In this document: one piece after another, positions 1 to 64,000 of the stretch
Layout of the letters: every line of letters starts with the position of its first letter
Numbering within the stretch: position 1 is the stretch's first letter
Source: Segatella oulorum JCM 14966
GTDB lineage: Bacteria; Bacteroidota; Bacteroidia; Bacteroidales; Bacteroidaceae
NCBI RefSeq assembly: GCF_000613785.1
Contig: NZ_BAJQ01000003.1
Coordinates: 62,001-126,000, forward strand
Length of the DNA stretch: 64,000 bases
Direction of reading: 5' to 3'
Program-made: the position numbers and the translations under genes
The notes under the pieces: model-generated
Told to the model about the DNA's origin: nothing
Seen by the model: only the letters and a program-made list of their open reading frames with translations
The model's database searches: none

Positions 1-1698
1 TCAAGTCCACGCCCTTCGTCACCTTTGTAGCGCAAACGGTGGTTGGCTGTGAGCGCCTTTGTCACCTCACTGCGCAGGGCTTGCTTCTCGGTGAACTCAT
101 CTTTAAACTCCGGACGATACTGATAACCCCATTTAATGGCCCACATATCATAGTCGTTGATGCGCGGAAAAAGTCCCTTTTCGCTGATATGATCTTCGGG
201 TTGTGCCACATAATTGAAGCGCGCATAGTCCATGATGCTGGCCGTATGACCATGTTTCTCCACCCAAGCCTTGTCGCGTAGCTTCTCAACGGGCGTGGAA
301 TGACTGGCCACCATGTTGTGACGTAGCCCCAGAGTGTGCCCCACTTCATGACTCGAAACAAAGCGAATCAGATCGCCCATGAGCCGCTTATCAAACTTCA
401 TTTGCTGTGCACCTTTGTCCAAAGGGCCACACTGTGTCATATACCATTTGGTCAAAAGGTTCATCACATTGTGGTACCAGCAGATGTGACTCTCCATAAT
501 TTCGCCGCTTCTTGGGTCAACAATGCGCGGACCGTATGCGTTTTCTTGCTCTGAAGGCAAATAACGCAGGAACGAATAGCGCGCATCGTCGGGACTGATG
601 TTGCTGCCTTCGGGCACCTCTTTGCCTACAATGGCATTCTTAAATCCTGCGGCTTCAAATGCTTTGTTCCAGTCATTGATGCCTGAATGAGATAAGGCAC
701 CCACTCTTTTGGCGTGGCAGGGTCGATATAGTAAACAATTTGCTGCTCGGGTTCGACGAGTTTGCCGCTCGCATAAGCCTTTTTATCCTTCGGAACCAAG
801 CGATAACGCGAAACGATGGCATCGTGCTTGCTGGTTTCTCTGTCGCTGAATGTCACCAAACGCTTGTTGAAATAGCCCACACGTTCGTCGGCTAAACGCG
901 GCTGCATGGGTGTTTCTGGCAGCTCAACAATGCTGGTGTTGAGGCTCAACGTAAGGAAACCTTTCTGCGAAGCCAACGTCCTTTCGGGATTACTCGAATA
1001 GGTTCGCAGGGTCGACACCTCGATATTGATGGGGAAAGTCTTGATGGTGTCGATAAAAGTGCGGTCGTCTTGCAAGCCACCCACCTTGAGTTGAGTGCGC
1101 GCTTGCTGCGAAAAAGCCGAAATGGTGTTGTCACTTTTGAAGAGCTTTGTCACGTTAACGAGCATCGTTTTCGTTTGCTTGTCGGTGCCAATGATATCAA
1201 ATTTAAACACAATGGGTCGATAGTCGACTTCTTGATCAATGCCGATATATTGTCTTTTGCATCGGCTTTCTGGGTATGTGCCCACGAACGCACCAACAAA
1301 GTCTTATCATCATAGCGCTCAAAATAAAGCGTATTGCTGTTTACTTCCTCACCACTTAGCTGAGGAAAACCTTCAGGAACCGACACAAAACGCGTCACAG
1401 CAAGGAACAAACGCGATAATGCTGCCTCAGGAATTTCAAAATACCAGTCCTTTTCTATGTGGCGAACGTTGAATAATCCCTGCTGAAAAGAGCCGCCTTT
1501 CTTCAGAAGTTTCTCATATTCGTCTTCTTTTTTCTCGGCCTTTTTGGCATCTTTTGCGTCGGTTTTCAACTTCGTTGAATCAGCATTCTGTTTCACTTCT
1601 GTCGAATCTTTCACGTGCTTCACCGGAAAAAACGGTGTTGCGAATGTCACGGTTGCCGGCAAAACCAGCAACGATAGTGTGGCAATGATTTGCTTCAT
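1..1698 (-). pseudogene. Zinc-dependent metalloprotease (DUF4953/DUF5117 type), frameshifted twice, 3' end outside window
   Basis: Secreted or envelope metzincin-like protease common in Bacteroidota. The N-terminus (start at 1698) has a signal peptide ending near residue 20 and a Lys/Glu-rich linker. The zinc motif HEVGHTLGLRH (HExxHxxGxxH) is intact at 318-350, followed by the usual HNMVAS stretch. The coding sequence changes frame twice. Near 1240 the sense changes from ISALIK to EVDYRP, and near 683 from YLIQA to NDWNKA. Each is repaired by adding one base. Past the second break the frame stays open to the window edge, so the C-terminus is missing. Homology is continuous across both breaks, so this is one gene, broken either by real mutation or by sequence error. 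Family assignment is by motif recognition; the substrate is unknown. Confidence 0.8.
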
Positions 1699-1745
1699 AG
1701 GTTATGAATATATTTAAAATTATAAGTACATTTCAAACGAAAGAT

Positions 1746-4410
1746 TTACGCATTCTTCCCCGTTAATATCTTCTTGATTTCATTGAGCTTATTCAAAGCC
1801 TCGACAGGGGTGAGGTTATTCACATCAAGCTCTAATATTTCATCACGTATTTGCGTCAAGATTGGATCGTCTAATTGAAAGAAACTCAGCTCCATTCCTT
1901 CGCGATGTGCTGCTATTTTGGCCGTGTTTGGCTTGGCAGCAGCACCCACTTCGGCATTATCTTGCTCCAATTCTTTCAACACAGTGTTGGCACGTTTCAC
2001 AATAGAACGGGGCATTCCGGCAATCTCTGCCACATGAATTCCAAAGCTATGTTCACTGCCTCCACGTTGCAGTTTGCGCAAGAATATCACCTTTCCATCC
2101 ACATTTTCACGCTCACATTATAGTTTTTAATGCGCGAAAAATGCTTCTCCATCTCATTCAGTTCATGATAATGCGTGGCAAAAAGCGTGCGGGCGCGTGC
2201 CTTTGGCTGCTCATGAAGATACTCAACAATGGCCCATGCGATGCTAATCCCATCGTAAGTGCTCGTGCCTCTGCCCAATTCATCGAAGAGAACCAAACTC
2301 CTTGGCGACACATTATTCAATATATTGGCCGCCTCAGTCATCTCAACCATGAACGTAGATTCGCCTAATGACAGGTTATCACTGGCGCCAACGCGCGTAA
2401 ATATCTTGTCAACAAGACCTATTTCTGCATGCTCTGCCGGCACAAAACAGCCCACTTGCGCCATCAAAACAATGAGTGCTGTTTGCCTGAGCAACGCCGA
2501 TTTACCGGCCATATTGGGCCCCGTTATCATCATGATTTGTTGCTTATCGCTGTCCAATGTCACATCGTTGGGCACATAAACCTCACCCAATGGCAACTGC
2601 GTTTCTATCACAGGATGGCGTCCTTGCACAATCTTTAATACATTATCGTCATGGATAATGGGGCGAATATAATGGTTTTCGCGCGCTATTTTGGCAAAAC
2701 CCAACAGCACATCTAATTGCGCTAAGAGGTTAGCATCGGCCTGAATACGCGGTATATCATCTTGAACGGCCAGGATAAGTTCGTTAAAGAGCTTGGCTTC
2801 CAACGCTAAAATCTTCTCTTCTGCCCCCAGAATTTTCTCTTCATATTCCTTCAATTCGGGGGTGATATAGCGTTCGGCTTGCGCCAAAGTCTGCTTTCTA
2901 ATCCACGTTTCGGGCACATTTTTCTTGAATGTGTTGCGCACTTCCAAATAGTAACCAAACACATTATTGAAACCAATCTTCAGGCTATTGATGCCCGTTT
3001 GCTCGGCTTCTTTCGCCTGCAATTTCAACAAATAGTCTTTGCTATTGCGACTGATGGCACGCAAATCATCCAACTCTGCGTTAAAACCATCGGCTATAAC
3101 ATCGCCCTTATTCACCAACTGTGGCGGATCATTCTGTATTTCTTTCTCAATTCTATCACGCACATGCTCACACAGATGCAACTGTTTTCCCATGCGCTGA
3201 ATCAGCGCATTGTCGGCCGAAAGACACGCTTCTTGAATGGGTTTCAACGCCGATAGCGCCCATTTCAATTGCACCATTTCGCGCGGAGTGACCCTTCCTA
3301 CAGCTATTTTTGATGCAATTCGCTCCAAGTCTCCCATGCGATGGAGCTGTTCATCAACGGTAGATTGAAAATTAAGATCCTTGAAAAAATAATCCACCAT
3401 ATCCAATCTTTCGTCGATAGGCACCACCTCTTTCAACGGAAACACCAACCAACGACGCAACATGCGCCCCCCCATTGGTGTCACAGTGCGGTCGATAACC
3501 GAGAGCAATGAGCGCCCTTCTTCCTGCATCGGCGCCAATAATTCCAACGAACGAATGGTGAATCGGTCCATCCGCACATATTTATCGGCCTCTAAACGCG
3601 CCAGCGATGTGATGTGATTAATGTGCGTATGTTCCGTCATTTCCAAGTATTGCAGAATGGAACCACTGGCAATAATGCCCTCTTTTAAGTGCTCAACGCC
3701 AAAGCCTTTCAGCGACTTTGTGCCGAAATGTTTCAAGAGTTTCTGTCGCGAATTCTGCTCCGTGAACACCCAATCCTCCATCTCAAACACACAGAGTTTG
3801 GTACCAAAATAACGCTGAAAGTCGGCTCTTCGCTCACGGTTATAGAGCACTTCCTTCGGCGAAAAATTAGCCAACAGCTTCTCAACATAGTCATACGACC
3901 CCTCACCCGTGAGGAATTCGCCCGTCGAAATATCCAAGAAACTCACGCCACAAGCTGCCTTTCCAAACTGAACCGCTGCCAAAAAGTTGTTTTCTTTATT
4001 GTTCAGAATGTTGTCGCTGATGGCAATTCCCGGTGTCACCAATTCGGTAATGCCGCGCTTCACCATCTTGTCGGTTTGCGAAAGTCCTTTCTTTCCTTTA
4101 ATTTCCTCGCGCTTTTTCTTTGGGTCTTCCAACTGATCGCAGATGGCAACCCGCTTACCTGCCCGAATCAATTTCGGCAGATAGGTGTCTAAAGCATGAT
4201 GGGGAAAGCCCGCCATCTCGATAGAATTTTCGGCACTGTTGTTGCGTTTGGTGAGCGTGATGCCCAAAATGCCCGCAGCAACCACGGCATCTTCGCCGTA
4301 TGTCTCATAGAAATCGCCACAACGAAACAACATGAGGGCATCGGGATGTTTTGCCTTCATTGAGAAAAATTGCTTCATCATGGGCGTAAGCCTTTATCTT
4401 GTATTGCCAT
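1746..4410 (-). pseudogene. mutS: DNA mismatch repair protein MutS, frameshifted
   Basis: MutS recognises mismatches and small insertion/deletion loops and starts MutL-dependent repair. The main frame (2087-4381) carries the mismatch-binding [14 protein letters not shown] segment near the N-terminus, connector and lever domains, the Walker A GPNMAGKS and the ABC signature [12 protein letters not shown]. The family C-terminus ([20 protein letters not shown]) continues in another frame from about 2104; one missing A in an A-run repairs it. At the 5' end an upstream ATG at 4410 reads [10 protein letters not shown] and joins MMKQFF if one base is added near 4383. That fits the PMMKQFF start of related MutS proteins; otherwise translation starts at 4381. 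With both bases restored the protein is about 888 residues, normal for the family. Downstream of the transporter gene on the same strand. See the finding on clustered deletions. Confidence 0.93.
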
Positions 4411-4515
4411 ATTGATGTGCTATTGTTTTAAAAAGTGTGCGATATTGCTCTGAAAAATGCACCATATTGCTGTGCAAAGTAGGCCATATTGTTGACTAAA
4501 ATGGCCCACTTTTCT
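4409..4515 (+). repeat. 22-bp-phased degenerate repeat array, locus 1
   Basis: Four to five units between the mutS start and the transporter stop. The core hexamers lie at 4420 (ctattg), 4442, 4464 and 4486 (atattg), then a terminal variant at 4508 (actttt): exact 22-bp steps. Units read AAA-rTG-nrC-c-ATATTG plus six variable bases. The strand given is the one on which this consensus reads forward; the flanking genes are on the other strand. The first unit may overlap the possible upstream mutS start at 4410. Confidence 0.75.
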
Positions 4516-4549
4516 ATACGAGTACTAACTCCTTGTGGGACAAACTCTT

Positions 4550-6214
4550 TCAAGAAGCCACAAACATAATCAGCACCTGGGCGATGATGACCCGCAAAAA
4601 CATGCCCAAAGGATAAACCGAAGCATAGCTAATGCTTGGTGAATCGCCTTGAATCGTGTCGTTGGCATAGCCCAAAGCCATGGGGTTGGCCATGCTTCCA
4701 CAAAGAATACCACAGAGTGTTCCGAAGTCAAACTTGCGCAGACGCAAAGCTATCAAACCCACAACGAGCAGTGGAACGACTGTAACCAAGAAGCCTACAC
4801 CCACCCATATCAAACCTTGTGGTTGCACAACCGTGCTGAAAAAATGCTTACCGGCATCCAAACCCAAGCACGCTAAATACAGACTTAGTCCCAATTTGCG
4901 CAGCATGAGCGAAGCCGAAACCGTGGTATAGGAATTGAGTTTGAGCTTAGGTCCGAGTGCACCTACGATAATTCCCATAATAATAGGCCCACCGGCAATG
5001 CCCAATCGCACAGAACTTTCCATGCCGGGTAATTGAATTGGAATGATTCCTATAGCCAAACCCACGATAATTCCGATAAAGATGCTGCCGATATTGGGTT
5101 CATTCAACACGCGAATAGAGTTGCCAAAATAAGTCTCTACGTGGTTAATATCCTCATGTTGTCCCACCACAGTGATGCGATCTCCATACTGAAGTCTGAG
5201 GTCACGCGTTGCTAAAAGTTTCAAATCTCCGCGGATAACGCGCGACACATTCACATTATAAGAGTTGCGAAGATGCAGATCTCCGAGACGCTTTCCATTG
5301 AGTTCACCCCGCGTAAGCACTAAAATTCGGCTCTCTAACTGTGTGTCAATGTGGTTCCAATCAATAGCATCTTTATTCCAATCTTTATTCACCCGCCTGC
5401 CGAAAAGCATTTCCATTGCAGGTTCATCCTCACGATTGGTCACCACTAAAAGGCTGTCATTGGGCTCTAAAACGGTGTCGCCTGTGGGCAAAATCACCTG
5501 ACTATTGCGCCAAATGCGAGAGATAATGAACTTTAAATGCGTCATGTGTGAGATATCAGCAATACGCTTATGCCCCACAGCGGGGTTCACTACTTCAAAC
5601 TGTGCAATATAAGTGTGGTCGTGATTGTCGTTGCTTTGGGGTGTTAAATGCTCGGGCTTTACACAGCATTTGCGCAAAATAACCATCGCAATAATCACAC
5701 CCAATACACCCAAAGGATAGGTAACTGCGGTGGCAAGTGCCACGGTTCCACTGGGCAATCCCACATGTTCTAAGGCCTGAGTTGCAGCACCTAAGGCAGG
5801 AGTATTGGTGGTTGCACCACACAAAATGCCCACCATATTGGGCAAGTTAATGCCGGTTAACGGAATAAGCAACAAGGAAAAGAGCGTTCCTGCAATAATA
5901 ATAATGAGGCTCCAAACGTTTTGTTGCATCCCTTCATGCCGTAAAGATCCAAAGAAGTTAGGACCAACATGCAACCCTAAACAATAGACAAACATCGACA
6001 ATCCAAAGGTTTCCACATAATCAAGCACCACCGAATCGACGCTAAACCCCATGTGACCCGCCAGAATTCCAACAAAGAATACGAAGGAAATGCCCAACGA
6101 AACGCCCATGATTTTGATTTTTCCAAAAGCCAAACCACCGGCAATGATGAGCGAAACAACCACAATGGTTTGAATGGAAGAGTGTATATTGAAAAGGTTA
6201 TTTAACCAGTCCAT
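4550..6214 (-). CDS. AspT/YidE-family putative transporter with central TrkA-C domains
   Basis: A 554-residue inner-membrane protein of the aspartate:alanine exchanger / YidE-YbjL duplication family. Two hydrophobic blocks (about residues 10-185 and 380-554) flank a soluble segment (about 200-370) that looks like paired TrkA-C ligand-binding domains, for example the NDSLLVVTNRED and YGDRITVVGQHED stretches. The GILCGATTNTPALGAA motif in the first block and GILCGSMANPMALGYA in the second are the matching halves of the internal duplication. The family is usually an anion or amino-acid exchanger; the substrate here cannot be read from sequence. The start codon follows the pyridoxamine kinase stop by 4 bp, so the two are probably co-transcribed from the promoter at 7058. 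Confidence 0.85.
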   Translation of the reverse strand: MDWLNNLFNIHSSIQTIVVVSLIIAGGLAFGKIKIMGVSLGISFVFFVGILAGHMGFSVDSVVLDYVETFGLSMFVYCLGLHVGPNFFGSLRHEGMQQNVWSLIIIIAGTLFSLLLIPLTGINLPNMVGILCGATTNTPALGAATQALEHVGLPSGTVALATAVTYPLGVLGVIIAMVILRKCCVKPEHLTPQSNDNHDHTYIAQFEVVNPAVGHKRIADISHMTHLKFIISRIWRNSQVILPTGDTVLEPNDSLLVVTNREDEPAMEMLFGRRVNKDWNKDAIDWNHIDTQLESRILVLTRGELNGKRLGDLHLRNSYNVNVSRVIRGDLKLLATRDLRLQYGDRITVVGQHEDINHVETYFGNSIRVLNEPNIGSIFIGIIVGLAIGIIPIQLPGMESSVRLGIAGGPIIMGIIVGALGPKLKLNSYTTVSASLMLRKLGLSLYLACLGLDAGKHFFSTVVQPQGLIWVGVGFLVTVVPLLVVGLIALRLRKFDFGTLCGILCGSMANPMALGYANDTIQGDSPSISYASVYPLGMFLRVIIAQVLIMFVAS

Positions 6215-6218
6215 AACG

Positions 6219-7037
6219 CTAAAGTATGCTTAAATATTGTTCAAGAGGAATACCTCGCTTCTTATCTTCATTGTTTTTATTGGCTTCTATGAGCCGATAA
6301 ACGCCCGACATAGCCTTAGCTGTGGCCAACTTCAGGGGCATATCATTGAGTAAATGACTGATGAGAATGGCCGAAAAGATGTCGCCTGTGCCCGGAAAAT
6401 GCACGGGCACTTCTTCGTAACTCAACATAAAATGCTCGTCATGTGCAGCATCATAGCCCACGACAGCAGGCGTTTCATTCACTTTTATACTTGTAATAAC
6501 AGCCGATTTTGACCCCATCTCGCGCAATTTATCCACCAGTTCATAGGCTGTTTTCAAGTCAACTCCACCTGCATCATACGGGTGATTGGTGAGATAACAC
6601 GCCTCGGTATAGTTGGGATAGCATAGATGTGCCACTGCAATGAGCTTGCGCATGTGGTCGATAGTGGCAGGACTGATGCCATTATAGAGCTTTCCTTCAT
6701 CGCCCATAATAGGGTCAACATAAATCGTTGTGCCCTGCATGGCCTGTAATTGGCAATAGTTTGAGATGAGTAAAGCTTGCTCTTCGCTCACAATAAAGCC
6801 GGTAGCAATGGCATCAAAATGAAAGCCTAAAGCCTTCCAAACGGGGAAAACTCCTTTGATATATGCCGTGGTATCCAAGATATTGAATTGCCCATAGTCG
6901 AGCGTATTGGATACTAATGCTGTGGGAAGATTATAAGTTGGATGACCAAAATACGACAGAATGGGAAGCATTGCCGCAGTAGCTACCTTGCCATAACCTG
7001 CCATGTCGTTAATCAAAAGAATTTGCTTCTTACTCAT
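6219..7037 (-). CDS. Pyridoxamine/pyridoxal kinase (PdxY/PdxK-like)
   Basis: A 272-residue ribokinase-fold kinase that phosphorylates B6 vitamers to give pyridoxal 5'-phosphate in salvage. The N-terminal LLINDMAGYGKVA matches the substrate-binding start of the family, DPIMGDEGKLYNGI is the typical central motif, CYPNYTEACYLT follows, and the C-terminal FPGTGDIFSA is the anion-hole/catalytic-Asp motif. Length is normal. It is the first gene of a two-gene unit with the transporter at 4550-6214. The promoter-like box at 7058-7065 lies about 20 bp upstream of the start. Hydroxymethylpyrimidine kinase is an alternative within the superfamily but fits less well. Confidence 0.87.
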   Translation of the reverse strand: MSKKQILLINDMAGYGKVATAAMLPILSYFGHPTYNLPTALVSNTLDYGQFNILDTTAYIKGVFPVWKALGFHFDAIATGFIVSEEQALLISNYCQLQAMQGTTIYVDPIMGDEGKLYNGISPATIDHMRKLIAVAHLCYPNYTEACYLTNHPYDAGGVDLKTAYELVDKLREMGSKSAVITSIKVNETPAVVGYDAAHDEHFMLSYEEVPVHFPGTGDIFSAILISHLLNDMPLKLATAKAMSGVYRLIEANKNNEDKKRGIPLEQYLSIL

Positions 7038-7057
7038 TACCTTGCTCTTTGAATAGG

Positions 7058-7086
7058 CAAAGGTACTAAAAAGTTAAGATAACCAA
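7058..7086 (-). promoter_or_regulatory. Bacteroidota-type promoter for the pyridoxamine kinase operon
   Basis: On the minus strand TACCTTTG (7058-7065) matches the Bacteroidota -7 box TAnnTTTG. A TTG at 7084-7086 is a possible -33 element, with an 18-bp spacer that is slightly short. Confidence 0.55.
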
Positions 7087-7177
7087 CGGACAATGTACAA
7101 TTTATTATGTATCTTTAGGGGTTTAATGCCAAAATATCATTTCATAATTTGCGAAAACAAAAAATGTAATATTAGTT

Positions 7178-7206
7178 TTCTTATTACGCTTTTTTTTATA
7201 CCTTTG
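7178..7206 (+). promoter_or_regulatory. Bacteroidota-type promoter for the PfkB kinase
   Basis: TACCTTTG at 7199-7206 matches TAnnTTTG. A TTTT rather than TTTG lies about 20 bp upstream. It would give a leader of roughly 85 nt before the ATG at 7297. Confidence 0.55.
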
Positions 7207-7296
7207 CAAACATACCTATCGTAAGATGCAAATGTTTTTACGCGAATGATGCTGCATTTGTAAAGCAATTAATGAACGGAATGGCAGACAGTAACG

Positions 7297-8203
7297 ATGA
7301 ATAAAATATGTTGTATCGGGCATATTACCCGAGATCGAATCATCACTCCACAACAAACCATCGACATGGCAGGTGGAACTTCTTTCTATATGGCGCATGG
7401 TATGCACCATCTTTCGCCCGACTTTCCCTTTCAATTGGTTACAAAAATAGGGCAAGAATCGCAGGAAGAAGTCGACCGTTTGCGCCAAATGAATATCAAT
7501 GTGCTCAGCTATTCAAGTCGGCATAGTGTATTTTTTGAGAACCATTATGGCCTTGATTCCAACCAACGTACACAGCGTGTATTGGCCAAAGCCGACCCTT
7601 TTACGATAGAAGAGATGAAACCTTTGCAAGCCGAAGTGTTCCATTTAGGTTCGCTTTTAGCAGATGATTTCTCACCGGAAATCGTGAAATATCTCTCGCA
7701 GAAAGGACGCATTTCGATTGATGTACAAGGCTATTTGCGCGAAGTGCGTGGCGAAAAGGTGTATGCTGTGGACTGGAAAGACATGGATGCCGTGCTTCCT
7801 TATGTTGATATGATTAAGCTTAACGAGCACGAAATGCGTGCCATTATGCAACTAAACAATCCGAAAACCGTAGCCGAGAAGTTGGCTTCTTATGGCATTC
7901 GCGAAGTCATCATCACCTTAGGCAGCTATGGTAGCCTCATTTATGCCGACAAAATATACTACGAAATCCCAGCCTATACGCCACAAAAGATTGTCGATGC
8001 CACGGGATGTGGCGACACTTATTCCACCGGTTACCTCTATATGCGTAGCCAAGGTGCTACCTTTCAAGAGACAGGTCGGTTTGCTTCGGCCATGTGTACC
8101 TTGAAATTAGAACATAATGGACTTTGAAGGGAGCTTAAATGATATTGAAACACTTATAAAAAACACGGACAGATTATCACAACCTGCCCGCATTCGATTC
8201 TAA
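7297..8203 (+). pseudogene. PfkB-family carbohydrate kinase, frameshifted near the 3' end
   Basis: Ribokinase-family sugar or nucleoside kinase. The N-terminus reads CCIGHITRDRI followed by the AGGTSFYMA substrate loop, and the second PfkB signature DATGCGDTYSTGY with its catalytic Asp is intact near residue 236. The frame stops at 8127 just after MCTLKLEHNG. The family continues here with PF, and the next frame reads PFEGSLNDIE to RLSQPARIRF before TAA at 8201-8203. Restoring two bases near 8124 gives a 302-residue protein. Homology runs through the break, so it is either a two-base sequence error or a loss of the last 31 residues after the catalytic motif, which might leave activity. The sugar is unknown. 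Confidence 0.82.
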
Positions 8204-8242
8204 AAAATAATCTTTTAACAGAAAAAACTTACCAGAATTGAT

Positions 8243-9133
8243 TTATTTTTGTACTAATTTCTCCGTAAATTGCTTAGGCAAAGTGGGCGTAGCACCATTT
8301 TGTGTGCACACATAAGCGCTCACTTCGACAGCAAACTGATGGGCCTTTTCAATGGTTTCACCTGAAAGAATGGCGGCAGTAAAGGCTGCTGTAAAGCTAT
8401 CTCCCGCACCAACTGTGTCAACAACATCAACCGTTGGTGTCTCAACGAATGATTTAGCAGCCGGCGCAAACACGTAACTTCCATTCACACCACAGGTTAA
8501 AATCAACATTTTCAGGTTGTATTTGCCCAAGATAAGCCAACACTTATCCTCTATATCCAAGCCCGGATACCCAAAAAGACGACCGATAGTAATGAGCTCT
8601 TCATCGTTAATCTTCAGAACATCACATGCTTGTAACGACTCTTTGATAATTTCTTTGGTGTAAAAAGTCTGCCGAAGATTGATATCAAAAATCTTCAAAC
8701 ACTCTTTACTTGTCGTCGAAAGAAACTGCTGAATGGTGGCTCTCGACACGTCATTGCGCTGTGCCAATGTGCCGAAACACACTGCACAAGCCCGTTTTGC
8801 AGCTGCTTCTATCTCGGGTGTAAAGGGAATATTATCCCAAGCCACATTCTCCTTAATATTGTAAGTGGGCACACCTTCGTCATCAAGTTCCACCTGTACG
8901 GTGCCCGTTGGATAGGGAACAATGGGCATTTCATATTTCAATTCTGCGGCATCGAGTTCTTTTCGCGTCTGATCGCCCAACACATCATTACCCAATGCAC
9001 TGATGGCCATCGCGTCAAAACCAAATTGATGGGTGTGAAAAGCAAAGTTAGAAGGTGCTCCTCCCAGCTTAGCTCCTTCGGGAAGTATATCCCAAAGCGC
9101 CTCACCAATGCCTACAATCAATCTCTTTTCCAT
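8243..9133 (-). CDS. Fructokinase-like PfkB carbohydrate kinase
   Basis: A complete 296-residue PfkB kinase, convergent with the kinase at 7297-8203. The N-terminal VGIGEALWDILPEG and the LGGAPSNFAFH substrate motif are typical of bacterial fructokinases. The C-terminal DTVGAGDSFTAAF carries the catalytic Asp and the anion hole. It would phosphorylate a hexose, probably fructose, in the cytoplasm. It lies just left of the candidate replication origin. No TAnnTTTG box is evident upstream. Confidence 0.85.
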   Translation of the reverse strand: MEKRLIVGIGEALWDILPEGAKLGGAPSNFAFHTHQFGFDAMAISALGNDVLGDQTRKELDAAELKYEMPIVPYPTGTVQVELDDEGVPTYNIKENVAWDNIPFTPEIEAAAKRACAVCFGTLAQRNDVSRATIQQFLSTTSKECLKIFDINLRQTFYTKEIIKESLQACDVLKINDEELITIGRLFGYPGLDIEDKCWLILGKYNLKMLILTCGVNGSYVFAPAAKSFVETPTVDVVDTVGAGDSFTAAFTAAILSGETIEKAHQFAVEVSAYVCTQNGATPTLPKQFTEKLVQK

Positions 9134-9739
9134 AGACTTTGTACTTTTTTAAAGTTTGTATTTGTTTTTATTCTACTTTCTTTTTCTATTTAAAATACGT
9201 CTATTCATGCAGCAAATCCACTCAAAAAGAGGCAACAATCCCTACTTTGTTACATGCGTTTCAATAGGTTTCAGAAGAACAGCAACTCACATTTTTCCAC
9301 CCTATTTTTTTTTCTCTGCGGAGTGAAAAATGCAGCATCGCCGCTTCATACATTTTGTTTTGCTTTTCAAGAATGTGCTGAATGACTTGCACAAAGATAA
9401 TAGAAAAAATCTAAGAATGTACTCATTAGGACCCAACATTTTTAAGATTTCACAAAATTTTATGGATGAGAGCTCCTAAATCTACCAGTCAATGTGCGTA
9501 TGAAGCGTTTACTCGAATGTATAAAATGCCATTATTCTCAAACACAAGCAAGGCGGAAAAATAGGATATAGATGGCGTATTTTCTTCCATAGAAAAGCAT
9601 AAATGAAAAAAATATTGTAAAAAAAATTGATTAAAAAGTAAGTCACTCAAAAACAATGAAATAGCCATTAAAATCTCAAACATAACCCTTTATACCCGCT
9701 TTTCATTTGCTTCCGGGATTGATTTCTATGAGATGGTGT

Positions 9740-9800
9740 GACAAAGTGGGCCACTTTACGAACAAAACACAGCGACTTTATGCCTTATTTTACAAGTAAA
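9740..9800 (+). repeat. 22-bp-phased degenerate repeat array, locus 2 (short)
   Basis: Two clear units inside the candidate origin region: caaagtgggccACTTTA and aaaacacagcgACTTTA, with core hexamers at 9753 and 9775, exactly 22 bp apart. A third, weaker unit may follow near 9797. The cores are of the ACTTTA type seen as terminal units in loci 1 and 4. Confidence 0.5.
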
Positions 9801-10408
9801 ATAAACGATTATCGCGCCTAAAATATCGCTTTTTTTACACTTTTTATGCGAAAAATATGCCTTCGAAAATGTAACGATTTGATAATGAAAGCATTAGTAA
9901 AACGCATCATACGTAGCGTATTTCCGTTCACTTGCTTTTTCTTTTCAAATACAAGAATCTGGCGAAGACATTTGTAAAATAAAACGATGTGCTATAAAAT
10001 GTTGTTTTCAACGCCACTTCTTTTTATTTTTCTCTATATTTTAAAAAAGAAAAAAGATAAGAATAAGAAGAATGATTGTGGATATGTGGATAAAAAGAGG
10101 GTACTTATTTTATGCTTTGCGTATCCACCTTTCCAAGGTTTTTATCCACTCTCTTTTTGATATCTTCAACTTGATTTTAAATGAGATAGTAGTTTTTTCC
10201 ACAAATTTTTGAAAGATGGGAAAGGCGAATGTGTGCATAAAAATGAAGCAAACAGCAGTGTGGATTTTGAAAGTATAAACGGAGTATTGAGGTGTGGAAA
10301 TCCACTTTTTGTGTGAACGGATAGGCAGGTTGTGGATTGTGTGTTGCTTTTAGCACATGTTATCATGGCCTTTTCCACAGGTTTATCCACACATATTGTG
10401 CATAAATA

Positions 10409-10439
10409 TTGGTGGGTTAAGAAAAAAGAATTACTTTTG
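10409..10439 (+). promoter_or_regulatory. Bacteroidota-type promoter for the DUF4254-GT9 pair
   Basis: TTG at 10409-10411, a 20-bp spacer, then TACTTTTG at 10432-10439. Transcription would start near 10446. This excludes the upstream in-frame GTG at 10439 and favours the ATG at 10466. Confidence 0.65.
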
Positions 10440-10465
10440 TGAGGAACCAATCAATAGAAAATCGT

Positions 10466-11068
10466 ATGTCATTTACCAAACATTGCAATGAAATTTTTAA
10501 TCGTGTGATTCATGATTATCATGTAAACGACGATATTGATGCACCGATTCAGAACCCGTTTGAGGAAGGAAGCATCGAAAACCGATTGTATTTGAAATGC
10601 TGGATTGACACGGTGCAGTGGCATTTTGAAGACATTATCCGTGATCCTCACATTGACCCTGTTGCAGCATTGGCATTGAAACGCAGGATAGATAAAAGCA
10701 ATCAGGAGCGCACTGACTTGGTGGAACAGATTGATTCTTACTTTAGAACGCGCTATAAAGCGGTGCATGTGCTGGACAATGCCCGATTGAACACCGAAAG
10801 TCCTGCGTGGGCTATTGACCGATTAAGCATTTTAGCGTTGAAAATTTATCACATGAAAGAGGAGACTTTACGAAAGGATGCTACCCCGGAACATGTTGCA
10901 AAATGCGAAGCTAAATTGCAAATTCTGCTCGAACAGCAAAAAGATTTGAGTTTGGCGATTGATCAGTTGTTGGCAGATATTGCTGCAGGAAAAATCTATA
11001 TGAAGGTGTATCGGCAGATGAAAATGTATAATGATGTCGACACCAACCCTGTGCTTTATAAGAAATAG
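10466..11068 (+). CDS. DUF4254 domain-containing protein
   Basis: About 200 residues, soluble, largely alpha-helical by composition, with no signal peptide. It begins MSFTKHCNEIF and has the PAWAIDRLSILALKIYHM stretch and the YRQMKMYNDVDTNP tail that I associate with DUF4254. The family has no known function. In Bacteroidota it usually sits directly upstream of a family 9 glycosyltransferase, as here (53 bp gap), which suggests a role in lipooligosaccharide or surface-glycan assembly. The start at 10466 is chosen because the promoter box overlaps the alternative GTG start. Confidence 0.8.
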   Translation: MSFTKHCNEIFNRVIHDYHVNDDIDAPIQNPFEEGSIENRLYLKCWIDTVQWHFEDIIRDPHIDPVAALALKRRIDKSNQERTDLVEQIDSYFRTRYKAVHVLDNARLNTESPAWAIDRLSILALKIYHMKEETLRKDATPEHVAKCEAKLQILLEQQKDLSLAIDQLLADIAAGKIYMKVYRQMKMYNDVDTNPVLYKK

Positions 11069-11121
11069 TGTTGTAACAGCATTGTAAGCCATCAACCATC
11101 ATGTTTTAATTTTTTCTTTCC

Positions 11122-12189
11122 ATGGAACATCTTTTAATCATACGGTTCTCGGCAATGGGCGATGTTGCAATGACAGTGCCTATTATTTCGGCCTTGGCAA
11201 GGCAGTATCCCAAGCTGCATATCACGGTGTTGAGTAGGCCTTTTGCAGGTGCTTTCTTCAAAGGTTTAGCGCCTAACGTGAGTTTTATGGGTGCCGATTT
11301 GAAGCATGAGTATAAGGGTTTGTTGGGATTGCGCAAGCTTTCGAAACGTCTTCAAGCCAAACAATTCTCGGGAGTGGCTGATTTTCATGATGTGCTTCGG
11401 TCTAAATTGTTGCGCTATCGCTTTTGGTTAAGTGGGGTTCCTGTTGCTTCTATCAACAAACATCGGCATGAACGGCAGCAGCTTACCGCGCGTGAACAGA
11501 AGGTTTTAAAGCCACTTCCTACGTCGTTTGATAACTATGCTGATGTATTAAAGCAGTTGGGTTATCCTATAAAATATGATTTTATGTCGCTGTTTCCGTC
11601 TGAAGGTGGCGACTTTTCGGTGCTGCTTTCGCGCATCGAAGCAAAGGAAGAGGGCGAGCAGTGGATTGGTATTGCTCCTTTTGCGGCACACAAAGGAAAG
11701 ATGTATCCCTGGGAAAAGATGCAGCATGTGATAGAGAAATTGATAGCAGATGATGTACATGTGCGGATATTCTTGTTTGGTGGGGGTGAAGATGAGTTGC
11801 GAAAATTAGATGAATTTGCAGCGCGTGTTCCTGAAGTTACGAATGCTTCGCGCTTGTTAAACGAGTTGAAGGAAGAGCTTATCCTGATGAGTCATTTAGA
11901 TGTTATGGTGAGTATGGATAGCGGTAACATGCACTTTGCTTCGTTAGTGGGCACGCCTGTGGTGAGCATTTGGGGTGCAACCCATCCTTATGCAGGCTTT
12001 ATGGGGTGGCATCAGCGCATGGAAAATGCGGTTCAAATGGATTTATCGTGCCGTCCTTGCAGCATTTTTGGAAACAAACCATGCTTTCGTGGCGATTACG
12101 CGTGTATGAATTTGTTGGATGAAGCGACAATCATTGCACGTGTAAAGGCAGTGATAGAAGAAAGAAAGGTGCATGAAAAAAGCCGTTAA
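11122..12189 (+). CDS. Glycosyltransferase family 9 (heptosyltransferase-like)
   Basis: A 355-residue cytoplasmic GT-B glycosyltransferase of the ADP-heptose:LPS heptosyltransferase superfamily. The N-terminal LLIIRFSAMGDVAMTVPI is the family hallmark with the catalytic Asp in MGD. The C-terminal half has IGIAPFAAHKGKMYPWEKM and the nucleotide-sugar site SMDSGNMHFASLVGTPVVSIWG. A Cys-rich tail (CRPCSIFG, PCFRGDYACM) is also typical. It probably transfers heptose or a related sugar to lipid A core. Second gene of a pair with DUF4254; a tRNA-Gln on the opposite strand follows 35 bp downstream. Confidence 0.87.
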   Translation: MEHLLIIRFSAMGDVAMTVPIISALARQYPKLHITVLSRPFAGAFFKGLAPNVSFMGADLKHEYKGLLGLRKLSKRLQAKQFSGVADFHDVLRSKLLRYRFWLSGVPVASINKHRHERQQLTAREQKVLKPLPTSFDNYADVLKQLGYPIKYDFMSLFPSEGGDFSVLLSRIEAKEEGEQWIGIAPFAAHKGKMYPWEKMQHVIEKLIADDVHVRIFLFGGGEDELRKLDEFAARVPEVTNASRLLNELKEELILMSHLDVMVSMDSGNMHFASLVGTPVVSIWGATHPYAGFMGWHQRMENAVQMDLSCRPCSIFGNKPCFRGDYACMNLLDEATIIARVKAVIEERKVHEKSR

Positions 12190-12224
12190 CCATCGCAGAA
12201 CGACGCTTAACGACTGTTAGAATG

Positions 12225-12295
12225 TTGTCCCAGGCGGACTCGAACCACCGCTGACAGAACCAAAAACTGTAGTGCTACCATTACACCATAGGACA
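12225..12295 (-). tRNA. tRNA-Gln (anticodon TTG), copy 1
   Basis: A 71-nt cloverleaf. Acceptor stem TGTCCTA/TGGGACA with discriminator A, D-arm GGTGTAATGGTAGCA, anticodon loop TTTTGGT (anticodon TTG), T-arm GGTGG-TTCGAGT-CCGCC. The CCA end is not encoded. The 31-39 closing pair of the anticodon stem is T-T, as in some glutamine tRNAs. Identical to the copy at 13346-13416. Confidence 0.95.
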
Positions 12296-12312
12296 AGCAA
12301 TGAAAAGCTTTG

Positions 12313-12344
12313 CAAAGGTAACGCTTTTTTATGCGCTTACCAAA
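12313..12344 (-). promoter_or_regulatory. Promoter for tRNA-Gln copy 1
   Basis: On the minus strand TTTG (12341-12344), a 20-bp spacer and TACCTTTG (12313-12320), ending 17 bp before the mature tRNA 5' end. A clean match to the Bacteroidota consensus. Confidence 0.75.
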
Positions 12345-12380
12345 TATTTGTAAATGTTTCTATAAACGTGATTTTCTCTC

Positions 12381-13133
12381 TTAGCGTGGCGTGTAAACTG
12401 CACGAATAGTGATGCTGGCTTTCTTTTCTTTGTCGGTGGTATTGAAGGTTCCTCCCCAGCTATAATCTTCACTACTGTCAAGACCTACGATTTGAAAAAC
12501 GCCCATAGACGACGATTGTAACGCGCCAACTTTGGCATTACATCCCTCTGCTATGGTCTCAGCTCGCTTGTAAGCGTCGAGACTTGCGTTGTGGAGTAAT
12601 TCCATTTTGAGGTCGTTTAAACGGGTATAGTAGTAGAGCGGATCGTTGCTACTGAAGTTAATTCCGCGGCTATAAAGTGCAGAAATCTTTTGATAAACGC
12701 GCTCTACGGTGTTTAAATCGTGCGAACTAACGGTAATATTCTGCGTAACGCGGTAGCCATTATCAACTTCTATATAGCGTTCTGACTGCGAATCATAGAA
12801 ACTTTTGGTCAGTTTTTCGATGCTAACGCTATTGGTTGTGATGGCCGAATCGGGGATGTTATTGGCGCTGAGATATTGTTTGATGGCGCGACTTGAGTGA
12901 TTAAACTCTTGATAAGCTTCGCCTCGGCTACTCGCTTCGCCGTTAACTGTGATGTTCCAAACGATAAGATCGCTCGTAATTTGCTTTTCGGCCATGCCCG
13001 TAACCTGTATTTTATTTGTGCCTTTTCTGAAGTATTGGAGACCATTGCTCAGTTGATGACAGCACATAATAGCGGCAATACCTGCTACAATTACAATACA
13101 AACTTTGATGATTTCTTTTTGATCGATTTTCAT
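12381..13133 (-). CDS. SIMPL domain (DUF541) membrane-anchored periplasmic protein
   Basis: A 250-residue protein with a single hydrophobic segment at about residues 8-26 and then a SIMPL/BON-like domain. The IQVTGMAEKQITSDLIVWNI start and the repeated Ser/Asn-rich strands, ending SITIRAVYTPR, fit DUF541. The function of these proteins is poorly known; some relatives are linked to oxidative stress or to outer-membrane structures. It lies between two identical tRNA-Gln genes on the same strand. A TAGTTTTG box at 13175-13182 is a plausible promoter 42 bp upstream. Confidence 0.82.
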   Translation of the reverse strand: MKIDQKEIIKVCIVIVAGIAAIMCCHQLSNGLQYFRKGTNKIQVTGMAEKQITSDLIVWNITVNGEASSRGEAYQEFNHSSRAIKQYLSANNIPDSAITTNSVSIEKLTKSFYDSQSERYIEVDNGYRVTQNITVSSHDLNTVERVYQKISALYSRGINFSSNDPLYYYTRLNDLKMELLHNASLDAYKRAETIAEGCNAKVGALQSSSMGVFQIVGLDSSEDYSWGGTFNTTDKEKKASITIRAVYTPR

Positions 13134-13174
13134 TTTTGATATGAATGAGGGGTTATACGATGGATTATATGGAG

Positions 13175-13182
13175 CAAAACTA
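13175..13182 (-). promoter_or_regulatory. Possible -7 box for the SIMPL gene
   Basis: TAGTTTTG on the minus strand matches TAnnTTTG. No TTTG is seen at the usual upstream distance. Confidence 0.4.
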
Positions 13183-13345
13183 AAGAAAATTAAAGAATAA
13201 TAGGATAAGATGGTTTGTATTTTTTATATTATTTAGTGCTCGTTTCACTTTATTATGGGAGATGAAGCGCTATGAAATGGGTAATGAATGATACGAAAAA
13301 TGCCTTGAAAGCATTTCACTTTCAAGGCAAATCTCTAAATGAACG

Positions 13346-13416
13346 TTGTCCCAGGCGGACTCGAACCACCGCTGACAGAACCAAAAACTGTAGTGCTACC
13401 ATTACACCATAGGACA
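13346..13416 (-). tRNA. tRNA-Gln (anticodon TTG), copy 2
   Basis: Same 71-nt sequence as 12225-12295, with anticodon loop TTTTGGT and acceptor stem TGTCCTA/TGGGACA. It has its own promoter, so the two copies are separate transcription units around the SIMPL gene. Confidence 0.95.
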
Positions 13417-13449
13417 AAACGATGAGTGAATTCAAGACGAATTCGGCTG

Positions 13450-13481
13450 CGAAGGTAATAGTTTTTTTAGCTACTACCAAA
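13450..13481 (-). promoter_or_regulatory. Promoter for tRNA-Gln copy 2
   Basis: TTTG (13478-13481), 20-bp spacer, TACCTTCG (13450-13457) on the minus strand. One mismatch in the -7 box, with the same geometry as copy 1. Confidence 0.6.
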
Positions 13482-13492
13482 TTTTTTTGCGA

Positions 13493-14794
13493 TTACTTAA
13501 CGCTTAACAGATAATAATTTTTCTTGCCACGCTGCACCAATAAGTACTTACCATCGATGAGATCATCGGCAGAAATAATGCGGTCGAAGGCCTCAAGTTT
13601 CTCTTTATTCAAGCTCACGCCACCGCCTTTAACGAGCTTTCTCATTTCACTTTTGCTGGGAAAGATGTCCATTCCGTCTTGATTGAGGAGGTCAATGGCC
13701 GGCAATCCCAACTGGTTGCGGTCGATTTCATAATGGGGCACGTCTTTAAAGACATCGTTAAGGGTGGCTTCATCGAGCTGTTCGAGGCTCTCTTTTGTTG
13801 CTTTTCCGAAGAGAATGTTGCTGGCAGTAATGGCCATTTCAAGGTCTTCTTTGGAATGAACCAGGGTGGTTACTTCCTCAGCTAAGCGCTTTTGCAGCAC
13901 TCTTCTGCCGGGATCTTGTGCGTGTTCTGCTACCAAAGCATCGATTGTTGCTTTGTCAAGATCGGTAAATATCTTGATATAACGTTCGGCATCGCTATCA
14001 CTAACGTTGAGCCAGAATTGGTAAAAGGCGTAGGGAGTGGTGCGGTTTCTGTCCAACCAAATATTGCCTTGCTCGGTTTTTCCAAACTTTTTGCCATCTG
14101 CTTTGGTAATTAATGGACAGGTAAGGCAATAGGCTTCGGCATCATTTCCTAAGGTTCTGCGGATTAATTCAGTACCCGTTGTCATGTTACCCCACTGGTC
14201 ATTACCCCCTAATTGCAGCCTAACTCCGTAGTGTTGGTATTGATAAAGGAAGTCATATCCTTGTAAAAGTTGGTAGGTAAATTCAGTGAATGACAAGCCA
14301 TCTCGTGCCTCTCCATTGAGTCGTTTCTGCACAGATTCTTTCGCCATCATGTAGTTAACGGTGATGTGTTTGCCCACTTCTCGGGCGAAATCGAGGAAAG
14401 AAAAGTCCTTCATCCAGTCGTAATTATTGACCATTTCAGCCTTATTTGGCTCTTCACTATCAAAGGAAAGGAACTTCGATACCTGCTTCTTTATGGCCTC
14501 TTGGTTATGATAAAGCGTGGCAGAATCGAGCAAATTGCGCTCCTGATTCTTGCCGGATGGGTCGCCAATCATGCCCGTAGCGCCACCAATAAGCAAATAG
14601 GGTTTGTGACCACAACGCTGCAAATGGCGCAACATCATGATGCCACAAAGGTGGCCAATGTGTAGTGAATCGGCAGTAGGATCGGTGCCTAAATAAGCTG
14701 AAACCCTATTCTTTTGTAGGTATTCTTCTGTGCCTGGCATGATTTGTGCAAGCATTCCACGCCATTTTAACTCTTCAACAAAATTCTTTATCAT
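13493..14794 (-). CDS. tyrS: Tyrosyl-tRNA synthetase
   Basis: A class I aminoacyl-tRNA synthetase of 433 residues that charges tRNA-Tyr. The HIGH motif is at residues 45-48 (SLHIGHL) and the KMSKS equivalent is KFGKTEQGN near residue 232. LGGNDQWGN is the tyrosine/ATP-binding QW region, and the C-terminus carries an S4-like RNA-binding domain ([17 protein letters not shown]). Complete. Last gene of a same-strand housekeeping series running from metK, with yidD 89 bp upstream; the second tRNA-Gln promoter lies just past its stop. Confidence 0.97.
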
Positions 14795-14883
14795 AGTGCT
14801 TTATTTCTTTATGGTGTGGCAAATCGCCGATAGTCGATGCCACATGGGTTATGTTTCTGTTGTCTATTTGCAGTGAAAATGGA

Positions 14884-15135
14884 TTAAGGAACGGGGTCAT
14901 AGCCGCTTCCTCCCCAAGGATTACATCTGAGAATGCGCCATATAGCCAATGCCAATCCCTTGAAAGGACCATGTTTAAGCAGTGCTTGTCGGGCGTATTC
15001 AGAACACGAAGGCGTAAATCTACACGATGGAGGTGTGAGGGGTGAGATGCAATATTGATAGAAAAGGATGGGTAGAAGCAATATCTTTACCAATATTTGC
15101 GTGATGAAGTGGGCTATGATTCGGATTACTTTCAT
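14884..15135 (-). CDS. yidD: Membrane protein insertion efficiency factor YidD
   Basis: An 83-residue protein with one N-terminal hydrophobic helix and the diagnostic [11 protein letters not shown] and [16 protein letters not shown] motifs. YidD assists YidC-dependent insertion of inner-membrane proteins. Its start overlaps the rnpA stop by 4 bp, a linkage kept in many bacteria. Confidence 0.95.
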
Positions 15136-15542
15136 AGCTTTTCACTTATTCGTTGTAACAAATTTTTCACTTTTTCGGCCACCTCTTTCGTGGGATATAG
15201 TGCAGCATCAAGCCATACAAAGGCCATAAGGATGCTTTTATTATCGGGTACTTGCGCCGTAAGTAGGTGACGATTGCAGCGATAAGCTTCTCTCATTTGC
15301 CGTTTCACTCGGTTGCGTTTCACGGCCCTTTTGAAGCATTTTTTCGGCACACTCATCAGCACTTGCGCCTTTGGAATTTCATCATCACCCCCTTCTTGCG
15401 TCTCAAAACGATAGATCACACGGATGGGATAGGCCGACATCGCATGGCTTTCTCTGCCATTAAAGAGCCTATCCATGAGCTTTTTACTGCAAATGCGCTC
15501 TTGTTTTGGGAAACTGTTCGAGGGCTTTTCGACCATCGTCAA
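15132..15542 (-). CDS. rnpA: Ribonuclease P protein component
   Basis: The protein subunit of RNase P, which with the RNA subunit matures the 5' ends of tRNAs. 136 residues with the signature [18 protein letters not shown], the RNA-binding arginine-rich helix, near residue 75. The N-terminus has the expected SKKLMDRLF segment. Overlaps yidD by 4 bp and follows hemD by 17 bp. rpmH, often its neighbour elsewhere, is absent, as is usual in Bacteroidales. Confidence 0.95.
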
Positions 15543-15559
15543 TTCCTTTTCAGGAAGTT

Positions 15560-16306
15560 TTAGGGTTGATTTTCGAGATAATTTTTCAGTGCAGCAGTCA
15601 TCGAAGGATGCTCTTTCGAGGGTGCAACCAAATCAATTCTCAAGCCTTGTGCTTCCACTTCTTTGGCTGTTGCAGGCCCAAATGCAGCAATTTTAATATC
15701 ACCTTGCTTGAAATCGGGGAAGTTTTGTTTGAGTGCTTTTACGCCTGTTGGGCTGAAAAACACCACCATATCATAATCGAATTTCTTTTTTTCGGTTTCC
15801 GAAAAGTCGTTGCTTACAGTGCTATACATCACACATTCATCGTGTTTCAGCTTCTTTGCATCGAGCAAATTCTTAATATCATCGTTGTGAACACTGCTTT
15901 GTGGCACCAAATAGCGTTCTTGTTTATGCTTTTGCATCAAAGGAATCAAGCCCTCAATCTTTCCACTTGTGCCGAAGAAGACTTTGCGTTTGCGATATTG
16001 AACATATTTTTGAATGTATAAAGCAATCGTCTCTATCAGGCAAAAATATTTCATGTCCTCAGGAATTGTGATGCGCATTTCCTTCGCAAGTTTGAAGTAA
16101 TTGTCGATAGCATGGCGCGAAGTGAAGACAACAGCCGTATAATTTAAGAGATTAATCTTTTGCTGTTTGAATTCTTTTGTAGTGATACCTTCAACCTTAA
16201 AGAATGGGCGAAACACCATTTCTATATTATGTTCTTTTGCGATGTCATAATAAGGTGATTTATCGCTTGCAGGCTTTGGCTGAGAAACCAGTATCTTTTT
16301 AATCAT
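15560..16306 (-). CDS. hemD: Uroporphyrinogen-III synthase
   Basis: A 248-residue cytoplasmic enzyme that cyclises hydroxymethylbilane with inversion of ring D in tetrapyrrole synthesis. HemD sequences are weakly conserved. Supporting features are the starting ILVSQPKP, the NYTAVVFTSRHAIDNYF motif, and the C-terminal MVVFFSPTGVKAL followed by AAFGPATAKEVEAQGL. It sits 7 bp from the DUF4271 gene and 17 bp from rnpA in the order usual for Bacteroidales, which supports the call. Confidence 0.88.
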   Translation of the reverse strand: MIKKILVSQPKPASDKSPYYDIAKEHNIEMVFRPFFKVEGITTKEFKQQKINLLNYTAVVFTSRHAIDNYFKLAKEMRITIPEDMKYFCLIETIALYIQKYVQYRKRKVFFGTSGKIEGLIPLMQKHKQERYLVPQSSVHNDDIKNLLDAKKLKHDECVMYSTVSNDFSETEKKKFDYDMVVFFSPTGVKALKQNFPDFKQGDIKIAAFGPATAKEVEAQGLRIDLVAPSKEHPSMTAALKNYLENQP

Positions 16307-16313
16307 CGATGTC

Positions 16314-17333
16314 TTAAAAATTTATTTTCAAAAAACTACTTATCATCACCAAAAATCCCCATAATCCTATGAGAGGCATGGTTTCAAGGGCACAAAAGTA
16401 CAAAATATTTTGCAGAAAATTACCATTCTGTTTGAAAAAGATGAGGTAGGTCTTGTAGAATGATAGCAATTTGCCTAATGCAATTATGGATAGCGTATAG
16501 GACATGGCATATTCTAATTGGAAATCAAAATAAGTGACCAATAGAATGGCAGGATAAATGAGAAGTCCTTCAACCGATGTGAGAACGAGATAGGATTTCA
16601 GCCATTGTTGATTTTTTTTCTTATCAAAAAAGGTTGCATTTACCAAGCTATAAAGTGGTATTTTCAGGATGAAATAGGCGAAGATGACTGCTGCAAAACC
16701 GCCAATTACTTGATATTGTTCAACGATAAACGTGTCGCTTACGGTTGCTTTTATATAGAGGAAATAGAGCAAAGCCAGTTGCAGACTCGTTTGAAGCATC
16801 AGGAAAAACTGCAAACGCAATTCGCTTGCCGTCTCGGATATTTCGGTTGTTCCGGCACGTTGAATATGAAAAAAATTCTTTGTTTGCCGTGTAATAAAGT
16901 CTTTTGAGCGGGTGAATGCAATGGCTCCAAGCATAAAACAACCGATTAAAATGCTTGTCACGACATTGTCACCCGCCAGCGTATAGGGTATGGGATCGCC
17001 CGCAAAGCCAATTCTTCCACCCGGTTGTTCGGGGTGAAAGAGGGGCGATTGCGAGAAAAACGACTCCTTATAGTATTTCGGGAGTGTCACATCGCGCCAG
17101 CTTTTCCCGGGCGATTGTCCGGGCAGGTGCAGGGTATCGGGGCGGTTGCTCCAGGTGATTTCCGAAGGTTTAATCTGTGCCTGAATGGCAGAATCTTGCT
17201 GTTCGGGCGTGGCATCCTTCGGCAATTTGCTCAAAACCTGTGCAGGTGTCAACGGTTGTTGTGCCTTGATCACTTGCTGAAGGGCGTCAATGCCGGCTTC
17301 GTTTCGTGCAATGGAGTCCTCTATTTGCCTCAT
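16314..17333 (-). CDS. DUF4271 domain membrane protein
   Basis: A 339-residue protein. The N-terminal 100 residues are soluble and low in complexity, rich in Gln, Ser and Pro. The rest has about six hydrophobic spans (roughly residues 130-150, 188-210, 220-245, 255-280, 285-300, 310-335) and matches DUF4271 as I know it. Its function is unknown. It is nearly always found between metK and hemD in Bacteroidales, as here. Confidence 0.8.
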   Translation of the reverse strand: MRQIEDSIARNEAGIDALQQVIKAQQPLTPAQVLSKLPKDATPEQQDSAIQAQIKPSEITWSNRPDTLHLPGQSPGKSWRDVTLPKYYKESFFSQSPLFHPEQPGGRIGFAGDPIPYTLAGDNVVTSILIGCFMLGAIAFTRSKDFITRQTKNFFHIQRAGTTEISETASELRLQFFLMLQTSLQLALLYFLYIKATVSDTFIVEQYQVIGGFAAVIFAYFILKIPLYSLVNATFFDKKKNQQWLKSYLVLTSVEGLLIYPAILLVTYFDFQLEYAMSYTLSIIALGKLLSFYKTYLIFFKQNGNFLQNILYFCALETMPLIGLWGFLVMISSFLKINF

Positions 17334-17388
17334 TTTGTGGTACGACAGGGTGGATAGTCGTTCCCATCCACCCTGCTCTTGTGTTGAA

Positions 17389-18645
17389 TTATAGTTTAAA
17401 TACTTTCTTAATTTGGTCTACAAGGTCGAGCTTTTCCCAAGTAAACAATTCCACATCGAGCGTCTTTGTTTCGTGATAACGACTGGTGAAAGTTTTCTTT
17501 ACCACTTTGTTTTCGCGTCCCATGTGGCCGTATGCTGCCGTCTCTACATACATCGGTTGGCGCAATTTCAGGTTGCGTTCGATGGCTTTTGGGGTGAGAT
17601 TGAACATCGATTTAATCTTGTTGGCAATCTCACCATCCGTCATATTGACGTGACTTCTGCCGTAGGTGTTGACATAAACACTCACAGGTTGCGCCTCGCC
17701 AATGGCATAAGCCAGTTGCAAAAGCATCTCATCGGCCACACCAGCTGCTACCATATTCTTGGCAATGTGGCGTGCAGCGTAGGCCGCAGAGCGGTCGACT
17801 TTCGATGGATCTTTACCCGAAAAGGCACCACCACCATGTGCACCTTTGCCGCCATAGGTATCAACAATAATCTTTCTTCCTGTCAAACCCGTGTCGCCAT
17901 GAGGCCCACCAATGACAAATTTTCCTGTCGGATTCACGTGATAGACGATGTCATCGTTGAAGAGTCGCAGCACCTTTTCGCTGAGTTTAGCCTTTGTTCG
18001 TGGAATGAGCGTGTTGATGACATCGGCTTTTATCTGTGCCAACATCGCTTCATCATCCTTTGAAAATTCATCATGTTGGGTGCTAATCACGATGTCGGTG
18101 ATGCGAACGGGTTCGTTGTTGTCGTTGTATTCAATCGTCACCTGACTCTTACTGTCGGGGCGCAGATAGGTCATTTGTCGGCCTTCTTTGCGAATTTCAG
18201 CCAAGGTGCTCATCAAAACATGTGCCAATTCTAATGAAACAGGCATATAGTTGTCTGTCTCATTGGACGCATATCCGAACATCATTCCTTGGTCGCCGGC
18301 ACCTTGTTGCTCGTCTTCTTCACGGCTAACACCACGGTTGATGTCGTCGCTTTGCTCGTGAATGGCGGTGAGAATGCCACACGAATTGCCATCAAACTGA
18401 TATTCGGCCTTTGTATATCCAATCTTTTTGATGGTTTCTCGGGCTATTGTTTGCAGGTCGATGTACTCTTGTGAGCGCACTTCTCCCATGATAATCACTT
18501 GCCCGGTGGTGCAGAAAGTCTCTACCGCGCAATGGGCGTTTGCATCATAAGCCAGGAACTGGTCTAAGATAGCGTCTGAGATTTGGTCAGAAACTTTGTC
18601 GGGATGTCCTTCGGAAACCGACTCGGATGAAAATAAATAACTCAT
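17389..18645 (-). CDS. metK: S-adenosylmethionine synthetase
   Basis: A complete 418-residue methionine adenosyltransferase making SAM from methionine and ATP. The GHPDK ATP-binding motif is at residues 13-17, [10 protein letters not shown] is the substrate loop region, and the phosphate-binding [19 protein letters not shown] is intact. First gene of the metK-DUF4271-hemD-rnpA-yidD-tyrS series. The promoter at 18788-18819 gives a leader of about 135 nt that contains a possible SAM-II-like riboswitch. Confidence 0.98.
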
Positions 18646-18708
18646 TTTTCCATTACTTTTTAAACGTGGAAAAACGCTTGTTAACCGTAAAATCTAAAGG
18701 GGGATTTT

Positions 18709-18759
18709 GCAGTTTTAGCATTTTTTTATGTGGTTGCAAGCAGCCAAATTTTTCCACAA
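18709..18759 (-). promoter_or_regulatory. Possible SAM-II-like riboswitch in the metK leader
   Basis: Read on the minus strand, a TGTGG/CCACA stem encloses a loop with ATTTGG and CTGCTTGCAA, followed by CATAAAAAAATGCTAAAAC. The order AUUU, UUGCA, P1 3' strand, AUAAA, GCUAAAA resembles the SAM-II (SAM_alpha) pseudoknot, and its position in front of metK fits SAM feedback. I could not confirm the second pseudoknot helix by eye, so this remains a proposal. Confidence 0.45.
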
Positions 18760-18787
18760 TAGTTATACAATCTTATTATTATCGCTG

Positions 18788-18819
18788 CAAAGTTACGAAC
18801 AAATTCCTACATGCCCAAA
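18788..18819 (-). promoter_or_regulatory. metK operon promoter
   Basis: Minus strand TTTG (18816-18819), 20-bp spacer, TAACTTTG (18788-18795): a full match to the Bacteroidota promoter. Transcription would start near 18782, well upstream of metK. Confidence 0.75.
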
Positions 18820-18899
18820 TATTTAACTTTTGTTTCTTGGGCGACAGAACGATGAAACTTGGGGCGCAGTGGCCATTTTTTAGTGGGTGGTTGAGCAGT

Positions 18900-19361
18900 T
18901 AGTTGCATTTTTATTTTGTAAAGATTGTGTACCAAAAAGAGGGCTATCGAAAAAGATTGAAATAGAAAAGGGCATGCTAAAAAACAGTTGTTTTTTGGTG
19001 TTTTGTGTGGGTTTGTTTCGTTATTCCTATTGCATGATGGTGTAAAAGCTATTGTTTTCGAGCAAAAAAGCTATTGTTTTTTGCGGCAAAAAGAATGGAT
19101 TTTGAGGCTTTTTTGCACTAAAAATGTAGGCATATAAACTCATTTTGGCCTATTTTTGAGCAAGAAACTTCTGATAAAAGCAGGCTCGATGCTTAACAAC
19201 TTGATTATAAGAGGTTTATTAAAAGGTTCTGTTTTTGGCGTAAATGCAATGAAAGGTTTTAAAGTTTTAAATGGAGAAGTTATGAAGATGCGTTTGTAAA
19301 AGAATATCATAACGATAAAAATGAGATGCGAAAAAAGGCAAAATAAAAAGCGAAAGAAAGC
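18900..19361 (+). repeat. Divergent intergenic region with 22-bp-phased repeat array, locus 3
   Basis: Gene-free DNA between metK and the CoA-transferase. Two nearly identical units, aaaagctattgtttt, start at 19044 and 19066, exactly 22 bp apart. Less regular units follow at 19088, about 19110 and 19132, with attttg cores at 19099 and 19142. Flanking DNA is A/T-run rich. No gene seen. Confidence 0.6.
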
Positions 19362-19391
19362 TTGTTGTTTTTAAAATAAATGGTATCTTTG
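19362..19391 (+). promoter_or_regulatory. Promoter for the acyl-CoA hydrolase/transferase gene
   Basis: TTG (19362-19364), 19-bp spacer, TATCTTTG (19384-19391). The box lies inside the longest open frame, so translation must start downstream, at 19416. Confidence 0.7.
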
Positions 19392-19415
19392 TTGCAAATC
19401 AACCTAAGCAAAGTG

Positions 19416-20840
19416 ATGAATTACACGAGGTTAACAGCAGCAGAAGCTGCAGCATTGATTCAACACGATGACGCTTTGGCCTTATCGGGTTTCACTCCGA
19501 ACGGTGTTCCTAAAGCTGTTTTTCGTGAGTTGTCGAAACGTTGCCAAGCCGAACATTGTGCAGGGCGTCCGTTTCAGGTAGGAATCATCACCGGAGCCTC
19601 TACTGGTCAGAGCGTAGAGGGCGACATGGCGCGCTGCAATGGCATCAAGTTTCGGACGCCTTTTTCTACCAACAAGGACTTTAGGGAGCACACCAATGCG
19701 GGCGAAATCGATTTTGAGGACATGCACTTGGGCCATGTTGCCGAGCGTTTGCGGCGCGGCTTCTATGGCAAAATCGATTGGGCTATTATCGAAGTGAGTG
19801 GCTATATGCAGGCCGGAAGCACCTGTCGGGCCTATTTAACGAGTGCGGGTGGCGTGGTGCCCACGATTGTTCGTTTGGCCAAGCATGTGATTTTGGAGCT
19901 CAACACCTTTCATAGTCCGCAGTCGGGGCTGCTGCATGATGTCTATGAACCGGCGCGTTGCCCCCATCGTTTGCCCATTATGATTAATCATGTGGGTGAC
20001 AGAATTGGCAAAGAGTTTGTTGAAATCGACTGCAATAAGATTGTGGGTGTGGTGGAATGTTGCATTCCCGAGGAAGCCAGGTGCTTTAAACCCGTTGACG
20101 AGGTGACGCAGCAGATGGGGCATCATGTGGCCGATTTCTTGGTTTCTGACCTTAAACGGGGGTTGCTTCCCAAGGAGTTTCTGCCTGTTCAGAGTGGTGT
20201 AGGCGTCATCAGCAATGCTGTTTTGGAGGCTTTAGGCCATCATCCGGCCATTCCAAACTTTTCGGTTTATACCGAAGTGGTGCAGGATGCGGTCATCAAA
20301 CACATGAAAAACGGCAAGATTATCGATGCCAGTTGCTCGTCGTTGACAGTGACTAACGAGACGCTTCAGGATATTTATGCCAACATGGATTATTTCTATC
20401 GTCACGTAGTTATTCGTCCAAGTGAGATTAGTAATTCGCCCGAAGTAATCCGAAGGCTTGGCGTTATTGCCATGAACACGGCTATGGAGTGTGACATTTA
20501 TGGGCATGAGAACTCCAGTCACGTGTGTGGTAGTCAGTTAATGAATGGCATTGGCGGGTCGTGTGACTATGAACGGAATGGCTATTTGAGCATTTTCACG
20601 ATGCCAAGTACGATGAAGGGTGGCCGAGTGAGCACCATTGTGCCCATGTGTAGCCATGTTGATTCCACCGAACATGATGTGGATGCCATCGTAACCGAGC
20701 AGGGTGTGGCCGACCTTCGCTGTAAAGGTCCGTTGCGAAGAGCACAGGAAATTATCGAAAATTGTGCGCATCCCGACTATCGTCCGTTGTTAAGAGACTA
20801 TTTAAAGATGGCCGGTAGAGGCACGAGCCCCATTGTTTAG
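19416..20840 (+). CDS. Acetyl-CoA hydrolase/transferase family protein (succinate/propionate:CoA transferase type)
   Basis: About 474 residues, starting MNYTRLTAAEAAALIQ. It belongs to the Cat1/SCACT-like family that moves CoA between acetate, succinate or propionate, or hydrolyses acetyl-CoA. Evidence: the GFTPNGVPKAVFREL N-terminal motif, the PVQSGVGVISNAVLEAL glycine loop near residue 260, and MNGIGGSCDYERNGYLSIF plus the EQGVADLRCKGP tail. In a succinate- and propionate-forming anaerobe a role in fermentation is likely. An in-frame ATG at 19380 is rejected because the promoter box lies downstream of it. Monocistronic; followed by a hairpin at 21041. Confidence 0.88.
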   Translation: MNYTRLTAAEAAALIQHDDALALSGFTPNGVPKAVFRELSKRCQAEHCAGRPFQVGIITGASTGQSVEGDMARCNGIKFRTPFSTNKDFREHTNAGEIDFEDMHLGHVAERLRRGFYGKIDWAIIEVSGYMQAGSTCRAYLTSAGGVVPTIVRLAKHVILELNTFHSPQSGLLHDVYEPARCPHRLPIMINHVGDRIGKEFVEIDCNKIVGVVECCIPEEARCFKPVDEVTQQMGHHVADFLVSDLKRGLLPKEFLPVQSGVGVISNAVLEALGHHPAIPNFSVYTEVVQDAVIKHMKNGKIIDASCSSLTVTNETLQDIYANMDYFYRHVVIRPSEISNSPEVIRRLGVIAMNTAMECDIYGHENSSHVCGSQLMNGIGGSCDYERNGYLSIFTMPSTMKGGRVSTIVPMCSHVDSTEHDVDAIVTEQGVADLRCKGPLRRAQEIIENCAHPDYRPLLRDYLKMAGRGTSPIV

Positions 20841-21040
20841 GTGCGGCTTTCGCCTTTCATCAAGCCTATTTGAAAAAAGGTGACATGCGCTTGGCTTCAT
20901 TTTGAAGGGAAAGATGGCCAGGAATGGATTACCAAACAGTGCTGAAGGAGTGCGTGTTGCGTGTTAGATTCTTGTAAGTTTAGACTTCTATGGTTCAAAA
21001 CTTATAAATGAAGATTAGAGATAATGCTGCATATTACGGA

Positions 21041-21075
21041 GAAAGCTACTCACTAATGAGCAGTGAATAGCTTTC
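21041..21075. terminator. Hairpin terminator, probably bidirectional
   Basis: Arms GAAAGCTACTCACT and AGTGAATAGCTTTC (13 of 14 pairs) around a 7-nt loop, followed on the + strand by CTTTTATATCTTTT. It lies about 200 bp after the CoA-transferase stop; nothing else was seen between 20841 and this hairpin. Confidence 0.65.
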
Positions 21076-21097
21076 CTTTTATATCTTTTACTTCTAT

Positions 21098-21123
21098 GCT
21101 GATTTGCTATAGAGCAAATCAGC
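21098..21123 (-). terminator. Hairpin terminator of the small outer-membrane protein gene
   Basis: Perfect 11-bp arms GCTGATTTGCT/AGCAAATCAGC with loop ATAG, starting 2 bp after the TAA of the minus-strand gene at 21126-21641. The U-tract is weak. Confidence 0.6.
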
Positions 21124-21125
21124 GT

Positions 21126-21641
21126 TTAAAAAATATAGCCTATTCCTAAGACTAAACGGTTGAAATCTTTTTGTGTAATGCTATATTGGGCAGTTACTCC
21201 TAAATGCTTAAATAATTCAATGCCTGCTTGTGGAGCACACAAAAAATGAGTCCTTTCACCCTCATTGAAGACGCCTCTACCTTGATTATCAAAAGTTACA
21301 CCTGCACCTGCACCTGCATAGAATAACATCTTTTGAGAAAGTGGAAACCAATAGTGTAATGATGGGAGTACAACCAGTGAACGCCCATTGAATGGGGAAT
21401 TGGCATATTGTTTCTGTACTATAGAATAACTCTCATAACTAAGTTTTAAATTTACACGTAAAGGGCTTTCATTGAAACGATATTTTCCCTCTACATACAT
21501 GCCTATATGACTCTCTTTCATTCCCATTGCACGTAATGTTATCGGATAGTTTAAGCCCAATTCAATGCGAAAGGGGTGTTCTCGTGCCCATAAATTAGCC
21601 TGTAAAGCGAGCCCTACAAATAACAAGTAGAATTTTTTCAT
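21126..21641 (-). CDS. Putative small outer-membrane beta-barrel protein
   Basis: 171 residues with a signal peptide ending near residue 19 (LQANLWA). The mature part has alternating hydrophobic and aromatic strands (IRMELGLNYPI-like start, YVEGKYRF, LRVNLKLSYESY, HYWFPLSQKMLFYAGAG) and ends in the aromatic GIGYIF, typical of an OmpA/OmpW-like porin fold. I do not recognise a specific family; outer-membrane protein beta-barrel domain is the safest name. It has its own promoter box at 21803 and a hairpin directly after the stop. No clear functional partner nearby. Confidence 0.65.
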   Translation of the reverse strand: MKKFYLLFVGLALQANLWAREHPFRIELGLNYPITLRAMGMKESHIGMYVEGKYRFNESPLRVNLKLSYESYSIVQKQYANSPFNGRSLVVLPSLHYWFPLSQKMLFYAGAGAGVTFDNQGRGVFNEGERTHFLCAPQAGIELFKHLGVTAQYSITQKDFNRLVLGIGYIF

Positions 21642-21658
21642 ATTAATATTATAATATT

Positions 21659-21733
21659 TTAATGTTTAGATATTCTTAAACCTCCCCATCTTCCATTAAT
21701 TTTTCCTGCTAAAATAACCTCTCCAGCTTTCAT
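21659..21733 (-). CDS. Possible 24-residue leader peptide upstream of the outer-membrane protein
   Basis: An ATG at 21733 opens a 24-codon frame (MKAGEVILAGKINGRWGG and so on) ending 17 bp before the start at 21641. It lies within the mRNA predicted from the promoter at 21803. Gly-rich and basic. No family recognised, no strong ribosome site, and it could be chance. Confidence 0.2.
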   Translation of the reverse strand: MKAGEVILAGKINGRWGGLRISKH

Positions 21734-21802
21734 TCACTTTATAGGCAATTCGTGCAAGCCCATCAAAAAATCATATGATATATTATTTATTATAATTCGG
21801 TG

Positions 21803-21830
21803 CAAAGGTAGATTTTTTTCTAAATTCAAA
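21803..21830 (-). promoter_or_regulatory. Promoter box for the outer-membrane protein gene
   Basis: TACCTTTG on the minus strand at 21803-21810. A TTTG at 21827-21830 is only 16 bp away, shorter than the usual 19-21. It implies a leader of roughly 155 nt. Confidence 0.5.
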
Positions 21831-22187
21831 AAATACTCAAAATTAAGTATTTTACATGATATGCTTTAAATAGATATTGATAGGGTGTACTACTAACCAA
21901 ATAAGCAGTACCTAAAAATAATGATAGGTAGGGATTATATAGTAAGAGCTTTCAATTATTCTATTGACATTTTCTAAAATAAGTAAAGCAATGTTGTTTA
22001 TGTTGAAGATGGTTTATTCCCCTTATTAATCCTTATGGTGAAAGGTAGATACCTGATTTGTCTTTTCTTCATGATATAAGAGGCTACAAACAGGGTATAC
22101 AATCAAACAATTATTGGGCGTTTAATACCTATTTGTTTGGCGATGTAAAAATAAAAATATATTTTTACAATATAATAAAGGAAGAAT
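21831..22187. other. AT-rich intergenic DNA, nothing recognised
   Basis: Continues the gene-free stretch between the outer-membrane protein and the 22.2 kb genes. It has runs of A and T and no conserved frame, repeat phase or strong hairpin that I can see. Confidence 0.5.
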
Positions 22188-22349
22188 ATGATAACATGTA
22201 AGGAAAAAACAAGAGAAGAACTCATTGCAGGTTTTAAACGTGCTATTGAGCGAAAGAGAGCATTTGAAGAAGAAGCGTAAAAGGAATTTGCCGAAATGTG
22301 CAGGCGTGGAGAGGAGTTATTTTGCGTGTTACTTTCTTATAAATTTTAA
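22188..22349 (+). pseudogene. Small ORF with an in-frame stop (30 codons, then 22 more)
   Basis: An ATG at 22188, preceded by a good ribosome site (aaaggaaga), reads 30 residues (MITCKEKTREELIAGFKRAI, then ERKRAFEEEA) to TAA at 22278-22280. The same frame continues as KEFAEMCRRGEELFCVLLSYKF to TAA at 22347. The charged helical pattern carries straight on across the stop, so this looks like one small protein of about 53 residues with a nonsense change, or a genuine 30-residue protein. No function recognised. The HEAT-repeat gene starts 7 bp after the second stop. Confidence 0.4.
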
Positions 22350-22356
22350 AATAAAA

Positions 22357-22971
22357 ATGGAAATTGATGGTCTATTAAACAGGATATTGCCCATAGAACA
22401 TGGCTTTCAGCACATCATTGAAGGTGCTAATGAGATTATTTCTACATACTCAAAGGAGCGATGTGCAGAGCTTGCTGGTAAGCTTTTTGAGCACGAAGCC
22501 TACCAAATTCGAATGTTGGCAACAACAATATGGGGTAGATTGGCAACGGAAGATGACGACGCACTTTGCTTTCTGAAGGAGCGAATAAGCACTGATGAGC
22601 ATTGGCGAGTGCAGGAAATGCTTGCAAAGGCTTTTGATGAAGTTTGCAAATACAGAGGCTATGAAGCATCGTTGCCACTTATAAAAGAATGGCTAAATGA
22701 CGATAATCCGAATGTTATTCGTGCGGTAACAGAAGGATTACGGATTTGGACAAGTCGCCCATTCTTCAAAGAAAATCCATCAATTGCCATTGCATTAATC
22801 AGTCAACACAAAGCACACGAAAGTGAATATCTAAGAAAGTCTGTAGGAAATGCTTTGAAAGATATCAGCAAAAAGCATCGCGAATTGATACAGACTGAGG
22901 TGCAACAATGGGATTTATCCCATCCGAGGGTTCTGTTTACTTACAAACTTGCAACGAAGTTGTTGAAATAA
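22357..22971 (+). CDS. HEAT-like repeat protein, DNA alkylation repeat (AlkD-like) superfamily
   Basis: About 204 residues starting MEIDGLLNRILPI, all helical. The repeated pattern (YQIRMLATTIWGRLA, WRVQEMLAKAFDEVC, PNVIRAVTEGLRIWTSRP, LRKSVGNALKDISKKH) is that of AlkD-type HEAT repeats, which in true members remove bulky alkylated bases without base flipping. The tail (SHPRVLFTYKLATKLL) also fits. Relatives include proteins with no glycosylase activity, so repair function is not assured. The start at 22357 is preferred over an in-frame ATG at 22225 inside the upstream small ORF. The glf gene is convergent, 16 bp away. Confidence 0.65.
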   Translation: MEIDGLLNRILPIEHGFQHIIEGANEIISTYSKERCAELAGKLFEHEAYQIRMLATTIWGRLATEDDDALCFLKERISTDEHWRVQEMLAKAFDEVCKYRGYEASLPLIKEWLNDDNPNVIRAVTEGLRIWTSRPFFKENPSIAIALISQHKAHESEYLRKSVGNALKDISKKHRELIQTEVQQWDLSHPRVLFTYKLATKLLK

Positions 22972-22987
22972 AGATTGCGATTGGCAA

Positions 22988-24115
22988 CTATTCTGCATCG
23001 AACATATCCATCACTTTCTCCACGATAGGTGCCATATCGTAGTATTGATATTCAGCTAAACGGCCACCGAAGAGTGTGTTTGGCTCGGCATCGGCCAGCT
23101 GTTTGTATTGCTGATAGAGCGAGTTATTGCGCTCATCATTCACAGGATAATAAGGTTCCATGCCGGGTTTCCACTCTGTTGAATACTCTTTAGAGATGAT
23201 GGTGTATGGATTTTTATCAACCGCTTCACCGAAAGTTTCAAAGTGTTTATGCTCAATGATGCGTGTATAGGGCACTGTTCGATCCGTATAATTCACCACA
23301 GCACAACCTTGATAATTGCTTTTTGGCAGACATTCTTCTTCGAATTTCACGGTGCGATATTGCAAATAGCCCAACCGATAATTGAAATATTCATCGATTT
23401 TTCCTGTGAATACTTTCGTTTTAGCAAGCCCATCTAATGCCTGTCGATGCTCAAAATAGTTGGTTTCTGTGCGCACTTCCACATCTTTCAATAACTGATT
23501 GATAAGCTGATTGTAGCCACCTTTCGGAATACCTTGATAGGCATCGTTGAAGTAATTATTGTCATACACCAAGCGAACGGGTAGACGACGAATGATGAAG
23601 GCAGGCAAATCGGTGCATTTTCTTCCCCATTGTTTCTCCGTATAGCCCTTAATCAGCTTCTCATAGATGTCTTTTCCGATGAGCAATAAGGCTTGTTCTT
23701 CCAAGTTTCTGGGTGCATCTATCCCCCTTTCCCGCATGTGTAGCAACGCCTCTTTTCGTTGTTCGTTAAGCCTTTGCATTGCTTCTTCCGGAGTTTTCAC
23801 ACCCCACATCTGATGGAAAGTGTTCATGTTGAAAGGCAAATTGTAGAGTTCTCCTTGGTAATTGGCCATGGGGCTGTTGGTATAGCGATTGAATTCGACC
23901 AAGGAATTGACAAACTTCCACACCCGTTGACTATTGGTATGAAAGATGTGTGCACCATATTTGTGTACGTTTATCCCCTCTATCTTTTCGCAATAGAGGT
24001 TTCCTCCGCAATGTTTTCGGGCTTCAATCACCAAGCATCGCTTTCCTTTTTGATGAGCAAAATAAGCAAAAGTGGCACCGAAAAGGCCTGAACCAACAAT
24101 CAAATAATCATACAT
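22988..24115 (-). CDS. glf: UDP-galactopyranose mutase
   Basis: A 375-residue FAD enzyme that converts UDP-galactopyranose to UDP-galactofuranose. The dinucleotide-binding GSGLFG is at residues 8-13, RCLVIEARKHCGGN follows, and HKYGAHIFHTNSQRVW is the hallmark of the family. The later YTEKQWGRKCTDLP, the PKGGYNQLI motif and the C-terminal LFGGRLAEYQYYDM are all present. Last gene of the minus-strand series 27547-22988, which also contains two GT4 and one GT2 transferase. This implies galactofuranose in the surface glycan. Confidence 0.95.
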   Translation of the reverse strand: MYDYLIVGSGLFGATFAYFAHQKGKRCLVIEARKHCGGNLYCEKIEGINVHKYGAHIFHTNSQRVWKFVNSLVEFNRYTNSPMANYQGELYNLPFNMNTFHQMWGVKTPEEAMQRLNEQRKEALLHMRERGIDAPRNLEEQALLLIGKDIYEKLIKGYTEKQWGRKCTDLPAFIIRRLPVRLVYDNNYFNDAYQGIPKGGYNQLINQLLKDVEVRTETNYFEHRQALDGLAKTKVFTGKIDEYFNYRLGYLQYRTVKFEEECLPKSNYQGCAVVNYTDRTVPYTRIIEHKHFETFGEAVDKNPYTIISKEYSTEWKPGMEPYYPVNDERNNSLYQQYKQLADAEPNTLFGGRLAEYQYYDMAPIVEKVMDMFDAE

Positions 24116-24162
24116 CGTTAAAATAAGAATAAGAAAAGTGGGATAAAATACGGTGTATAAAC

Positions 24163-25326
24163 CTACGCATCAAAGAGCTGTGTGAGCTGTTTTCCTGCCA
24201 CATCGAACGTAAAATTCTTGCTATATTCGGCTCTTCCTGCAGCAATTTGCTGTTGTAATGCCGTGTTTGTGAGTGCTTCGTGCATTGTTTTTGCAAGCGT
24301 TTCTGCATCATTCTCGGGCACCAACAAGCCTGCTTTCCCATTGTTAAGGATTTCTTTTGGTCCTGTAGGACAATCAGTTGCCACAATCATCTTGTCTAAA
24401 AGCAAGGCTTCAATCATTGTGGTTGGCAACCCTTCGAAGTGAGAACTTTGCACGAAAAGGCTGCATCGCTTGGTCCAAGGCAGTGGGTTGGACATGAAAC
24501 CTAAGAAGAAAACATGGTCGGCCACGTGGCATTCGTGTGCTGTTTGCTGTAGTTGTGCCAATGAAACACCTTTCCCTATGATATAAAGCTCCTCGTTGTG
24601 ACCATCATTTTTGCGCAGCAACGCATAAGCCTTGATGAGTGTTGTCACGTCTTTTTGCCTTTCTTCTAAGCGCGTTACACTAAGAATAAAAGGCTTTTCA
24701 ATGCGGCAATCGTCCACTTTTTGATGGGCAGCATCGAAAAGATGCTGTGTGTTGATGCTGTTATAAATCATGCGAAGTTTGTCTTTCTGTTGTGGAAAGA
24801 ACCGACAAGCCTCCTCAAACATAGCCTTAGAAATGGTTACTAAGTAGTCATAACGCCCTGCTTTCTGCTGCAATTTCGCCATTTCCGTGGGGTCATTTTG
24901 TTGGTTGATGGTGAGCGAATAATGATAGAAAACAATCTTTTTCGCCGGGATATGCGTCATGAAAGAACCGAAAGCATGGTTGAAGTCAATGATAACTTCA
25001 TTCTGTTTGGCCAGTTTTTGGATGGCACTTCGCAGGATAAAGCGTCGGATAGGATTAAGTATAAACTCGTCTAACAGCTTGATAGGCCGTATCAAATGGG
25101 CCGTATAGCGTTTTAACAGTAACGGGTTGGATAACAAATGCACCACTTTTACATCATCGGGAATGCGCGAAAGAAACATCTCTTTCTGCTGCATGTTGTA
25201 ACCAATGACTAAAGTAAGGTTGTATAAACCCGTGTTAGAGAGGTTACGAAGATATTCAATCAAGACGGTTTCTGTGCCGCCATCCAAGAAAAGACTGATG
25301 AGAAAAGCTATATTTTTCTTTTGCAT
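24163..25326 (-). CDS. Glycosyltransferase family 4, first of two tandem paralogs
   Basis: About 387 residues starting MQKKNIAFLISLFLDGGTET. A GT-B fold retaining glycosyltransferase. N-terminal glycine-rich acceptor loop (LDGGTETVLIEYL), central LSVTRLEERQKDVTTLIKAYALL nucleotide-sugar region, and the C-terminal ExFEGLPTTMIEALL motif with EALLLDKMIVATDCPTGP. An in-frame ATG at 25386 would add 20 unconserved residues. It shares these motifs almost word for word with the next gene (25400-26623), so the pair arose by tandem duplication. Sugar specificity unknown. Confidence 0.87.
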   Translation of the reverse strand: MQKKNIAFLISLFLDGGTETVLIEYLRNLSNTGLYNLTLVIGYNMQQKEMFLSRIPDDVKVVHLLSNPLLLKRYTAHLIRPIKLLDEFILNPIRRFILRSAIQKLAKQNEVIIDFNHAFGSFMTHIPAKKIVFYHYSLTINQQNDPTEMAKLQQKAGRYDYLVTISKAMFEEACRFFPQQKDKLRMIYNSINTQHLFDAAHQKVDDCRIEKPFILSVTRLEERQKDVTTLIKAYALLRKNDGHNEELYIIGKGVSLAQLQQTAHECHVADHVFFLGFMSNPLPWTKRCSLFVQSSHFEGLPTTMIEALLLDKMIVATDCPTGPKEILNNGKAGLLVPENDAETLAKTMHEALTNTALQQQIAAGRAEYSKNFTFDVAGKQLTQLFDA

Positions 25327-25399
25327 TTGGGTGAAATTTATGGTTGTTGTAAGGAAGATAGCCTCTGCATAGGTGGCCATCTCCACTTTTTCTAATCAT

Positions 25400-26623
25400 C
25401 TAATACATTGTTTCTCCTAAGAAAAGAGCGTGCAGTTGCCGGTCAATATGTGCGAAAGTGAAAATCTTTTTCTGCTCTTCTGCCGCAGAAAGCAATCGTT
25501 GTTGTAGCGATTTATCGTTGAGAAGTTGAAGAACAGCTGCGGCAAAGGCCGGCGCATCGCCTACAGGAGGGAGCAAACCGCAACGCCCATGGTCTAAGAT
25601 TTCGCGTGGACCCGTTGGACAATCGGTTGCCACAATGAGCTTATCAAGCAGCAACGCTTCGATAAGCACTGTGGGAAGACCCTCGAATTTGGCGCTATGC
25701 ACAAATATTTTGCAATGCGAAATCCATGGAAGCGGGGTGGGTTGAAAACCTAAAAACACCACTTTATCAGCCACTTGCAGTGTCTTTGCGAGCTGTTTGA
25801 GCTGTGCTTCATCCTTTCCTTTACCAATAATATAGAGCCCTTCGCTGATATGATGCTCGTGAACCAGCAAACTATAGGCACGAATGAGCGTTGAAAGATC
25901 CTTTTGTGACTCCTCTAAACGTTCGACAGCTAATAGATAAGGCCGCTGAATGAGCGGATTATCAATGGTCTTCTCGGCATATTCTGCAAGAAGTTGTTCA
26001 TCCTTTGCGTTGTAAAGGAGTATGAATTTTTCTTTGAATTGTGGAAACATTTTCCTGCCTTCTTCACACATTGCCCTCGAAATGGTTACCACTTTGTGGT
26101 ATGCGGCAAGCCCTTTCTTCATGCGATTCATGCGCTTTGGATTGTTTTTTAGCACCTGATCGAAGCTGAAATGAAAGAAAGCTATCTTGCGTTTTCGTAT
26201 GTGATGGAGGAAAGCATAAGCACGACAATCAAAATCAATGATGGCATCTGCCTGTCGAGATAGCTTGTAAATGCCCCTTTGTGTGGCGAGTCTTCGCAGG
26301 GGAACGAAAAGTATTTCGTCGATGCTTGCGGCAAAAAAAGAAGCTCTTTTCTCAATGCGTTGGCGTGAAAGTCGCGTGAGAAAGGGACTCTGATTGAAGT
26401 AAACCACCTTGACACGCGGACTTAATTTTGGACGATAAACCTCCAAATCGCCATAGCAAATGCCTATTCCTAAGGTGACATCGTAGTGTAGATGGTCGGC
26501 CAAATGGTTGACATATTCCAATAGAACGGTGTCAATGCCACCATCTAAAAAGCGTGATAGGAGGAAAAGCAGTCGCAAAGGCCGCTTGTCTGACTTCGTT
26601 TCTTTAGACTGAAAAGACTGCAT
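25400..26623 (-). CDS. Glycosyltransferase family 4, second tandem paralog
   Basis: A 407-residue GT-B enzyme with the same architecture as its neighbour: LDGGIDTVLLEYV near the N-terminus, AVERLEESQKDLSTLIRAYSLL in the middle, and KFEGLPTVLIEALLLDKLIVA near the C-terminus. Its start abuts the GT2 stop at 26624, so the genes are translationally linked. Likely adds successive sugars to the same glycan as its paralog. Confidence 0.87.
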   Translation of the reverse strand: MQSFQSKETKSDKRPLRLLFLLSRFLDGGIDTVLLEYVNHLADHLHYDVTLGIGICYGDLEVYRPKLSPRVKVVYFNQSPFLTRLSRQRIEKRASFFAASIDEILFVPLRRLATQRGIYKLSRQADAIIDFDCRAYAFLHHIRKRKIAFFHFSFDQVLKNNPKRMNRMKKGLAAYHKVVTISRAMCEEGRKMFPQFKEKFILLYNAKDEQLLAEYAEKTIDNPLIQRPYLLAVERLEESQKDLSTLIRAYSLLVHEHHISEGLYIIGKGKDEAQLKQLAKTLQVADKVVFLGFQPTPLPWISHCKIFVHSAKFEGLPTVLIEALLLDKLIVATDCPTGPREILDHGRCGLLPPVGDAPAFAAAVLQLLNDKSLQQRLLSAAEEQKKIFTFAHIDRQLHALFLGETMY

Positions 26624-27547
26624 CTATTTGTTCTTTTGCGTTAAAGCGTTTGCATCTATCCATTCTATTTTCGGATGGAAAAATATTCCATCCCACAAAC
26701 CTCGTGTGAGTTGGTGAAGCAAAGCGCGTTCTTCTTCTTGCGGAAGATGGCGCTTTTTGATCAAACGTCGCTGCAAACGAATTTTGTTAAGCTGTGAAAA
26801 AAAGAACACAACAGGGTTTTTATGCTTCCTATCGATAAAGGTTCTATTGCGCTCTTCGTAGTATAATTTCCAAGCATGTTGGCCGCGAATGTCTTTTAAA
26901 ACGGGGGTATAGTTCTCGGCTGTCGCATGAAGAACAACACTCTCTTCGGCATAAATGCCCACAAAGCCATTGGAAAACATGCGATAGGAGTACTCAAAAT
27001 CATCGCACCAAATAAAGAATTCGCGATAAGGGAGTCCGATTTTAAACGGCATATCACCGCGAATAAGCATCGAAACGAACGACCCATTACGAATGATTTT
27101 CTGTTGCGTTTCATGCGAAAAGGATGTATTTTCGGGCAATTCTTGCCGGCCAAAAACAACCTTGTTCATCAGGTGTTGCGAACCATCTTTCCACACCACT
27201 TTGCTGTTAATGAACCCCACTTGCGCTTGATGCGTATAGGGAAGCATCTTTTCTAAAGTGTCATCGTGAGGAATGGTGTCGTCGTCCATGAGCCAAATCC
27301 AATCGGCTTGCAGGGCAACGGCTGCTTTTATGCCTTCAAAAAAGCCACCCGCTCCCCCGGTGTTCCGTGTTGTTCGAATCACACGAACGCCTTCTGCGGT
27401 TCGCAAAAACTCGGCAGTGCCATCGGTAGAGCAATTATCTATGACGACAATATGCGTGGGGAGGCATGTCTGTTTCTTTAAAGCTGCAATGTTTTGCTTC
27501 AGTAAAACCAAGCGGTTATAGGTGACAACGACAGCAACAATGTTCAT
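26624..27547 (-). CDS. Glycosyltransferase family 2, galactofuranosyltransferase-like (GlfT2 type)
   Basis: A 307-residue GT-A enzyme. It begins MNIVAVVVTYNRLVLLKQNI, has the IDNCSTDGT nucleotide motif, NTGGAGGFFEG, and the metal-binding WIWLMDDDT typical of the GlfT-like subgroup, then the FFIWCDDFEYSYR acceptor/catalytic motif. This subgroup often transfers galactofuranose, and glf lies three genes downstream on the same strand, so a Galf transferase is the best guess. First gene of the series; promoter at 27627-27658. Confidence 0.85.
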   Translation of the reverse strand: MNIVAVVVTYNRLVLLKQNIAALKKQTCLPTHIVVIDNCSTDGTAEFLRTAEGVRVIRTTRNTGGAGGFFEGIKAAVALQADWIWLMDDDTIPHDDTLEKMLPYTHQAQVGFINSKVVWKDGSQHLMNKVVFGRQELPENTSFSHETQQKIIRNGSFVSMLIRGDMPFKIGLPYREFFIWCDDFEYSYRMFSNGFVGIYAEESVVLHATAENYTPVLKDIRGQHAWKLYYEERNRTFIDRKHKNPVVFFFSQLNKIRLQRRLIKKRHLPQEEERALLHQLTRGLWDGIFFHPKIEWIDANALTQKNK

Positions 27548-27626
27548 GTTATGCTAAAATGATGGGATGTGTGGCCGTCAAAAGAAACTTCTTCCAGCCA
27601 GCCTGATGATGGATTTCTTTTTACGA

Positions 27627-27658
27627 CAAAGGTAATTTTTTTTAGCGATGTTCGCAAA
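27627..27658 (-). promoter_or_regulatory. Promoter for the GT2-GT4-GT4-glf series
   Basis: Minus strand TTTG (27655-27658), 20-bp spacer, TACCTTTG (27627-27634), about 80 bp upstream of the GT2 start. Confidence 0.72.
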
Positions 27659-27730
27659 TATATGGGTAAAAAAGGGAGCAAAAAGGACATATTTTATACG
27701 GCATCGTTTCAAAAGCACGAATATAATGTG

Positions 27731-27738
27731 TACATTTG
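27731..27738 (+). promoter_or_regulatory. -7 box immediately upstream of the GT2 start
   Basis: TACATTTG ends only 5 bp before the ATG at 27744. If used, the transcript would be nearly or fully leaderless. The upstream element is poor (GTTTC at 27706-27710). Confidence 0.45.
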
Positions 27739-27743
27739 CAAGC

Positions 27744-28511
27744 ATGAATCAATCAGAAGGGATTACAGTTGTGATCAACACCTATAACGCAGCGCGCCAT
27801 CTTGCCACGGTGCTTGAAGCGGTAAAAGGTTTTGATGAAGTGCTCGTTTGCGATATGGAAAGCACCGATAATACGCTCGAAATAGCCAAATCCTATGGGT
27901 GTAGGGTCGTGATTTTTCCCAAAGGAGCGCATCGCATCGTAGAACCTGCCCGACAATTTGCCATTGACCAGGCGCATTGTCCATGGGTGTTGGTGGTCGA
28001 TGCCGATGAGATTGTGCCGGCAGCCCTGCGCAACTATCTCTATAAGGCTATCGAAACCGAGGCCGATTTCGCTGCAATAGCCATTCCCCGCAAGAATTAT
28101 TTCATGGGAAAGATGATGCATAGCTGTTATCCCGACTATATTCTTCGGTTCTTAAAGCGCGAGAAATGCAACTGGCCTCCCGTCATTCATGCCTCACCCG
28201 AGGTGGAAGGACGCATCATTCGCATACCTTCTGTCCGGCGGGATCTTGCATTTGAACACCTTGCCAATGATAGTGTGGCCGACATTATCTGGAAAAATAA
28301 CACCTATTCTGACTATGAAGTGCCGCGTAGGCGTAAGAAAAACTATGGCAAGATGGCGCTGTTCTATCGCCCACTCTATCGTTTTGTGAAGTCCTATCTG
28401 CTGAAACGTGGTTTCTTGGATGGCTGTCCGGGACTGATTCATGCAGTGCTTGATGCGGGTTATCAGTTTGAAATTGTGGCTAAGTTGATAGAAGAGCGGC
28501 AGAAGAAATGA
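27744..28511 (+). CDS. Glycosyltransferase family 2 (lipooligosaccharide core, WaaE/KdtX-like)
   Basis: About 255 residues from MNQSEGITVVINTYNAARHL. GT-A fold with DEVLVCDMESTDNTLEIAK, VLVVDADEIVPAAL (the DxD metal site) and the YFMGKMMHSCYPDYILRFL stretch, characteristic of the WaaE/KdtX group that adds glucose to the LPS inner core. The longer frame from 27648 adds 32 residues unlike the family, so 27744 is chosen. It is divergent from the galactofuranose series and convergent with the GT2 at 28661. Confidence 0.85.
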   Translation: MNQSEGITVVINTYNAARHLATVLEAVKGFDEVLVCDMESTDNTLEIAKSYGCRVVIFPKGAHRIVEPARQFAIDQAHCPWVLVVDADEIVPAALRNYLYKAIETEADFAAIAIPRKNYFMGKMMHSCYPDYILRFLKREKCNWPPVIHASPEVEGRIIRIPSVRRDLAFEHLANDSVADIIWKNNTYSDYEVPRRRKKNYGKMALFYRPLYRFVKSYLLKRGFLDGCPGLIHAVLDAGYQFEIVAKLIEERQKK

Positions 28512-28645
28512 TGCTTTGTGCACTAAAAGCTATCCTATTATCCATTAAAAGCTATTGTTTTATGAGACAATATGCACCATATTGTTGAGCATTCTCGATG
28601 CAATTACATGACAATGTGTGCTACTTTTGTTTTTACTCAAATAGC
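28512..28645 (+). repeat. 22-bp-phased degenerate repeat array, locus 4
   Basis: Five units between two convergent glycosyltransferase genes. Core hexamers at 28535 (ctatta), 28557 (gtttta), 28579 (atattg), 28601 (caatta) and 28623 (actttt), each exactly 22 bp apart. Every unit begins with an A-tract or AT start such as aaaagctat. The central unit, aatatgcaccATATTG, is closest to consensus. Confidence 0.75.
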
Positions 28646-28660
28646 GTTTGATTTGCATTC

Positions 28661-29632
28661 CTATCCACAACGTTTTTTCGATTTCGTCGAAGAAATGATG
28701 TGATAGTAAAGCCACGGCATGTTACGTAGTAGCCAATAGCGGAAGTACTGCTTCCTACCGGGCTTCCATTCGTGTGGTGTTTGCATTTGCCTGAGCTGCA
28801 AAGCAATGAGCTTTAAATAGTGTATGCAGGTCGGAGCTGAATGCAATGTGCGCACAAGACTACGGGTATACCACATCGTTCGCTCTATAAAGTAGCGATT
28901 GATTTCGTTGGTGTGTTGTTGCAAAAGATGATGTTTAGTGATGTTTCTATACACAACAAACATGGCTTTGAGCCAGTAGATGTCGTCTTCTTGATGGGTG
29001 ACGTGCGAGCTGCTTCCCTTGGTTTGGCGATAATGATAGAGTGGAACGTGCAGGAAGACGGCCTTTTTCACCTGTAGCATCCATGAAGAAATGGTGGCAT
29101 AATCTTCTACAATCTTGAAAGGATAGAACGGGGTTGAGATGCACTTTCGGCGAAAGAGCATCGTCCAAAGATAGCTTTCAATTTTAAAATCATAGAGGGC
29201 ATAGAGAATTTCTTCCTGCGTTCGATGCTCAATGGCACCCGTGTTGCTTCCTCTAACGATTTCCTTTTGAGTGTCGTTCTCAAAAAATTCGCAAATCACG
29301 CAGTCGGCATTCTCCTGCGTTAGCGTTTGAAAGAGCCGCTCAAGAAAGGTTGATTCAAGCCAATCATCGCTGTCGGCAAAGGTGATAAAGTCACCTTTTG
29401 ATTCGCGAAGCGCACGGTTTCGTGCCTGTGCCGGCCCCCTATTGTGTTGATGAATGACACGGATGCGCGTGTCTTTGGCTGCATATTCCTTGCAAATCTC
29501 TGCCGAAGCGTCTTTGCTTCCATCATCAACAAGGATGAGTTCCCAGTCTTGATAGGTTTGGACAAGCACGGAATCGATCATCGAGGAGATGAATTTTTCA
29601 GCGTTGTACACGGGTGTTATAATGCTGATCAT
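28661..29632 (-). CDS. Glycosyltransferase family 2
   Basis: About 323 residues from MISIITPVYNAEKFISSMID. GT-A domain with LILVDDGSKDASAEICKEYA, a GPAQARNRAL acceptor loop and DFITFADSDDWLE metal site, followed by a 200-residue variable C-terminus. Typical of capsule or LOS glycosyltransferases (EpsJ/CpsI-like). The upstream in-frame codon at 29689 would add 19 residues lacking family support. It lies 82 bp from the acyltransferase gene on the same strand. The sugar is unknown. Confidence 0.86.
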   Translation of the reverse strand: MISIITPVYNAEKFISSMIDSVLVQTYQDWELILVDDGSKDASAEICKEYAAKDTRIRVIHQHNRGPAQARNRALRESKGDFITFADSDDWLESTFLERLFQTLTQENADCVICEFFENDTQKEIVRGSNTGAIEHRTQEEILYALYDFKIESYLWTMLFRRKCISTPFYPFKIVEDYATISSWMLQVKKAVFLHVPLYHYRQTKGSSSHVTHQEDDIYWLKAMFVVYRNITKHHLLQQHTNEINRYFIERTMWYTRSLVRTLHSAPTCIHYLKLIALQLRQMQTPHEWKPGRKQYFRYWLLRNMPWLYYHIISSTKSKKRCG

Positions 29633-29714
29633 AGTCTTTTTTGATGTGATTGCGCGTTGCATATTGCGACTTTTTAAAACCGTATGCAACCCATTCTCTT
29701 GAAGTAATTGAGAT

Positions 29715-30671
29715 TTACCAAATCATATCTTTGCCTTTTTGCAAGTGCACTTTGCCATCAACATATTCAAAATGTTCGTCAAAGATGGCTCTTGTGCGTT
29801 TCCATCGGTTGTGACTCCAGAGGTAAATCTCGGGCTGTTGGCGAATAGACTGTTCCATTCTGCGAAAGTATTCATCGGTGATTTCGAAAGGTTTCGCCCG
29901 TTTTGTGTCTTCTCTAAGCACTTTAAACTCGCAGTTGTAATGGCCTCTTTTCACACGTTTCATATCGCCATACACAAAAACCTGGTCGGTATGCTTCACA
30001 ATTCGCTCGGCTCCTGTGAGCACAGGTGTATCATGATGGAGGAAAGTTAGCCAGTGATGAATGTTCCACCAAAAAGGAGTTTGGTCGGAAATGTAGCCTA
30101 CAATGACGGGCCTTTTGGCTTTCTTGAACTCCAAAATCTTGCGCAACGACTCCTGCATAGGGATGCAATAAGCCCCGTTTCGCTCGCGAACATAGCGGAA
30201 AAGTCGGTCGAAATATTCGTTTTCTAAAGGGTGATAAAGTTGGCAACAAGTGGCATTTTGGGTCCAATAGGGCAGCGAAGTGATCCATTCCCAGTTGCCT
30301 AAATGACCTAAATACACGCCTACTGACCTTCCTTCAGCGGCATATTGATTTAGTTTTTCTACGCCGGTGAAGGTCATTCGCTTCAATAATTGCTCCTTAC
30401 TCATCGTGATGAGTTTCACGGTTTCCACGATATAATCGCAAAACCACTTGTAGAAATTCTTTTCAATTTGGCGGAGTTCATCCTCTGATTTCTCGGGGAA
30501 AGAGGTGCGAAGATTATGCCAAATCACGCGATGTCGGTAGCGAACAACATGCGACATCAGCAGGTATAGCCCGTCGGAAAGCAGGTATAAGGCCCAAAAA
30601 GGGAGCAAAGAGAGGAACCACCAAATGCCATAGGCGATGAAATAAGCAGTGTGTTGAAAAAATTTCTTCAT
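29715..30671 (-). CDS. Lipid A-type lysophospholipid acyltransferase (LpxL/HtrB family)
   Basis: A 318-residue inner-membrane-associated acyltransferase that adds a secondary acyl chain to lipid A. N-terminal hydrophobic helix, RHRVIWHNLRTSFPEKSE, the catalytic HLGNWE (HX4E), then GYISDQTPFWWN and the YLWSHNRWKR tail, all family hallmarks. Its start overlaps the stop of the LTA-synthase-like gene by 4 bp, so the two are translationally coupled and probably act on the same envelope lipid. Confidence 0.92.
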   Translation of the reverse strand: MKKFFQHTAYFIAYGIWWFLSLLPFWALYLLSDGLYLLMSHVVRYRHRVIWHNLRTSFPEKSEDELRQIEKNFYKWFCDYIVETVKLITMSKEQLLKRMTFTGVEKLNQYAAEGRSVGVYLGHLGNWEWITSLPYWTQNATCCQLYHPLENEYFDRLFRYVRERNGAYCIPMQESLRKILEFKKAKRPVIVGYISDQTPFWWNIHHWLTFLHHDTPVLTGAERIVKHTDQVFVYGDMKRVKRGHYNCEFKVLREDTKRAKPFEITDEYFRRMEQSIRQQPEIYLWSHNRWKRTRAIFDEHFEYVDGKVHLQKGKDMIW

Positions 30672-32641
30672 TCTTTTGTAGCGTTGGGGCGAAGTTTATC
30701 GTTGACCATGCGGTACATATATTGATAGATAATCGCTTTGAGTTCGGTTTCCATTTGCTGTTGTTCTTTCACTTTTCCCACGAGATTATGCTGCATAAGC
30801 AAATCCGTTAGCTTGTAAATGGCTTTCGTTTGCGTGCCATCCCATTGCAAAACATAGCCATGTTTCACGTATTGATAGATGCCATTGAGATAGTTAACGG
30901 CCCACGTATTGTCGTCAGCAGTGTTGAATAAATCAGCGCCAAAAGCCATGTAAGGCTTAGGAAATCCCACGTAATGGAGCAGCGTTGGCATGATATCTAT
31001 TTGCTGAGCGATGGCGTTTTTGCGTTCAGCTTTGATTTCATTCGATGGATCATAGATGATAATCGGCGAGCAAAAGCCACCGATGTCGGTCATGTATTGT
31101 GCATGATCGCTTTGGTTTGTATGGTCACTGGTGAGCACAAAAATCGTGTTTTTAAACCATTTCTGCTTGCTGGCTGTTGCAAAGAATTTGCCAATCGCCA
31201 TGTCAGTGTAACGAATACACTTCTGAATCGGCAGATGTTCTTCCTTGTAAATGTTCTTATATTGGGCTGGAACGACGAACGGATCGTGGCTCGATACGGT
31301 GAAAAGTGCCGTCATAAAGGGCTCTTTCATCTCGCTCATTTTCGCACAATAGTACTGAAGAAAGGGCTCATCCCATATTCCCCAGTTGCCATCGAAGTCT
31401 TCATCGCCCCCAAATCGCTTATCATCGTCGTAGTCTTGTCGACCATAATAGTGCTGAAAACCTATCTTTTTCGAGAATGCTAAGAAGCCCATCGACCCAC
31501 GATTGGCACCATGAAAGAAGGCCGTTTGATAGCCCCATTGACTCAAAAGCCCAGGCATTCCCGTGTAATCATTCATCGAAGCAGGCGTTAAAATGAACGG
31601 TTCTCCGAAGCGAGGAATGCTACAAAGAATGGAAGGCATGCCGTCAATGCTCTTTCGTCCGTTGCAGAATGAGTAGCGATAAACCAAGCTTTTCTCGATG
31701 AGGCGGTCCACATTGGGCGTGTAACCCTTGTACTTTCCGTCGAAAAAGTCACGGTTAAAGCCACCGATATATTCTCTTCCGAAGCTCTCAACAATCAAAA
31801 TCACAATGTTTTTCTTGCGCGGTTGTGTGCTATCGGGCATGTGAATGGGGCTGAAAACCTGCGCTGCTGCCTGCACATTCGGATAATAATTCGGCACCAC
31901 GAAGTCGGCTTTACCTATCGTTCTCAACAAAGCGAAGGGCGTATTGAGCACCACTGCACAGTCAGTTGGGCGCTCAACAAACTGGTTTGCATTGCTGATG
32001 GTGATGGGACGCACACCGGATTGCAAGCCACCTCGTGCGCCAGCGACGATGCCTATGGTAGCAATGGCAAGACAAACAAACTGTTGCAATCCATACATCC
32101 AGCGGCTTTTGGGTGTTGGAAACGTGGCAATCGTGGTGCGAGGCATCACATAAAGCCGTTGCATGAAGGCCACAAGAAGGACAAAAGCCACGACAAGATA
32201 CCAATGTGTTAAGGCGTTATGGAGCACTATACTCCCGAGATTATGCTCGTTATTAAATTCTTGAAACACACTCATTGTGGTGCGCCTTAGGGTGAAAGGA
32301 AAGTAAACTGCATCGGCTAAATTGATGGCTAAGGCAATGGAATTGACAACAACAAACACCCATTTGCATAGCTTTTGATAGCCCGGTTGCTCCTTCATCC
32401 AAAGCGGAAAGAGCATCAACAACACATAAGGTATATGTGTATAGACAATCGCTGTGGTATCAAACAGTAAGCTACCCTTTATCCATTGTCCGATAGTGGC
32501 CCCTGAAAACCCTTCCGAAAAATAGCTCCAATTGCTGAAAACATATATGAGTCGTGCGATGAAGTAGAGCACATAAGCTCCCAAAATATTACATATCAGG
32601 GCAACGCTACTGCCCCATTTCGATTGCAAAACATGCTTCAT
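30668..32641 (-). CDS. LTA-synthase-like sulfatase-fold phosphotransferase
   Basis: 657 residues. About five transmembrane helices in the first 200 residues (ALICNILGAYVLYFIARLIY, VLLMLFPLWM and others), then an alkaline-phosphatase/sulfatase-fold extracytoplasmic domain. Metal and substrate motifs: NIVILIVESFGREYIGGF, RKSIDGMPSILCSIPRF with the likely Ser/Thr nucleophile region, TVSSHDPFVVP and LTSDHTNQSDH. In Gram-negative bacteria such proteins transfer phosphoglycerol or phosphoethanolamine to surface glycans or lipid A. Coupling to the lipid A acyltransferase supports an outer-membrane lipid target. Promoter at 32670. Confidence 0.88.
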   Translation of the reverse strand: MKHVLQSKWGSSVALICNILGAYVLYFIARLIYVFSNWSYFSEGFSGATIGQWIKGSLLFDTTAIVYTHIPYVLLMLFPLWMKEQPGYQKLCKWVFVVVNSIALAINLADAVYFPFTLRRTTMSVFQEFNNEHNLGSIVLHNALTHWYLVVAFVLLVAFMQRLYVMPRTTIATFPTPKSRWMYGLQQFVCLAIATIGIVAGARGGLQSGVRPITISNANQFVERPTDCAVVLNTPFALLRTIGKADFVVPNYYPNVQAAAQVFSPIHMPDSTQPRKKNIVILIVESFGREYIGGFNRDFFDGKYKGYTPNVDRLIEKSLVYRYSFCNGRKSIDGMPSILCSIPRFGEPFILTPASMNDYTGMPGLLSQWGYQTAFFHGANRGSMGFLAFSKKIGFQHYYGRQDYDDDKRFGGDEDFDGNWGIWDEPFLQYYCAKMSEMKEPFMTALFTVSSHDPFVVPAQYKNIYKEEHLPIQKCIRYTDMAIGKFFATASKQKWFKNTIFVLTSDHTNQSDHAQYMTDIGGFCSPIIIYDPSNEIKAERKNAIAQQIDIMPTLLHYVGFPKPYMAFGADLFNTADDNTWAVNYLNGIYQYVKHGYVLQWDGTQTKAIYKLTDLLMQHNLVGKVKEQQQMETELKAIIYQYMYRMVNDKLRPNATKE

Positions 32642-32669
32642 TTCGAACTTTAATCTTTCTATTCTTTTG

Positions 32670-32701
32670 CGAAGTTACACATTTTTGCAGCGAAAACCAA
32701 A
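32670..32701 (-). promoter_or_regulatory. Promoter for the LTA-synthase-like operon
   Basis: Minus strand TTTG (32698-32701), 20-bp spacer, TAACTTCG (32670-32677). One mismatch in the -7 box, ideal spacing. Confidence 0.55.
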
Positions 32702-32834
32702 TTAAAGCGCAAGTTGTTTGTAGGGTTTACTGTCATCAGTGCGAAGAAATGATGGCGGAAAAGGCTACAATATCGTTCTCTATGCGAATGATTTATTTTT
32801 TGTATCCATGCAGAATAGAACCAAATTTAATGTT

Positions 32835-32842
32835 TAACTTTG
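32835..32842 (+). promoter_or_regulatory. -7 box for the GT87-GT4 pair
   Basis: TAACTTTG matches TAnnTTTG. No TTTG is seen 19-21 bp upstream. It would give a leader of about 80 nt. Confidence 0.45.
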
Positions 32843-32929
32843 CACTATTGCATCTCAAACCATGCCCCGTAGGCTTGCTCTTTGCCCTGCAAAGCAGTTG
32901 GAATAGGTGCATGTTAACAACAAAAAACA

Positions 32930-34114
32930 ATGATGATATACGACAAACTGAAGGCCTTTTTGCGGCATCCGATTTTCCAAAACCGTTATTTTTTATTAGG
33001 TATCTGGACGATTTTAGCCCTCGTTGGCATGCTGAAATATCACCGAAGTGATAATAACTTCCTGATTTTCCGCGGCGTTTTTTGGCACACTTGGCAGCAA
33101 ACGTCGCTCTATGCCGCCTATCCGGCCGAATATTTTGACGTCAATCATTATGGACCTTTGTTCTCTTTAATCATTGCTCCCTTTGCTTTGCTGCCCCATT
33201 GGGTGGGACTTTTGTTTTGGTTGTTATGCTTAACGTTGTGGCTTTACGCAGCTATCTACCGGTCGACGCTCGCCCATTGCCAGCAAGTTTTCATCTATTG
33301 GTTTTGCGGTTTTGCCTTGTTGACGGCTTTGTTTATGCAACAATTCAACATCGCCATTGCGGCAATGGTGCTCTCTTCCTTCTTTTTAGTGGAGAAAGAG
33401 CAAGAGCCTTGGGCGGCTTTCTTCATTGTTTTGGGCACATTGGTGAAGCTCTATGGCGTGGTAGGGCTGGCCTTTTTCCTCTTTTCTCGCCACAAAGGAC
33501 GGTTCGTTCTTTGGTTGTTGCTGTGGTCGGTGGTGCTATTTTGTCTGCCGATGCTCATTAGTTCGCCTCACTATGTTGTGGCACAATACCACGAATGGTG
33601 GGTTTGTTTGGCCGAAAAGAACACCGAAAACCTGCACGCATTGATGCAGAACATCTCGCTCTTGGGGATGGTTCGCCGCACAACCGGTTGTGAAAACTAT
33701 TCCGATTTGTGGCTCATTGTGCCCGGAATGGTGCTCTTTGCCCTACCCTATCTGCGTTTTTCGCAATACAAGCACCTCGCTTTTCGTGAAGCCATCTTAG
33801 CCTCTGTGCTCATGTTTATCATTCTTTTCAGCACCGGAAGCGAGTCAAGTGGCTATATTATTGCGCTGTTAGGTGCGGCGATATGGTATGTTTCGGCACC
33901 TTTCGAGCGTGGCAAATGGGCAGTTTGGCTCATGGTTTTTGTGTTTATCCTGTCGGGAATGGGCAATAGTGACCTCATTCCGAAAGCCATTCGCACAACC
34001 ATTATCCAACCTTATGCACTGCGTGCGCTGCCCGTTAGCCTGCTTTGGTTTTGCCTTTGCTATGAGTTATACACGAAAGATTATGCTCCTTTAAACGAAA
34101 ACAGTCATGAATAA
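32930..34114 (+). CDS. DUF2029 / glycosyltransferase family 87 membrane protein
   Basis: 394 residues with about nine to ten transmembrane spans. The early loop (residues about 40-75) contains FLIFRGVFWHTWQQTSLYAAYPAEYFDVNHYGPLFSLI-type sequence in pieces typical of DUF2029/GT87, a polyprenyl-phosphate-mannose-dependent mannosyltransferase family of GT-C fold. It probably adds a sugar on the periplasmic face using a lipid-linked donor. The start may be the second of two adjacent ATGs. It overlaps the next gene by 8 bp, so the pair is co-expressed. Confidence 0.82.
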   Translation: MMIYDKLKAFLRHPIFQNRYFLLGIWTILALVGMLKYHRSDNNFLIFRGVFWHTWQQTSLYAAYPAEYFDVNHYGPLFSLIIAPFALLPHWVGLLFWLLCLTLWLYAAIYRSTLAHCQQVFIYWFCGFALLTALFMQQFNIAIAAMVLSSFFLVEKEQEPWAAFFIVLGTLVKLYGVVGLAFFLFSRHKGRFVLWLLLWSVVLFCLPMLISSPHYVVAQYHEWWVCLAEKNTENLHALMQNISLLGMVRRTTGCENYSDLWLIVPGMVLFALPYLRFSQYKHLAFREAILASVLMFIILFSTGSESSGYIIALLGAAIWYVSAPFERGKWAVWLMVFVFILSGMGNSDLIPKAIRTTIIQPYALRALPVSLLWFCLCYELYTKDYAPLNENSHE

Positions 34115-35234
34115 GTATGCAAGGATAGGTTATGATGCCAAGCGCATTGTGCGCAATGGCACCGGATTGGGTAGTTATGGCCGCACGTTGATTAACGATT
34201 TGGCGCCCCTTTTGCCCCAAACGCAGTTGCGATTGTATGCACCCGACGACGGAAAAGCGGTGTTGCGCGAACAAGTTTTGCCGGCAGAGAATGTGACGTT
34301 TGTTTATCCTTCTCATTTGCATCTGCGCTTGCAACGCGACCTATGGCGCATGCATGGTGTGGTGAAACGGTTGCAGCAAGATGGCGTTTTGCTCTATCAT
34401 GGCCTTTCGGGTGAGCTGCCTTTCGGACTTAAGAAGGCGGGAATTGCGGGCATTGTGACGGTGCACGACTTGATTTTCCTGCGCCATCCCGAGTTCTATC
34501 CCGCGATAGATGCCTTTATTTACAAGCTGAAGTTCTATCAGATGTTGCAAGAAGCCACGCGTATTGTAGCCATCAGCGCGTGTACCCGGCGCGACATTCT
34601 GCACTATAGCAACTTTCCTGCCGATAAAATCGATTTGGTTTATCAAAGTTGTGGCAGCTATTTCAGCCAGCCTGTTGGTGAAGATGCGTTGGCCGAAGCC
34701 CGTCAACGCTATCAGCTTCCGGCGCGCTATCTCTTGAATGTGGGCACGGTTGAGGTGCGCAAAAACATTCTTTTGGGCATTGAAGCGCTCCCCTTCTTGC
34801 CCCAGGACATGCACCTTGTGGTGGTGGGACGAAAGACTTCCTACCAAAAGAAGCTCGACAGTGCCATTCAATCTTTGGGCATTGGCGACAGAGTGCATTT
34901 CATTCAAGGCATTCCCAACAACCTTTTACCTGCCATTTACAGGCAAGCTGAGGCCTTTATCTATCCCTCTCGTTATGAAGGTTTCGGCATCCCTATTATC
35001 GAAGCCATACAGAGTGGGTTGCCCGTTGTGGCTGCAAAGGGTAGCTGTTTGGAAGAAGCTGGTGGCCCCGATAGCCTCTATGTGGATGCCGATGATGCCA
35101 AAGGGTTGGCCGGAGCGGTGGAGAAAGCCATGCAGAACCGCACAGAAATGGTGGAAAAGAGTCGACAGTATGTGAAACGATTTGAGAACCAAAACGTGGC
35201 CGAGCAAATCATTTCTTGTTACGAACGAATATGA
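34107..35234 (+). CDS. Glycosyltransferase family 4 (mannosyltransferase-like)
   Basis: A 375-residue GT-B enzyme. N-terminal IGYDAKRIVRNGTGLGSYGRTL, mid-region VTVHDLIFLRHPEFYP, ISACTRRDILHYSNFPADKI, then LNVGTVEVRKNILLGIEAL and the EAFIYPSRYEGFGIPIIEA retaining-transferase motif. It resembles WbaZ/MtfB-like mannosyltransferases. It overlaps the GT87 gene at the 5' end and runs 26 bp into the convergent gtrA-like gene at its 3' end. Confidence 0.88.
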   Translation: MNKYARIGYDAKRIVRNGTGLGSYGRTLINDLAPLLPQTQLRLYAPDDGKAVLREQVLPAENVTFVYPSHLHLRLQRDLWRMHGVVKRLQQDGVLLYHGLSGELPFGLKKAGIAGIVTVHDLIFLRHPEFYPAIDAFIYKLKFYQMLQEATRIVAISACTRRDILHYSNFPADKIDLVYQSCGSYFSQPVGEDALAEARQRYQLPARYLLNVGTVEVRKNILLGIEALPFLPQDMHLVVVGRKTSYQKKLDSAIQSLGIGDRVHFIQGIPNNLLPAIYRQAEAFIYPSRYEGFGIPIIEAIQSGLPVVAAKGSCLEEAGGPDSLYVDADDAKGLAGAVEKAMQNRTEMVEKSRQYVKRFENQNVAEQIISCYERI

Positions 35235-35616
35235 AACGCAACAGCAGAAAGTTGACAGGCACGGCAATAGCCATTACTAAAATGGGAGCAAACCATTGAT
35301 TTACGGCCATCCATAGGAACAAATGCAGCAGACTTATCTCTAAGAAATAGTTCAAAATATGACTGCCCACGAAGCCCAGGAAATTGTGTTTTGTGGGCTT
35401 TTTTTGAAAGGTGAAGTAGGTGGTGAGGGCATAATTGGCCACCAAACCCACGCCATAGCCGGCCGTATAGGCTAATGTGGCCGAGCAGAACAGCAGAAAA
35501 AGACAATAAACGCCATAGTGAAGCGCTGAGCAAAGCGTGCCCGTGAGTCCGAAACGTGCCACGCGCCAAAAGTCGTTTTGCCAGCGTTGCCACAGGGGTT
35601 GAAGCGTCTTTTGCAT
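35209..35616 (-). CDS. GtrA-family membrane protein
   Basis: 135 residues with four hydrophobic helices. Start RVARFGLTGTLCSALHYGVY, middle GYGVGLVANYALTTYFTFQ and end NFLLLRFIFVRNK match GtrA, a small protein proposed to flip polyprenyl-linked glucose across the inner membrane. It lies 10 bp downstream of the GtrB-like GT2, the usual partner. Its 3' end overlaps the convergent GT4 gene by 26 bp. Confidence 0.9.
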   Translation of the reverse strand: MQKTLQPLWQRWQNDFWRVARFGLTGTLCSALHYGVYCLFLLFCSATLAYTAGYGVGLVANYALTTYFTFQKKPTKHNFLGFVGSHILNYFLEISLLHLFLWMAVNQWFAPILVMAIAVPVNFLLLRFIFVRNKK

Positions 35617-35626
35617 GTGTTGTGGC

Positions 35627-36571
35627 TTAATCTAAGATGTCGCTGATGTGATAAAGCGGGCGGTGTTTCACTTCTTCGTAGATTTTTCCGATGTAAACGC
35701 CTACCACACCGATGGCCATCATGAGCATGGCTCCCACCAACCAGATGCTTAAAATGATAGAAGCCCAGCCCGCAACCTCGGTGTGTGCCACGAAAGAATG
35801 AATGACATAGCCGCCGATGCCCAAACTGATGAGCAGGAAGAACAAGCCTAAATAGACCACGAAATAGATGGGTTTCACCGAGAACGAGGTGATGCCATCA
35901 AGTGCTAAATGCATCATCTTGCGCACCGTGTATTTGGAATGGCCTGCTTCGCGCGCACTGATTTCGTCGTCAACGGTGGTTGATGGCAGACCAATGAGGG
36001 GCACCAAACCGCGTAGATAGAGATTGCGTTCTTTGTAATCGGCCAGCATCAGCAGGGCTTTTCGGCTCATCAGGCGGAAGTCGGCATGGTTGAAAATGCT
36101 GTCAACGCCCATGGTTTTCTGCAGACGATAGAAGGTTTGGGCCGACATGCGTTTGAGCAATGGGTCGGCTTGTCGCGACACTTTCACGCCATAGACAATG
36201 TCGTGGCCCGCCAAGAAAGCATCAACCATTTCGGGAATACATTTGCGATAGTTGTCTTGCAGGTCGGCATCGAGCGTGATAACGGCATCGGCCCAGTTTT
36301 TAGCCGTCATCATTCCGGCCATGATGGCATTTTGATGGCCGGCGTTATGGGATAGGTTGATGCCCCGAATGAGCGGATTGTCGCGGTGTAATTGGCAAAT
36401 AATGTCCCAGGTTTTGTCGCGGCTGCCATCGTTAACCAGCACAATCATCGAGTCGGGAGCTATTTTTCCTTCGGCAATCAGCGCTTGAAAAAGGTCGGTG
36501 AGTTTGGCTACCGACAGCGCCAATCCCTCTTCTTCGTTGAAGCAGGGCGAAACGGTTGCGAGTTTAATCAT
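35627..36571 (-). CDS. GT2 polyprenyl-phosphate glycosyltransferase (GtrB/DPM-like)
   Basis: About 314 residues from MIKLATVSPCFNEEEGLALS. GT-A domain with VLVNDGSRDKTWDII, GHQNAIMAGM and VITLDADLQD (metal site), then two C-terminal transmembrane helices (about residues 230-252 and 265-290). This is the architecture of bactoprenol glucosyltransferases that make the lipid-linked sugar for GtrA export. The start overlaps the stop of the deacetylase gene by 8 bp. Third component of a deacetylase-GtrB-GtrA unit. Confidence 0.9.
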   Translation of the reverse strand: MIKLATVSPCFNEEEGLALSVAKLTDLFQALIAEGKIAPDSMIVLVNDGSRDKTWDIICQLHRDNPLIRGINLSHNAGHQNAIMAGMMTAKNWADAVITLDADLQDNYRKCIPEMVDAFLAGHDIVYGVKVSRQADPLLKRMSAQTFYRLQKTMGVDSIFNHADFRLMSRKALLMLADYKERNLYLRGLVPLIGLPSTTVDDEISAREAGHSKYTVRKMMHLALDGITSFSVKPIYFVVYLGLFFLLISLGIGGYVIHSFVAHTEVAGWASIILSIWLVGAMLMMAIGVVGVYIGKIYEEVKHRPLYHISDILD

Positions 36572-37352
36572 TGTTTTTTCGCTGTTGATCGACAAATGTT
36601 TTAAAGGTGACAAATGGCTGTTGGTCGCGCTTCATGGCTTTGATGAAGCGGTCAAGTCGGGCAGATAGCGCTTCGCCACTATGGTTTTTGATGATGAAAG
36701 GCATCTTGTATTCGGGATGTTCTTTCAGTGCATAAAACTCCCAAGGATGAAAATAAGTAACGAAATAGCCATCGTGACGGAGCACTTGTCGTGCCAAACG
36801 GTGGTATAAGCGCTCGGGGAAATTGTGCAAAGCCAGCCAAAAAAGCGGAATGCGCAGGTGGGGACTGACGCTCGCAGGTATCTGCATGACGCCAGCTTTC
36901 ATAAACCATGTGCGCGGAGTTCGCAGGTGCATGTAGCGCCCAGGAATAAAGGCTGGGTTCAAAGATGAATTGTATTGAAAGCCGGCGGCCTGAATATCGT
37001 GGTCGGAAACGGCGAACATGCGGGGCTGTCGGTAGCCATAAACGGGCCGTTGGGCCACGCGTTCAACGATTTCTTTCGACCGAAATACGTCGTCATCTTT
37101 GGGTTGCCAGTGGTCAACACCATGGCAAGCCACTTCGTGCCCCTCATCAATGATGCGCTGAATGATGTGGGGTGCGTGCGCAGCAAAGTTGCCGGTGCAG
37201 AAGAATGTGGCCTGCACGCCGTTGGCTTTCAGGATGTCTAAGATGCGTGTTGTGCCCGCAATAGACACGCGCATGCCCTCTTCTAAGGAGATGTCGACGC
37301 CGTGTTCGCGCGGCACATCAAACTCTTCGGTGTCGAAACTTAATAAAATCAT
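36564..37352 (-). CDS. Polysaccharide deacetylase (NodB-like, CE4)
   Basis: About 262 residues from MILLSFDTEEFDVPREHGVD. Carbohydrate esterase family 4 fold: FDTEEFD holds the catalytic Asp pair, ATFFCTGNFA follows, and EVACHGVDHW supplies the metal-binding His residues; YGYRQPRMF and FVTYFHPWEF complete the site. No signal peptide is evident, so it may act in the cytoplasm on a lipid-linked sugar. First gene of the unit with GtrB and GtrA. The upstream in-frame ATG (37412) is rejected because the TACCTTTG box lies downstream of it. Confidence 0.86.
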   Translation of the reverse strand: MILLSFDTEEFDVPREHGVDISLEEGMRVSIAGTTRILDILKANGVQATFFCTGNFAAHAPHIIQRIIDEGHEVACHGVDHWQPKDDDVFRSKEIVERVAQRPVYGYRQPRMFAVSDHDIQAAGFQYNSSLNPAFIPGRYMHLRTPRTWFMKAGVMQIPASVSPHLRIPLFWLALHNFPERLYHRLARQVLRHDGYFVTYFHPWEFYALKEHPEYKMPFIIKNHSGEALSARLDRFIKAMKRDQQPFVTFKTFVDQQRKNND

Positions 37353-37377
37353 GTCCTTGTTTGTTTTGCTATCTGTG

Positions 37378-37385
37378 CAAAGGTA
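37378..37385 (-). promoter_or_regulatory. -7 box for the deacetylase-GtrB-GtrA operon
   Basis: TACCTTTG on the minus strand, 26 bp upstream of the ATG at 37352. No clear -33 element. Confidence 0.5.
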
Positions 37386-38082
37386 GTTTTTTTTTCTGAA
37401 TTGTTGGTTCACTAAAGCTCATTTTTGGTTGACGGCTGAGGGTTAAATCTTTCTTTTGTTTGTGGGGCAGGTAGCACAATCACTTTCCTTTACAAAAGGC
37501 TTTCTGTAGTTTGTTTATTTCAAATGGCGAGGCGATGGATGACGTATGGGCGAAATAGGGGCGTGTGTTCTAATCGTCTTGTAGTCAACATGATAATAGA
37601 AGGGAATGGTTTTTTCGCTGATTTTGATGGTGGAAAAGTGAGAAAAAGGGGCTATTTTGCCTTGTTTTTTAGGTTGAATTTGTGAGTAAAACGGATGTGT
37701 TTGTGTACAAAAGTGATAGACTTTACTCGTGAAAGACATAGGGTTTAGGAGTAAAGGTAGGTGGATTTGTGCGAAAAGGCGTGTTTTGATGCGTCGGATT
37801 TTCTATTTGGAGGAGTTTTGAGGAGGTGTTTTTTGGTAGGATTTATTTACAATAATGGGGTGTATAGGTGGTGCATTTTTAGGGTGCTGTCTGTCATTTT
37901 GCATTGGTTCTTCTGTGGATTAGGAGGCAGAAATATCATTTTTTGTATTGAGAAGCAATGTGGGGAAATCCTTGTTTTCTGGGTGAATGATAGCCTGTTA
38001 TCGCAAAAGTGTCATTCAAAATGCGCGAAACTACATCGTAAACGATTTTAGTTTAAAAAGTATTAAAGTTTTCAATGCATTC
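37386..38082. other. Long intergenic region; weak A-tract periodicity at 37640-37800
   Basis: About 700 bp with no convincing gene. Between 37644 and 37796 A-tracts recur about every 21-23 bp (37688, 37709, 37732, 37753, 37774, 37796), reminiscent of the 22-bp family but without the TGCACCATATTG core. The rest is G/T-rich on the + strand with no recognised signal. Confidence 0.4.
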
Positions 38083-38113
38083 TTTGTATGCCGTAACAAA
38101 AACACTATCTTTG
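38083..38113 (+). promoter_or_regulatory. Promoter for the glutathione peroxidase gene
   Basis: TTTG (38083-38086), 19-bp spacer, TATCTTTG (38106-38113). An ideal match. Transcription would start near 38119, leaving room for either start codon. Confidence 0.75.
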
Positions 38114-38161
38114 CAGATATAGAAAAGATTTTTCCACAAAGAAAATTTAAATTGTAATAAG

Positions 38162-38815
38162 ATGGCATTGAATTATGACAAAGACGGGCTGGACAAGGAT
38201 TTTGAAAAAGATGGTCGTTTGGCACGGAATATGTTTAACATCACAACGAATAAAAAACAAAAGGAAATGAAAACAGTTTATGATTTCAGTTTGACCGATA
38301 AGAAGGGCAACAGCGTTAGTTTGGCAGATTATAAAGGAAAGGTGCTTTTGATTGTGAATACTGCAACGGGATGTGGCTTCACACCGCAGTATGAAGCATT
38401 GGAAACAATGTATAAAAGGCTGCGTGATAAGGGCTTTGAAATATTGGATGTGCCTTGCAATCAGTTTGGACATCAGACGCCAGGTAGCGATGAAGAGGTG
38501 ACAGAATTTTGCACAATGAAGTTTGGAACCGACTTCCCTCAGTTTAAAAAGAGCGATGTGAATGGCGCCAATGCGTTGCCTTTGTTTACTTGGTTGAAGG
38601 AAGAAAAGGGCTATGCCGGTGGTGCATACGAAGCGAAATTGGCTAAGGTGATGGAGGATCTTTATAACAAAGCCAATGTGGAGCCGCGCAAACAGAACGA
38701 TATCCAGTGGAACTTCACGAAGTTTTTGATTGATCGTGACGGTAAGGTTGTAGCTCGTTTTGAGCCTACCGTGGATATGAAAGAGGTAGAAAAGGCTGTA
38801 GAAGCGCAACTCTAA
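38162..38815 (+). CDS. Glutathione peroxidase family (thiol peroxidase)
   Basis: Reduces hydroperoxides with a thiol donor, probably thioredoxin in this group. The catalytic tetrad is visible: Cys in NTATGCGFTPQY, Gln in PCNQFGHQ, and Trp-Asn in IQWNFTKFLIDRDG. The Cys is encoded as such, not as selenocysteine. The family normally starts at MKTVYDFSLTDKKGN, which is the internal ATG at 38267 (182 residues). The open frame begins 35 codons earlier at 38162, inside the predicted mRNA, and those 35 residues are charged and look coding, so the true start is uncertain. Single gene with its own promoter and a terminator-like hairpin. Confidence 0.9.
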   Translation: MALNYDKDGLDKDFEKDGRLARNMFNITTNKKQKEMKTVYDFSLTDKKGNSVSLADYKGKVLLIVNTATGCGFTPQYEALETMYKRLRDKGFEILDVPCNQFGHQTPGSDEEVTEFCTMKFGTDFPQFKKSDVNGANALPLFTWLKEEKGYAGGAYEAKLAKVMEDLYNKANVEPRKQNDIQWNFTKFLIDRDGKVVARFEPTVDMKEVEKAVEAQL

Positions 38816-38849
38816 GCGAAAGAGCGCATAGACTTTCATAGCAAAACGA

Positions 38850-38894
38850 GGTGAGAGCAGGGCTATATGATTTGTGTAGGGCTTCGTTCTCACC
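38850..38894 (+). terminator. Long-loop hairpin after the peroxidase gene
   Basis: Arms GGTGAGA and TCTCACC (7 bp) around a 31-nt loop, followed by TTTTTC. Weak but well placed. Confidence 0.4.
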
Positions 38895-39010
38895 TTTTTC
38901 TATGGGATTTTACTGGTAACTTTAATTGCCTTTTAGAGAGATTTTAAACGGGCTTTTAGGGCATATCGTTGTTACGGATAGAATGGCTTTGTAGCAAAAA
39001 GGATATAAAA

Positions 39011-39046
39011 AAGCAGGAATGCTGGTATGAAACCGCATTCCTGCTT
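39011..39046 (-). terminator. Rho-independent terminator of the PUL
   Basis: Perfect 12-bp arms AAGCAGGAATGC/GCATTCCTGCTT with a 12-nt loop, followed on the minus strand by a T-run (TTTTTTATATCC). It lies 26 bp after the GH97 stop. Confidence 0.85.
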
Positions 39047-39071
39047 CGTCGTTTTTGTGTTGTTTGAGGGG

Positions 39072-41219
<2,148 letters not shown>

Positions 41220-41245
41220 TTATCTGTTATGATCCTATACAAAAT

Positions 41246-42700
41246 TTAGTTAGCTTTAGTAAGTTTATAGATCTTACATCCATGCGCAGGAACGTTTGCT
41301 TCGATAGTACCTTTGACCGTTCCCTTATTGCTATGTTCCCATAAGTCGCGTACATTGTAAGTGTCATGCAAACCGATTTGGTTTAAATCGAGCTTGCGTG
41401 TGTCGGCATTCTTCTCTCGATTGAAGAGTCCAATGACCCAAGATCCGTCCTTCATTGAGCCATACCACAGCTCACCATCTACCGACCAAAGGTTCCTTTC
41501 CAATGGTTTTCCAACGAAACCATCTTTTTGTAGGGCGAGCATCTCGTCGTTTTGGAAGAACGTTAAATCGTGTCCTGTGGGCATATCGGTGACGGAAATG
41601 GGGCCACCTGCCATCAAAGGCAGCGACACTACGCTCATCTTTTCATTGTCATCGGCATAGCTTCCGATGCGAATGAAGTCTCCATCAAGACGCACTTTCT
41701 TGCGACCAGAGATCTTAGACCAGTTGATAAAGCCATCGAAAGCATTCTCGGAATTGGGCCATCCGCCACGCAAACTGCCGCGATTGTTTTCGGAAAAGCG
41801 ATACCATCCGCCTTCCAATGCGTCGGCATCAATGCGAATCATGTTGCCCGCATACTTCTCAATGATGGCATTATTCTTGAGATGTGGCATCACAAGCGAC
41901 ACGTATATGCCATATTTCTGTGCATATTTGTTAATCCATTGCATGCCCTTCACATAGCGTTCGCGGCCATAACCTTTATCACTGATGTCGGTATAGTTCA
42001 TGCCATCCTCATACCATGAGAGGAAATCCATGCGGATAAACTTCACACCCATATCCGAATAATGTTTGAAGAAGCCTTCAAAATATTGCTCAGCACCGGG
42101 ATGATCGGTCACCACCCAGCTGAAATAATCGTTCTTTGCAGGGTGCTTTACGTCTTTATCTTTCTTGGGATCGTAGCGCAAACTGCCCACAGTGATGTTG
42201 TCTGTGCCGGGAATTATGGCATCGGCATTGGTATAATGCAGCCAAAAGGGGCTGTCATAGACTCCCAATTTCAACCCTTTTGCATGGAGTTTGCTAATGA
42301 TAGTTGACAGTTGTACCTCGGGAGAATTCTCGCTTTTTTGCGTGTGACTGTAGCGCGTCATATAGCCGTTATCGCCACTCATGGAGGCAAATCCGTCGGT
42401 CACGAGCATGTCATAGCCGTGGGATTTCAAGTTGTTGGCCACATAATTAATGGCGTTATCCCAATCGGTTTCGGTGAAGATGTTGGGAAAAGAATTATCT
42501 TTCTCTTGCTGACGCAGCGCACCATACACACTCCAATATAAGGGAGCATGATCCATATTGGGTGCTTCTGCAAGCGGAGTAAGTCCTATTGTGGGATCAA
42601 CTTTGTCGACACTAAGGTCGCTTGTCACATCCCATTCGTTGCTGTTGCAGCTTGTCAAGAGACAGATTGCTGCCATGTAGGGTATAAATGTTTTCTTCAT
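41246..42700 (-). CDS. Surface or periplasmic clan GH-D glycoside hydrolase (GH27/36-like) lipoprotein
   Basis: 484 residues with a lipoprotein signal (LLTSC, Cys near residue 18). An alpha/beta-barrel domain follows: WDNAINYVANNLKSHGYDML, HAKGLKLGVYDSPFW, GVKFIRMDFLSWY (likely nucleophile Asp) and MIRIDADALEGGWYRF (likely acid region), then LPLMAGGPISVTDMP and a C-terminal beta domain. This is a GH27/GH36-type pattern, but it is divergent and does not look like a plain alpha-galactosidase. With GH97 beside it, an alpha-glucan such as dextran is a reasonable substrate guess, not proven. In the PUL between SusE-like and GH97 genes. Confidence 0.7.
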   Translation of the reverse strand: MKKTFIPYMAAICLLTSCNSNEWDVTSDLSVDKVDPTIGLTPLAEAPNMDHAPLYWSVYGALRQQEKDNSFPNIFTETDWDNAINYVANNLKSHGYDMLVTDGFASMSGDNGYMTRYSHTQKSENSPEVQLSTIISKLHAKGLKLGVYDSPFWLHYTNADAIIPGTDNITVGSLRYDPKKDKDVKHPAKNDYFSWVVTDHPGAEQYFEGFFKHYSDMGVKFIRMDFLSWYEDGMNYTDISDKGYGRERYVKGMQWINKYAQKYGIYVSLVMPHLKNNAIIEKYAGNMIRIDADALEGGWYRFSENNRGSLRGGWPNSENAFDGFINWSKISGRKKVRLDGDFIRIGSYADDNEKMSVVSLPLMAGGPISVTDMPTGHDLTFFQNDEMLALQKDGFVGKPLERNLWSVDGELWYGSMKDGSWVIGLFNREKNADTRKLDLNQIGLHDTYNVRDLWEHSNKGTVKGTIEANVPAHGCKIYKLTKAN

Positions 42701-42794
42701 TTTTGGTTGATGTTGGGTGGGGAGGGTGGCGAAAGCCCTTACACCTTATTATAAAGTGGGTCTCCCCTCCCCTATTCTGTTTGTTGAATTGCAC

Positions 42795-43634
42795 TTAGGG
42801 TTGGAACGATTCAACCTTGATTTCACGTTTGGTGAGGTCGAATATCACCTTATAGGTTCCCGCTTCGGTCACATTCCACTTGTTATCGGCACCGCCTATT
42901 TCCATGCCTTGCTTCGAAACACCCGTGTGATTGAGTGTTACACCGGCATCGGGTGCTTGCAGATAAGGACCGGCATAGCCTGCAACGGTGGTGCCACTGT
43001 ACACCAATTTCAACTCGCCTGTGTTGAGATGGCCGGTGTAAGTGTATTGAAGTGGCGTGTCAGATGTCTTGGTAAACATCGTAACATTGCTTTCATTGTC
43101 GGTCCATCCGCAAGGAGCTGCACTGCCAATCATACCTAATTTTGTAGAGACGATGGGCGTAACGGGCTCGGGACCATTATAGGTTACTTGAATTTTATAG
43201 TTGCGAAGGTTGATTAAAACCTTATACATGCCCGCCTTTGTCACCTTCCATTTGGCATCGTTTCCATTCTCTTTGCGCACCTCAATGCCATCTTTTGCCA
43301 CACCATTTTCATTGATTTCGGTGCCGCTTTCGGGCGCAAAAATAAAGGTTCCACCCCAGTCTCCTTTGGTTAAAGGCAATTTCATTTCGCCCACTTTGAG
43401 CTTGCCTTCGTAGGTGAAAATGAATTTGTCGTTGGGTGATAGCGTCATTTCTGTTGGCGCACCAATGTTCCATCCGGCCGGCGTTGCATCGCCAACCATG
43501 TAGAGATGATTTAACTTTAAAGGCAATTCGCCTTCGATAACGACAATATCTTTGTCGTCGTTGCACGATTGAAGTGCCGTGGGTGCAACCAAGACAAGCA
43601 GTGCATAGACTGCATATTGAAATAATTTCTTCAT
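42795..43634 (-). CDS. SusE/SusF-like outer-membrane glycan-binding lipoprotein
   Basis: 279 residues with lipobox (ALQSC, Cys near residue 24). Two similar modules follow (about residues 38-160 and 165-279), each with LYMVGDATPAGWNIG or LGMIGSAAPCGWTDN, then a lysine-poor strand region and a KWKVTKAGMYKVLINL or KWNVTEAGTYKVIFDL ending. These are starch-binding-type modules of SusE/SusF that tether oligosaccharide at the cell surface. It follows susD after a 295-bp gap holding repeat locus 5. Confidence 0.85.
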   Translation of the reverse strand: MKKLFQYAVYALLVLVAPTALQSCNDDKDIVVIEGELPLKLNHLYMVGDATPAGWNIGAPTEMTLSPNDKFIFTYEGKLKVGEMKLPLTKGDWGGTFIFAPESGTEINENGVAKDGIEVRKENGNDAKWKVTKAGMYKVLINLRNYKIQVTYNGPEPVTPIVSTKLGMIGSAAPCGWTDNESNVTMFTKTSDTPLQYTYTGHLNTGELKLVYSGTTVAGYAGPYLQAPDAGVTLNHTGVSKQGMEIGGADNKWNVTEAGTYKVIFDLTKREIKVESFQP

Positions 43635-43689
43635 ATCATCAATATTTTTTTATGAGGGTCTTTGCATCAATGATTGCTTAAAGCGGTTG

Positions 43690-43810
43690 AAGCAGAATGG
43701 CAAATGGCGCGGAAAGGATTTGCAAAAGATAGCATTTTGGGCTGTAATAGCGTGCATATTGCGTGTGAAACTGCACCATTTTGCGCGACAATCTGCATGC
43801 TTTTATTTTC
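43690..43810 (+). repeat. 22-bp-phased degenerate repeat array, locus 5 (inside the PUL)
   Basis: Lies between the susD-like stop and the susE-like start. Core hexamers at 43734 (attttg), 43756 (atattg), 43778 (attttg) and 43800 (ctttta): exact 22-bp steps, with a weaker unit at 43712. The last unit, aatctgcatgctttta, is identical over 16 bp to the last unit of locus 8. Confidence 0.75.
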
Positions 43811-43929
43811 CAATCTTTATTGCATTGCTGCTCAACGGCTTAGGAAAGGGTTGCTTGTACCCTCTCCTTTGCGGTTGATTTTCTTCTGAACTATTGTTGC
43901 ATAAGACCTTTTGTGCTGTTGAATTAATT

Positions 43930-45663
43930 TTATTCTCCGTAGCCGGGGTTCTGCTTTATGTTGCCTTGTGCAGCCCCAATGATGTCCGTATGGAAGGGGA
44001 ATATCTCGGTATGCTTGTCAGAATCGGCTTCCTTATCCCACCAAGCATCTTGGAATTTGCCAAAGCGGATGAGGTCAACACGGCGGCGTCCTTCGGCAAA
44101 GAATTCGCGTCCCCATTCAAAGAGCATCTCGTTCATGTCGAGTGTTGCACTGCCTGCGGGTGCATAAAGCACGGTTGACCAGTCGGAAGCAGGATAGTTG
44201 CGCTTGCGAACGGAATTCAACAGTTGCGCAGCACCTGTGGTATCGCCTGCGCGGAGCTTGCATTCGGCCAAGCTATAGATGATTTCGGGCAGACGGATTT
44301 CGCAGTAATCGGCCTCCAACATGCCTTTCTCTTGGTCGGAATAGAGGGGATATTTCGCAAACATCCACCCCGAATTGTCGTCGCCATTCTCTAAAGAACT
44401 TTCGCTGGTTGATAGCCATTGCGAACCGTCTGTTGCGCCAAACTTGCCGACAGCATCGCGCAAATCGAGCGTGAATTTGCCGTTGTGATCTTTCAAATAA
44501 ACGGTGTTTCCGTTGGCATCTTGGTAGGCAATCTTGCCATAGACAAACATACCTTCGCGCTTGTTGTTGCCCAAATTGGTGTATTTCTGCAAACGATAGT
44601 CTGAAGGATATTGTTTGAAACGGGCAATCGGACGGCCGAGTTCAAAGGTGTAAGCCGTACCATTGGGGCGCAAACTGGGCGATGCCGAGTATTTGATGTT
44701 GTGCGAACCTTGCTTGTTTTTGGTGTCCTTCAGCCACTCGTTGGCTTTAGATGGTACCGACCACCAATACATATCGCCACCATAATGCCAGTGAGAATAG
44801 CCTTCAGAACCGGGGAATGCAAAGATAACCTCGTCGCTGGTTTGGTTGTTCCAATCGAAAGCTTCGTCCCAACGGCTGCCAATCTGATAGGTGCCATAGG
44901 TGCCATTGAGGATGGCTTGTGCCACCGTTGCGCAGTCATTGTAGTGGTCTTCGCCGATGTAAACCTTGGCATTGAGATACAATCTCACCAACAAGGCAGC
45001 TGCAGCAGCTTGTGTCCACGATCCTTGATGGTTCTGATTGCCGCCCAAAGTGGTTTTCTTGGCCAACAGGGGGATGGCATTTTTCAGTTCGCTCTCAATG
45101 AAATCGTAGATTTGTTTGGGGGGAACTTGCGTTTGAATATTCTTGCTTAAATCATAATAACTCGTAGCAAATGGAACATGACGGAATGCATCTAAGAGGC
45201 GTAAATAGAACCAAGCGCGCAACACTCTGTTCTGTGCTTTGAGGTTATTGAACTCTGCATCGGAGAAACCAAATTGCGAAGCGCTGAGCTTATCGAGGTC
45301 TTCAATGACCAAGTTCGCTTGCATAATGCCTTGGAAACAGCCGTTATATTCGGCCTGTGCCTCGCCGTTTGTGACCAACCATTTATGCCTATGCAGGCGA
45401 GCCCAGCGTCCTCCGTCGTCCCACCAGTCTTCTCTTGTGGGCGTAATTAATTGGTCTGCGGTCTCCTCATTGAGCACTTGGCGACTCTGAACGCTCCAAA
45501 AACCGTGTTCAAATGGGCGGAAGACGGAGCGAATGACGTCTTCCTTGGTGTTATAATAGTTGTTAGAGTCAATCTGATCGTAGAGCGTTTCGCCTAAATC
45601 GGTGCACCCAACAAAGCTGAAAGCCAGCAGCATCGACGCTACATATTTAATACTCTTTTTCAT
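43930..45663 (-). CDS. susD: SusD/RagB-family outer-membrane lipoprotein
   Basis: 577 residues with a lipobox (SFVGC, Cys near residue 20) and the mainly helical SusD fold: TPTREDWWDDGGRW, a TPR-like helix set around RVLRAWFYLRLLDAFRHVPF, and the conserved C-terminal EMLFEWGREFFAEGRRRVDL. SusD proteins form the lid of the SusC channel and bind the glycan. Directly downstream of the susC-like gene (26 bp). Confidence 0.95.
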   Translation of the reverse strand: MKKSIKYVASMLLAFSFVGCTDLGETLYDQIDSNNYYNTKEDVIRSVFRPFEHGFWSVQSRQVLNEETADQLITPTREDWWDDGGRWARLHRHKWLVTNGEAQAEYNGCFQGIMQANLVIEDLDKLSASQFGFSDAEFNNLKAQNRVLRAWFYLRLLDAFRHVPFATSYYDLSKNIQTQVPPKQIYDFIESELKNAIPLLAKKTTLGGNQNHQGSWTQAAAAALLVRLYLNAKVYIGEDHYNDCATVAQAILNGTYGTYQIGSRWDEAFDWNNQTSDEVIFAFPGSEGYSHWHYGGDMYWWSVPSKANEWLKDTKNKQGSHNIKYSASPSLRPNGTAYTFELGRPIARFKQYPSDYRLQKYTNLGNNKREGMFVYGKIAYQDANGNTVYLKDHNGKFTLDLRDAVGKFGATDGSQWLSTSESSLENGDDNSGWMFAKYPLYSDQEKGMLEADYCEIRLPEIIYSLAECKLRAGDTTGAAQLLNSVRKRNYPASDWSTVLYAPAGSATLDMNEMLFEWGREFFAEGRRRVDLIRFGKFQDAWWDKEADSDKHTEIFPFHTDIIGAAQGNIKQNPGYGE

Positions 45664-45689
45664 AATCGTCTGATAAAAGTTGATTTATT

Positions 45690-48674
45690 TTAGAAGTCTA
45701 ATTGCATGCCAAGCATGAATTGACGCGTAGAAGGATAGTAAGTGCGTGACCCAGTTGCACCCGGATTTAATCCGTTTATCTGATAGTTTGATGGGTCAAT
45801 GCCCGAGAACTTTGTGATAGTGAACAGGTTACTTACGGTTGCATAGATGCGAATGGCATCGATATATTTCTTATTTAGGTTCAAAGAGTAGCCTAAATTG
45901 ATAGACGAAAGTTTGAGGTAATCGCCCGGTTCTAAGAAGTAATCACACACAATGGGGTTCTGAGAAACCAGCAAGTTTTTGCTGTATGCCTTGTCCATTA
46001 CGTTGCCTTGGAAGTTCTTTGTACCATAATAAAAATCATGAATGTTGAAGATTTTGAAGCCCAAAGCGGTTTGGAAGAACAACGATGCGTCCCAGTTTTT
46101 GTAACGGAATGTATGTGTCATAGAGCCAGTAAACTGCGGAAGTCCATTGCCTACATACTGTCTGTCGTCGTCAGTCGCGTTATCTGCCAGTACAAGGTCG
46201 CCGTTTTTGTCATAAACAATCCATCGTCCTTGCTTGTCAACGCCGGCATATTTCAACATATAGAAGTTGCCAATGCGCTTTCCTTTCTCAATTCTTTGCA
46301 ACGTATGGAATGGATATGGGTCCTCAGGACTAACCACATCGTAGTAGTTTTGACCGACAAACTGTGAGTTACTAAAGTCCACAAACTTGTTGCTCATGGT
46401 AGAACCTATGACGTTAACGGTGTAACTAAAGTCCTTTGTTTTAATGGCATTCCAAGTAATATCGAACTCAAATCCGCTGTTACGCATCGTACCAACGTTC
46501 ACAAATGTCTGGTCAAACAGGTAAGGAGGAATAGAAACTTTATAGTCACCTAACAAGTCTTGTTGCCGTCTGTTGTAATAGTTGAACGAGCCATAGAGCG
46601 TTCCTTTGAGCAACGTCCAGTCCAAACCGATGTTCCAGTTCTTACCTTTTTCCCAACGAAGATCAGGGTTTACATTCTTTCCTGGGCCCCAAACTTGATA
46701 GTATTTGCCATTATACATATAATAACCGAAGCCCGACATGGTGTTCAACGATTTGTAACTGTCGAAGTTCTGATTGCCCGTTACGCCATAGTCTGCACGC
46801 AACTTCAAGTCAGTTAGCCAACTCTTTGTGCCTTGCATAAAGGGTTCATCCGAGATTCTCCAGCCGATACTAACGGCAGGAAAGTTACCCCATTTGTGGT
46901 TTTTACCAAACTTTGACGACCCTTCATGGCGCAAAGAAGCGGTCAACATGTAGCGCCCTTTCCAATCATAGCTAATGCGTCCGAAGAAAGCTATTAGCTT
47001 AGCATCGTTCATATAGCTACCCATTCCAACCTCACCTTCTTCTTTTGCATAGGTACCTGTGCCGAGATTGTTGTCTTGTAGCGCATTGTTTGGGAAGTCT
47101 TTGTTCTCTGCATTCAAGCCAGAATACTTGTCATACTGGTAAGAATAGCCCACCATCACCTTGAGATTGTGGTCACCAAAAGAGTTACTGTAGTTCGTAA
47201 TCCACTCCAAACTGTGCAGCGACGATTTCGAATAATCTTGTTTAGCTTCCCCAGAATGGCCGCCATTGATGGCCAATGTGCTGGTTGATGGGCGGAACCA
47301 TTGGTTGTAATTATCATATTGATGGTCGGCAAATGTCAACTGAGTAGTAAGCACTTGCTTGCCCGAATCTTTCAAAAGAAGTGGGAAGAGATTTAATTTC
47401 ACCGTTCCATCCCAATCTAATAATTTCGTTGTGCCAGTGTGCTTCTCAAGATTAAGCATCTCAACAGGGTTGTAACTGGCGGGTTGTCCCTTGAAGTTAT
47501 AATATAAAGTGGGGTTCTGAAGATCACGAATTGGTGTCGTAGGATTAGCTTCTACGGCATTGCGGAACACGTCCCATTGTGCATTTTTGCGATAAGCTAT
47601 GCGCGGAGCGATATTCAAATTGAATGTTATCAATCCGCTCTTCGTGGTATGATTCAGCGCAATACGTCCACCATATTCCTGACGACCGGAGTATTTGTCA
47701 ATACCTTTTGCATCACGATAGTCCACCGAAGCGCGGTAGTTTGACTTTGCGTTTCCGCCGCTAAGTGTCAGCGTATGTTGCGTGCGAACGCCCACACGGC
47801 TCACCTCTTTCATCCAATCTGTCGATGCACCTAAGTCATAACCGCTACCAGAAGCAATGCGATTGGCACGGTATTCATCGGCATCAAGCATGTCTAACTC
47901 TTTCTTAATGACATCGAAAGACACGGTTCCATTATAAGAAGTATGCAGGTTTCCGTCGCGCGATCCCTTTTTCGTGGTTACCAAAATTACACCGTTTGAT
48001 CCGCGCGTACCATAGATAGCACTGGCTGCTCCGTCCTTTAAAATGTCGAAACTCTCAATATCATTGGGGTTGATATTGGTGAGGTTGCCGCCAGGAACGC
48101 CATCAATCACAATCAAAGGTCCTAAGCCTGCGGCACGCGATGACACACCTCTCACTTGAATACTAGCTTGATTATTGGGGTCACCCGCACCCGTATTCGT
48201 GATGCTTACACCAGGAACTTTGCCCTGAATCATCATCGAAGGGTCCACCGTTGCAATCTTTGTGAAGTCCTTAGATGATACATGTGAGATGGCAGAAGTT
48301 AATTCCTTCTTATCCATTGTGCCATAACCAATGACCACGACTTCGCCCAAATTGGCAGCGTCTTCCTTTAATGTTACATTAACTTTACTTTGTCCTTTAA
48401 TGTTAATCGTCTGTGTTACATATCCTATATAAGATACTTTCAACACCGCGTTACCATTTTTTACTTTCAGCGTAAAGACACCGTTGATGTCTGATACCGT
48501 ACCGTTTTGCGTTCCATTTTCGACTACATTTGCACCGATAATGGGCTCTCCGGACGCATCTTTAATCACGCCTTCTACGTTGAATGCGCCTTGTGCAAAA
48601 CCACAAAGTGGCATACATAGCGCAAAGAGAATCACAAGAAATAATCTTGTTTGCCGATTAATTGAATTTGGCAT
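45690..48674 (-). CDS. susC: SusC/RagA TonB-linked outer-membrane transporter
   Basis: 994 residues. Signal peptide (to about residue 27), a carboxypeptidase-regulatory-like domain (VEGVIKDASGEPIIGANVV to about residue 110), the plug domain with VVVIGYGTMDKKELTSAISH and IIDGVPGG-type motif (VIDGVPGGNLTNINPNDIES), and a long beta-barrel ending MLGMQLDF with a terminal Phe. It imports oligosaccharides with energy from TonB-ExbBD. First gene of the PUL; promoter box at 48716-48723. Divergent from the DUF6377 regulator. Confidence 0.97.
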   Translation of the reverse strand: MPNSINRQTRLFLVILFALCMPLCGFAQGAFNVEGVIKDASGEPIIGANVVENGTQNGTVSDINGVFTLKVKNGNAVLKVSYIGYVTQTINIKGQSKVNVTLKEDAANLGEVVVIGYGTMDKKELTSAISHVSSKDFTKIATVDPSMMIQGKVPGVSITNTGAGDPNNQASIQVRGVSSRAAGLGPLIVIDGVPGGNLTNINPNDIESFDILKDGAASAIYGTRGSNGVILVTTKKGSRDGNLHTSYNGTVSFDVIKKELDMLDADEYRANRIASGSGYDLGASTDWMKEVSRVGVRTQHTLTLSGGNAKSNYRASVDYRDAKGIDKYSGRQEYGGRIALNHTTKSGLITFNLNIAPRIAYRKNAQWDVFRNAVEANPTTPIRDLQNPTLYYNFKGQPASYNPVEMLNLEKHTGTTKLLDWDGTVKLNLFPLLLKDSGKQVLTTQLTFADHQYDNYNQWFRPSTSTLAINGGHSGEAKQDYSKSSLHSLEWITNYSNSFGDHNLKVMVGYSYQYDKYSGLNAENKDFPNNALQDNNLGTGTYAKEEGEVGMGSYMNDAKLIAFFGRISYDWKGRYMLTASLRHEGSSKFGKNHKWGNFPAVSIGWRISDEPFMQGTKSWLTDLKLRADYGVTGNQNFDSYKSLNTMSGFGYYMYNGKYYQVWGPGKNVNPDLRWEKGKNWNIGLDWTLLKGTLYGSFNYYNRRQQDLLGDYKVSIPPYLFDQTFVNVGTMRNSGFEFDITWNAIKTKDFSYTVNVIGSTMSNKFVDFSNSQFVGQNYYDVVSPEDPYPFHTLQRIEKGKRIGNFYMLKYAGVDKQGRWIVYDKNGDLVLADNATDDDRQYVGNGLPQFTGSMTHTFRYKNWDASLFFQTALGFKIFNIHDFYYGTKNFQGNVMDKAYSKNLLVSQNPIVCDYFLEPGDYLKLSSINLGYSLNLNKKYIDAIRIYATVSNLFTITKFSGIDPSNYQINGLNPGATGSRTYYPSTRQFMLGMQLDF

Positions 48675-48715
48675 AATCGTAAATTTAGGTTTTACTTTAA
48701 TAATTTTTGTTGTGA

Positions 48716-48723
48716 CAAAGATA
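48716..48723 (-). promoter_or_regulatory. -7 box of the PUL promoter
   Basis: TATCTTTG on the minus strand, 42 bp upstream of the susC ATG. No TTTG at the usual distance, as expected for an activator-dependent promoter. Confidence 0.55.
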
Positions 48724-48828
48724 ATATTTTTTCACCGTATTGTGCCAGTAAGTAGTGTAGAAGTAGATGTTTAATATCTCTTGTCAATTATAAAATACTG
48801 ATTATCAACATAGGAAAATGTTTCAAAT

Positions 48829-48852
48829 ATATATACAAGTAGATGTATATAT
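48829..48852. promoter_or_regulatory. Palindrome in the susC-regulator divergent region (possible operator)
   Basis: Arms ATATATACA (48829-48837) and TGTATATAT (48844-48852) with a 6-bp centre. It ends 14 bp before the regulator -7 box, where a -33 element would be. AT-richness makes chance more likely than usual. Confidence 0.3.
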
Positions 48853-48866
48853 TCCTTATAATTGTT

Positions 48867-48874
48867 TATCTTTG
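48867..48874 (+). promoter_or_regulatory. -7 box for the PUL regulator
   Basis: TATCTTTG lies 21 bp upstream of the ATG at 48896 and within the longer open frame, which shows that the upstream ATG at 48818 is not the start. Confidence 0.6.
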
Positions 48875-48895
48875 CATTCAATCAATGGAAAATTA

Positions 48896-50557
48896 ATGGT
48901 AAAACAGTTGTTTCTTTGTGCTCTTTTGAGTCTCACTTCAGCAGTTCATGCAGGCAATCGCTCCACACAATTAGCCCGCTTAAATAGTGTTTTGGCACAG
49001 CAACCCTATTATTTAAAGGCACGTGAGCAGCATATTGAGCGCCTGAAGGTGCAGCTACAGCACGAGCAACGCGTGCAACAACGGCTGCAACTCTATGATC
49101 AGCTCTATCAAAACTATTATGTGTTTCAGTTTGATTCGGCCATGAAATATATTGATCGAAGCATTGAATATGCGAAGCACGAGGGGCTAACGAGCTATTA
49201 TGCCCAAAACATCATTCAGAAAGCCGACCTGCTTTCTATCGGCGGCCTTTATAGTCAGGCCCTCGAAAGTATCGGTTTGCTTGAGCCTTCCACGCTCTCT
49301 GCCACGTTGAAATTTAGTTATTATCTGACACTTTTCCACATTTATATCTATTGGGCTGATTATTGTAATGACGCTGTTTATGCGCCCCGGTATCGCGAAT
49401 TGGGGCGGAAAAACCTGGTTCTCGCGATGCTTTTCTTGAATAAGCACGATAAACGCTATAGCTATTACATGGGCGAATATAGCGGGTATATTCTCAACAA
49501 TCCCTTAGAGGCACGGAAATATTATCTGCAAAGTGTTGCTACGATGCCCGAAGATACACGCATTCATGCCATGGCTTGCTTTGCTTTAGCTTGCAATTAT
49601 AATGCTGCCGGCGACACAGATAATTATGAAAACTATCTTCTTATGGCGTGTATCAGCGATGCAAAGAGTCTCACAATGGAGAACATGGCCTTGCAAAACT
49701 TGGCGATGTACACGCTTGAACATGGCGAAGGAACCTTAGCGATTGAGGATGCACAGCGCTACATTAACATCTCACTCAACAATGCAAAATTCTATAATAG
49801 CCGCTTGCGCATCATCGAAGTGTCTAATCGTTTGCCCGTCATTGTCAACAGTTACCAGCGCCAGTTGCAGCAAACAAACAGTTTTTTTCGCAACAGTCTG
49901 TTGGTCATTTCGCTTTTTGCCATCTTTCTTTTCGTCTCTATCGCCTTCATTTTCAGGCAAAACCATCGCCTCACCCATAGCCGAAAAAAGCTGCAAGTGT
50001 CTAATCATCGGCTGTCAGAGATGAACGAACGGCAGAGCATGCTCAACGAACAGTTGCACGAACTGAACGAGAGGTTGGTGGTGACCAATAAAAAGCGTGA
50101 AGGGTTGGTGAAGCTTTATATAGGCCTTTGTTCACGTTTCATCAACCGATTGAAGAAACAACAGACCTTAGTGAAGCGGAAGATTAAGGCCAACCAGGCG
50201 CAAGAACTGCTCACACAGCTCTCTTCTGATCGCCTTTCTGAAGAGGATGCAACCATCTTTCTTTCGCGTTTTGACAAGGCTTTCCTCGACCTCTACCCCA
50301 CTTTCCCTGCCGAATTGAATGCACTTTTACGCCCCGAAGGTCAGATTTTTCAGGTCGATCACCACACCATGACCACCGAACAACGCATCATGGCCTTGGT
50401 GCGTTTGGGCGTAACCGAGAGTGCAGAAATCGCCAATCTGCTGTTCTATTCATCGCAAACCATTTATAACTATCGTTCGGCCATTCGTTCAAAAGCCCTC
50501 GATAAGGCTAACTTTGAGCAGCAGGTGGCACAACTTTGCACCGTAATGCCCGATTAG
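48896..50557 (+). CDS. DUF6377 membrane-bound regulator (SusR-like)
   Basis: About 553 residues from MVKQLFLCALLSLTSAVHAG, a signal peptide. The periplasmic part (about 25-340) is helical and TPR-like (LYDQLYQNYYVFQFDSAMKY, HAMACFALACNYNAAGDTDN). One transmembrane helix (LLVISLFAIFLFVSIAFIF) is followed by a coiled coil (about 385-430) and a cytoplasmic region ending in a helix-turn-helix-like segment, MALVRLGVTESAEIANLLFY then SSQTIYNYRSAIRSKAL. Such proteins sense oligosaccharides in the periplasm and activate the neighbouring susCD operon, which is divergent here. Strong terminator after the stop. Confidence 0.85.
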   Translation: MVKQLFLCALLSLTSAVHAGNRSTQLARLNSVLAQQPYYLKAREQHIERLKVQLQHEQRVQQRLQLYDQLYQNYYVFQFDSAMKYIDRSIEYAKHEGLTSYYAQNIIQKADLLSIGGLYSQALESIGLLEPSTLSATLKFSYYLTLFHIYIYWADYCNDAVYAPRYRELGRKNLVLAMLFLNKHDKRYSYYMGEYSGYILNNPLEARKYYLQSVATMPEDTRIHAMACFALACNYNAAGDTDNYENYLLMACISDAKSLTMENMALQNLAMYTLEHGEGTLAIEDAQRYINISLNNAKFYNSRLRIIEVSNRLPVIVNSYQRQLQQTNSFFRNSLLVISLFAIFLFVSIAFIFRQNHRLTHSRKKLQVSNHRLSEMNERQSMLNEQLHELNERLVVTNKKREGLVKLYIGLCSRFINRLKKQQTLVKRKIKANQAQELLTQLSSDRLSEEDATIFLSRFDKAFLDLYPTFPAELNALLRPEGQIFQVDHHTMTTEQRIMALVRLGVTESAEIANLLFYSSQTIYNYRSAIRSKALDKANFEQQVAQLCTVMPD

Positions 50558-50603
50558 GCTCTATGTTGTTGCGCCGCATGGTGGGCATCAGATGCACACA
50601 ATC

Positions 50604-50644
50604 AGAACCCCCGGAACAAGTTTATGCGCTTGTCTCGGGGTTCT
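50604..50644 (+). terminator. Rho-independent terminator of the regulator gene
   Basis: Outer arms AGAACCCC/GGGGTTCT (8 bp) with an inner partly paired CGGAACAAG/CTTGTCTCG extension, followed by TTTTCT. 46 bp after the stop. Confidence 0.8.
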
Positions 50645-50924
50645 TTTCTCCCTCATCCAGCTTCTTTTTACCTATATGTTTGAGCCAATACCTGTTTCGT
50701 TCTTGTTTCCGTGAGGAATCAAATACTTGCTTTCCTTTGGGCTTCTGACCTGAAAGCGTAATCCTTTCAAGGTGCAACCGATGGCGTTCCCATGCTCCAT
50801 CGTTGCCACAAAGCTGCAACACTGTTGTTTACGTCAATTTCTTTTTCCTTTTTTGTCTAATGGTTTTTTCTACAAGGCAAACCTACCAAAAATATCAATC
50901 GCTTCCTAATTTTTAGCCTAAAAA
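50645..50924. other. Intergenic DNA, nothing recognised
   Basis: About 280 bp between the regulator terminator and the nitroreductase promoter. Short open frames on both strands look like chance. No repeat phase or conserved element seen. Confidence 0.4.
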
Positions 50925-50957
50925 TTGTAGAAAAAGCTGCTTTTTTATGATTTATTA
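50925..50957 (+). promoter_or_regulatory. Promoter for the nitroreductase gene
   Basis: TTG (50925-50927), 22-bp spacer, TACTTTTG (50950-50957). Gives a leader of about 85 nt to the ATG at 51048. Confidence 0.5.
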
Positions 50958-51047
50958 CCTACTTTTGCAACAGAGAAGTTGTTTTGTTGCATCCCAAGCG
51001 GTGCACAAGACCATTGTAAACAGGGTAAATTTATCATTTTATTGGGT

Positions 51048-51773
51048 ATGAGTTTAACAGAACTTTTAAATTATCGGCGTGCAGTTCGTCATTTTGATGA
51101 AACGCAATCCATCGACCCTTCGCGTGTGGAAGCGTGTGTGAAGTTGGCCACATTGGCGCCAACGAGTTCGAATATGCAGCTTTGGGAGGCCTATCATGTC
51201 ACGGATAGTGCCTTGAAAGGCCAGTTGGCACATGCTTGTTTGGATCAGCTTGCGGCACGGTCGGCCGACCAGTTTGTGGTGTTTGTCACGCGGCAAGACC
51301 GCTATAAGGCACATGCTAAGGCCATTCTGGCACACGAGATGGAGCATATTAAGCGCACCGCACCAGCTGAAAAACAGGAGAAGCGTATCCAGAAAATGAC
51401 GCAATATTACGCGAAACTCATGCCGTTTCTCTATTCGCGTGGCTGTCGGGTGTGGGGCATGGTGCGCAAACTGCTTGCCTTTTGCATCGGTCTAAGACAG
51501 CCTATTTTGCGCGATGTGAGCGAAACCGACATGCGTGTGACGGTGCATCAGAGTTGCTCTTTGGCTATACAAACGTTTCTTTTGGCCATGGCCGAAGCCG
51601 GATATGACACATGTCCGCTCGGAGGTTTTGATAACAAATTGGTGAAGAAGGCGTTAAAATTGCCACGCGGAAGCCAAGTTTGCATGGTGATTGCCTGCGG
51701 AAAACGGGCTGAAGACGGTGTCTGGGGTGAGCGGTTCCGCCTGCCTTTCGAGACATTCTACCATCAGGTTTAG
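51048..51773 (+). CDS. Nitroreductase-family FMN-dependent oxidoreductase
   Basis: About 241 residues from MSLTELLNYRRAVRHFDETQ. The RRAVRHF start, APTSSNMQLWEAYHV FMN-binding loop, a central variable insertion of about 60 residues, and AMAEAGYDTCPLGGFDNKLV plus VCMVIACGKR near the C-terminus are the nitroreductase signature. It would reduce nitro compounds or quinones with NAD(P)H. The natural substrate is unknown. The upstream in-frame ATG at 50979 adds 23 unlike residues and is rejected. Single gene, convergent with polA. Confidence 0.87.
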   Translation: MSLTELLNYRRAVRHFDETQSIDPSRVEACVKLATLAPTSSNMQLWEAYHVTDSALKGQLAHACLDQLAARSADQFVVFVTRQDRYKAHAKAILAHEMEHIKRTAPAEKQEKRIQKMTQYYAKLMPFLYSRGCRVWGMVRKLLAFCIGLRQPILRDVSETDMRVTVHQSCSLAIQTFLLAMAEAGYDTCPLGGFDNKLVKKALKLPRGSQVCMVIACGKRAEDGVWGERFRLPFETFYHQV

Positions 51774-51904
51774 GGCGTGAGACGGTGCGTTACGGCGTGG
51801 TTTGCCTGCTTGATGGTTGCAAAGGCATCGCGTTTTTCGCACCATAGGATATGGATTGGCGCCCCCTATCTTTTCTGTTATCTTATCGCATGGCCTGTAT
51901 CTTC

Positions 51905-51995
51905 AAATAAAATGATAGAGATTACTGCGTAAAAAGGTGCATATTGTCAAGCAAAATGCATAGATTACAAGGTAATCTATGCCATTTTATTTGTA
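51905..51995 (+). repeat. 22-bp-phased degenerate repeat array, locus 6
   Basis: Lies in the convergent gap 51774-52213. Core hexamers at 51919 (agatta), 51941 (atattg), 51962 (agatta) and 51984 (attttat), steps of 22, 21 and 22 bp. The third and fourth units form the hairpin at 51953-51988. Nothing else was seen in the rest of this 440-bp gap. Confidence 0.65.
51953..51988. terminator. Hairpin formed by two repeat units
   Basis: Arms AAAATG-CATAGATTAC and GTAATCTATG-c-CATTTT: 16 bp with one bulged C and a 3-nt loop. It lies between convergent genes, so it may serve as a shared terminator. Confidence 0.55.
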
Positions 51996-52213
51996 TTTGT
52001 AGCCGACTTATTGTGGCCATCACATCGTAGTCGTGCGAAGATAACTTATCCTCTTCTGCGGCATCGCACAGCCATAAGCCCTTTTATGATGGTGAGCCGT
52101 GGTGTAATGGATGCGCTTTTGGCTGTTGGGTGCCTGTGAAATCGGGTGGGAGAGGGTGCTTAGAAATAAGCATGCTGCCAGCTTTCGGGCGCCCTCTCTT
52201 GGCCTATTGCACC

Positions 52214-54975
52214 TTAGTGTGCTTCCAACCAGTTGGCACCCCAGCCCGCATCGGCCAGCAAGGGCACACTGAGGGGGTAGGCATTTTGCATTTCTTCGAG
52301 CACAATGCGTTCCACTTTCTCTTTCTCTTCGGGCAACACCGAGAAGTTAAGTTCATCGTGTACCTGGAGAATCATCTTCGAACGGATGCCTTCTTGCTTA
52401 AATCTTTCCGCAATATGAATCATCGCTATCTTGATGATGTCGGCTTCAGAGCCTGGATAGGGGCATTGATGGCGTTGCGTTCGGCAAAACCTCGCACGGT
52501 GTTGTTGCGCGAATTGATGTCGGGAAGATAGCGTTTCCGGCCGAATAGTGTCACGGCATAACCTGTCTTTTTGGCCTCAGCAATGGCTTGATCCATGTAG
52601 GCTTTCACTTTGGGATAGGTGGAAAAATAGCCCTCAATGAGCTGTTTTGCCTCCTTGTTGTCAATGCCCATGCGTTGTGAAAGCCCAAAGGTTGTGATGC
52701 CATAGATAATGCCAAAATTGGCTTGTTTGGCCTTTTTTCGCTCTAAGGGGGTTACCTCTTCAACGGGTTTGTGGGCTATTTTTGCTGCTGTAGCCGCATG
52801 AATATCTATGCCTTCTCTGAACGATTCTTGCATGTTTTCGTCGCCACTGAGGTGCGCCATGATGCGAAGTTCGATTTGAGAATAGTCAGCTGAAAAGAAT
52901 AAACAGCCGGGTTCGGGGATGAAACATTTGCGAATTTCTTTGCCATCTTCGCTCCTTACGGGGATATTTTGCAGGTTAGGGTCGCTCGAAGAGAGGCGCC
53001 CTGTGGCCGTAAGTGCCTGATTAAAAGAGGTATGGATGTGGCCTGTGCGTGGATTAATGAGCTTCGGTAGCGCATCAATATAGGTGCTTAGCAGTTTCTT
53101 TAAGCCGCGATAGTCCAAGATAAGCGCCACGATGGGGTTCTTGCTGCTGAGCGATTGCAACACTTCTTCATTGGTAACATACTGGCCTGTCTTTGTCTTT
53201 TTGGGCTTTTCCATGATGTTGAGCTTACCAAAGAGGATGTCACCTACTTGTTTTGGACTTGAAATGTTGAATGATTCGCCTGCTATTTCATAGATTTCCC
53301 GCTCAATTTGCTGCATTCTCTCGGTGTAAGCGACCGATGTTTCGCGCAGTGCTTCGGTGTCAAGGCGCACACCTGTGCGTTCCATCTCGGCTAAAACGGG
53401 TACTAAAGGCATCTCGATATTCCAGAAAAGCGACTCGGTTCCGGTGGCTTTGAGCTGTGGTTCGAGCACGTTTTTCAGTTGAAGTGTGATGTCAGCATCT
53501 TCACATGCATATTCAAACACGTCCTTGGGGGCGAGCATCCGCATGGACTTTTGTCCCTTTCCCGGCGCACCTATCAGCTCATCGATGTGGATTGTCTTAT
53601 AGTTTAAGAGTGTTTCGGCCATGTAATCCATGTTATGACGCAATTCGGGTTGCACCACATAGTGGGCCAACATCGTGTCAAACATTCTGCCTTTTAGTGT
53701 GATGTCGTAATTTTGTAGCACCTCATAGTCATACTTTATGTTCTGACCAATTTTAAGAATCGCAGGGTCTTCGTAGAGAGGTTTAAAGATATTAACATAT
53801 TGTAAGGCCTCTTTACGATCGGAAGGAATGGCTACATAGTAGGCTTCATGTTCGGCATTGGAAAACGATAAACCTACTAATTCGGCATCAATAGCATGGG
53901 TTGAGGTCGTTTCTGTGTCTAAACTAATGAATGATTTTGTCCTAAGAAAATCACAAAGTTGTTGTGCTTCTTCCTGACTTTCAATAAGTTTATAATCATG
54001 TTTTATGGTTTTTATGCTTTCAAAATGCGATTTTTCAACGCTTTCTGACGGATTACTCGGAATACTTGCGAATAAATCGGGTTGCAAAGTGCTGTTTTTA
54101 GCTTTTTCAGCGCCGCCATTTAAAATTTTATTCGCTAAGGTCTTAAATTCTAATTCGGCAAAAATTTCGCGCAGTTTTGCTTCATCCGGTTTTTGAATTT
54201 CCAAAACATCGAGTTGTAGTTCGATGGGCACATCGGTTTTAATCGTTGCCAGAAATTTCGACATTTTAATATCTTCGGTGGCAGCTTCTACATTCAATCG
54301 CATCTTACCTTTTAGTTGAGTTGTGTTTGAAAGCAGACCTTCAACCGATCCAAACGCATTGATAAGTTTCACTGCTGTCTTCTCTCCAACGCCGGGACAA
54401 CCAGGAAAATTGTCGACAGCATCGCCCATAAGTGCCAGCAAGTCGATGACTTGTTCGGGACGTTCGACACCATATTTTGCCTGAATTTGTTGTGGACCGA
54501 TGATGTCATAACCGCCACCATAGCGCGGTTTATACATGAAAACGTTGTCTTTTACCAACTGTCCGTAGTCCTTATCGGGCGTAAGCATGTAGGTTTCCAC
54601 GCCTTCCTGACCGGCTTTTGTAGCCAATGTGCCAATGACATCATCGGCTTCAAACCCCTCTTTTTGCAGGATAGGAATGTGAAATGCGTGCAGAATTTCC
54701 TGAATGATGGGCACACTTTGTCGGATAGCTTCGGGCGTTTCTTCACGTTGTGCCTTGTAGGGTGGGTAGGCTTCATGGCGGAAAGTCTTGCCCAAATCGA
54801 ATGCCACGCCAAGGTGAGTGGGTTGCTCTTTGGTGATAATCTCGTGCAGGGTGTTGACAAATCCTAATATGGCCGAAGTGTTAAGTCCCTTAGAATTGAT
54901 GCGCGGTGCACGGATAAGTGCATAATATGACCTGAAAATCAGGGCATAGGCATCGATTAAAAATAATTTATTCAT
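52214..54975 (-). pseudogene. polA: DNA polymerase I, frameshifted near the 3' end
   Basis: Repair and Okazaki-fragment-processing polymerase. Start MNKLFLIDAYALIFRSYYAL at 54975. The 5'-3' exonuclease domain (to about residue 290) is followed by a 3'-5' exonuclease domain with SLDTETTSTHAIDAELVG, and the polymerase domain with motif A DYSQIELRI, KQANFGIIYGI and, after the break, motif C LQVHDELNF. The frame shifts near 52453, where NAINAPIQG should continue SEADIIKIAM; one missing G repairs it and gives about 920 residues, the family length. Loss of motif C would kill polymerase activity if real. An upstream ATG at 55068 adds 31 residues and is rejected. Confidence 0.95.
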
Positions 54976-55054
54976 TGCTCTCTTGTTTGGTGTAAAATTA
55001 CGAAAAAAAACGCATTTATCCCTTAATACGCCTATTATTCCCATAGAAAATGCG

Positions 55055-55062
55055 TATTTTTG
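55055..55062 (+). promoter_or_regulatory. -7 box for the polyprenyl synthase gene
   Basis: TATTTTTG lies 18 bp before the ATG at 55081. No clear -33 element. Confidence 0.45.
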
Positions 55063-55080
55063 TAACAAAGAAATGAACGC

Positions 55081-56058
55081 ATGGACTATTTATCGCTCAT
55101 TAAAAGCCCCATTCACGAGGAATTAAATGATTTTGTAACACTCTTTAATCGGTCGTTAAAGCATGAAAACGGCCTGCTGTCACGCGTGTTAGAACATATT
55201 CGTCAGCGTGGCGGAAAGCGCATGCGGCCGATGCTTACCTTATTGATGGCGAAGAACTTCGGCATCGTTTCCGAAGTAACACAGTATGCTGCGGTCGGCT
55301 TAGAGCTGTTACATACGGCCAGTTTGGTGCACGATGATGTCGTTGATGAGAGCAATAAACGGCGCGGACAGGCTAGTGTAAACGCGCTTTTCGACAATAA
55401 AGTGAGTGTGTTAGTGGGCGATTATATCCTGTCAACAGCCTTGCTTTCAGTTTCCTATACGCATTCAGAGCTGATTGTTCGCTATCTTTCTGAGTTAGGA
55501 AGAACGCTTTCTGATGGTGAAATCTTGCAGTTGAGCAACATCGATAACGCGCAAATTAGCGAGGAAGCCTACTATGAAATTATTAAGAAAAAGACGGCCG
55601 TTTTGTTTGAAATGTGTGCTGTTATTGGTGCAGTGAGTGCTGGAGCGTCTGACGATGAGGTGGTTGCTGCGCGACAATTTGGGCAGGACTTGGGCATAAT
55701 TTTTCAGATTCGCGATGACATTTTCGACTATTATGAGGAGACAGAGGTGGGGAAACCCACGGGAAACGATATGCTTGAAGGTAAGCTAACCTTGCCCGTT
55801 ATTTATGCTTTGCAGTCGACTGGCGACGAAGCGATGTTGGCTTTAGCGCATAAAGTGAAGCAACAAGAGGTGAATGCAGCTGAAATTGCGTCGTTAGTGG
55901 CGTTCACAAAGGCGCATGGGGGCATTGAATATGCCGAGCAACAGATGGCTAAACGCCATGCAGCCTGCATGCAGTTTATTGACGAAAGGGTAGGGGATGC
56001 GGCCATTAAAACCGCATTAACTGCCTATTTGGATTATGTCATTGCGCGCAAAAGTTAG
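55081..56058 (+). CDS. Polyprenyl (octaprenyl-type) diphosphate synthase
   Basis: A 325-residue trans-prenyltransferase that extends farnesyl diphosphate with isopentenyl units for the quinone side chain. First Asp-rich motif LVHDDVVDESNKRRG near residue 85, second QIRDDIFDYYE near residue 220, and RGGKRMRPMLTLLMAK at the N-terminus. The residues before the first motif (ELLHTASL) suit a long product, so the menaquinone side chain is likely. Divergent from polA; single gene ending in a hairpin-containing repeat array. Confidence 0.93.
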   Translation: MDYLSLIKSPIHEELNDFVTLFNRSLKHENGLLSRVLEHIRQRGGKRMRPMLTLLMAKNFGIVSEVTQYAAVGLELLHTASLVHDDVVDESNKRRGQASVNALFDNKVSVLVGDYILSTALLSVSYTHSELIVRYLSELGRTLSDGEILQLSNIDNAQISEEAYYEIIKKKTAVLFEMCAVIGAVSAGASDDEVVAARQFGQDLGIIFQIRDDIFDYYEETEVGKPTGNDMLEGKLTLPVIYALQSTGDEAMLALAHKVKQQEVNAAEIASLVAFTKAHGGIEYAEQQMAKRHAACMQFIDERVGDAAIKTALTAYLDYVIARKS

Positions 56059-56114
56059 TTTCTTAACCCCTTAATTCATAGTAGTTTATCCCATGTTTGG
56101 TGTAAATGGGTAAA

Positions 56115-56262
56115 CGTTCAGCACATATTGCTTGGTAATATGTGCTGAATTAGTTTATAAAGTGCACCAAATTAGAGAGTAATTTGCATCATATTAGTGT
56201 GTAAAGTGATGCATATTGGGGCACAACTCGTACCGAATTAATTTCCAAATACCTAATTTTTT
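56115..56262 (+). repeat. 22-bp-phased degenerate repeat array, locus 7 (most regular)
   Basis: Core hexamers at 56125 (atattg), 56147 (gaatta), 56169 (aaatta), 56191 (atatta), 56213 (atattg) and 56235 (gaatta): six units with no departure from a 22-bp step, and a weaker seventh near 56257. Units are preceded by gtgcacc, ttgcatc or tgatgc. The array fills the convergent gap between the prenyl synthase and WG-repeat genes. Confidence 0.8.
56117..56149. terminator. Perfect hairpin at the start of repeat locus 7
   Basis: 13-bp arms TTCAGCACATATT/AATATGTGCTGAA with a 7-nt loop (GCTTGGT), about 60 bp after the prenyl synthase stop. No U-tract follows. It is formed by two successive repeat units. 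Confidence 0.6.
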
Positions 56263-57636
56263 ATTTGATTTCTTTGAGGTTATAGTCCAATTTCTGGATG
56301 ATGGTATCGGTAGTTAGCTCTCTGATTTCAAGGCGATTAAAGAACGTTTTAATTTTGCATGGCTTTAATTTGATGCGTATGTCGTTATTCAAATCGATAA
56401 CACCTTGCTCATTTTCCTTTTCGACAATAAATAGACTGTCGTTTGGTGTAGAGGAAATGTTATCATATTCAAAAGGAACAAGGGTTTTATTTTCACGGTT
56501 AACAATACCAAATTTCTTCCCTTTTGAGACAATAAAGGTGCTTTTATACATGTTGGTCGTTATTGATTCGTATGCTAATGGAAGTAAAATTTTTTCTTCA
56601 TCCGCATCAAAGAAGGCTTTTAATCCATCCTTTTCGAGGATACAATAAGAAGGGGACGCCTGGACATTGTCGTAGGAAGAGTTGGTAAGCATCTGCATTT
56701 TCTTCATGCTGAACAGCTTTTTTTTGCCTTGTATATCGTCTAATTTAACGATGCCGTTATCGTCGATTTGTTTTATACTTTTATATGAAAAAGGCAGAAT
56801 GATGTTGTTATCAATGTCTATCATACCGTAACATCTGTTTGATAGGCAATGAAATAAACTTGTCGATTATTGTTAAGATTATTCATAATTAGCAGTTCTT
56901 TTTCGTATTGTGGCTTAATAATAGTCAGTCCTTCACTATTAATAACTCCCCATAATCCATCCTTTTCGAAGCTATAATCTGAGGCTGAGTGTTTGTAGTC
57001 GTAGTAGATGGGACCCTTAGTTTGATTGATGGTGATTCCTTTTACAATGTCTTTATCGTTGAATATATAGTCACAGGGTGTTTCTTTTCTAAGTGTCCAG
57101 AATCCATTCGTATAAGTGATATACGCATATATGGGTGCTACAACGATATTTCCTTTTGCATCACAGATTCCGTAGTGTTCTTTTTTGACAATGAAATAAT
57201 CTGTCTCTTGTGATGTATCTACTCTTTTCTGTTCAATATATAGGTAGATTGGAGGGAGGATTTGATTGCCATCATGGCTGTAAAGACCTACATTCTTTCC
57301 TTTTCTTACAAGCCAATAGTCGTTTTGGGAGGCGTAGTAGCTTGCTTTTATCTCGTCTATCTCATCATATTCTATGGGAATACATTGCTTTCCGCTTTTG
57401 TAATAGATGCCATGTTTACCGTTTTTGATGACGTGATAGAAAACATTACTGGTTGGGAAAATAGAGTCAATATCGGTGATAATGGGCTTATCTTGAGCAT
57501 CGTTCAAGCTGAGTTTACCATTGGCTTGCTTACAGATGCTGGCCTTTTGATAATAGACCGCGACGCCTATCTGGGCTTTTAGGGGCATCAGCGATAGGGT
57601 GAAAAGCGAAAGGATAAGGGCCATTTTCTTTTTCAT
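56261..57636 (-). pseudogene. WG (KWG) beta-repeat protein, frameshifted
   Basis: About 458 residues after repair. A signal peptide (ending LKAQ, near residue 21) is followed by many WG repeats of about 30-60 residues, for example YGIYYKSGKQCIPIEYDEI, NVGLYSHDGNQILPPIYLYI, YGICDAKGNIVVAPIYAYI, LWGVINSEGLTIIKPQY, and FGIVNRENKTLVPFEYDNI. The repeat CYGMIDIDNNIILPFSY is split: the first frame ends at 56821 and the second starts with MID at 56824. One missing base near 56835 joins them. WG-repeat proteins are secreted or surface-attached with unknown function. No operon partner visible. Confidence 0.8.
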
Positions 57637-57685
57637 AAGATAGAAATGGTTAGCGGAGTGGGGAACATGAGTGCTATATGAAGCA

Positions 57686-57725
57686 GAAACGCCCGCCTCT
57701 CTATGATAAGAAAGCGGAGCGTTTC
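57686..57725. other. Imperfect hairpin between deoC and the WG-repeat gene
   Basis: Arms GAAACGC-CCGC and GCGG-A-GCGTTTC with a 17-nt loop. A T-run follows only on the + strand, where no gene ends, so its role is unclear. It lies 11 bp after the deoC stop. Confidence 0.4.
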
Positions 57726-57735
57726 GCGTTGTTTT

Positions 57736-58664
57736 TTAGAAGAATTTGGTTTCTTTGCCGAGGATTTCACTGAGCAACAAGTTGGTCAAACGGCTGGTTC
57801 CCATGCGAAACCATTGATTGGTGAGCCATTTTTCGCCCAGAACCTCTTTTACAATCGTGTAGTAGGTAATGGCATCCATGACCGAGTTAATGCCGCCAGC
57901 GGGCTTAAAACCTATCTGTATGCCTGTTTTTTCGTAGTAGCTTTGATGGCTTGACACATCACATACGCCGCTTCTGGCGTGGCACTTACTTTCTCTTTAC
58001 CCGTGGAAGTCTTGATATAATCGGCACCGGCATACATCGAAAGCAGTGCAGCCTTCATGATGTTGCTGCCATTTTCTAAGTCGCCTGTCTCCAAAATCAC
58101 CTTCATTGGCACGTCGCCACACGCTTGTTTGAGTTCGTTAATATCATCGCAAACGCCCTCATAATCTTCACTTAAGAACTTACCTACAGGCATAACAATG
58201 TCAATTTCGGTAGCCCCATCGGCAATGGCTAATTGCGTTTCAGCCACTTTCACTTCCATTCGGGCTTGCGATGAGGGGAAGTTGCCCGAGACATTGGTGA
58301 TAGCTACGCCGTCAACTTCGAGGCTATTGCTCACCAATTCGGTGAAAACAGGATAGACGCAGATGGCGGCTACATGGGGAAGATCGGGGTAATCGCGGTC
58401 GAATTGATTGACTTTTTCGACCATTTGAAGCACCTTTTCTTCGGTGTCGGTGGTGCTAAGGGTGGTGAGTTCGATGCTGCCCAAGAGGAATTTCTTTACC
58501 TCGTGCGTGTTGTTTTGTAGCACTTTCTCGGCCACAATCTGTGCAACGGCGGCCTGAACATCGGCATCGTTGACCTGAGTGTCGTACAACTTGAGCATCT
58601 CTTCGTATTTGCTTTGTGTGTCGTCACTGCGAGTTGACTTGCTGATAGGAAGGATTGTTTTCAT
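57736..58664 (-). pseudogene. deoC: Deoxyribose-phosphate aldolase, frameshifted
   Basis: Cleaves 2-deoxyribose 5-phosphate to glyceraldehyde 3-phosphate and acetaldehyde in deoxynucleoside salvage. Motifs: EIDIVMPVGKFL, MKVILETGDL and the Schiff-base lysine region YIKTSTGKEKVSAT. The frame then changes near 57943: QAIK should continue SYYEKTGIQIGFKPAGGI, which is in the next frame to the stop at 57736. One missing A in an A-run repairs it, giving about 309 residues. Because the C-terminal barrel strand with GFKPAGGI holds phosphate-binding residues, a real shift would inactivate it. Last gene of the mnmG-deoC series. Confidence 0.93.
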
Positions 58665-58692
58665 TTTAATAAATTGATTTTTGGGTGGATAT

Positions 58693-59031
58693 TTATAATT
58701 TTAATTTCTCATTTTGCTGGTGTCGGTCGTGGTCGCGTTGCGTCTTTTTGGCAAAACTCTTGCGTATTTCGGCCGAAAGGTCGATGCCTGTTTGATTGGC
58801 TAAGCACACAAGCACCCACAACACATCGGCCATCTCCTCGCCAAGGTTGGGCTTTTCGCCCGGTTTGAAGCTCTGTTCGCCATAGGTTCGGGCAATAACA
58901 CGGGCCAGTTCGCCCACTTCTTCGGTGAGACAAGCCATGTTGGTGAGCTCGTTAAAATAGCGAACGCCATAGGTTTTTATCCATTCGTCGACTGCTGTTT
59001 GCAGCGCTTTGAGGGTGATTTCTTCGTTCAT
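58693..59031 (-). CDS. MazG-like nucleotide pyrophosphohydrolase
   Basis: A 112-residue single-domain MazG/dUTPase-superfamily enzyme that hydrolyses non-canonical or excess NTPs to NMPs. Metal-binding EExxE is EEVGELARVIAR near residue 37, and the second site is EEMADVLWVLVCLANQ near residue 65. The ATG overlaps the TAA of an upstream 46-residue membrane ORF (TAATG), so the two are coupled. deoC starts 28 bp downstream. Confidence 0.9.
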   Translation of the reverse strand: MNEEITLKALQTAVDEWIKTYGVRYFNELTNMACLTEEVGELARVIARTYGEQSFKPGEKPNLGEEMADVLWVLVCLANQTGIDLSAEIRKSFAKKTQRDHDRHQQNEKLKL

Positions 59032-59171
59032 TATGTAAAAGTTTTTAGGGGAAAGAGCAAGCCAAAGACAATACCGAAGAGCAAAGTGAGCGCTGCTAAT
59101 GCAAGCAGGTAGACAACTAATGCTTTCAATGCCTTGTTGTTGTGAGGGGGAGTGCTTTGGTCTTGTTTCAT
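59031..59171 (-). CDS. Small single-span membrane protein (46 residues)
   Basis: Reads MKQDQSTPPHNNKALKALVV then a hydrophobic helix (YLLALAALTLLFGIVFGLLF) and PLKTFT. A short polar N-terminus and one transmembrane segment. Its stop overlaps the mazG start by one base (TAATG), strong evidence that it is translated. An in-frame ATG at 59180 would add MVV. No family recognised; perhaps an unannotated member of this conserved operon. Confidence 0.65.
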   Translation of the reverse strand: MKQDQSTPPHNNKALKALVVYLLALAALTLLFGIVFGLLFPLKTFT

Positions 59172-59189
59172 CACCACCATTTTATAGTT

Positions 59190-59290
59190 TACAAAAGTGG
59201 GCTATATTGTAATGTAAAATGCACTATATTGTGCACGAAAGTGTGCTATATTGTTGACTAATCTGCATGCTTTTAAATTGCATTATGGGG
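59190..59290 (+). repeat. 22-bp-phased degenerate repeat array, locus 8 (inside an operon)
   Basis: Core atattg at 59204, 59226 and 59248 and terminal ctttta at 59270: exact 22-bp steps. The first three units are close to consensus (gtgggctATATTG, tgcactATATTG, gtgtgctATATTG). It separates dtd from the small membrane ORF although both lie on the same strand. Confidence 0.78.
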
Positions 59291-59320
59291 TGGGGTGCGG
59301 CGGCAGGTGCACGGCTTGGT

Positions 59321-59772
59321 TCATTCTTTTGCCTTGCTATCCATGCAAATCGTTACGGGACCATCGTTGATGAGCGCCACTTTCATGTCGGCACCAAACG
59401 TGCCTGTTTGCACTTTTTGGCCCAACTGGCGCGACAGTTCGTCGCAAAAGTGCTGGTAGAGCGGGATGCTGTCTCATGTTTGGCGGCGCGAAGCCACGAC
59501 GGGCGGTTGCCCTTTTTGTAGCTTGCAAAGAGTGTAAATTGCGAAACGACGAGCATTTCGCCTTGAATATCTTGTATAGAGCGGTTCATAACACCTTGCT
59601 CATCATCGAAGATACGTAGATTTATAACTTTGTGTATCAGCCAGTTGGCATCTTCTTGGGTGTCACTTTCTTCGATACCTAATAGGATAACAAGCCCTTT
59701 TTCAATGGCAGCCTCCACTTGATGGTGGATGGTTACGGAGGCTTGTGCACAGCGTTGTATCACAATTCTCAT
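59321..59772 (-). pseudogene. dtd: D-aminoacyl-tRNA deacylase, frameshifted
   Basis: Removes D-amino acids mischarged on tRNA. Start MRIVIQRCAQASVTI; the catalytic motif SQFTLFASYKKGNRPSW is intact near residue 80. The frame breaks near 59468, where AAKHETA should continue [16 protein letters not shown]. With one base restored the second frame runs through [20 protein letters not shown], containing the cross-subunit Gly-cisPro motif, to TGA at 59321. The total is 150 residues, the exact family length. In the conserved uvrC-dtd-mazG-deoC series. Confidence 0.93.
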
Positions 59773-59792
59773 GCAACAAATTTACAAATTTA

Positions 59793-61639
59793 TTATGAAT
59801 TGTCTGTGGCTTCAGGATGAAAATGTTTGTAAACGAGATTGCCTTTTGCTCGCCCTAATATCTTGTTAATCTCCTGATTATCAGCTCCTTTTATTGCATT
59901 TATGGTTTTTAATTGCTTCAGCAGTGCTTCTTTGCCTTTCGGACCAAGTCCTTTAATATCGTCAAGTTCGCTGTGTAGTGCATGCTTGGAGCGTTTATTG
60001 CGGTGGAAGGTGATGGCATAGCGGTGCACTTCGTCTTGTATTTCGGTGAGCACATGAAAGAGTTCACTCTTGATGTCTAAGCCAACAACCACGGGAGGAT
60101 TGCCAAAGAGTAGCTCGTTGGTGCGGTGATGGTTGTCTTTTGCGAGGCCGGCAATGGGGATATGAAGATGGAGTTCGTCTTCAACTACTGCTCTAACGAC
60201 TTCCATTTGTCCTTTACCGCCATCGGTAATGATGAGGTCGGGTAGGGGAGTTTGTTCTTCTATCATGCGCGAATAGCGCCGCCTGACAACCTCTTGCATC
60301 GAGGCATAGTCGTCGGAACCTACCACTGTTTTGATATTATACTTGCGATAATCCTTGCGCGAGGGCTTCATCCGCTTGTAAACAATGCAGCCTGCAACCG
60401 CATCTGTGCCCGAGATGTTACTGTTATCAAAGCATTCAATGTGGAGGGGAAGTCTATCTAACTGTAATTTGATTTGCAGTTCTTTCATCAATCGCGTTTG
60501 CTTTTGTTCGGGATTGAGCTTCTCTGCTTGTTTCAGCCGGTCGAATTTGTATTGTTTTACATTCATCTCTGAGAGATCTAACAGATGCTTCTTATCTCCT
60601 TTTCGGGGGACAGTGAAAGTAGATTCTTTGATGTTCCAGCTTATTTCAAACGGCACAATAATTTCTTTTGCCTGACTGTTGAAGCGCGAACGAATATCGG
60701 TAATCGCCATGAGAAGCAATTCTTCGTCGCTCTCTTCCAACTTCCTTTTGTATTCATAGGTGAAACTTTGGTTGATCATTCCTTGGCGCACGTGAATGTA
60801 ATTGATGTAGACATTTTTTTTGTTGTCATCATCTATAATCGAGAACACATCTACATCGTCAATGGTATGGCTGACAACTTCGCTCTTGGTAACGAAGTCT
60901 TGTAACAGCATGAGTTTCTCTTTGTAGTCTTGTGCAGCTTCAAATTTGAGGAGTTCTGAATTCTTCAGCATGAGCTTCTCTAAGTGCATGGCCACTGCTC
61001 TGTTGTTGCCTTTGAGAATTTCACGTGCTTGTTTCATGTTCTCTTGATAGTCTTCGTAGCTTTGTTTGTTGATGCATGGGGCATCACAATTATGGAGATG
61101 ATATTCCAAACAGGGCTTGAAACGGCCTTGCTGGATGCTTTCTTTGGTTAAAGGTAGATGGCAAGTGCGGGGCTTATACAGTCGCTTAATGATGTTGAGG
61201 ATGGCATTCATGCTCCCAACATGGGGGTAGGGGCCATAGAATGTGCCGGTATGTTTCTCGATGGTTCGTGTTTTAAAGATGCGTGGAAAGTACTCGTTTG
61301 TGATACAAATGCTGGGATAGGTCTTTCCATCTTTGAGCAGAACGTTGTACCGGGGATTATATTTCTTGATGAGATTGTTCTCTAATAGGAGGGCATCCTC
61401 TTCGCTATTAACAACCGTGTAGCTAATATCTTGTATTTTGGAAACAAGAACTTTTGTTTTATAGCGGTCCACTTCTTTGTGGAAATAGGAAGATACCCGA
61501 GCCTTGAGTCGCTTGGCTTTTCCTATATATATAATGGTATGCTGGTCATCATAGACTGATAGCTGCCAGGTTTGTCGGGCATATTGAGCACAATATTCTT
61601 CAAACGGGCTAATCTTTCCTCGTTTTCTTCTTTAGTCAT
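59793..61639 (-). pseudogene. uvrC: Excinuclease ABC subunit C (UvrC), frameshifted near the 5' end
   Basis: Makes both incisions in nucleotide excision repair. The true start is the ATG at 61639 (MTKEENEERLARLKNIVLNM and so on). The GIY-YIG domain begins PDKPGSYQ and continues in another frame as YDDQHTIIYIGKAKRLKARV; one missing T near 61554 repairs it. The rest (from 61472 in the main frame) has a UvrB-binding UVR segment, the RNase H-like nuclease HIECFDNSNISGTDAVAGCI, and C-terminal helix-hairpin-helix (DIKGLGPKGKEALLKQLKT). Repaired length about 615, normal. A start at 61472 would lack most of the 3'-incision nuclease. Confidence 0.94.
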
Positions 61640-61668
61640 TGTTGCGAATCTCCTTTGTATAAAGAAGA

Positions 61669-61709
61669 AATCACTCGTTTTGTTTCACGTGAAACGTAAA
61701 CGAGCGATT
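61669..61709. terminator. Extended inverted repeat between apt and uvrC, centred on parS
   Basis: Outer arms AATCACTCGTTT and AAACGAGCGATT (11 of 12 pairs) enclose the palindrome GTTTCACGTGAAAC. It lies just after the apt stop, so it could work as a terminator or attenuator as well as a ParB site. Confidence 0.5.
61681..61696. other. parS-like site 1
   Basis: TGTTTCACGTGAAACG matches the ParB-binding consensus TGTTTCACGTGAAACA in 15 of 16 positions, with a perfect 14-bp palindromic core. Intergenic. Confidence 0.8.
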
Positions 61710-61715
61710 CTGTTT

Positions 61716-62246
61716 TTAAAACTTTAAAAGCGAGGTTATCTCAATATCTTGGTCGAAACGGGAGCGGCTTTCGGGGAACTCGCTTGCCAATTCGATAATG
61801 AAATTGCAATAAATCTTTTTGGGATTGAACTTCTTTACTAAATCGCATGCGGCCTTCATGGTGCCGCCTGTTGCCAAAAGATCGTCGTGAAGCAGAACGA
61901 CATCGCTCTCGCTGATGGCATCTTTATGGATCTCTATGGTATCAATGCCATATTCCTTAGCGTAGCTTTCTTGAACAGTCTCGCATGGGAGTTTGCCGGG
62001 TTTGCGGCATAACACTACGCCGGCACCTAACGATGTGGCTACGGCTGAGGACATAACAAAGCCTCTACTTTCGATACCTACAATTTTAGTAATTCCCTTA
62101 TCAGCATACAATGCACACATCTCTCGTGTGATTTCTTTCAACGCTTCTGGGTTTTTGAATAGTGTTGTGACATCTCTAAAGTTCACACCTTTAATAGGCC
62201 AATCTGGAATGCAGCGCAGATTGTCTAATAATAATGGGTTGTTCAT
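61716..62246 (-). CDS. apt: Adenine phosphoribosyltransferase
   Basis: A 176-residue purine salvage enzyme forming AMP from adenine and PRPP. Start RCIPDWPIKGVNFRDVTTLF, VGIESRGFVMSSAVA, and the PRPP-binding VLLHDDLLATGGTMKA are all intact. Between mnmG and uvrC on the same strand, as usual in Bacteroidales. Both of its flanks carry a parS-like palindrome. Confidence 0.96.
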   Translation of the reverse strand: MNNPLLLDNLRCIPDWPIKGVNFRDVTTLFKNPEALKEITREMCALYADKGITKIVGIESRGFVMSSAVATSLGAGVVLCRKPGKLPCETVQESYAKEYGIDTIEIHKDAISESDVVLLHDDLLATGGTMKAACDLVKKFNPKKIYCNFIIELASEFPESRSRFDQDIEITSLLKF

Positions 62247-62417
62247 ATCTTTCTTTGTTAATGATGATTTTCTTATACCTTATTATATAAATAGAATTCC
62301 TTTCTGAATTTTGGTAGGAGGTGATATGCGTTTGCTTGGAAAAGCGGGAAACAGATGTAATATTGTCGTTGCTTTTAATATTTAAGTTGTCGAGTATCAG
62401 TACGTTATTCATATTGC

Positions 62418-62433
62418 TGTTTCACGTGAAACC
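62418..62433. other. parS-like site 2
   Basis: TGTTTCACGTGAAACC, again 15 of 16 to the parS consensus with the full GTTTCACGTGAAAC palindrome, in the 228-bp gap between mnmG and apt and 737 bp from site 1. Confidence 0.8.
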
Positions 62434-62474
62434 TTATTGTTTTTGTGCAGATGTCGTCACCATTCGTTGGTCTT

Positions 62475-64000
62475 CTATCGTCCTAAAAGCACAAGGAGCA
62501 CGTTAATGTCGCTGGGAGATACGCCGGGTATGCGGCTGGCTTGCGCTAAAGTTTCAGGATTTATGGCCGACAACTTCTGTCTTCCTTCAGTAGAAATCTC
62601 GTGAAGTTCGTCATAATGGAATCTATTTTTAATCTTTATATGTTCCAATCGGTGCATTTTGTCTGCAATAATACGTTCTCTTTCAATATAACCTTTATAT
62701 TTAATGCGAATCTCTGCGGCCTCAATAATCTCTTCTTTTCGATTTAAAGGGGCTTCGATCGCAGCCTTAAGTTCCGGGATAATGGTTGAAAGATTTTGAA
62801 GATTTAGTTGTGGACGTGCAATAAGGTCGGCTAATTTGCAGCCTGCTCGCAAAGGTGTTGTGTCAAACTTTGCAAGGAGTGGATTGATTTCTTGCGCTTT
62901 AATGGGGAACTCTTCGCAGAATGTAACGAGACGTTGGATGGCTTCTTTTTTCTCTATCCACCAGTCATAGCGATCATGTTTGGCTATACCTAATTCGTAA
63001 GCGCGTTCGGTTAAGCGTGCATCTGCATCGTCTTGGCGGAGCAATATGCGATATTCTGCCCGAGAAGTAAACATGCGATAGGGTTCGTCTACACCTTTAG
63101 TTGTGAGATCGTCGATGAGTACTCCGATGTAACTTTCGTCCCTTTTCATCACGAAAGGCTGTCCTCCTGCACAACGAATAGCAGCATTTATTCCCGCAAC
63201 AACGCCTTGACCACCCGCTTCTTCATAGCCTGTTGTGCCGTTAACTTGTCCGGCAAAGAACAAACCTGCAACGACCTTCGACTCTAAAGACTGTTGTAAT
63301 TGGGTGGGATCGAAGTAATCATATTCGATAGCATAGCCGGGTCTATAGATTTTAATGTCGCGAAAGGCCGGAATATGGCGTAGGGCTTCTAACTGAATAT
63401 CCATTGGCATGCTCGATGAAAAGCCATTTAAATACATTTCATTTGTATCTTCTCCTTCAGGTTCTAAGAATAAAGGGTGCTGCTCTTTATCGGGGAATGT
63501 CACCAATTTTGTTTCTATCGAAGGACAATAGCGTGGCCCGGTGCTTTGAATTTGTCCGTTGAAAAGGGGAGAATCTGCAAGTCCTTTTTGCAAAGTTTCA
63601 TGCACTTCGCGATTTGTGTAGGTTGTCCAACAAGGTAATTGTCTTAGCATTCTATGTGAACCTATATAACTAAATTGGTGAAAATCGCTATCACCTTGTT
63701 GCACATCCATGGCTTCAAAATGCACGCTTCGCTTATCGATTCTGACAGGAGTTCCCGTTTTCATGCGAGCTGATCGAATGCCAAAACGGGTGATACTCTC
63801 GGTGAAATGGTGCACAGAAGGTTCTGCACAGCGACCGCCTTCCACCATTTTTCGACCGATATGCATCAGTCCATTGAGGAAAGTTCCTGCGGTAACGATT
63901 ACGCTTTTGGCTTTGAATTCTGCACCCCAAATAGTTCTTACGCCCACAGCTTCACCGTTTTCAACGAGCAATTCGTCGGCTTGGTCTTGCCAAATGTCGA
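62475..64000 (-). CDS. mnmG: tRNA uridine-5-carboxymethylaminomethyl modification enzyme MnmG (GidA), 5' end outside window
   Basis: FAD protein that with MnmE modifies wobble uridine 34 of certain tRNAs. The frame is open to the window edge (IWQDQADELLVENG and on), so the N-terminal FAD-binding motif is not seen. Visible motifs are VIVTAGTFLNGLMHIG, MKTGTPVRID, the GQVNGTTGYEEAGGQG signature, and the C-terminal helical domain RIKYKGYIERERI ending RIPGVSPSDINVLLVLLGR. A TTG at 63971 is not the true start. No frameshift in the visible part. Confidence 0.96.
   Translation of the reverse strand, partial: DIWQDQADELLVENGEAVGVRTIWGAEFKAKSVIVTAGTFLNGLMHIGRKMVEGGRCAEPSVHHFTESITRFGIRSARMKTGTPVRIDKRSVHFEAMDVQQGDSDFHQFSYIGSHRMLRQLPCWTTYTNREVHETLQKGLADSPLFNGQIQSTGPRYCPSIETKLVTFPDKEQHPLFLEPEGEDTNEMYLNGFSSSMPMDIQLEALRHIPAFRDIKIYRPGYAIEYDYFDPTQLQQSLESKVVAGLFFAGQVNGTTGYEEAGGQGVVAGINAAIRCAGGQPFVMKRDESYIGVLIDDLTTKGVDEPYRMFTSRAEYRILLRQDDADARLTERAYELGIAKHDRYDWWIEKKEAIQRLVTFCEEFPIKAQEINPLLAKFDTTPLRAGCKLADLIARPQLNLQNLSTIIPELKAAIEAPLNRKEEIIEAAEIRIKYKGYIERERIIADKMHRLEHIKIKNRFHYDELHEISTEGRQKLSAINPETLAQASRIPGVSPSDINVLLVLLGR

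Follow-up and report, generated by a model that had tools for sequence, protein, structure and literature searches.

Among the described systems closest to the repeats analyzed here, PINSR is a 188 bp intergenic repeat of the Prevotella intermedia/nigrescens group, published in 2015 without an assigned function (PMC4755523). According to that account, two P. intermedia strains have 177 and 184 copies; the repeat is described as non-coding and as lacking terminal inverted repeats, and it is carried by P. intermedia, P. nigrescens, P. falsenii and P. disiens. About three quarters of the PINSR regions are reported as conserved between both P. intermedia strains, and the repeat is said to be mostly missing from strain-specific DNA, for example conjugative and mobilizable transposons. 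The BrickBuilt MITE, reported from Porphyromonas gingivalis and P. gulae, contains intergenic tandem 23-nt repeats (Klein et al. 2015, PMC4596501). REP sequences of the CGTC type are reported from the Bacteroidetes (PMC3733652), and an A/T periodicity of about 11 bp is described as general in bacterial genomes and as concentrated in intergenic DNA in E. coli.

The window (the whole 64,000-nucleotide stretch of Segatella oulorum JCM 14966 DNA that was analyzed) carries intergenic arrays of degenerate units in 22 bp phase. A preliminary description had listed eight intergenic loci with a 22 bp recurrence, all of which hold units in this register, and a ninth genuine array with five units, absent from that list, lies at 37644-37753 on the plus strand (LLR 15.0, for the scored region 37413-37760). 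The array at 4410-4519 (plus strand; region LLR 29.3) has five units, beginning at 4410, 4432, 4454, 4476 and 4498, with mutS on one side and a YidE/YbjL-type transporter gene on the other; it is one of three loci at which Tandem Repeats Finder reports a period of 22. An array was also expected at 9740-9800 and is present at 9714-9779, but it is weaker and short, with three units on the minus strand (region LLR 16.1), in a large intergenic region adjoining the probable replication origin. Three units at 19044-19109 (plus strand; region LLR 24.1) include two that are AAAAGCTATTGTTTT, five units at 28525-28634 (plus strand; region LLR 23.9) lie between convergent genes, seven units at 43680-43833 (plus strand; region LLR 31.8) are flanked by two minus-strand genes, and four units, at 59194, 59216, 59238 and 59260, make up the array at 59194-59281 (plus strand; region LLR 20.7).

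Downstream of polA, four units occupy 51909-51995 on the plus strand (LLR 25.3, for a scored region, 51774-52425, that also takes in the polA coding tail). The last two units are inverted copies of each other (51953-51987), and the third, at 51953, is 21 bp long, so that the 22 bp phase described earlier as rigid is strict though imperfect. The segment at 52190-52425 encodes the C-terminal part of PolA in a different frame from the 880-residue ORF, and polA appears to be frame-shifted in this assembly. The array from which the preliminary description took its headline lies at 56115-56246 (plus strand; region LLR 23.2), with units at 56137, 56159, 56181, 56203 and 56225 and a perfect 13 bp inverted repeat (56117-56129/56137-56149). 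It is placed at the 3' end of a polyprenyl-diphosphate-synthase-like gene, here called ispB-like, a label resting on family matches that fall below curated cut-offs.

Several other features of the window are noted. Eight DnaA-box-like 9-mers are clustered at 10077-10405 (19 are present in the window with at most one mismatch), and the cluster and an AT-rich region at 9134-10165 lie near the point where the cumulative GC skew of the contig is lowest; this is the probable replication origin. An Rfam scan of the whole window at the gathering threshold gave no match inside the arrays and reported only a SAM-II riboswitch and two tRNAs. The riboswitch, at 18705-18763 on the minus strand (64.7 bits), adjoins the gene at 17389-18645, and the two tRNA-Gln (TTG) genes, at 12224-12295 and 13345-13416, have equal Rfam scores and lie about 1.1 kb apart around the gene at 12381-13133.

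The period was examined in a 380 kb sample of the source genome, a 2.83 Mb draft, made up of the window and 316 kb more and providing 175 intergenic regions (47.5 kb). These regions come from a simple ORF caller and some include coding DNA, such as the frame-shifted polA end at 52190-52425. The intergenic autocorrelation that the preliminary description proposed as a check places lag 22 highest among lags 5-119 (z 9.0, nominal, as all lag z-values here treat positions as independent), and coding DNA of the same sample has no elevation at this lag; the refutation test set by that description thus leaves its claim standing. The next intergenic lags are 12 (8.3) and 21 (6.5), then 66, 99 and 42, which are multiples of three, so that part of their signal is probably coding DNA missed by the ORF caller; other multiples of 11 are also raised. 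With a cyclic hidden Markov model fitted by EM from random starts, the log-likelihood improves by 599 for period 22 vs 186-329 for the remaining periods in the range 16-32, with harmonic gains of 430 (period 11), 466 (33) and 664 (44). The region scores quoted above, 16-32 for the eight listed loci and 15 for 37413-37760, are in-sample values of a skew-neutral cyclic model trained on the same 175 regions; 23 of the 175 score above 6 with the real model and none does with ten column-permuted versions. The consensus AAARTGCACCATATTG, allowing three mismatches, has 16 matches in the window vs 2.27 expected, although about half lie outside arrays and are presumably chance.

Array density is not uniform in this sample, with arrays in 15 of 61 regions on contig C136 vs 8 of 114 on the other sampled contigs (p 0.002). 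C136 is the probable origin-bearing contig. In the complete genome G016, of the same genus, no enrichment near the origin is evident by eye, and the 40 places of its element look scattered along the chromosome. A replication-strand polarity was considered and rejected: the raw model gave nearly all strong arrays of the window one direction, with directions switching near the GC-skew minimum, and the skew-neutral model gave mixed orientations.

The unit is more than a hexamer in phase, as it was first described; it is a dyad, a quasi-palindrome of about 15 bp followed by a 7 bp spacer. In register, the source-genome unit reads approximately AAW-N9-WTT-G and then six or seven spacer bases. The dyad is centered on position 8, where arm complementarity is 0.438 in the source genome and 0.523 in its relatives, vs at most 0.372 at the other centers tested. 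Matching arm bases occur together beyond what column composition predicts, clearly so in relatives (z up to 6.6), and in the source genome with z 5.0 at the outermost pair and 1.6-2.5 at the next four, with no covariation at the two innermost pairs. G016 shows no unit-to-unit covariation of the arms; there the dyad sits in the column consensus. Among 69 arrays of relatives found de novo without using symmetry, 33 have a dyad clearly above column-permuted controls, vs only 4 of 20 arrays from other genera. Neighboring units are inverted in some arrays, for example at 51953-51987 and 56117-56149, and by eye the spacers also tend to symmetry (TTGC-NNN-GYAA).

A-tracts are present in 82 of 127 units in the source genome, and the preliminary description saw in them a means of bending DNA. 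As a common principle this is not supported, since many species keep the 22 bp lattice with other palindromes, e.g. TTCCCANNTGGGAA, units resembling which occur in loci L068, L078, L084 and L086. In the 69 arrays of relatives, at least three of four units have A-tracts in 33 arrays and at most one of four in 28, and array GC content spans 0.07 to 0.68 at an unchanged period.

The lattice is widespread in the Prevotellaceae. In 80 loci collected as matches of a PolA scan, with 672 intergenic regions, the pooled intergenic signal at lag 22 has a nominal z of 30.8, and the profile trained on the source genome, the search for which in relatives had been proposed at the outset, is passed by 46 of the 672 regions vs 0-5 in ten column-permuted controls. 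Without any model, a clear 22 bp array is present in 69 of the 672 regions, vs 0-4 for each of 11 control lags; counted by winning lag, 69 arrays are at 22 and 14 at all other lags from 13 to 40 together. By locus, lag 22 ranks first among 28 lags in 46 loci, second in 8, and third or lower in 26. The palindrome differs by clade in the Prevotella arrays and the spacing is kept, with units such as AAAAGGTGCCCTTTTGCATGGT in P. histicola, AAAACCGTAGGTTTTGCACGGT in P. falsenii and AAAATAAATTATTTT in L054. In G016, from which 19 stretches of 20 kb were sampled for period and context, the units follow a different palindromic consensus, AATTTGANTCAAATTRC, which with up to two mismatches is found 81 times forward and 88 times in reverse, many sites of this near-palindromic pattern being counted on both strands. 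The reversed pattern is found 0 and 1 times, and the places listed span the chromosome. In smaller samples of four further Prevotella genomes lag 22 is at the top in three (z 3.9, 4.5 and 4.0) and third in the other (G045, z 3.0).

A wider sample took in 40 of 103 matching genomes, five of genus g1 and 35 of other genera. In the 35 loci from other genera of the same GTDB family, the winning periods are 21 bp (4), 22 bp (12), 23 bp (4) and others from 13 to 40 (2), and in the pooled data lag 21 is stronger than lag 22 (nominal z 6.7 vs 5.6), an excess that may be partly coding DNA, 21 being a multiple of three. Periods of 21 to 23 bp are all near two helical turns. A comparison with 20 other families, with one stretch each (eight shorter than 20 kb and one of 387 bases), gave four winners, at 22 (1), 23 (2) and 31 (1). 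We also note near-perfect 23 bp tandem repeats in other Bacteroidales at L237:14580-15391 and L118:9600-9842 (lag-23 identity 1.00 and 0.94), which are possibly relatives of the BrickBuilt type.

Prevotella sp. HJM029 is a sister species of the source strain (PolA is 96% identical) and is collinear with window positions 42449-64000 at 91-94% identity, so that array columns can be compared with their surroundings, in a test that covers four arrays. Only 12 of 422 array columns differ, with one gap column, vs 51 of 842 in the remainder of the array-bearing intergenic regions and 242 of 1136 in the other ones; all non-array intergenic columns together have 293 differences in 1978 and 69 gap columns. 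The arrays thus differ from all remaining intergenic DNA with a Fisher p of about 3e-14, and from the flanks in their own regions alone with p 0.013. For reference, 1045 of 6156 third codon positions and 204 of 6154 first positions differ; the PolA coding segment at 52190-52425 is excluded from the array and intergenic counts and included in the codon classes and model scores. A single column of 154 (43681-43834) differs in the array at 43680-43833, and in the array at 56115-56246 the four differences in 102 columns are all adjacent in one spacer (56175-56178). At the 21 bp unit at 51953, HJM029 has one extra base.

Units within an array are scarcely more alike than units from different arrays. 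Core identity in the source genome is 0.443 for adjacent units, 0.349 for units four apart and 0.387 between arrays, a between-array similarity partly imposed by the detecting model, which favors consensus-like units. Recent local duplication therefore does not explain these arrays, and the earlier suggestion of selection on spacing rather than duplication is borne out by these values and by the single gap column beside 422 aligned ones. Core identity in G016 falls from 0.518 for adjacent units to 0.432, with 0.457 between arrays, and the de novo arrays of relatives, which were selected on lag 22, have unit identities of 0.70, 0.62 and 0.56 at separations of one to three. Arrays are more similar within a genome (0.419, 28 pairs) than between genomes (0.351, 2318 pairs; p 4e-8).

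With respect to genes, arrays in the 80 pooled loci are present in 28 of 148 regions between convergent genes, 36 of 311 between tandem genes and 4 of 177 between divergent genes (divergent vs convergent plus tandem, p 3e-6), and in tandem regions the median array lies 112 bp past the upstream stop codon. In P. nigrescens, sampled as 4 of about 11 possible 50 kb stretches and with its CRISPR array masked for EM (which it otherwise captures), seven arrays fall in 4 of 16 convergent, 3 of 41 tandem and 0 of 16 divergent regions, and none in the 19 regions of a mobile-element-rich stretch. Other genera have arrays in 8 of 53 convergent, 8 of 131 tandem and 3 of 53 divergent regions. However, the counts differ in G016 (3/33, 16/73 and 6/32, respectively) and in the source genome (8/34, 14/88 and 5/39), and the gene-end preference is thus a pooled tendency and not a rule. 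Conservation of position was considered for single orthologous gene ends and rejected; among regions of at least 88 bp, arrays are present at 12 of 42 ispB-like ends and 13 of 48 polA ends, a rate little above that of gene ends in general.

A plausible scenario, to which we assign a probability of roughly 0.45 on the basis of these sequence patterns, is that the arrays are docking rows for a putative symmetric dimeric DNA-binding protein that would bind cooperatively and play an architectural role. In this reading a single protein would bind each palindrome as a symmetric dimer, and successive dimers would lie on the same face of the helix, touching one another and assembling into a short filament with about three to seven members. 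The sequence preference of the protein would drift between clades with the sites following, and protein-protein contact would hold the spacing fixed. Of the candidates first proposed, a protein-binding lattice is the one that survives best, and it is the most economical reading in that it would explain why the units are dyads at a fixed spacing, why their sequence is free to vary, why each clade has its own palindrome and why array columns are constrained. A lattice calls for dyad-symmetric sites spaced by whole helical turns, and such sites are observed, with dyads above control in 33 of 69 arrays. The most likely role would be architectural, as a chromosome-domain, supercoil or insulator element between transcription units and not as an operator of single genes, because the arrays adjoin unrelated genes and, across the pooled species, are mostly at gene ends and not at divergent promoters. 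We infer the existence of the protein, the cooperativity of its binding and its architectural role. Counting against this reading are the non-universal gene-end bias, the partial nature of the dyads, the evidence of copying in G016, the reach of a constraint test of four arrays, the lack of arm covariation in G016 and at the innermost pairs in the source genome, and the low rank of lag 22 in 26 of the 80 loci and in G045.

The alternative that survives best, though we consider it unlikely, is that these are REP/BIME-like sequences, palindromic repeats spread clade by clade by a transposase or other copying and kept where they are least harmful, after genes, with the 22 bp head-to-tail order reflecting the fold of the copying enzyme or of its substrate. 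Clade-specific families at high copy number are consistent with such an origin, as are the copy numbers published for PINSR in two strains (PMC4755523), the occurrence of REPs in Bacteroidetes (PMC3733652) and the pooled gene-end bias, which REPs are reported to share (PMC3733652, PMC2817692). Copying is clearest in G016, where one array and its flanks used as a DNA query gave at least 47 matches at at least 40 places; 40 of 181 first-look candidates were scored, and a consensus was built from 22 of 30 loci. A leader, array and tail are common to these elements (L141, L143, L145 and L147-L176) over about 370-400 bp and are 66-86% identical in the longer matches. The leader matched in 3 of 90 genomes, one being G016 itself and the other two having matches of about 30 bases. 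In the source genome, comparison of all array regions with each other gave matches of 80 bp at 79% identity (4382 vs 59032), 84 bp at 70% and 60 bp at 73%, with a few short matches also to other intergenic regions, and most arrays have no common flanks. The shared flanks in G016 and the short matches in the source genome argue that some arrays spread through the copying of a larger element, and PINSR presumably did likewise.

Several observations do not fit a REP-like origin. Four arrays are kept in place and in sequence between sister species, and unlike families of units hold the same period. Y1 transposase genes are present in three of the four genomes tested, in accord with copying of this kind, but no clear 22 bp array lies within about 1.5 kb of these putative RAYTs at the four of six Y1_Tnp loci examined (L191 is marginal, 0.55 vs 0.44), and G024, with no Y1 match, still has lag 22 at the top, albeit weakly (z 3.9). 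The REP tags GTAG and CGTC are not enriched in the spacers, with 4 and 10 occurrences in 308 units vs 11.9 and 9.8 in shuffled spacers. A REP-like origin is nonetheless compatible with later adoption as protein sites, and the two leading explanations are not exclusive. We also note that the source genome has a further dispersed repeat, distinct from the arrays, 110-190 bp long and 79-97% identical, which occupies four intergenic regions, one of them beside an array (L021:15864-16200, approximately; L021:18002-18266; L011:4629-4998; L027:2590-2788).

It is improbable that the arrays act as RNA, as rows of hairpins transcribed at mRNA 3' ends that stabilize the message, end transcription or bind an RNA-binding protein. 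The gene-end bias of the pooled loci would suit this role, and arrays of relatives do fold better than shuffled sequences (mean z -3.3; 40 of 69 below -2), but they fold equally on both strands (-3.32 and -3.29), which is expected of any palindrome, and 17 arrays of the source genome fold weakly on either strand (mean z about -1.0). Terminator-like hairpins are about equally frequent at gene ends with arrays (24 of 90) and without (54 of 269; p 0.19). Wobble pairs, too, fail to support the phased RNA element entertained in the preliminary description. Although GT mismatches outnumber AC mismatches 30 to 15 between the arms of 18 tandem arrays with a strong dyad, in a count without composition control, no GT excess appears once composition is controlled: there are 50 vs 58.3 expected in the source genome, 78 vs 78.5 in G016, and 49 vs 78.6 in arrays of relatives preselected for their dyad; AC mismatches follow the same pattern. 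In 53 tandem arrays, among which those of relatives were likewise preselected for a dyad, both GT (177 vs 232.7) and AC (147 vs 198.7) mismatches fall below shuffled expectation, and there is thus no sign that RNA pairing maintains the symmetry.

Neutral minisatellites or a generic helical-phase bias, with A/T tracts phased by supercoiling and no dedicated reader, are the least probable explanation and already disfavored, for although the 11 bp A/T periodicity is described as general in bacteria, period 11 also gains likelihood in the source genome, and adjacent units in relatives (in arrays selected on lag 22) are alike as after slippage, the gain at period 22 exceeds that at 11 and at all non-multiples tested, winning lags are concentrated at 22 across the 80 loci, the period is the same whatever the GC content of the array, and the array columns are constrained relative to HJM029.

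Returning to the dimer-binding reading, a broader and more speculative version, which we hold only tentatively, is that Prevotella and its relatives have a previously unrecognized chromatin-type system, in which a fast-evolving putative dimer occupies intergenic arrays, protein and sites are rewritten together in each clade, and contact between protein molecules keeps the geometry at two turns (21, 22 or 23 bp, depending on the genus). By extrapolation from the 23 and 27 arrays in about 380 kb each of the source genome and G016, a genome would hold more than 100 intergenic arrays. If the chromatin-type reading is true, PINSR and possibly the 23 bp minisatellite of P. gingivalis would be glimpses of this system. 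The lattice could bring under a single explanation intergenic repeats, each specific to a lineage, that were described piecemeal in major gut, rumen and oral bacteria. Dyads spaced by two turns of the helix provide a searchable signature for the putative DNA-binding protein and, if the arrays are indeed protein sites, they would represent a bacterial case of genome-wide co-evolution of a protein with its dispersed sites that is testable in culturable Prevotella.

The arrays resemble the extragenic palindromes of REP/BIME type in being dispersed, in falling into species-specific families and, in the pooled loci and P. nigrescens though not in G016, in lying mostly after genes (PMC3733652, PMC2817692), but REP/BIME palindromes are described as 20-40 bp long and of high copy number whereas the quasi-palindromes here are shorter, at about 15 bp; the arrays also differ in their strict 22 bp head-to-tail lattice, in having no RAYT link at four loci, and in showing none of the GT-pair excess reported for REPs (PMC3733652). 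The 11 bp A/T periodicity is likewise helically phased and intergenic, but as described it is diffuse, unlike the discrete dyad sites here with their 22 bp period, which include GC-rich arrays. BrickBuilt comes from a Bacteroidales relative and has a leader and a tail like the G016 element, but it is published with IS5-type terminal inverted repeats and up to 22.8 repeats, and, in a comparison by description only, the available portion of its account gives no dyad (PMC4596501). Dispersed intergenic palindromic repeats are thus already a known kind, and in the open-licence literature searched we found no prior description of a family-wide two-turn lattice with changing palindromes. The preliminary description knew of no named family like this one, which holds for the family-wide lattice but very probably not for one of its local forms. 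PINSR shares with the 22 bp arrays an intergenic, dispersed and non-coding character and the Prevotella lineage; 22 bp arrays are present in P. falsenii and P. nigrescens, both reported carriers, and a search with the P. falsenii array region gives nine matching places on chromosome II of P. nigrescens. It was published as a 188 bp clade-specific unit, in a text that has no mention of 22-bp and refers to palindromes solely for CRISPR (PMC4755523), whereas the lattice here is family-wide and built from many unlike units, so that PINSR would be at most one clade's version. On the strength of its published description rather than its consensus sequence, we infer that PINSR is very probably just that, one clade's version of a 22 bp lattice that extends across the Prevotellaceae.
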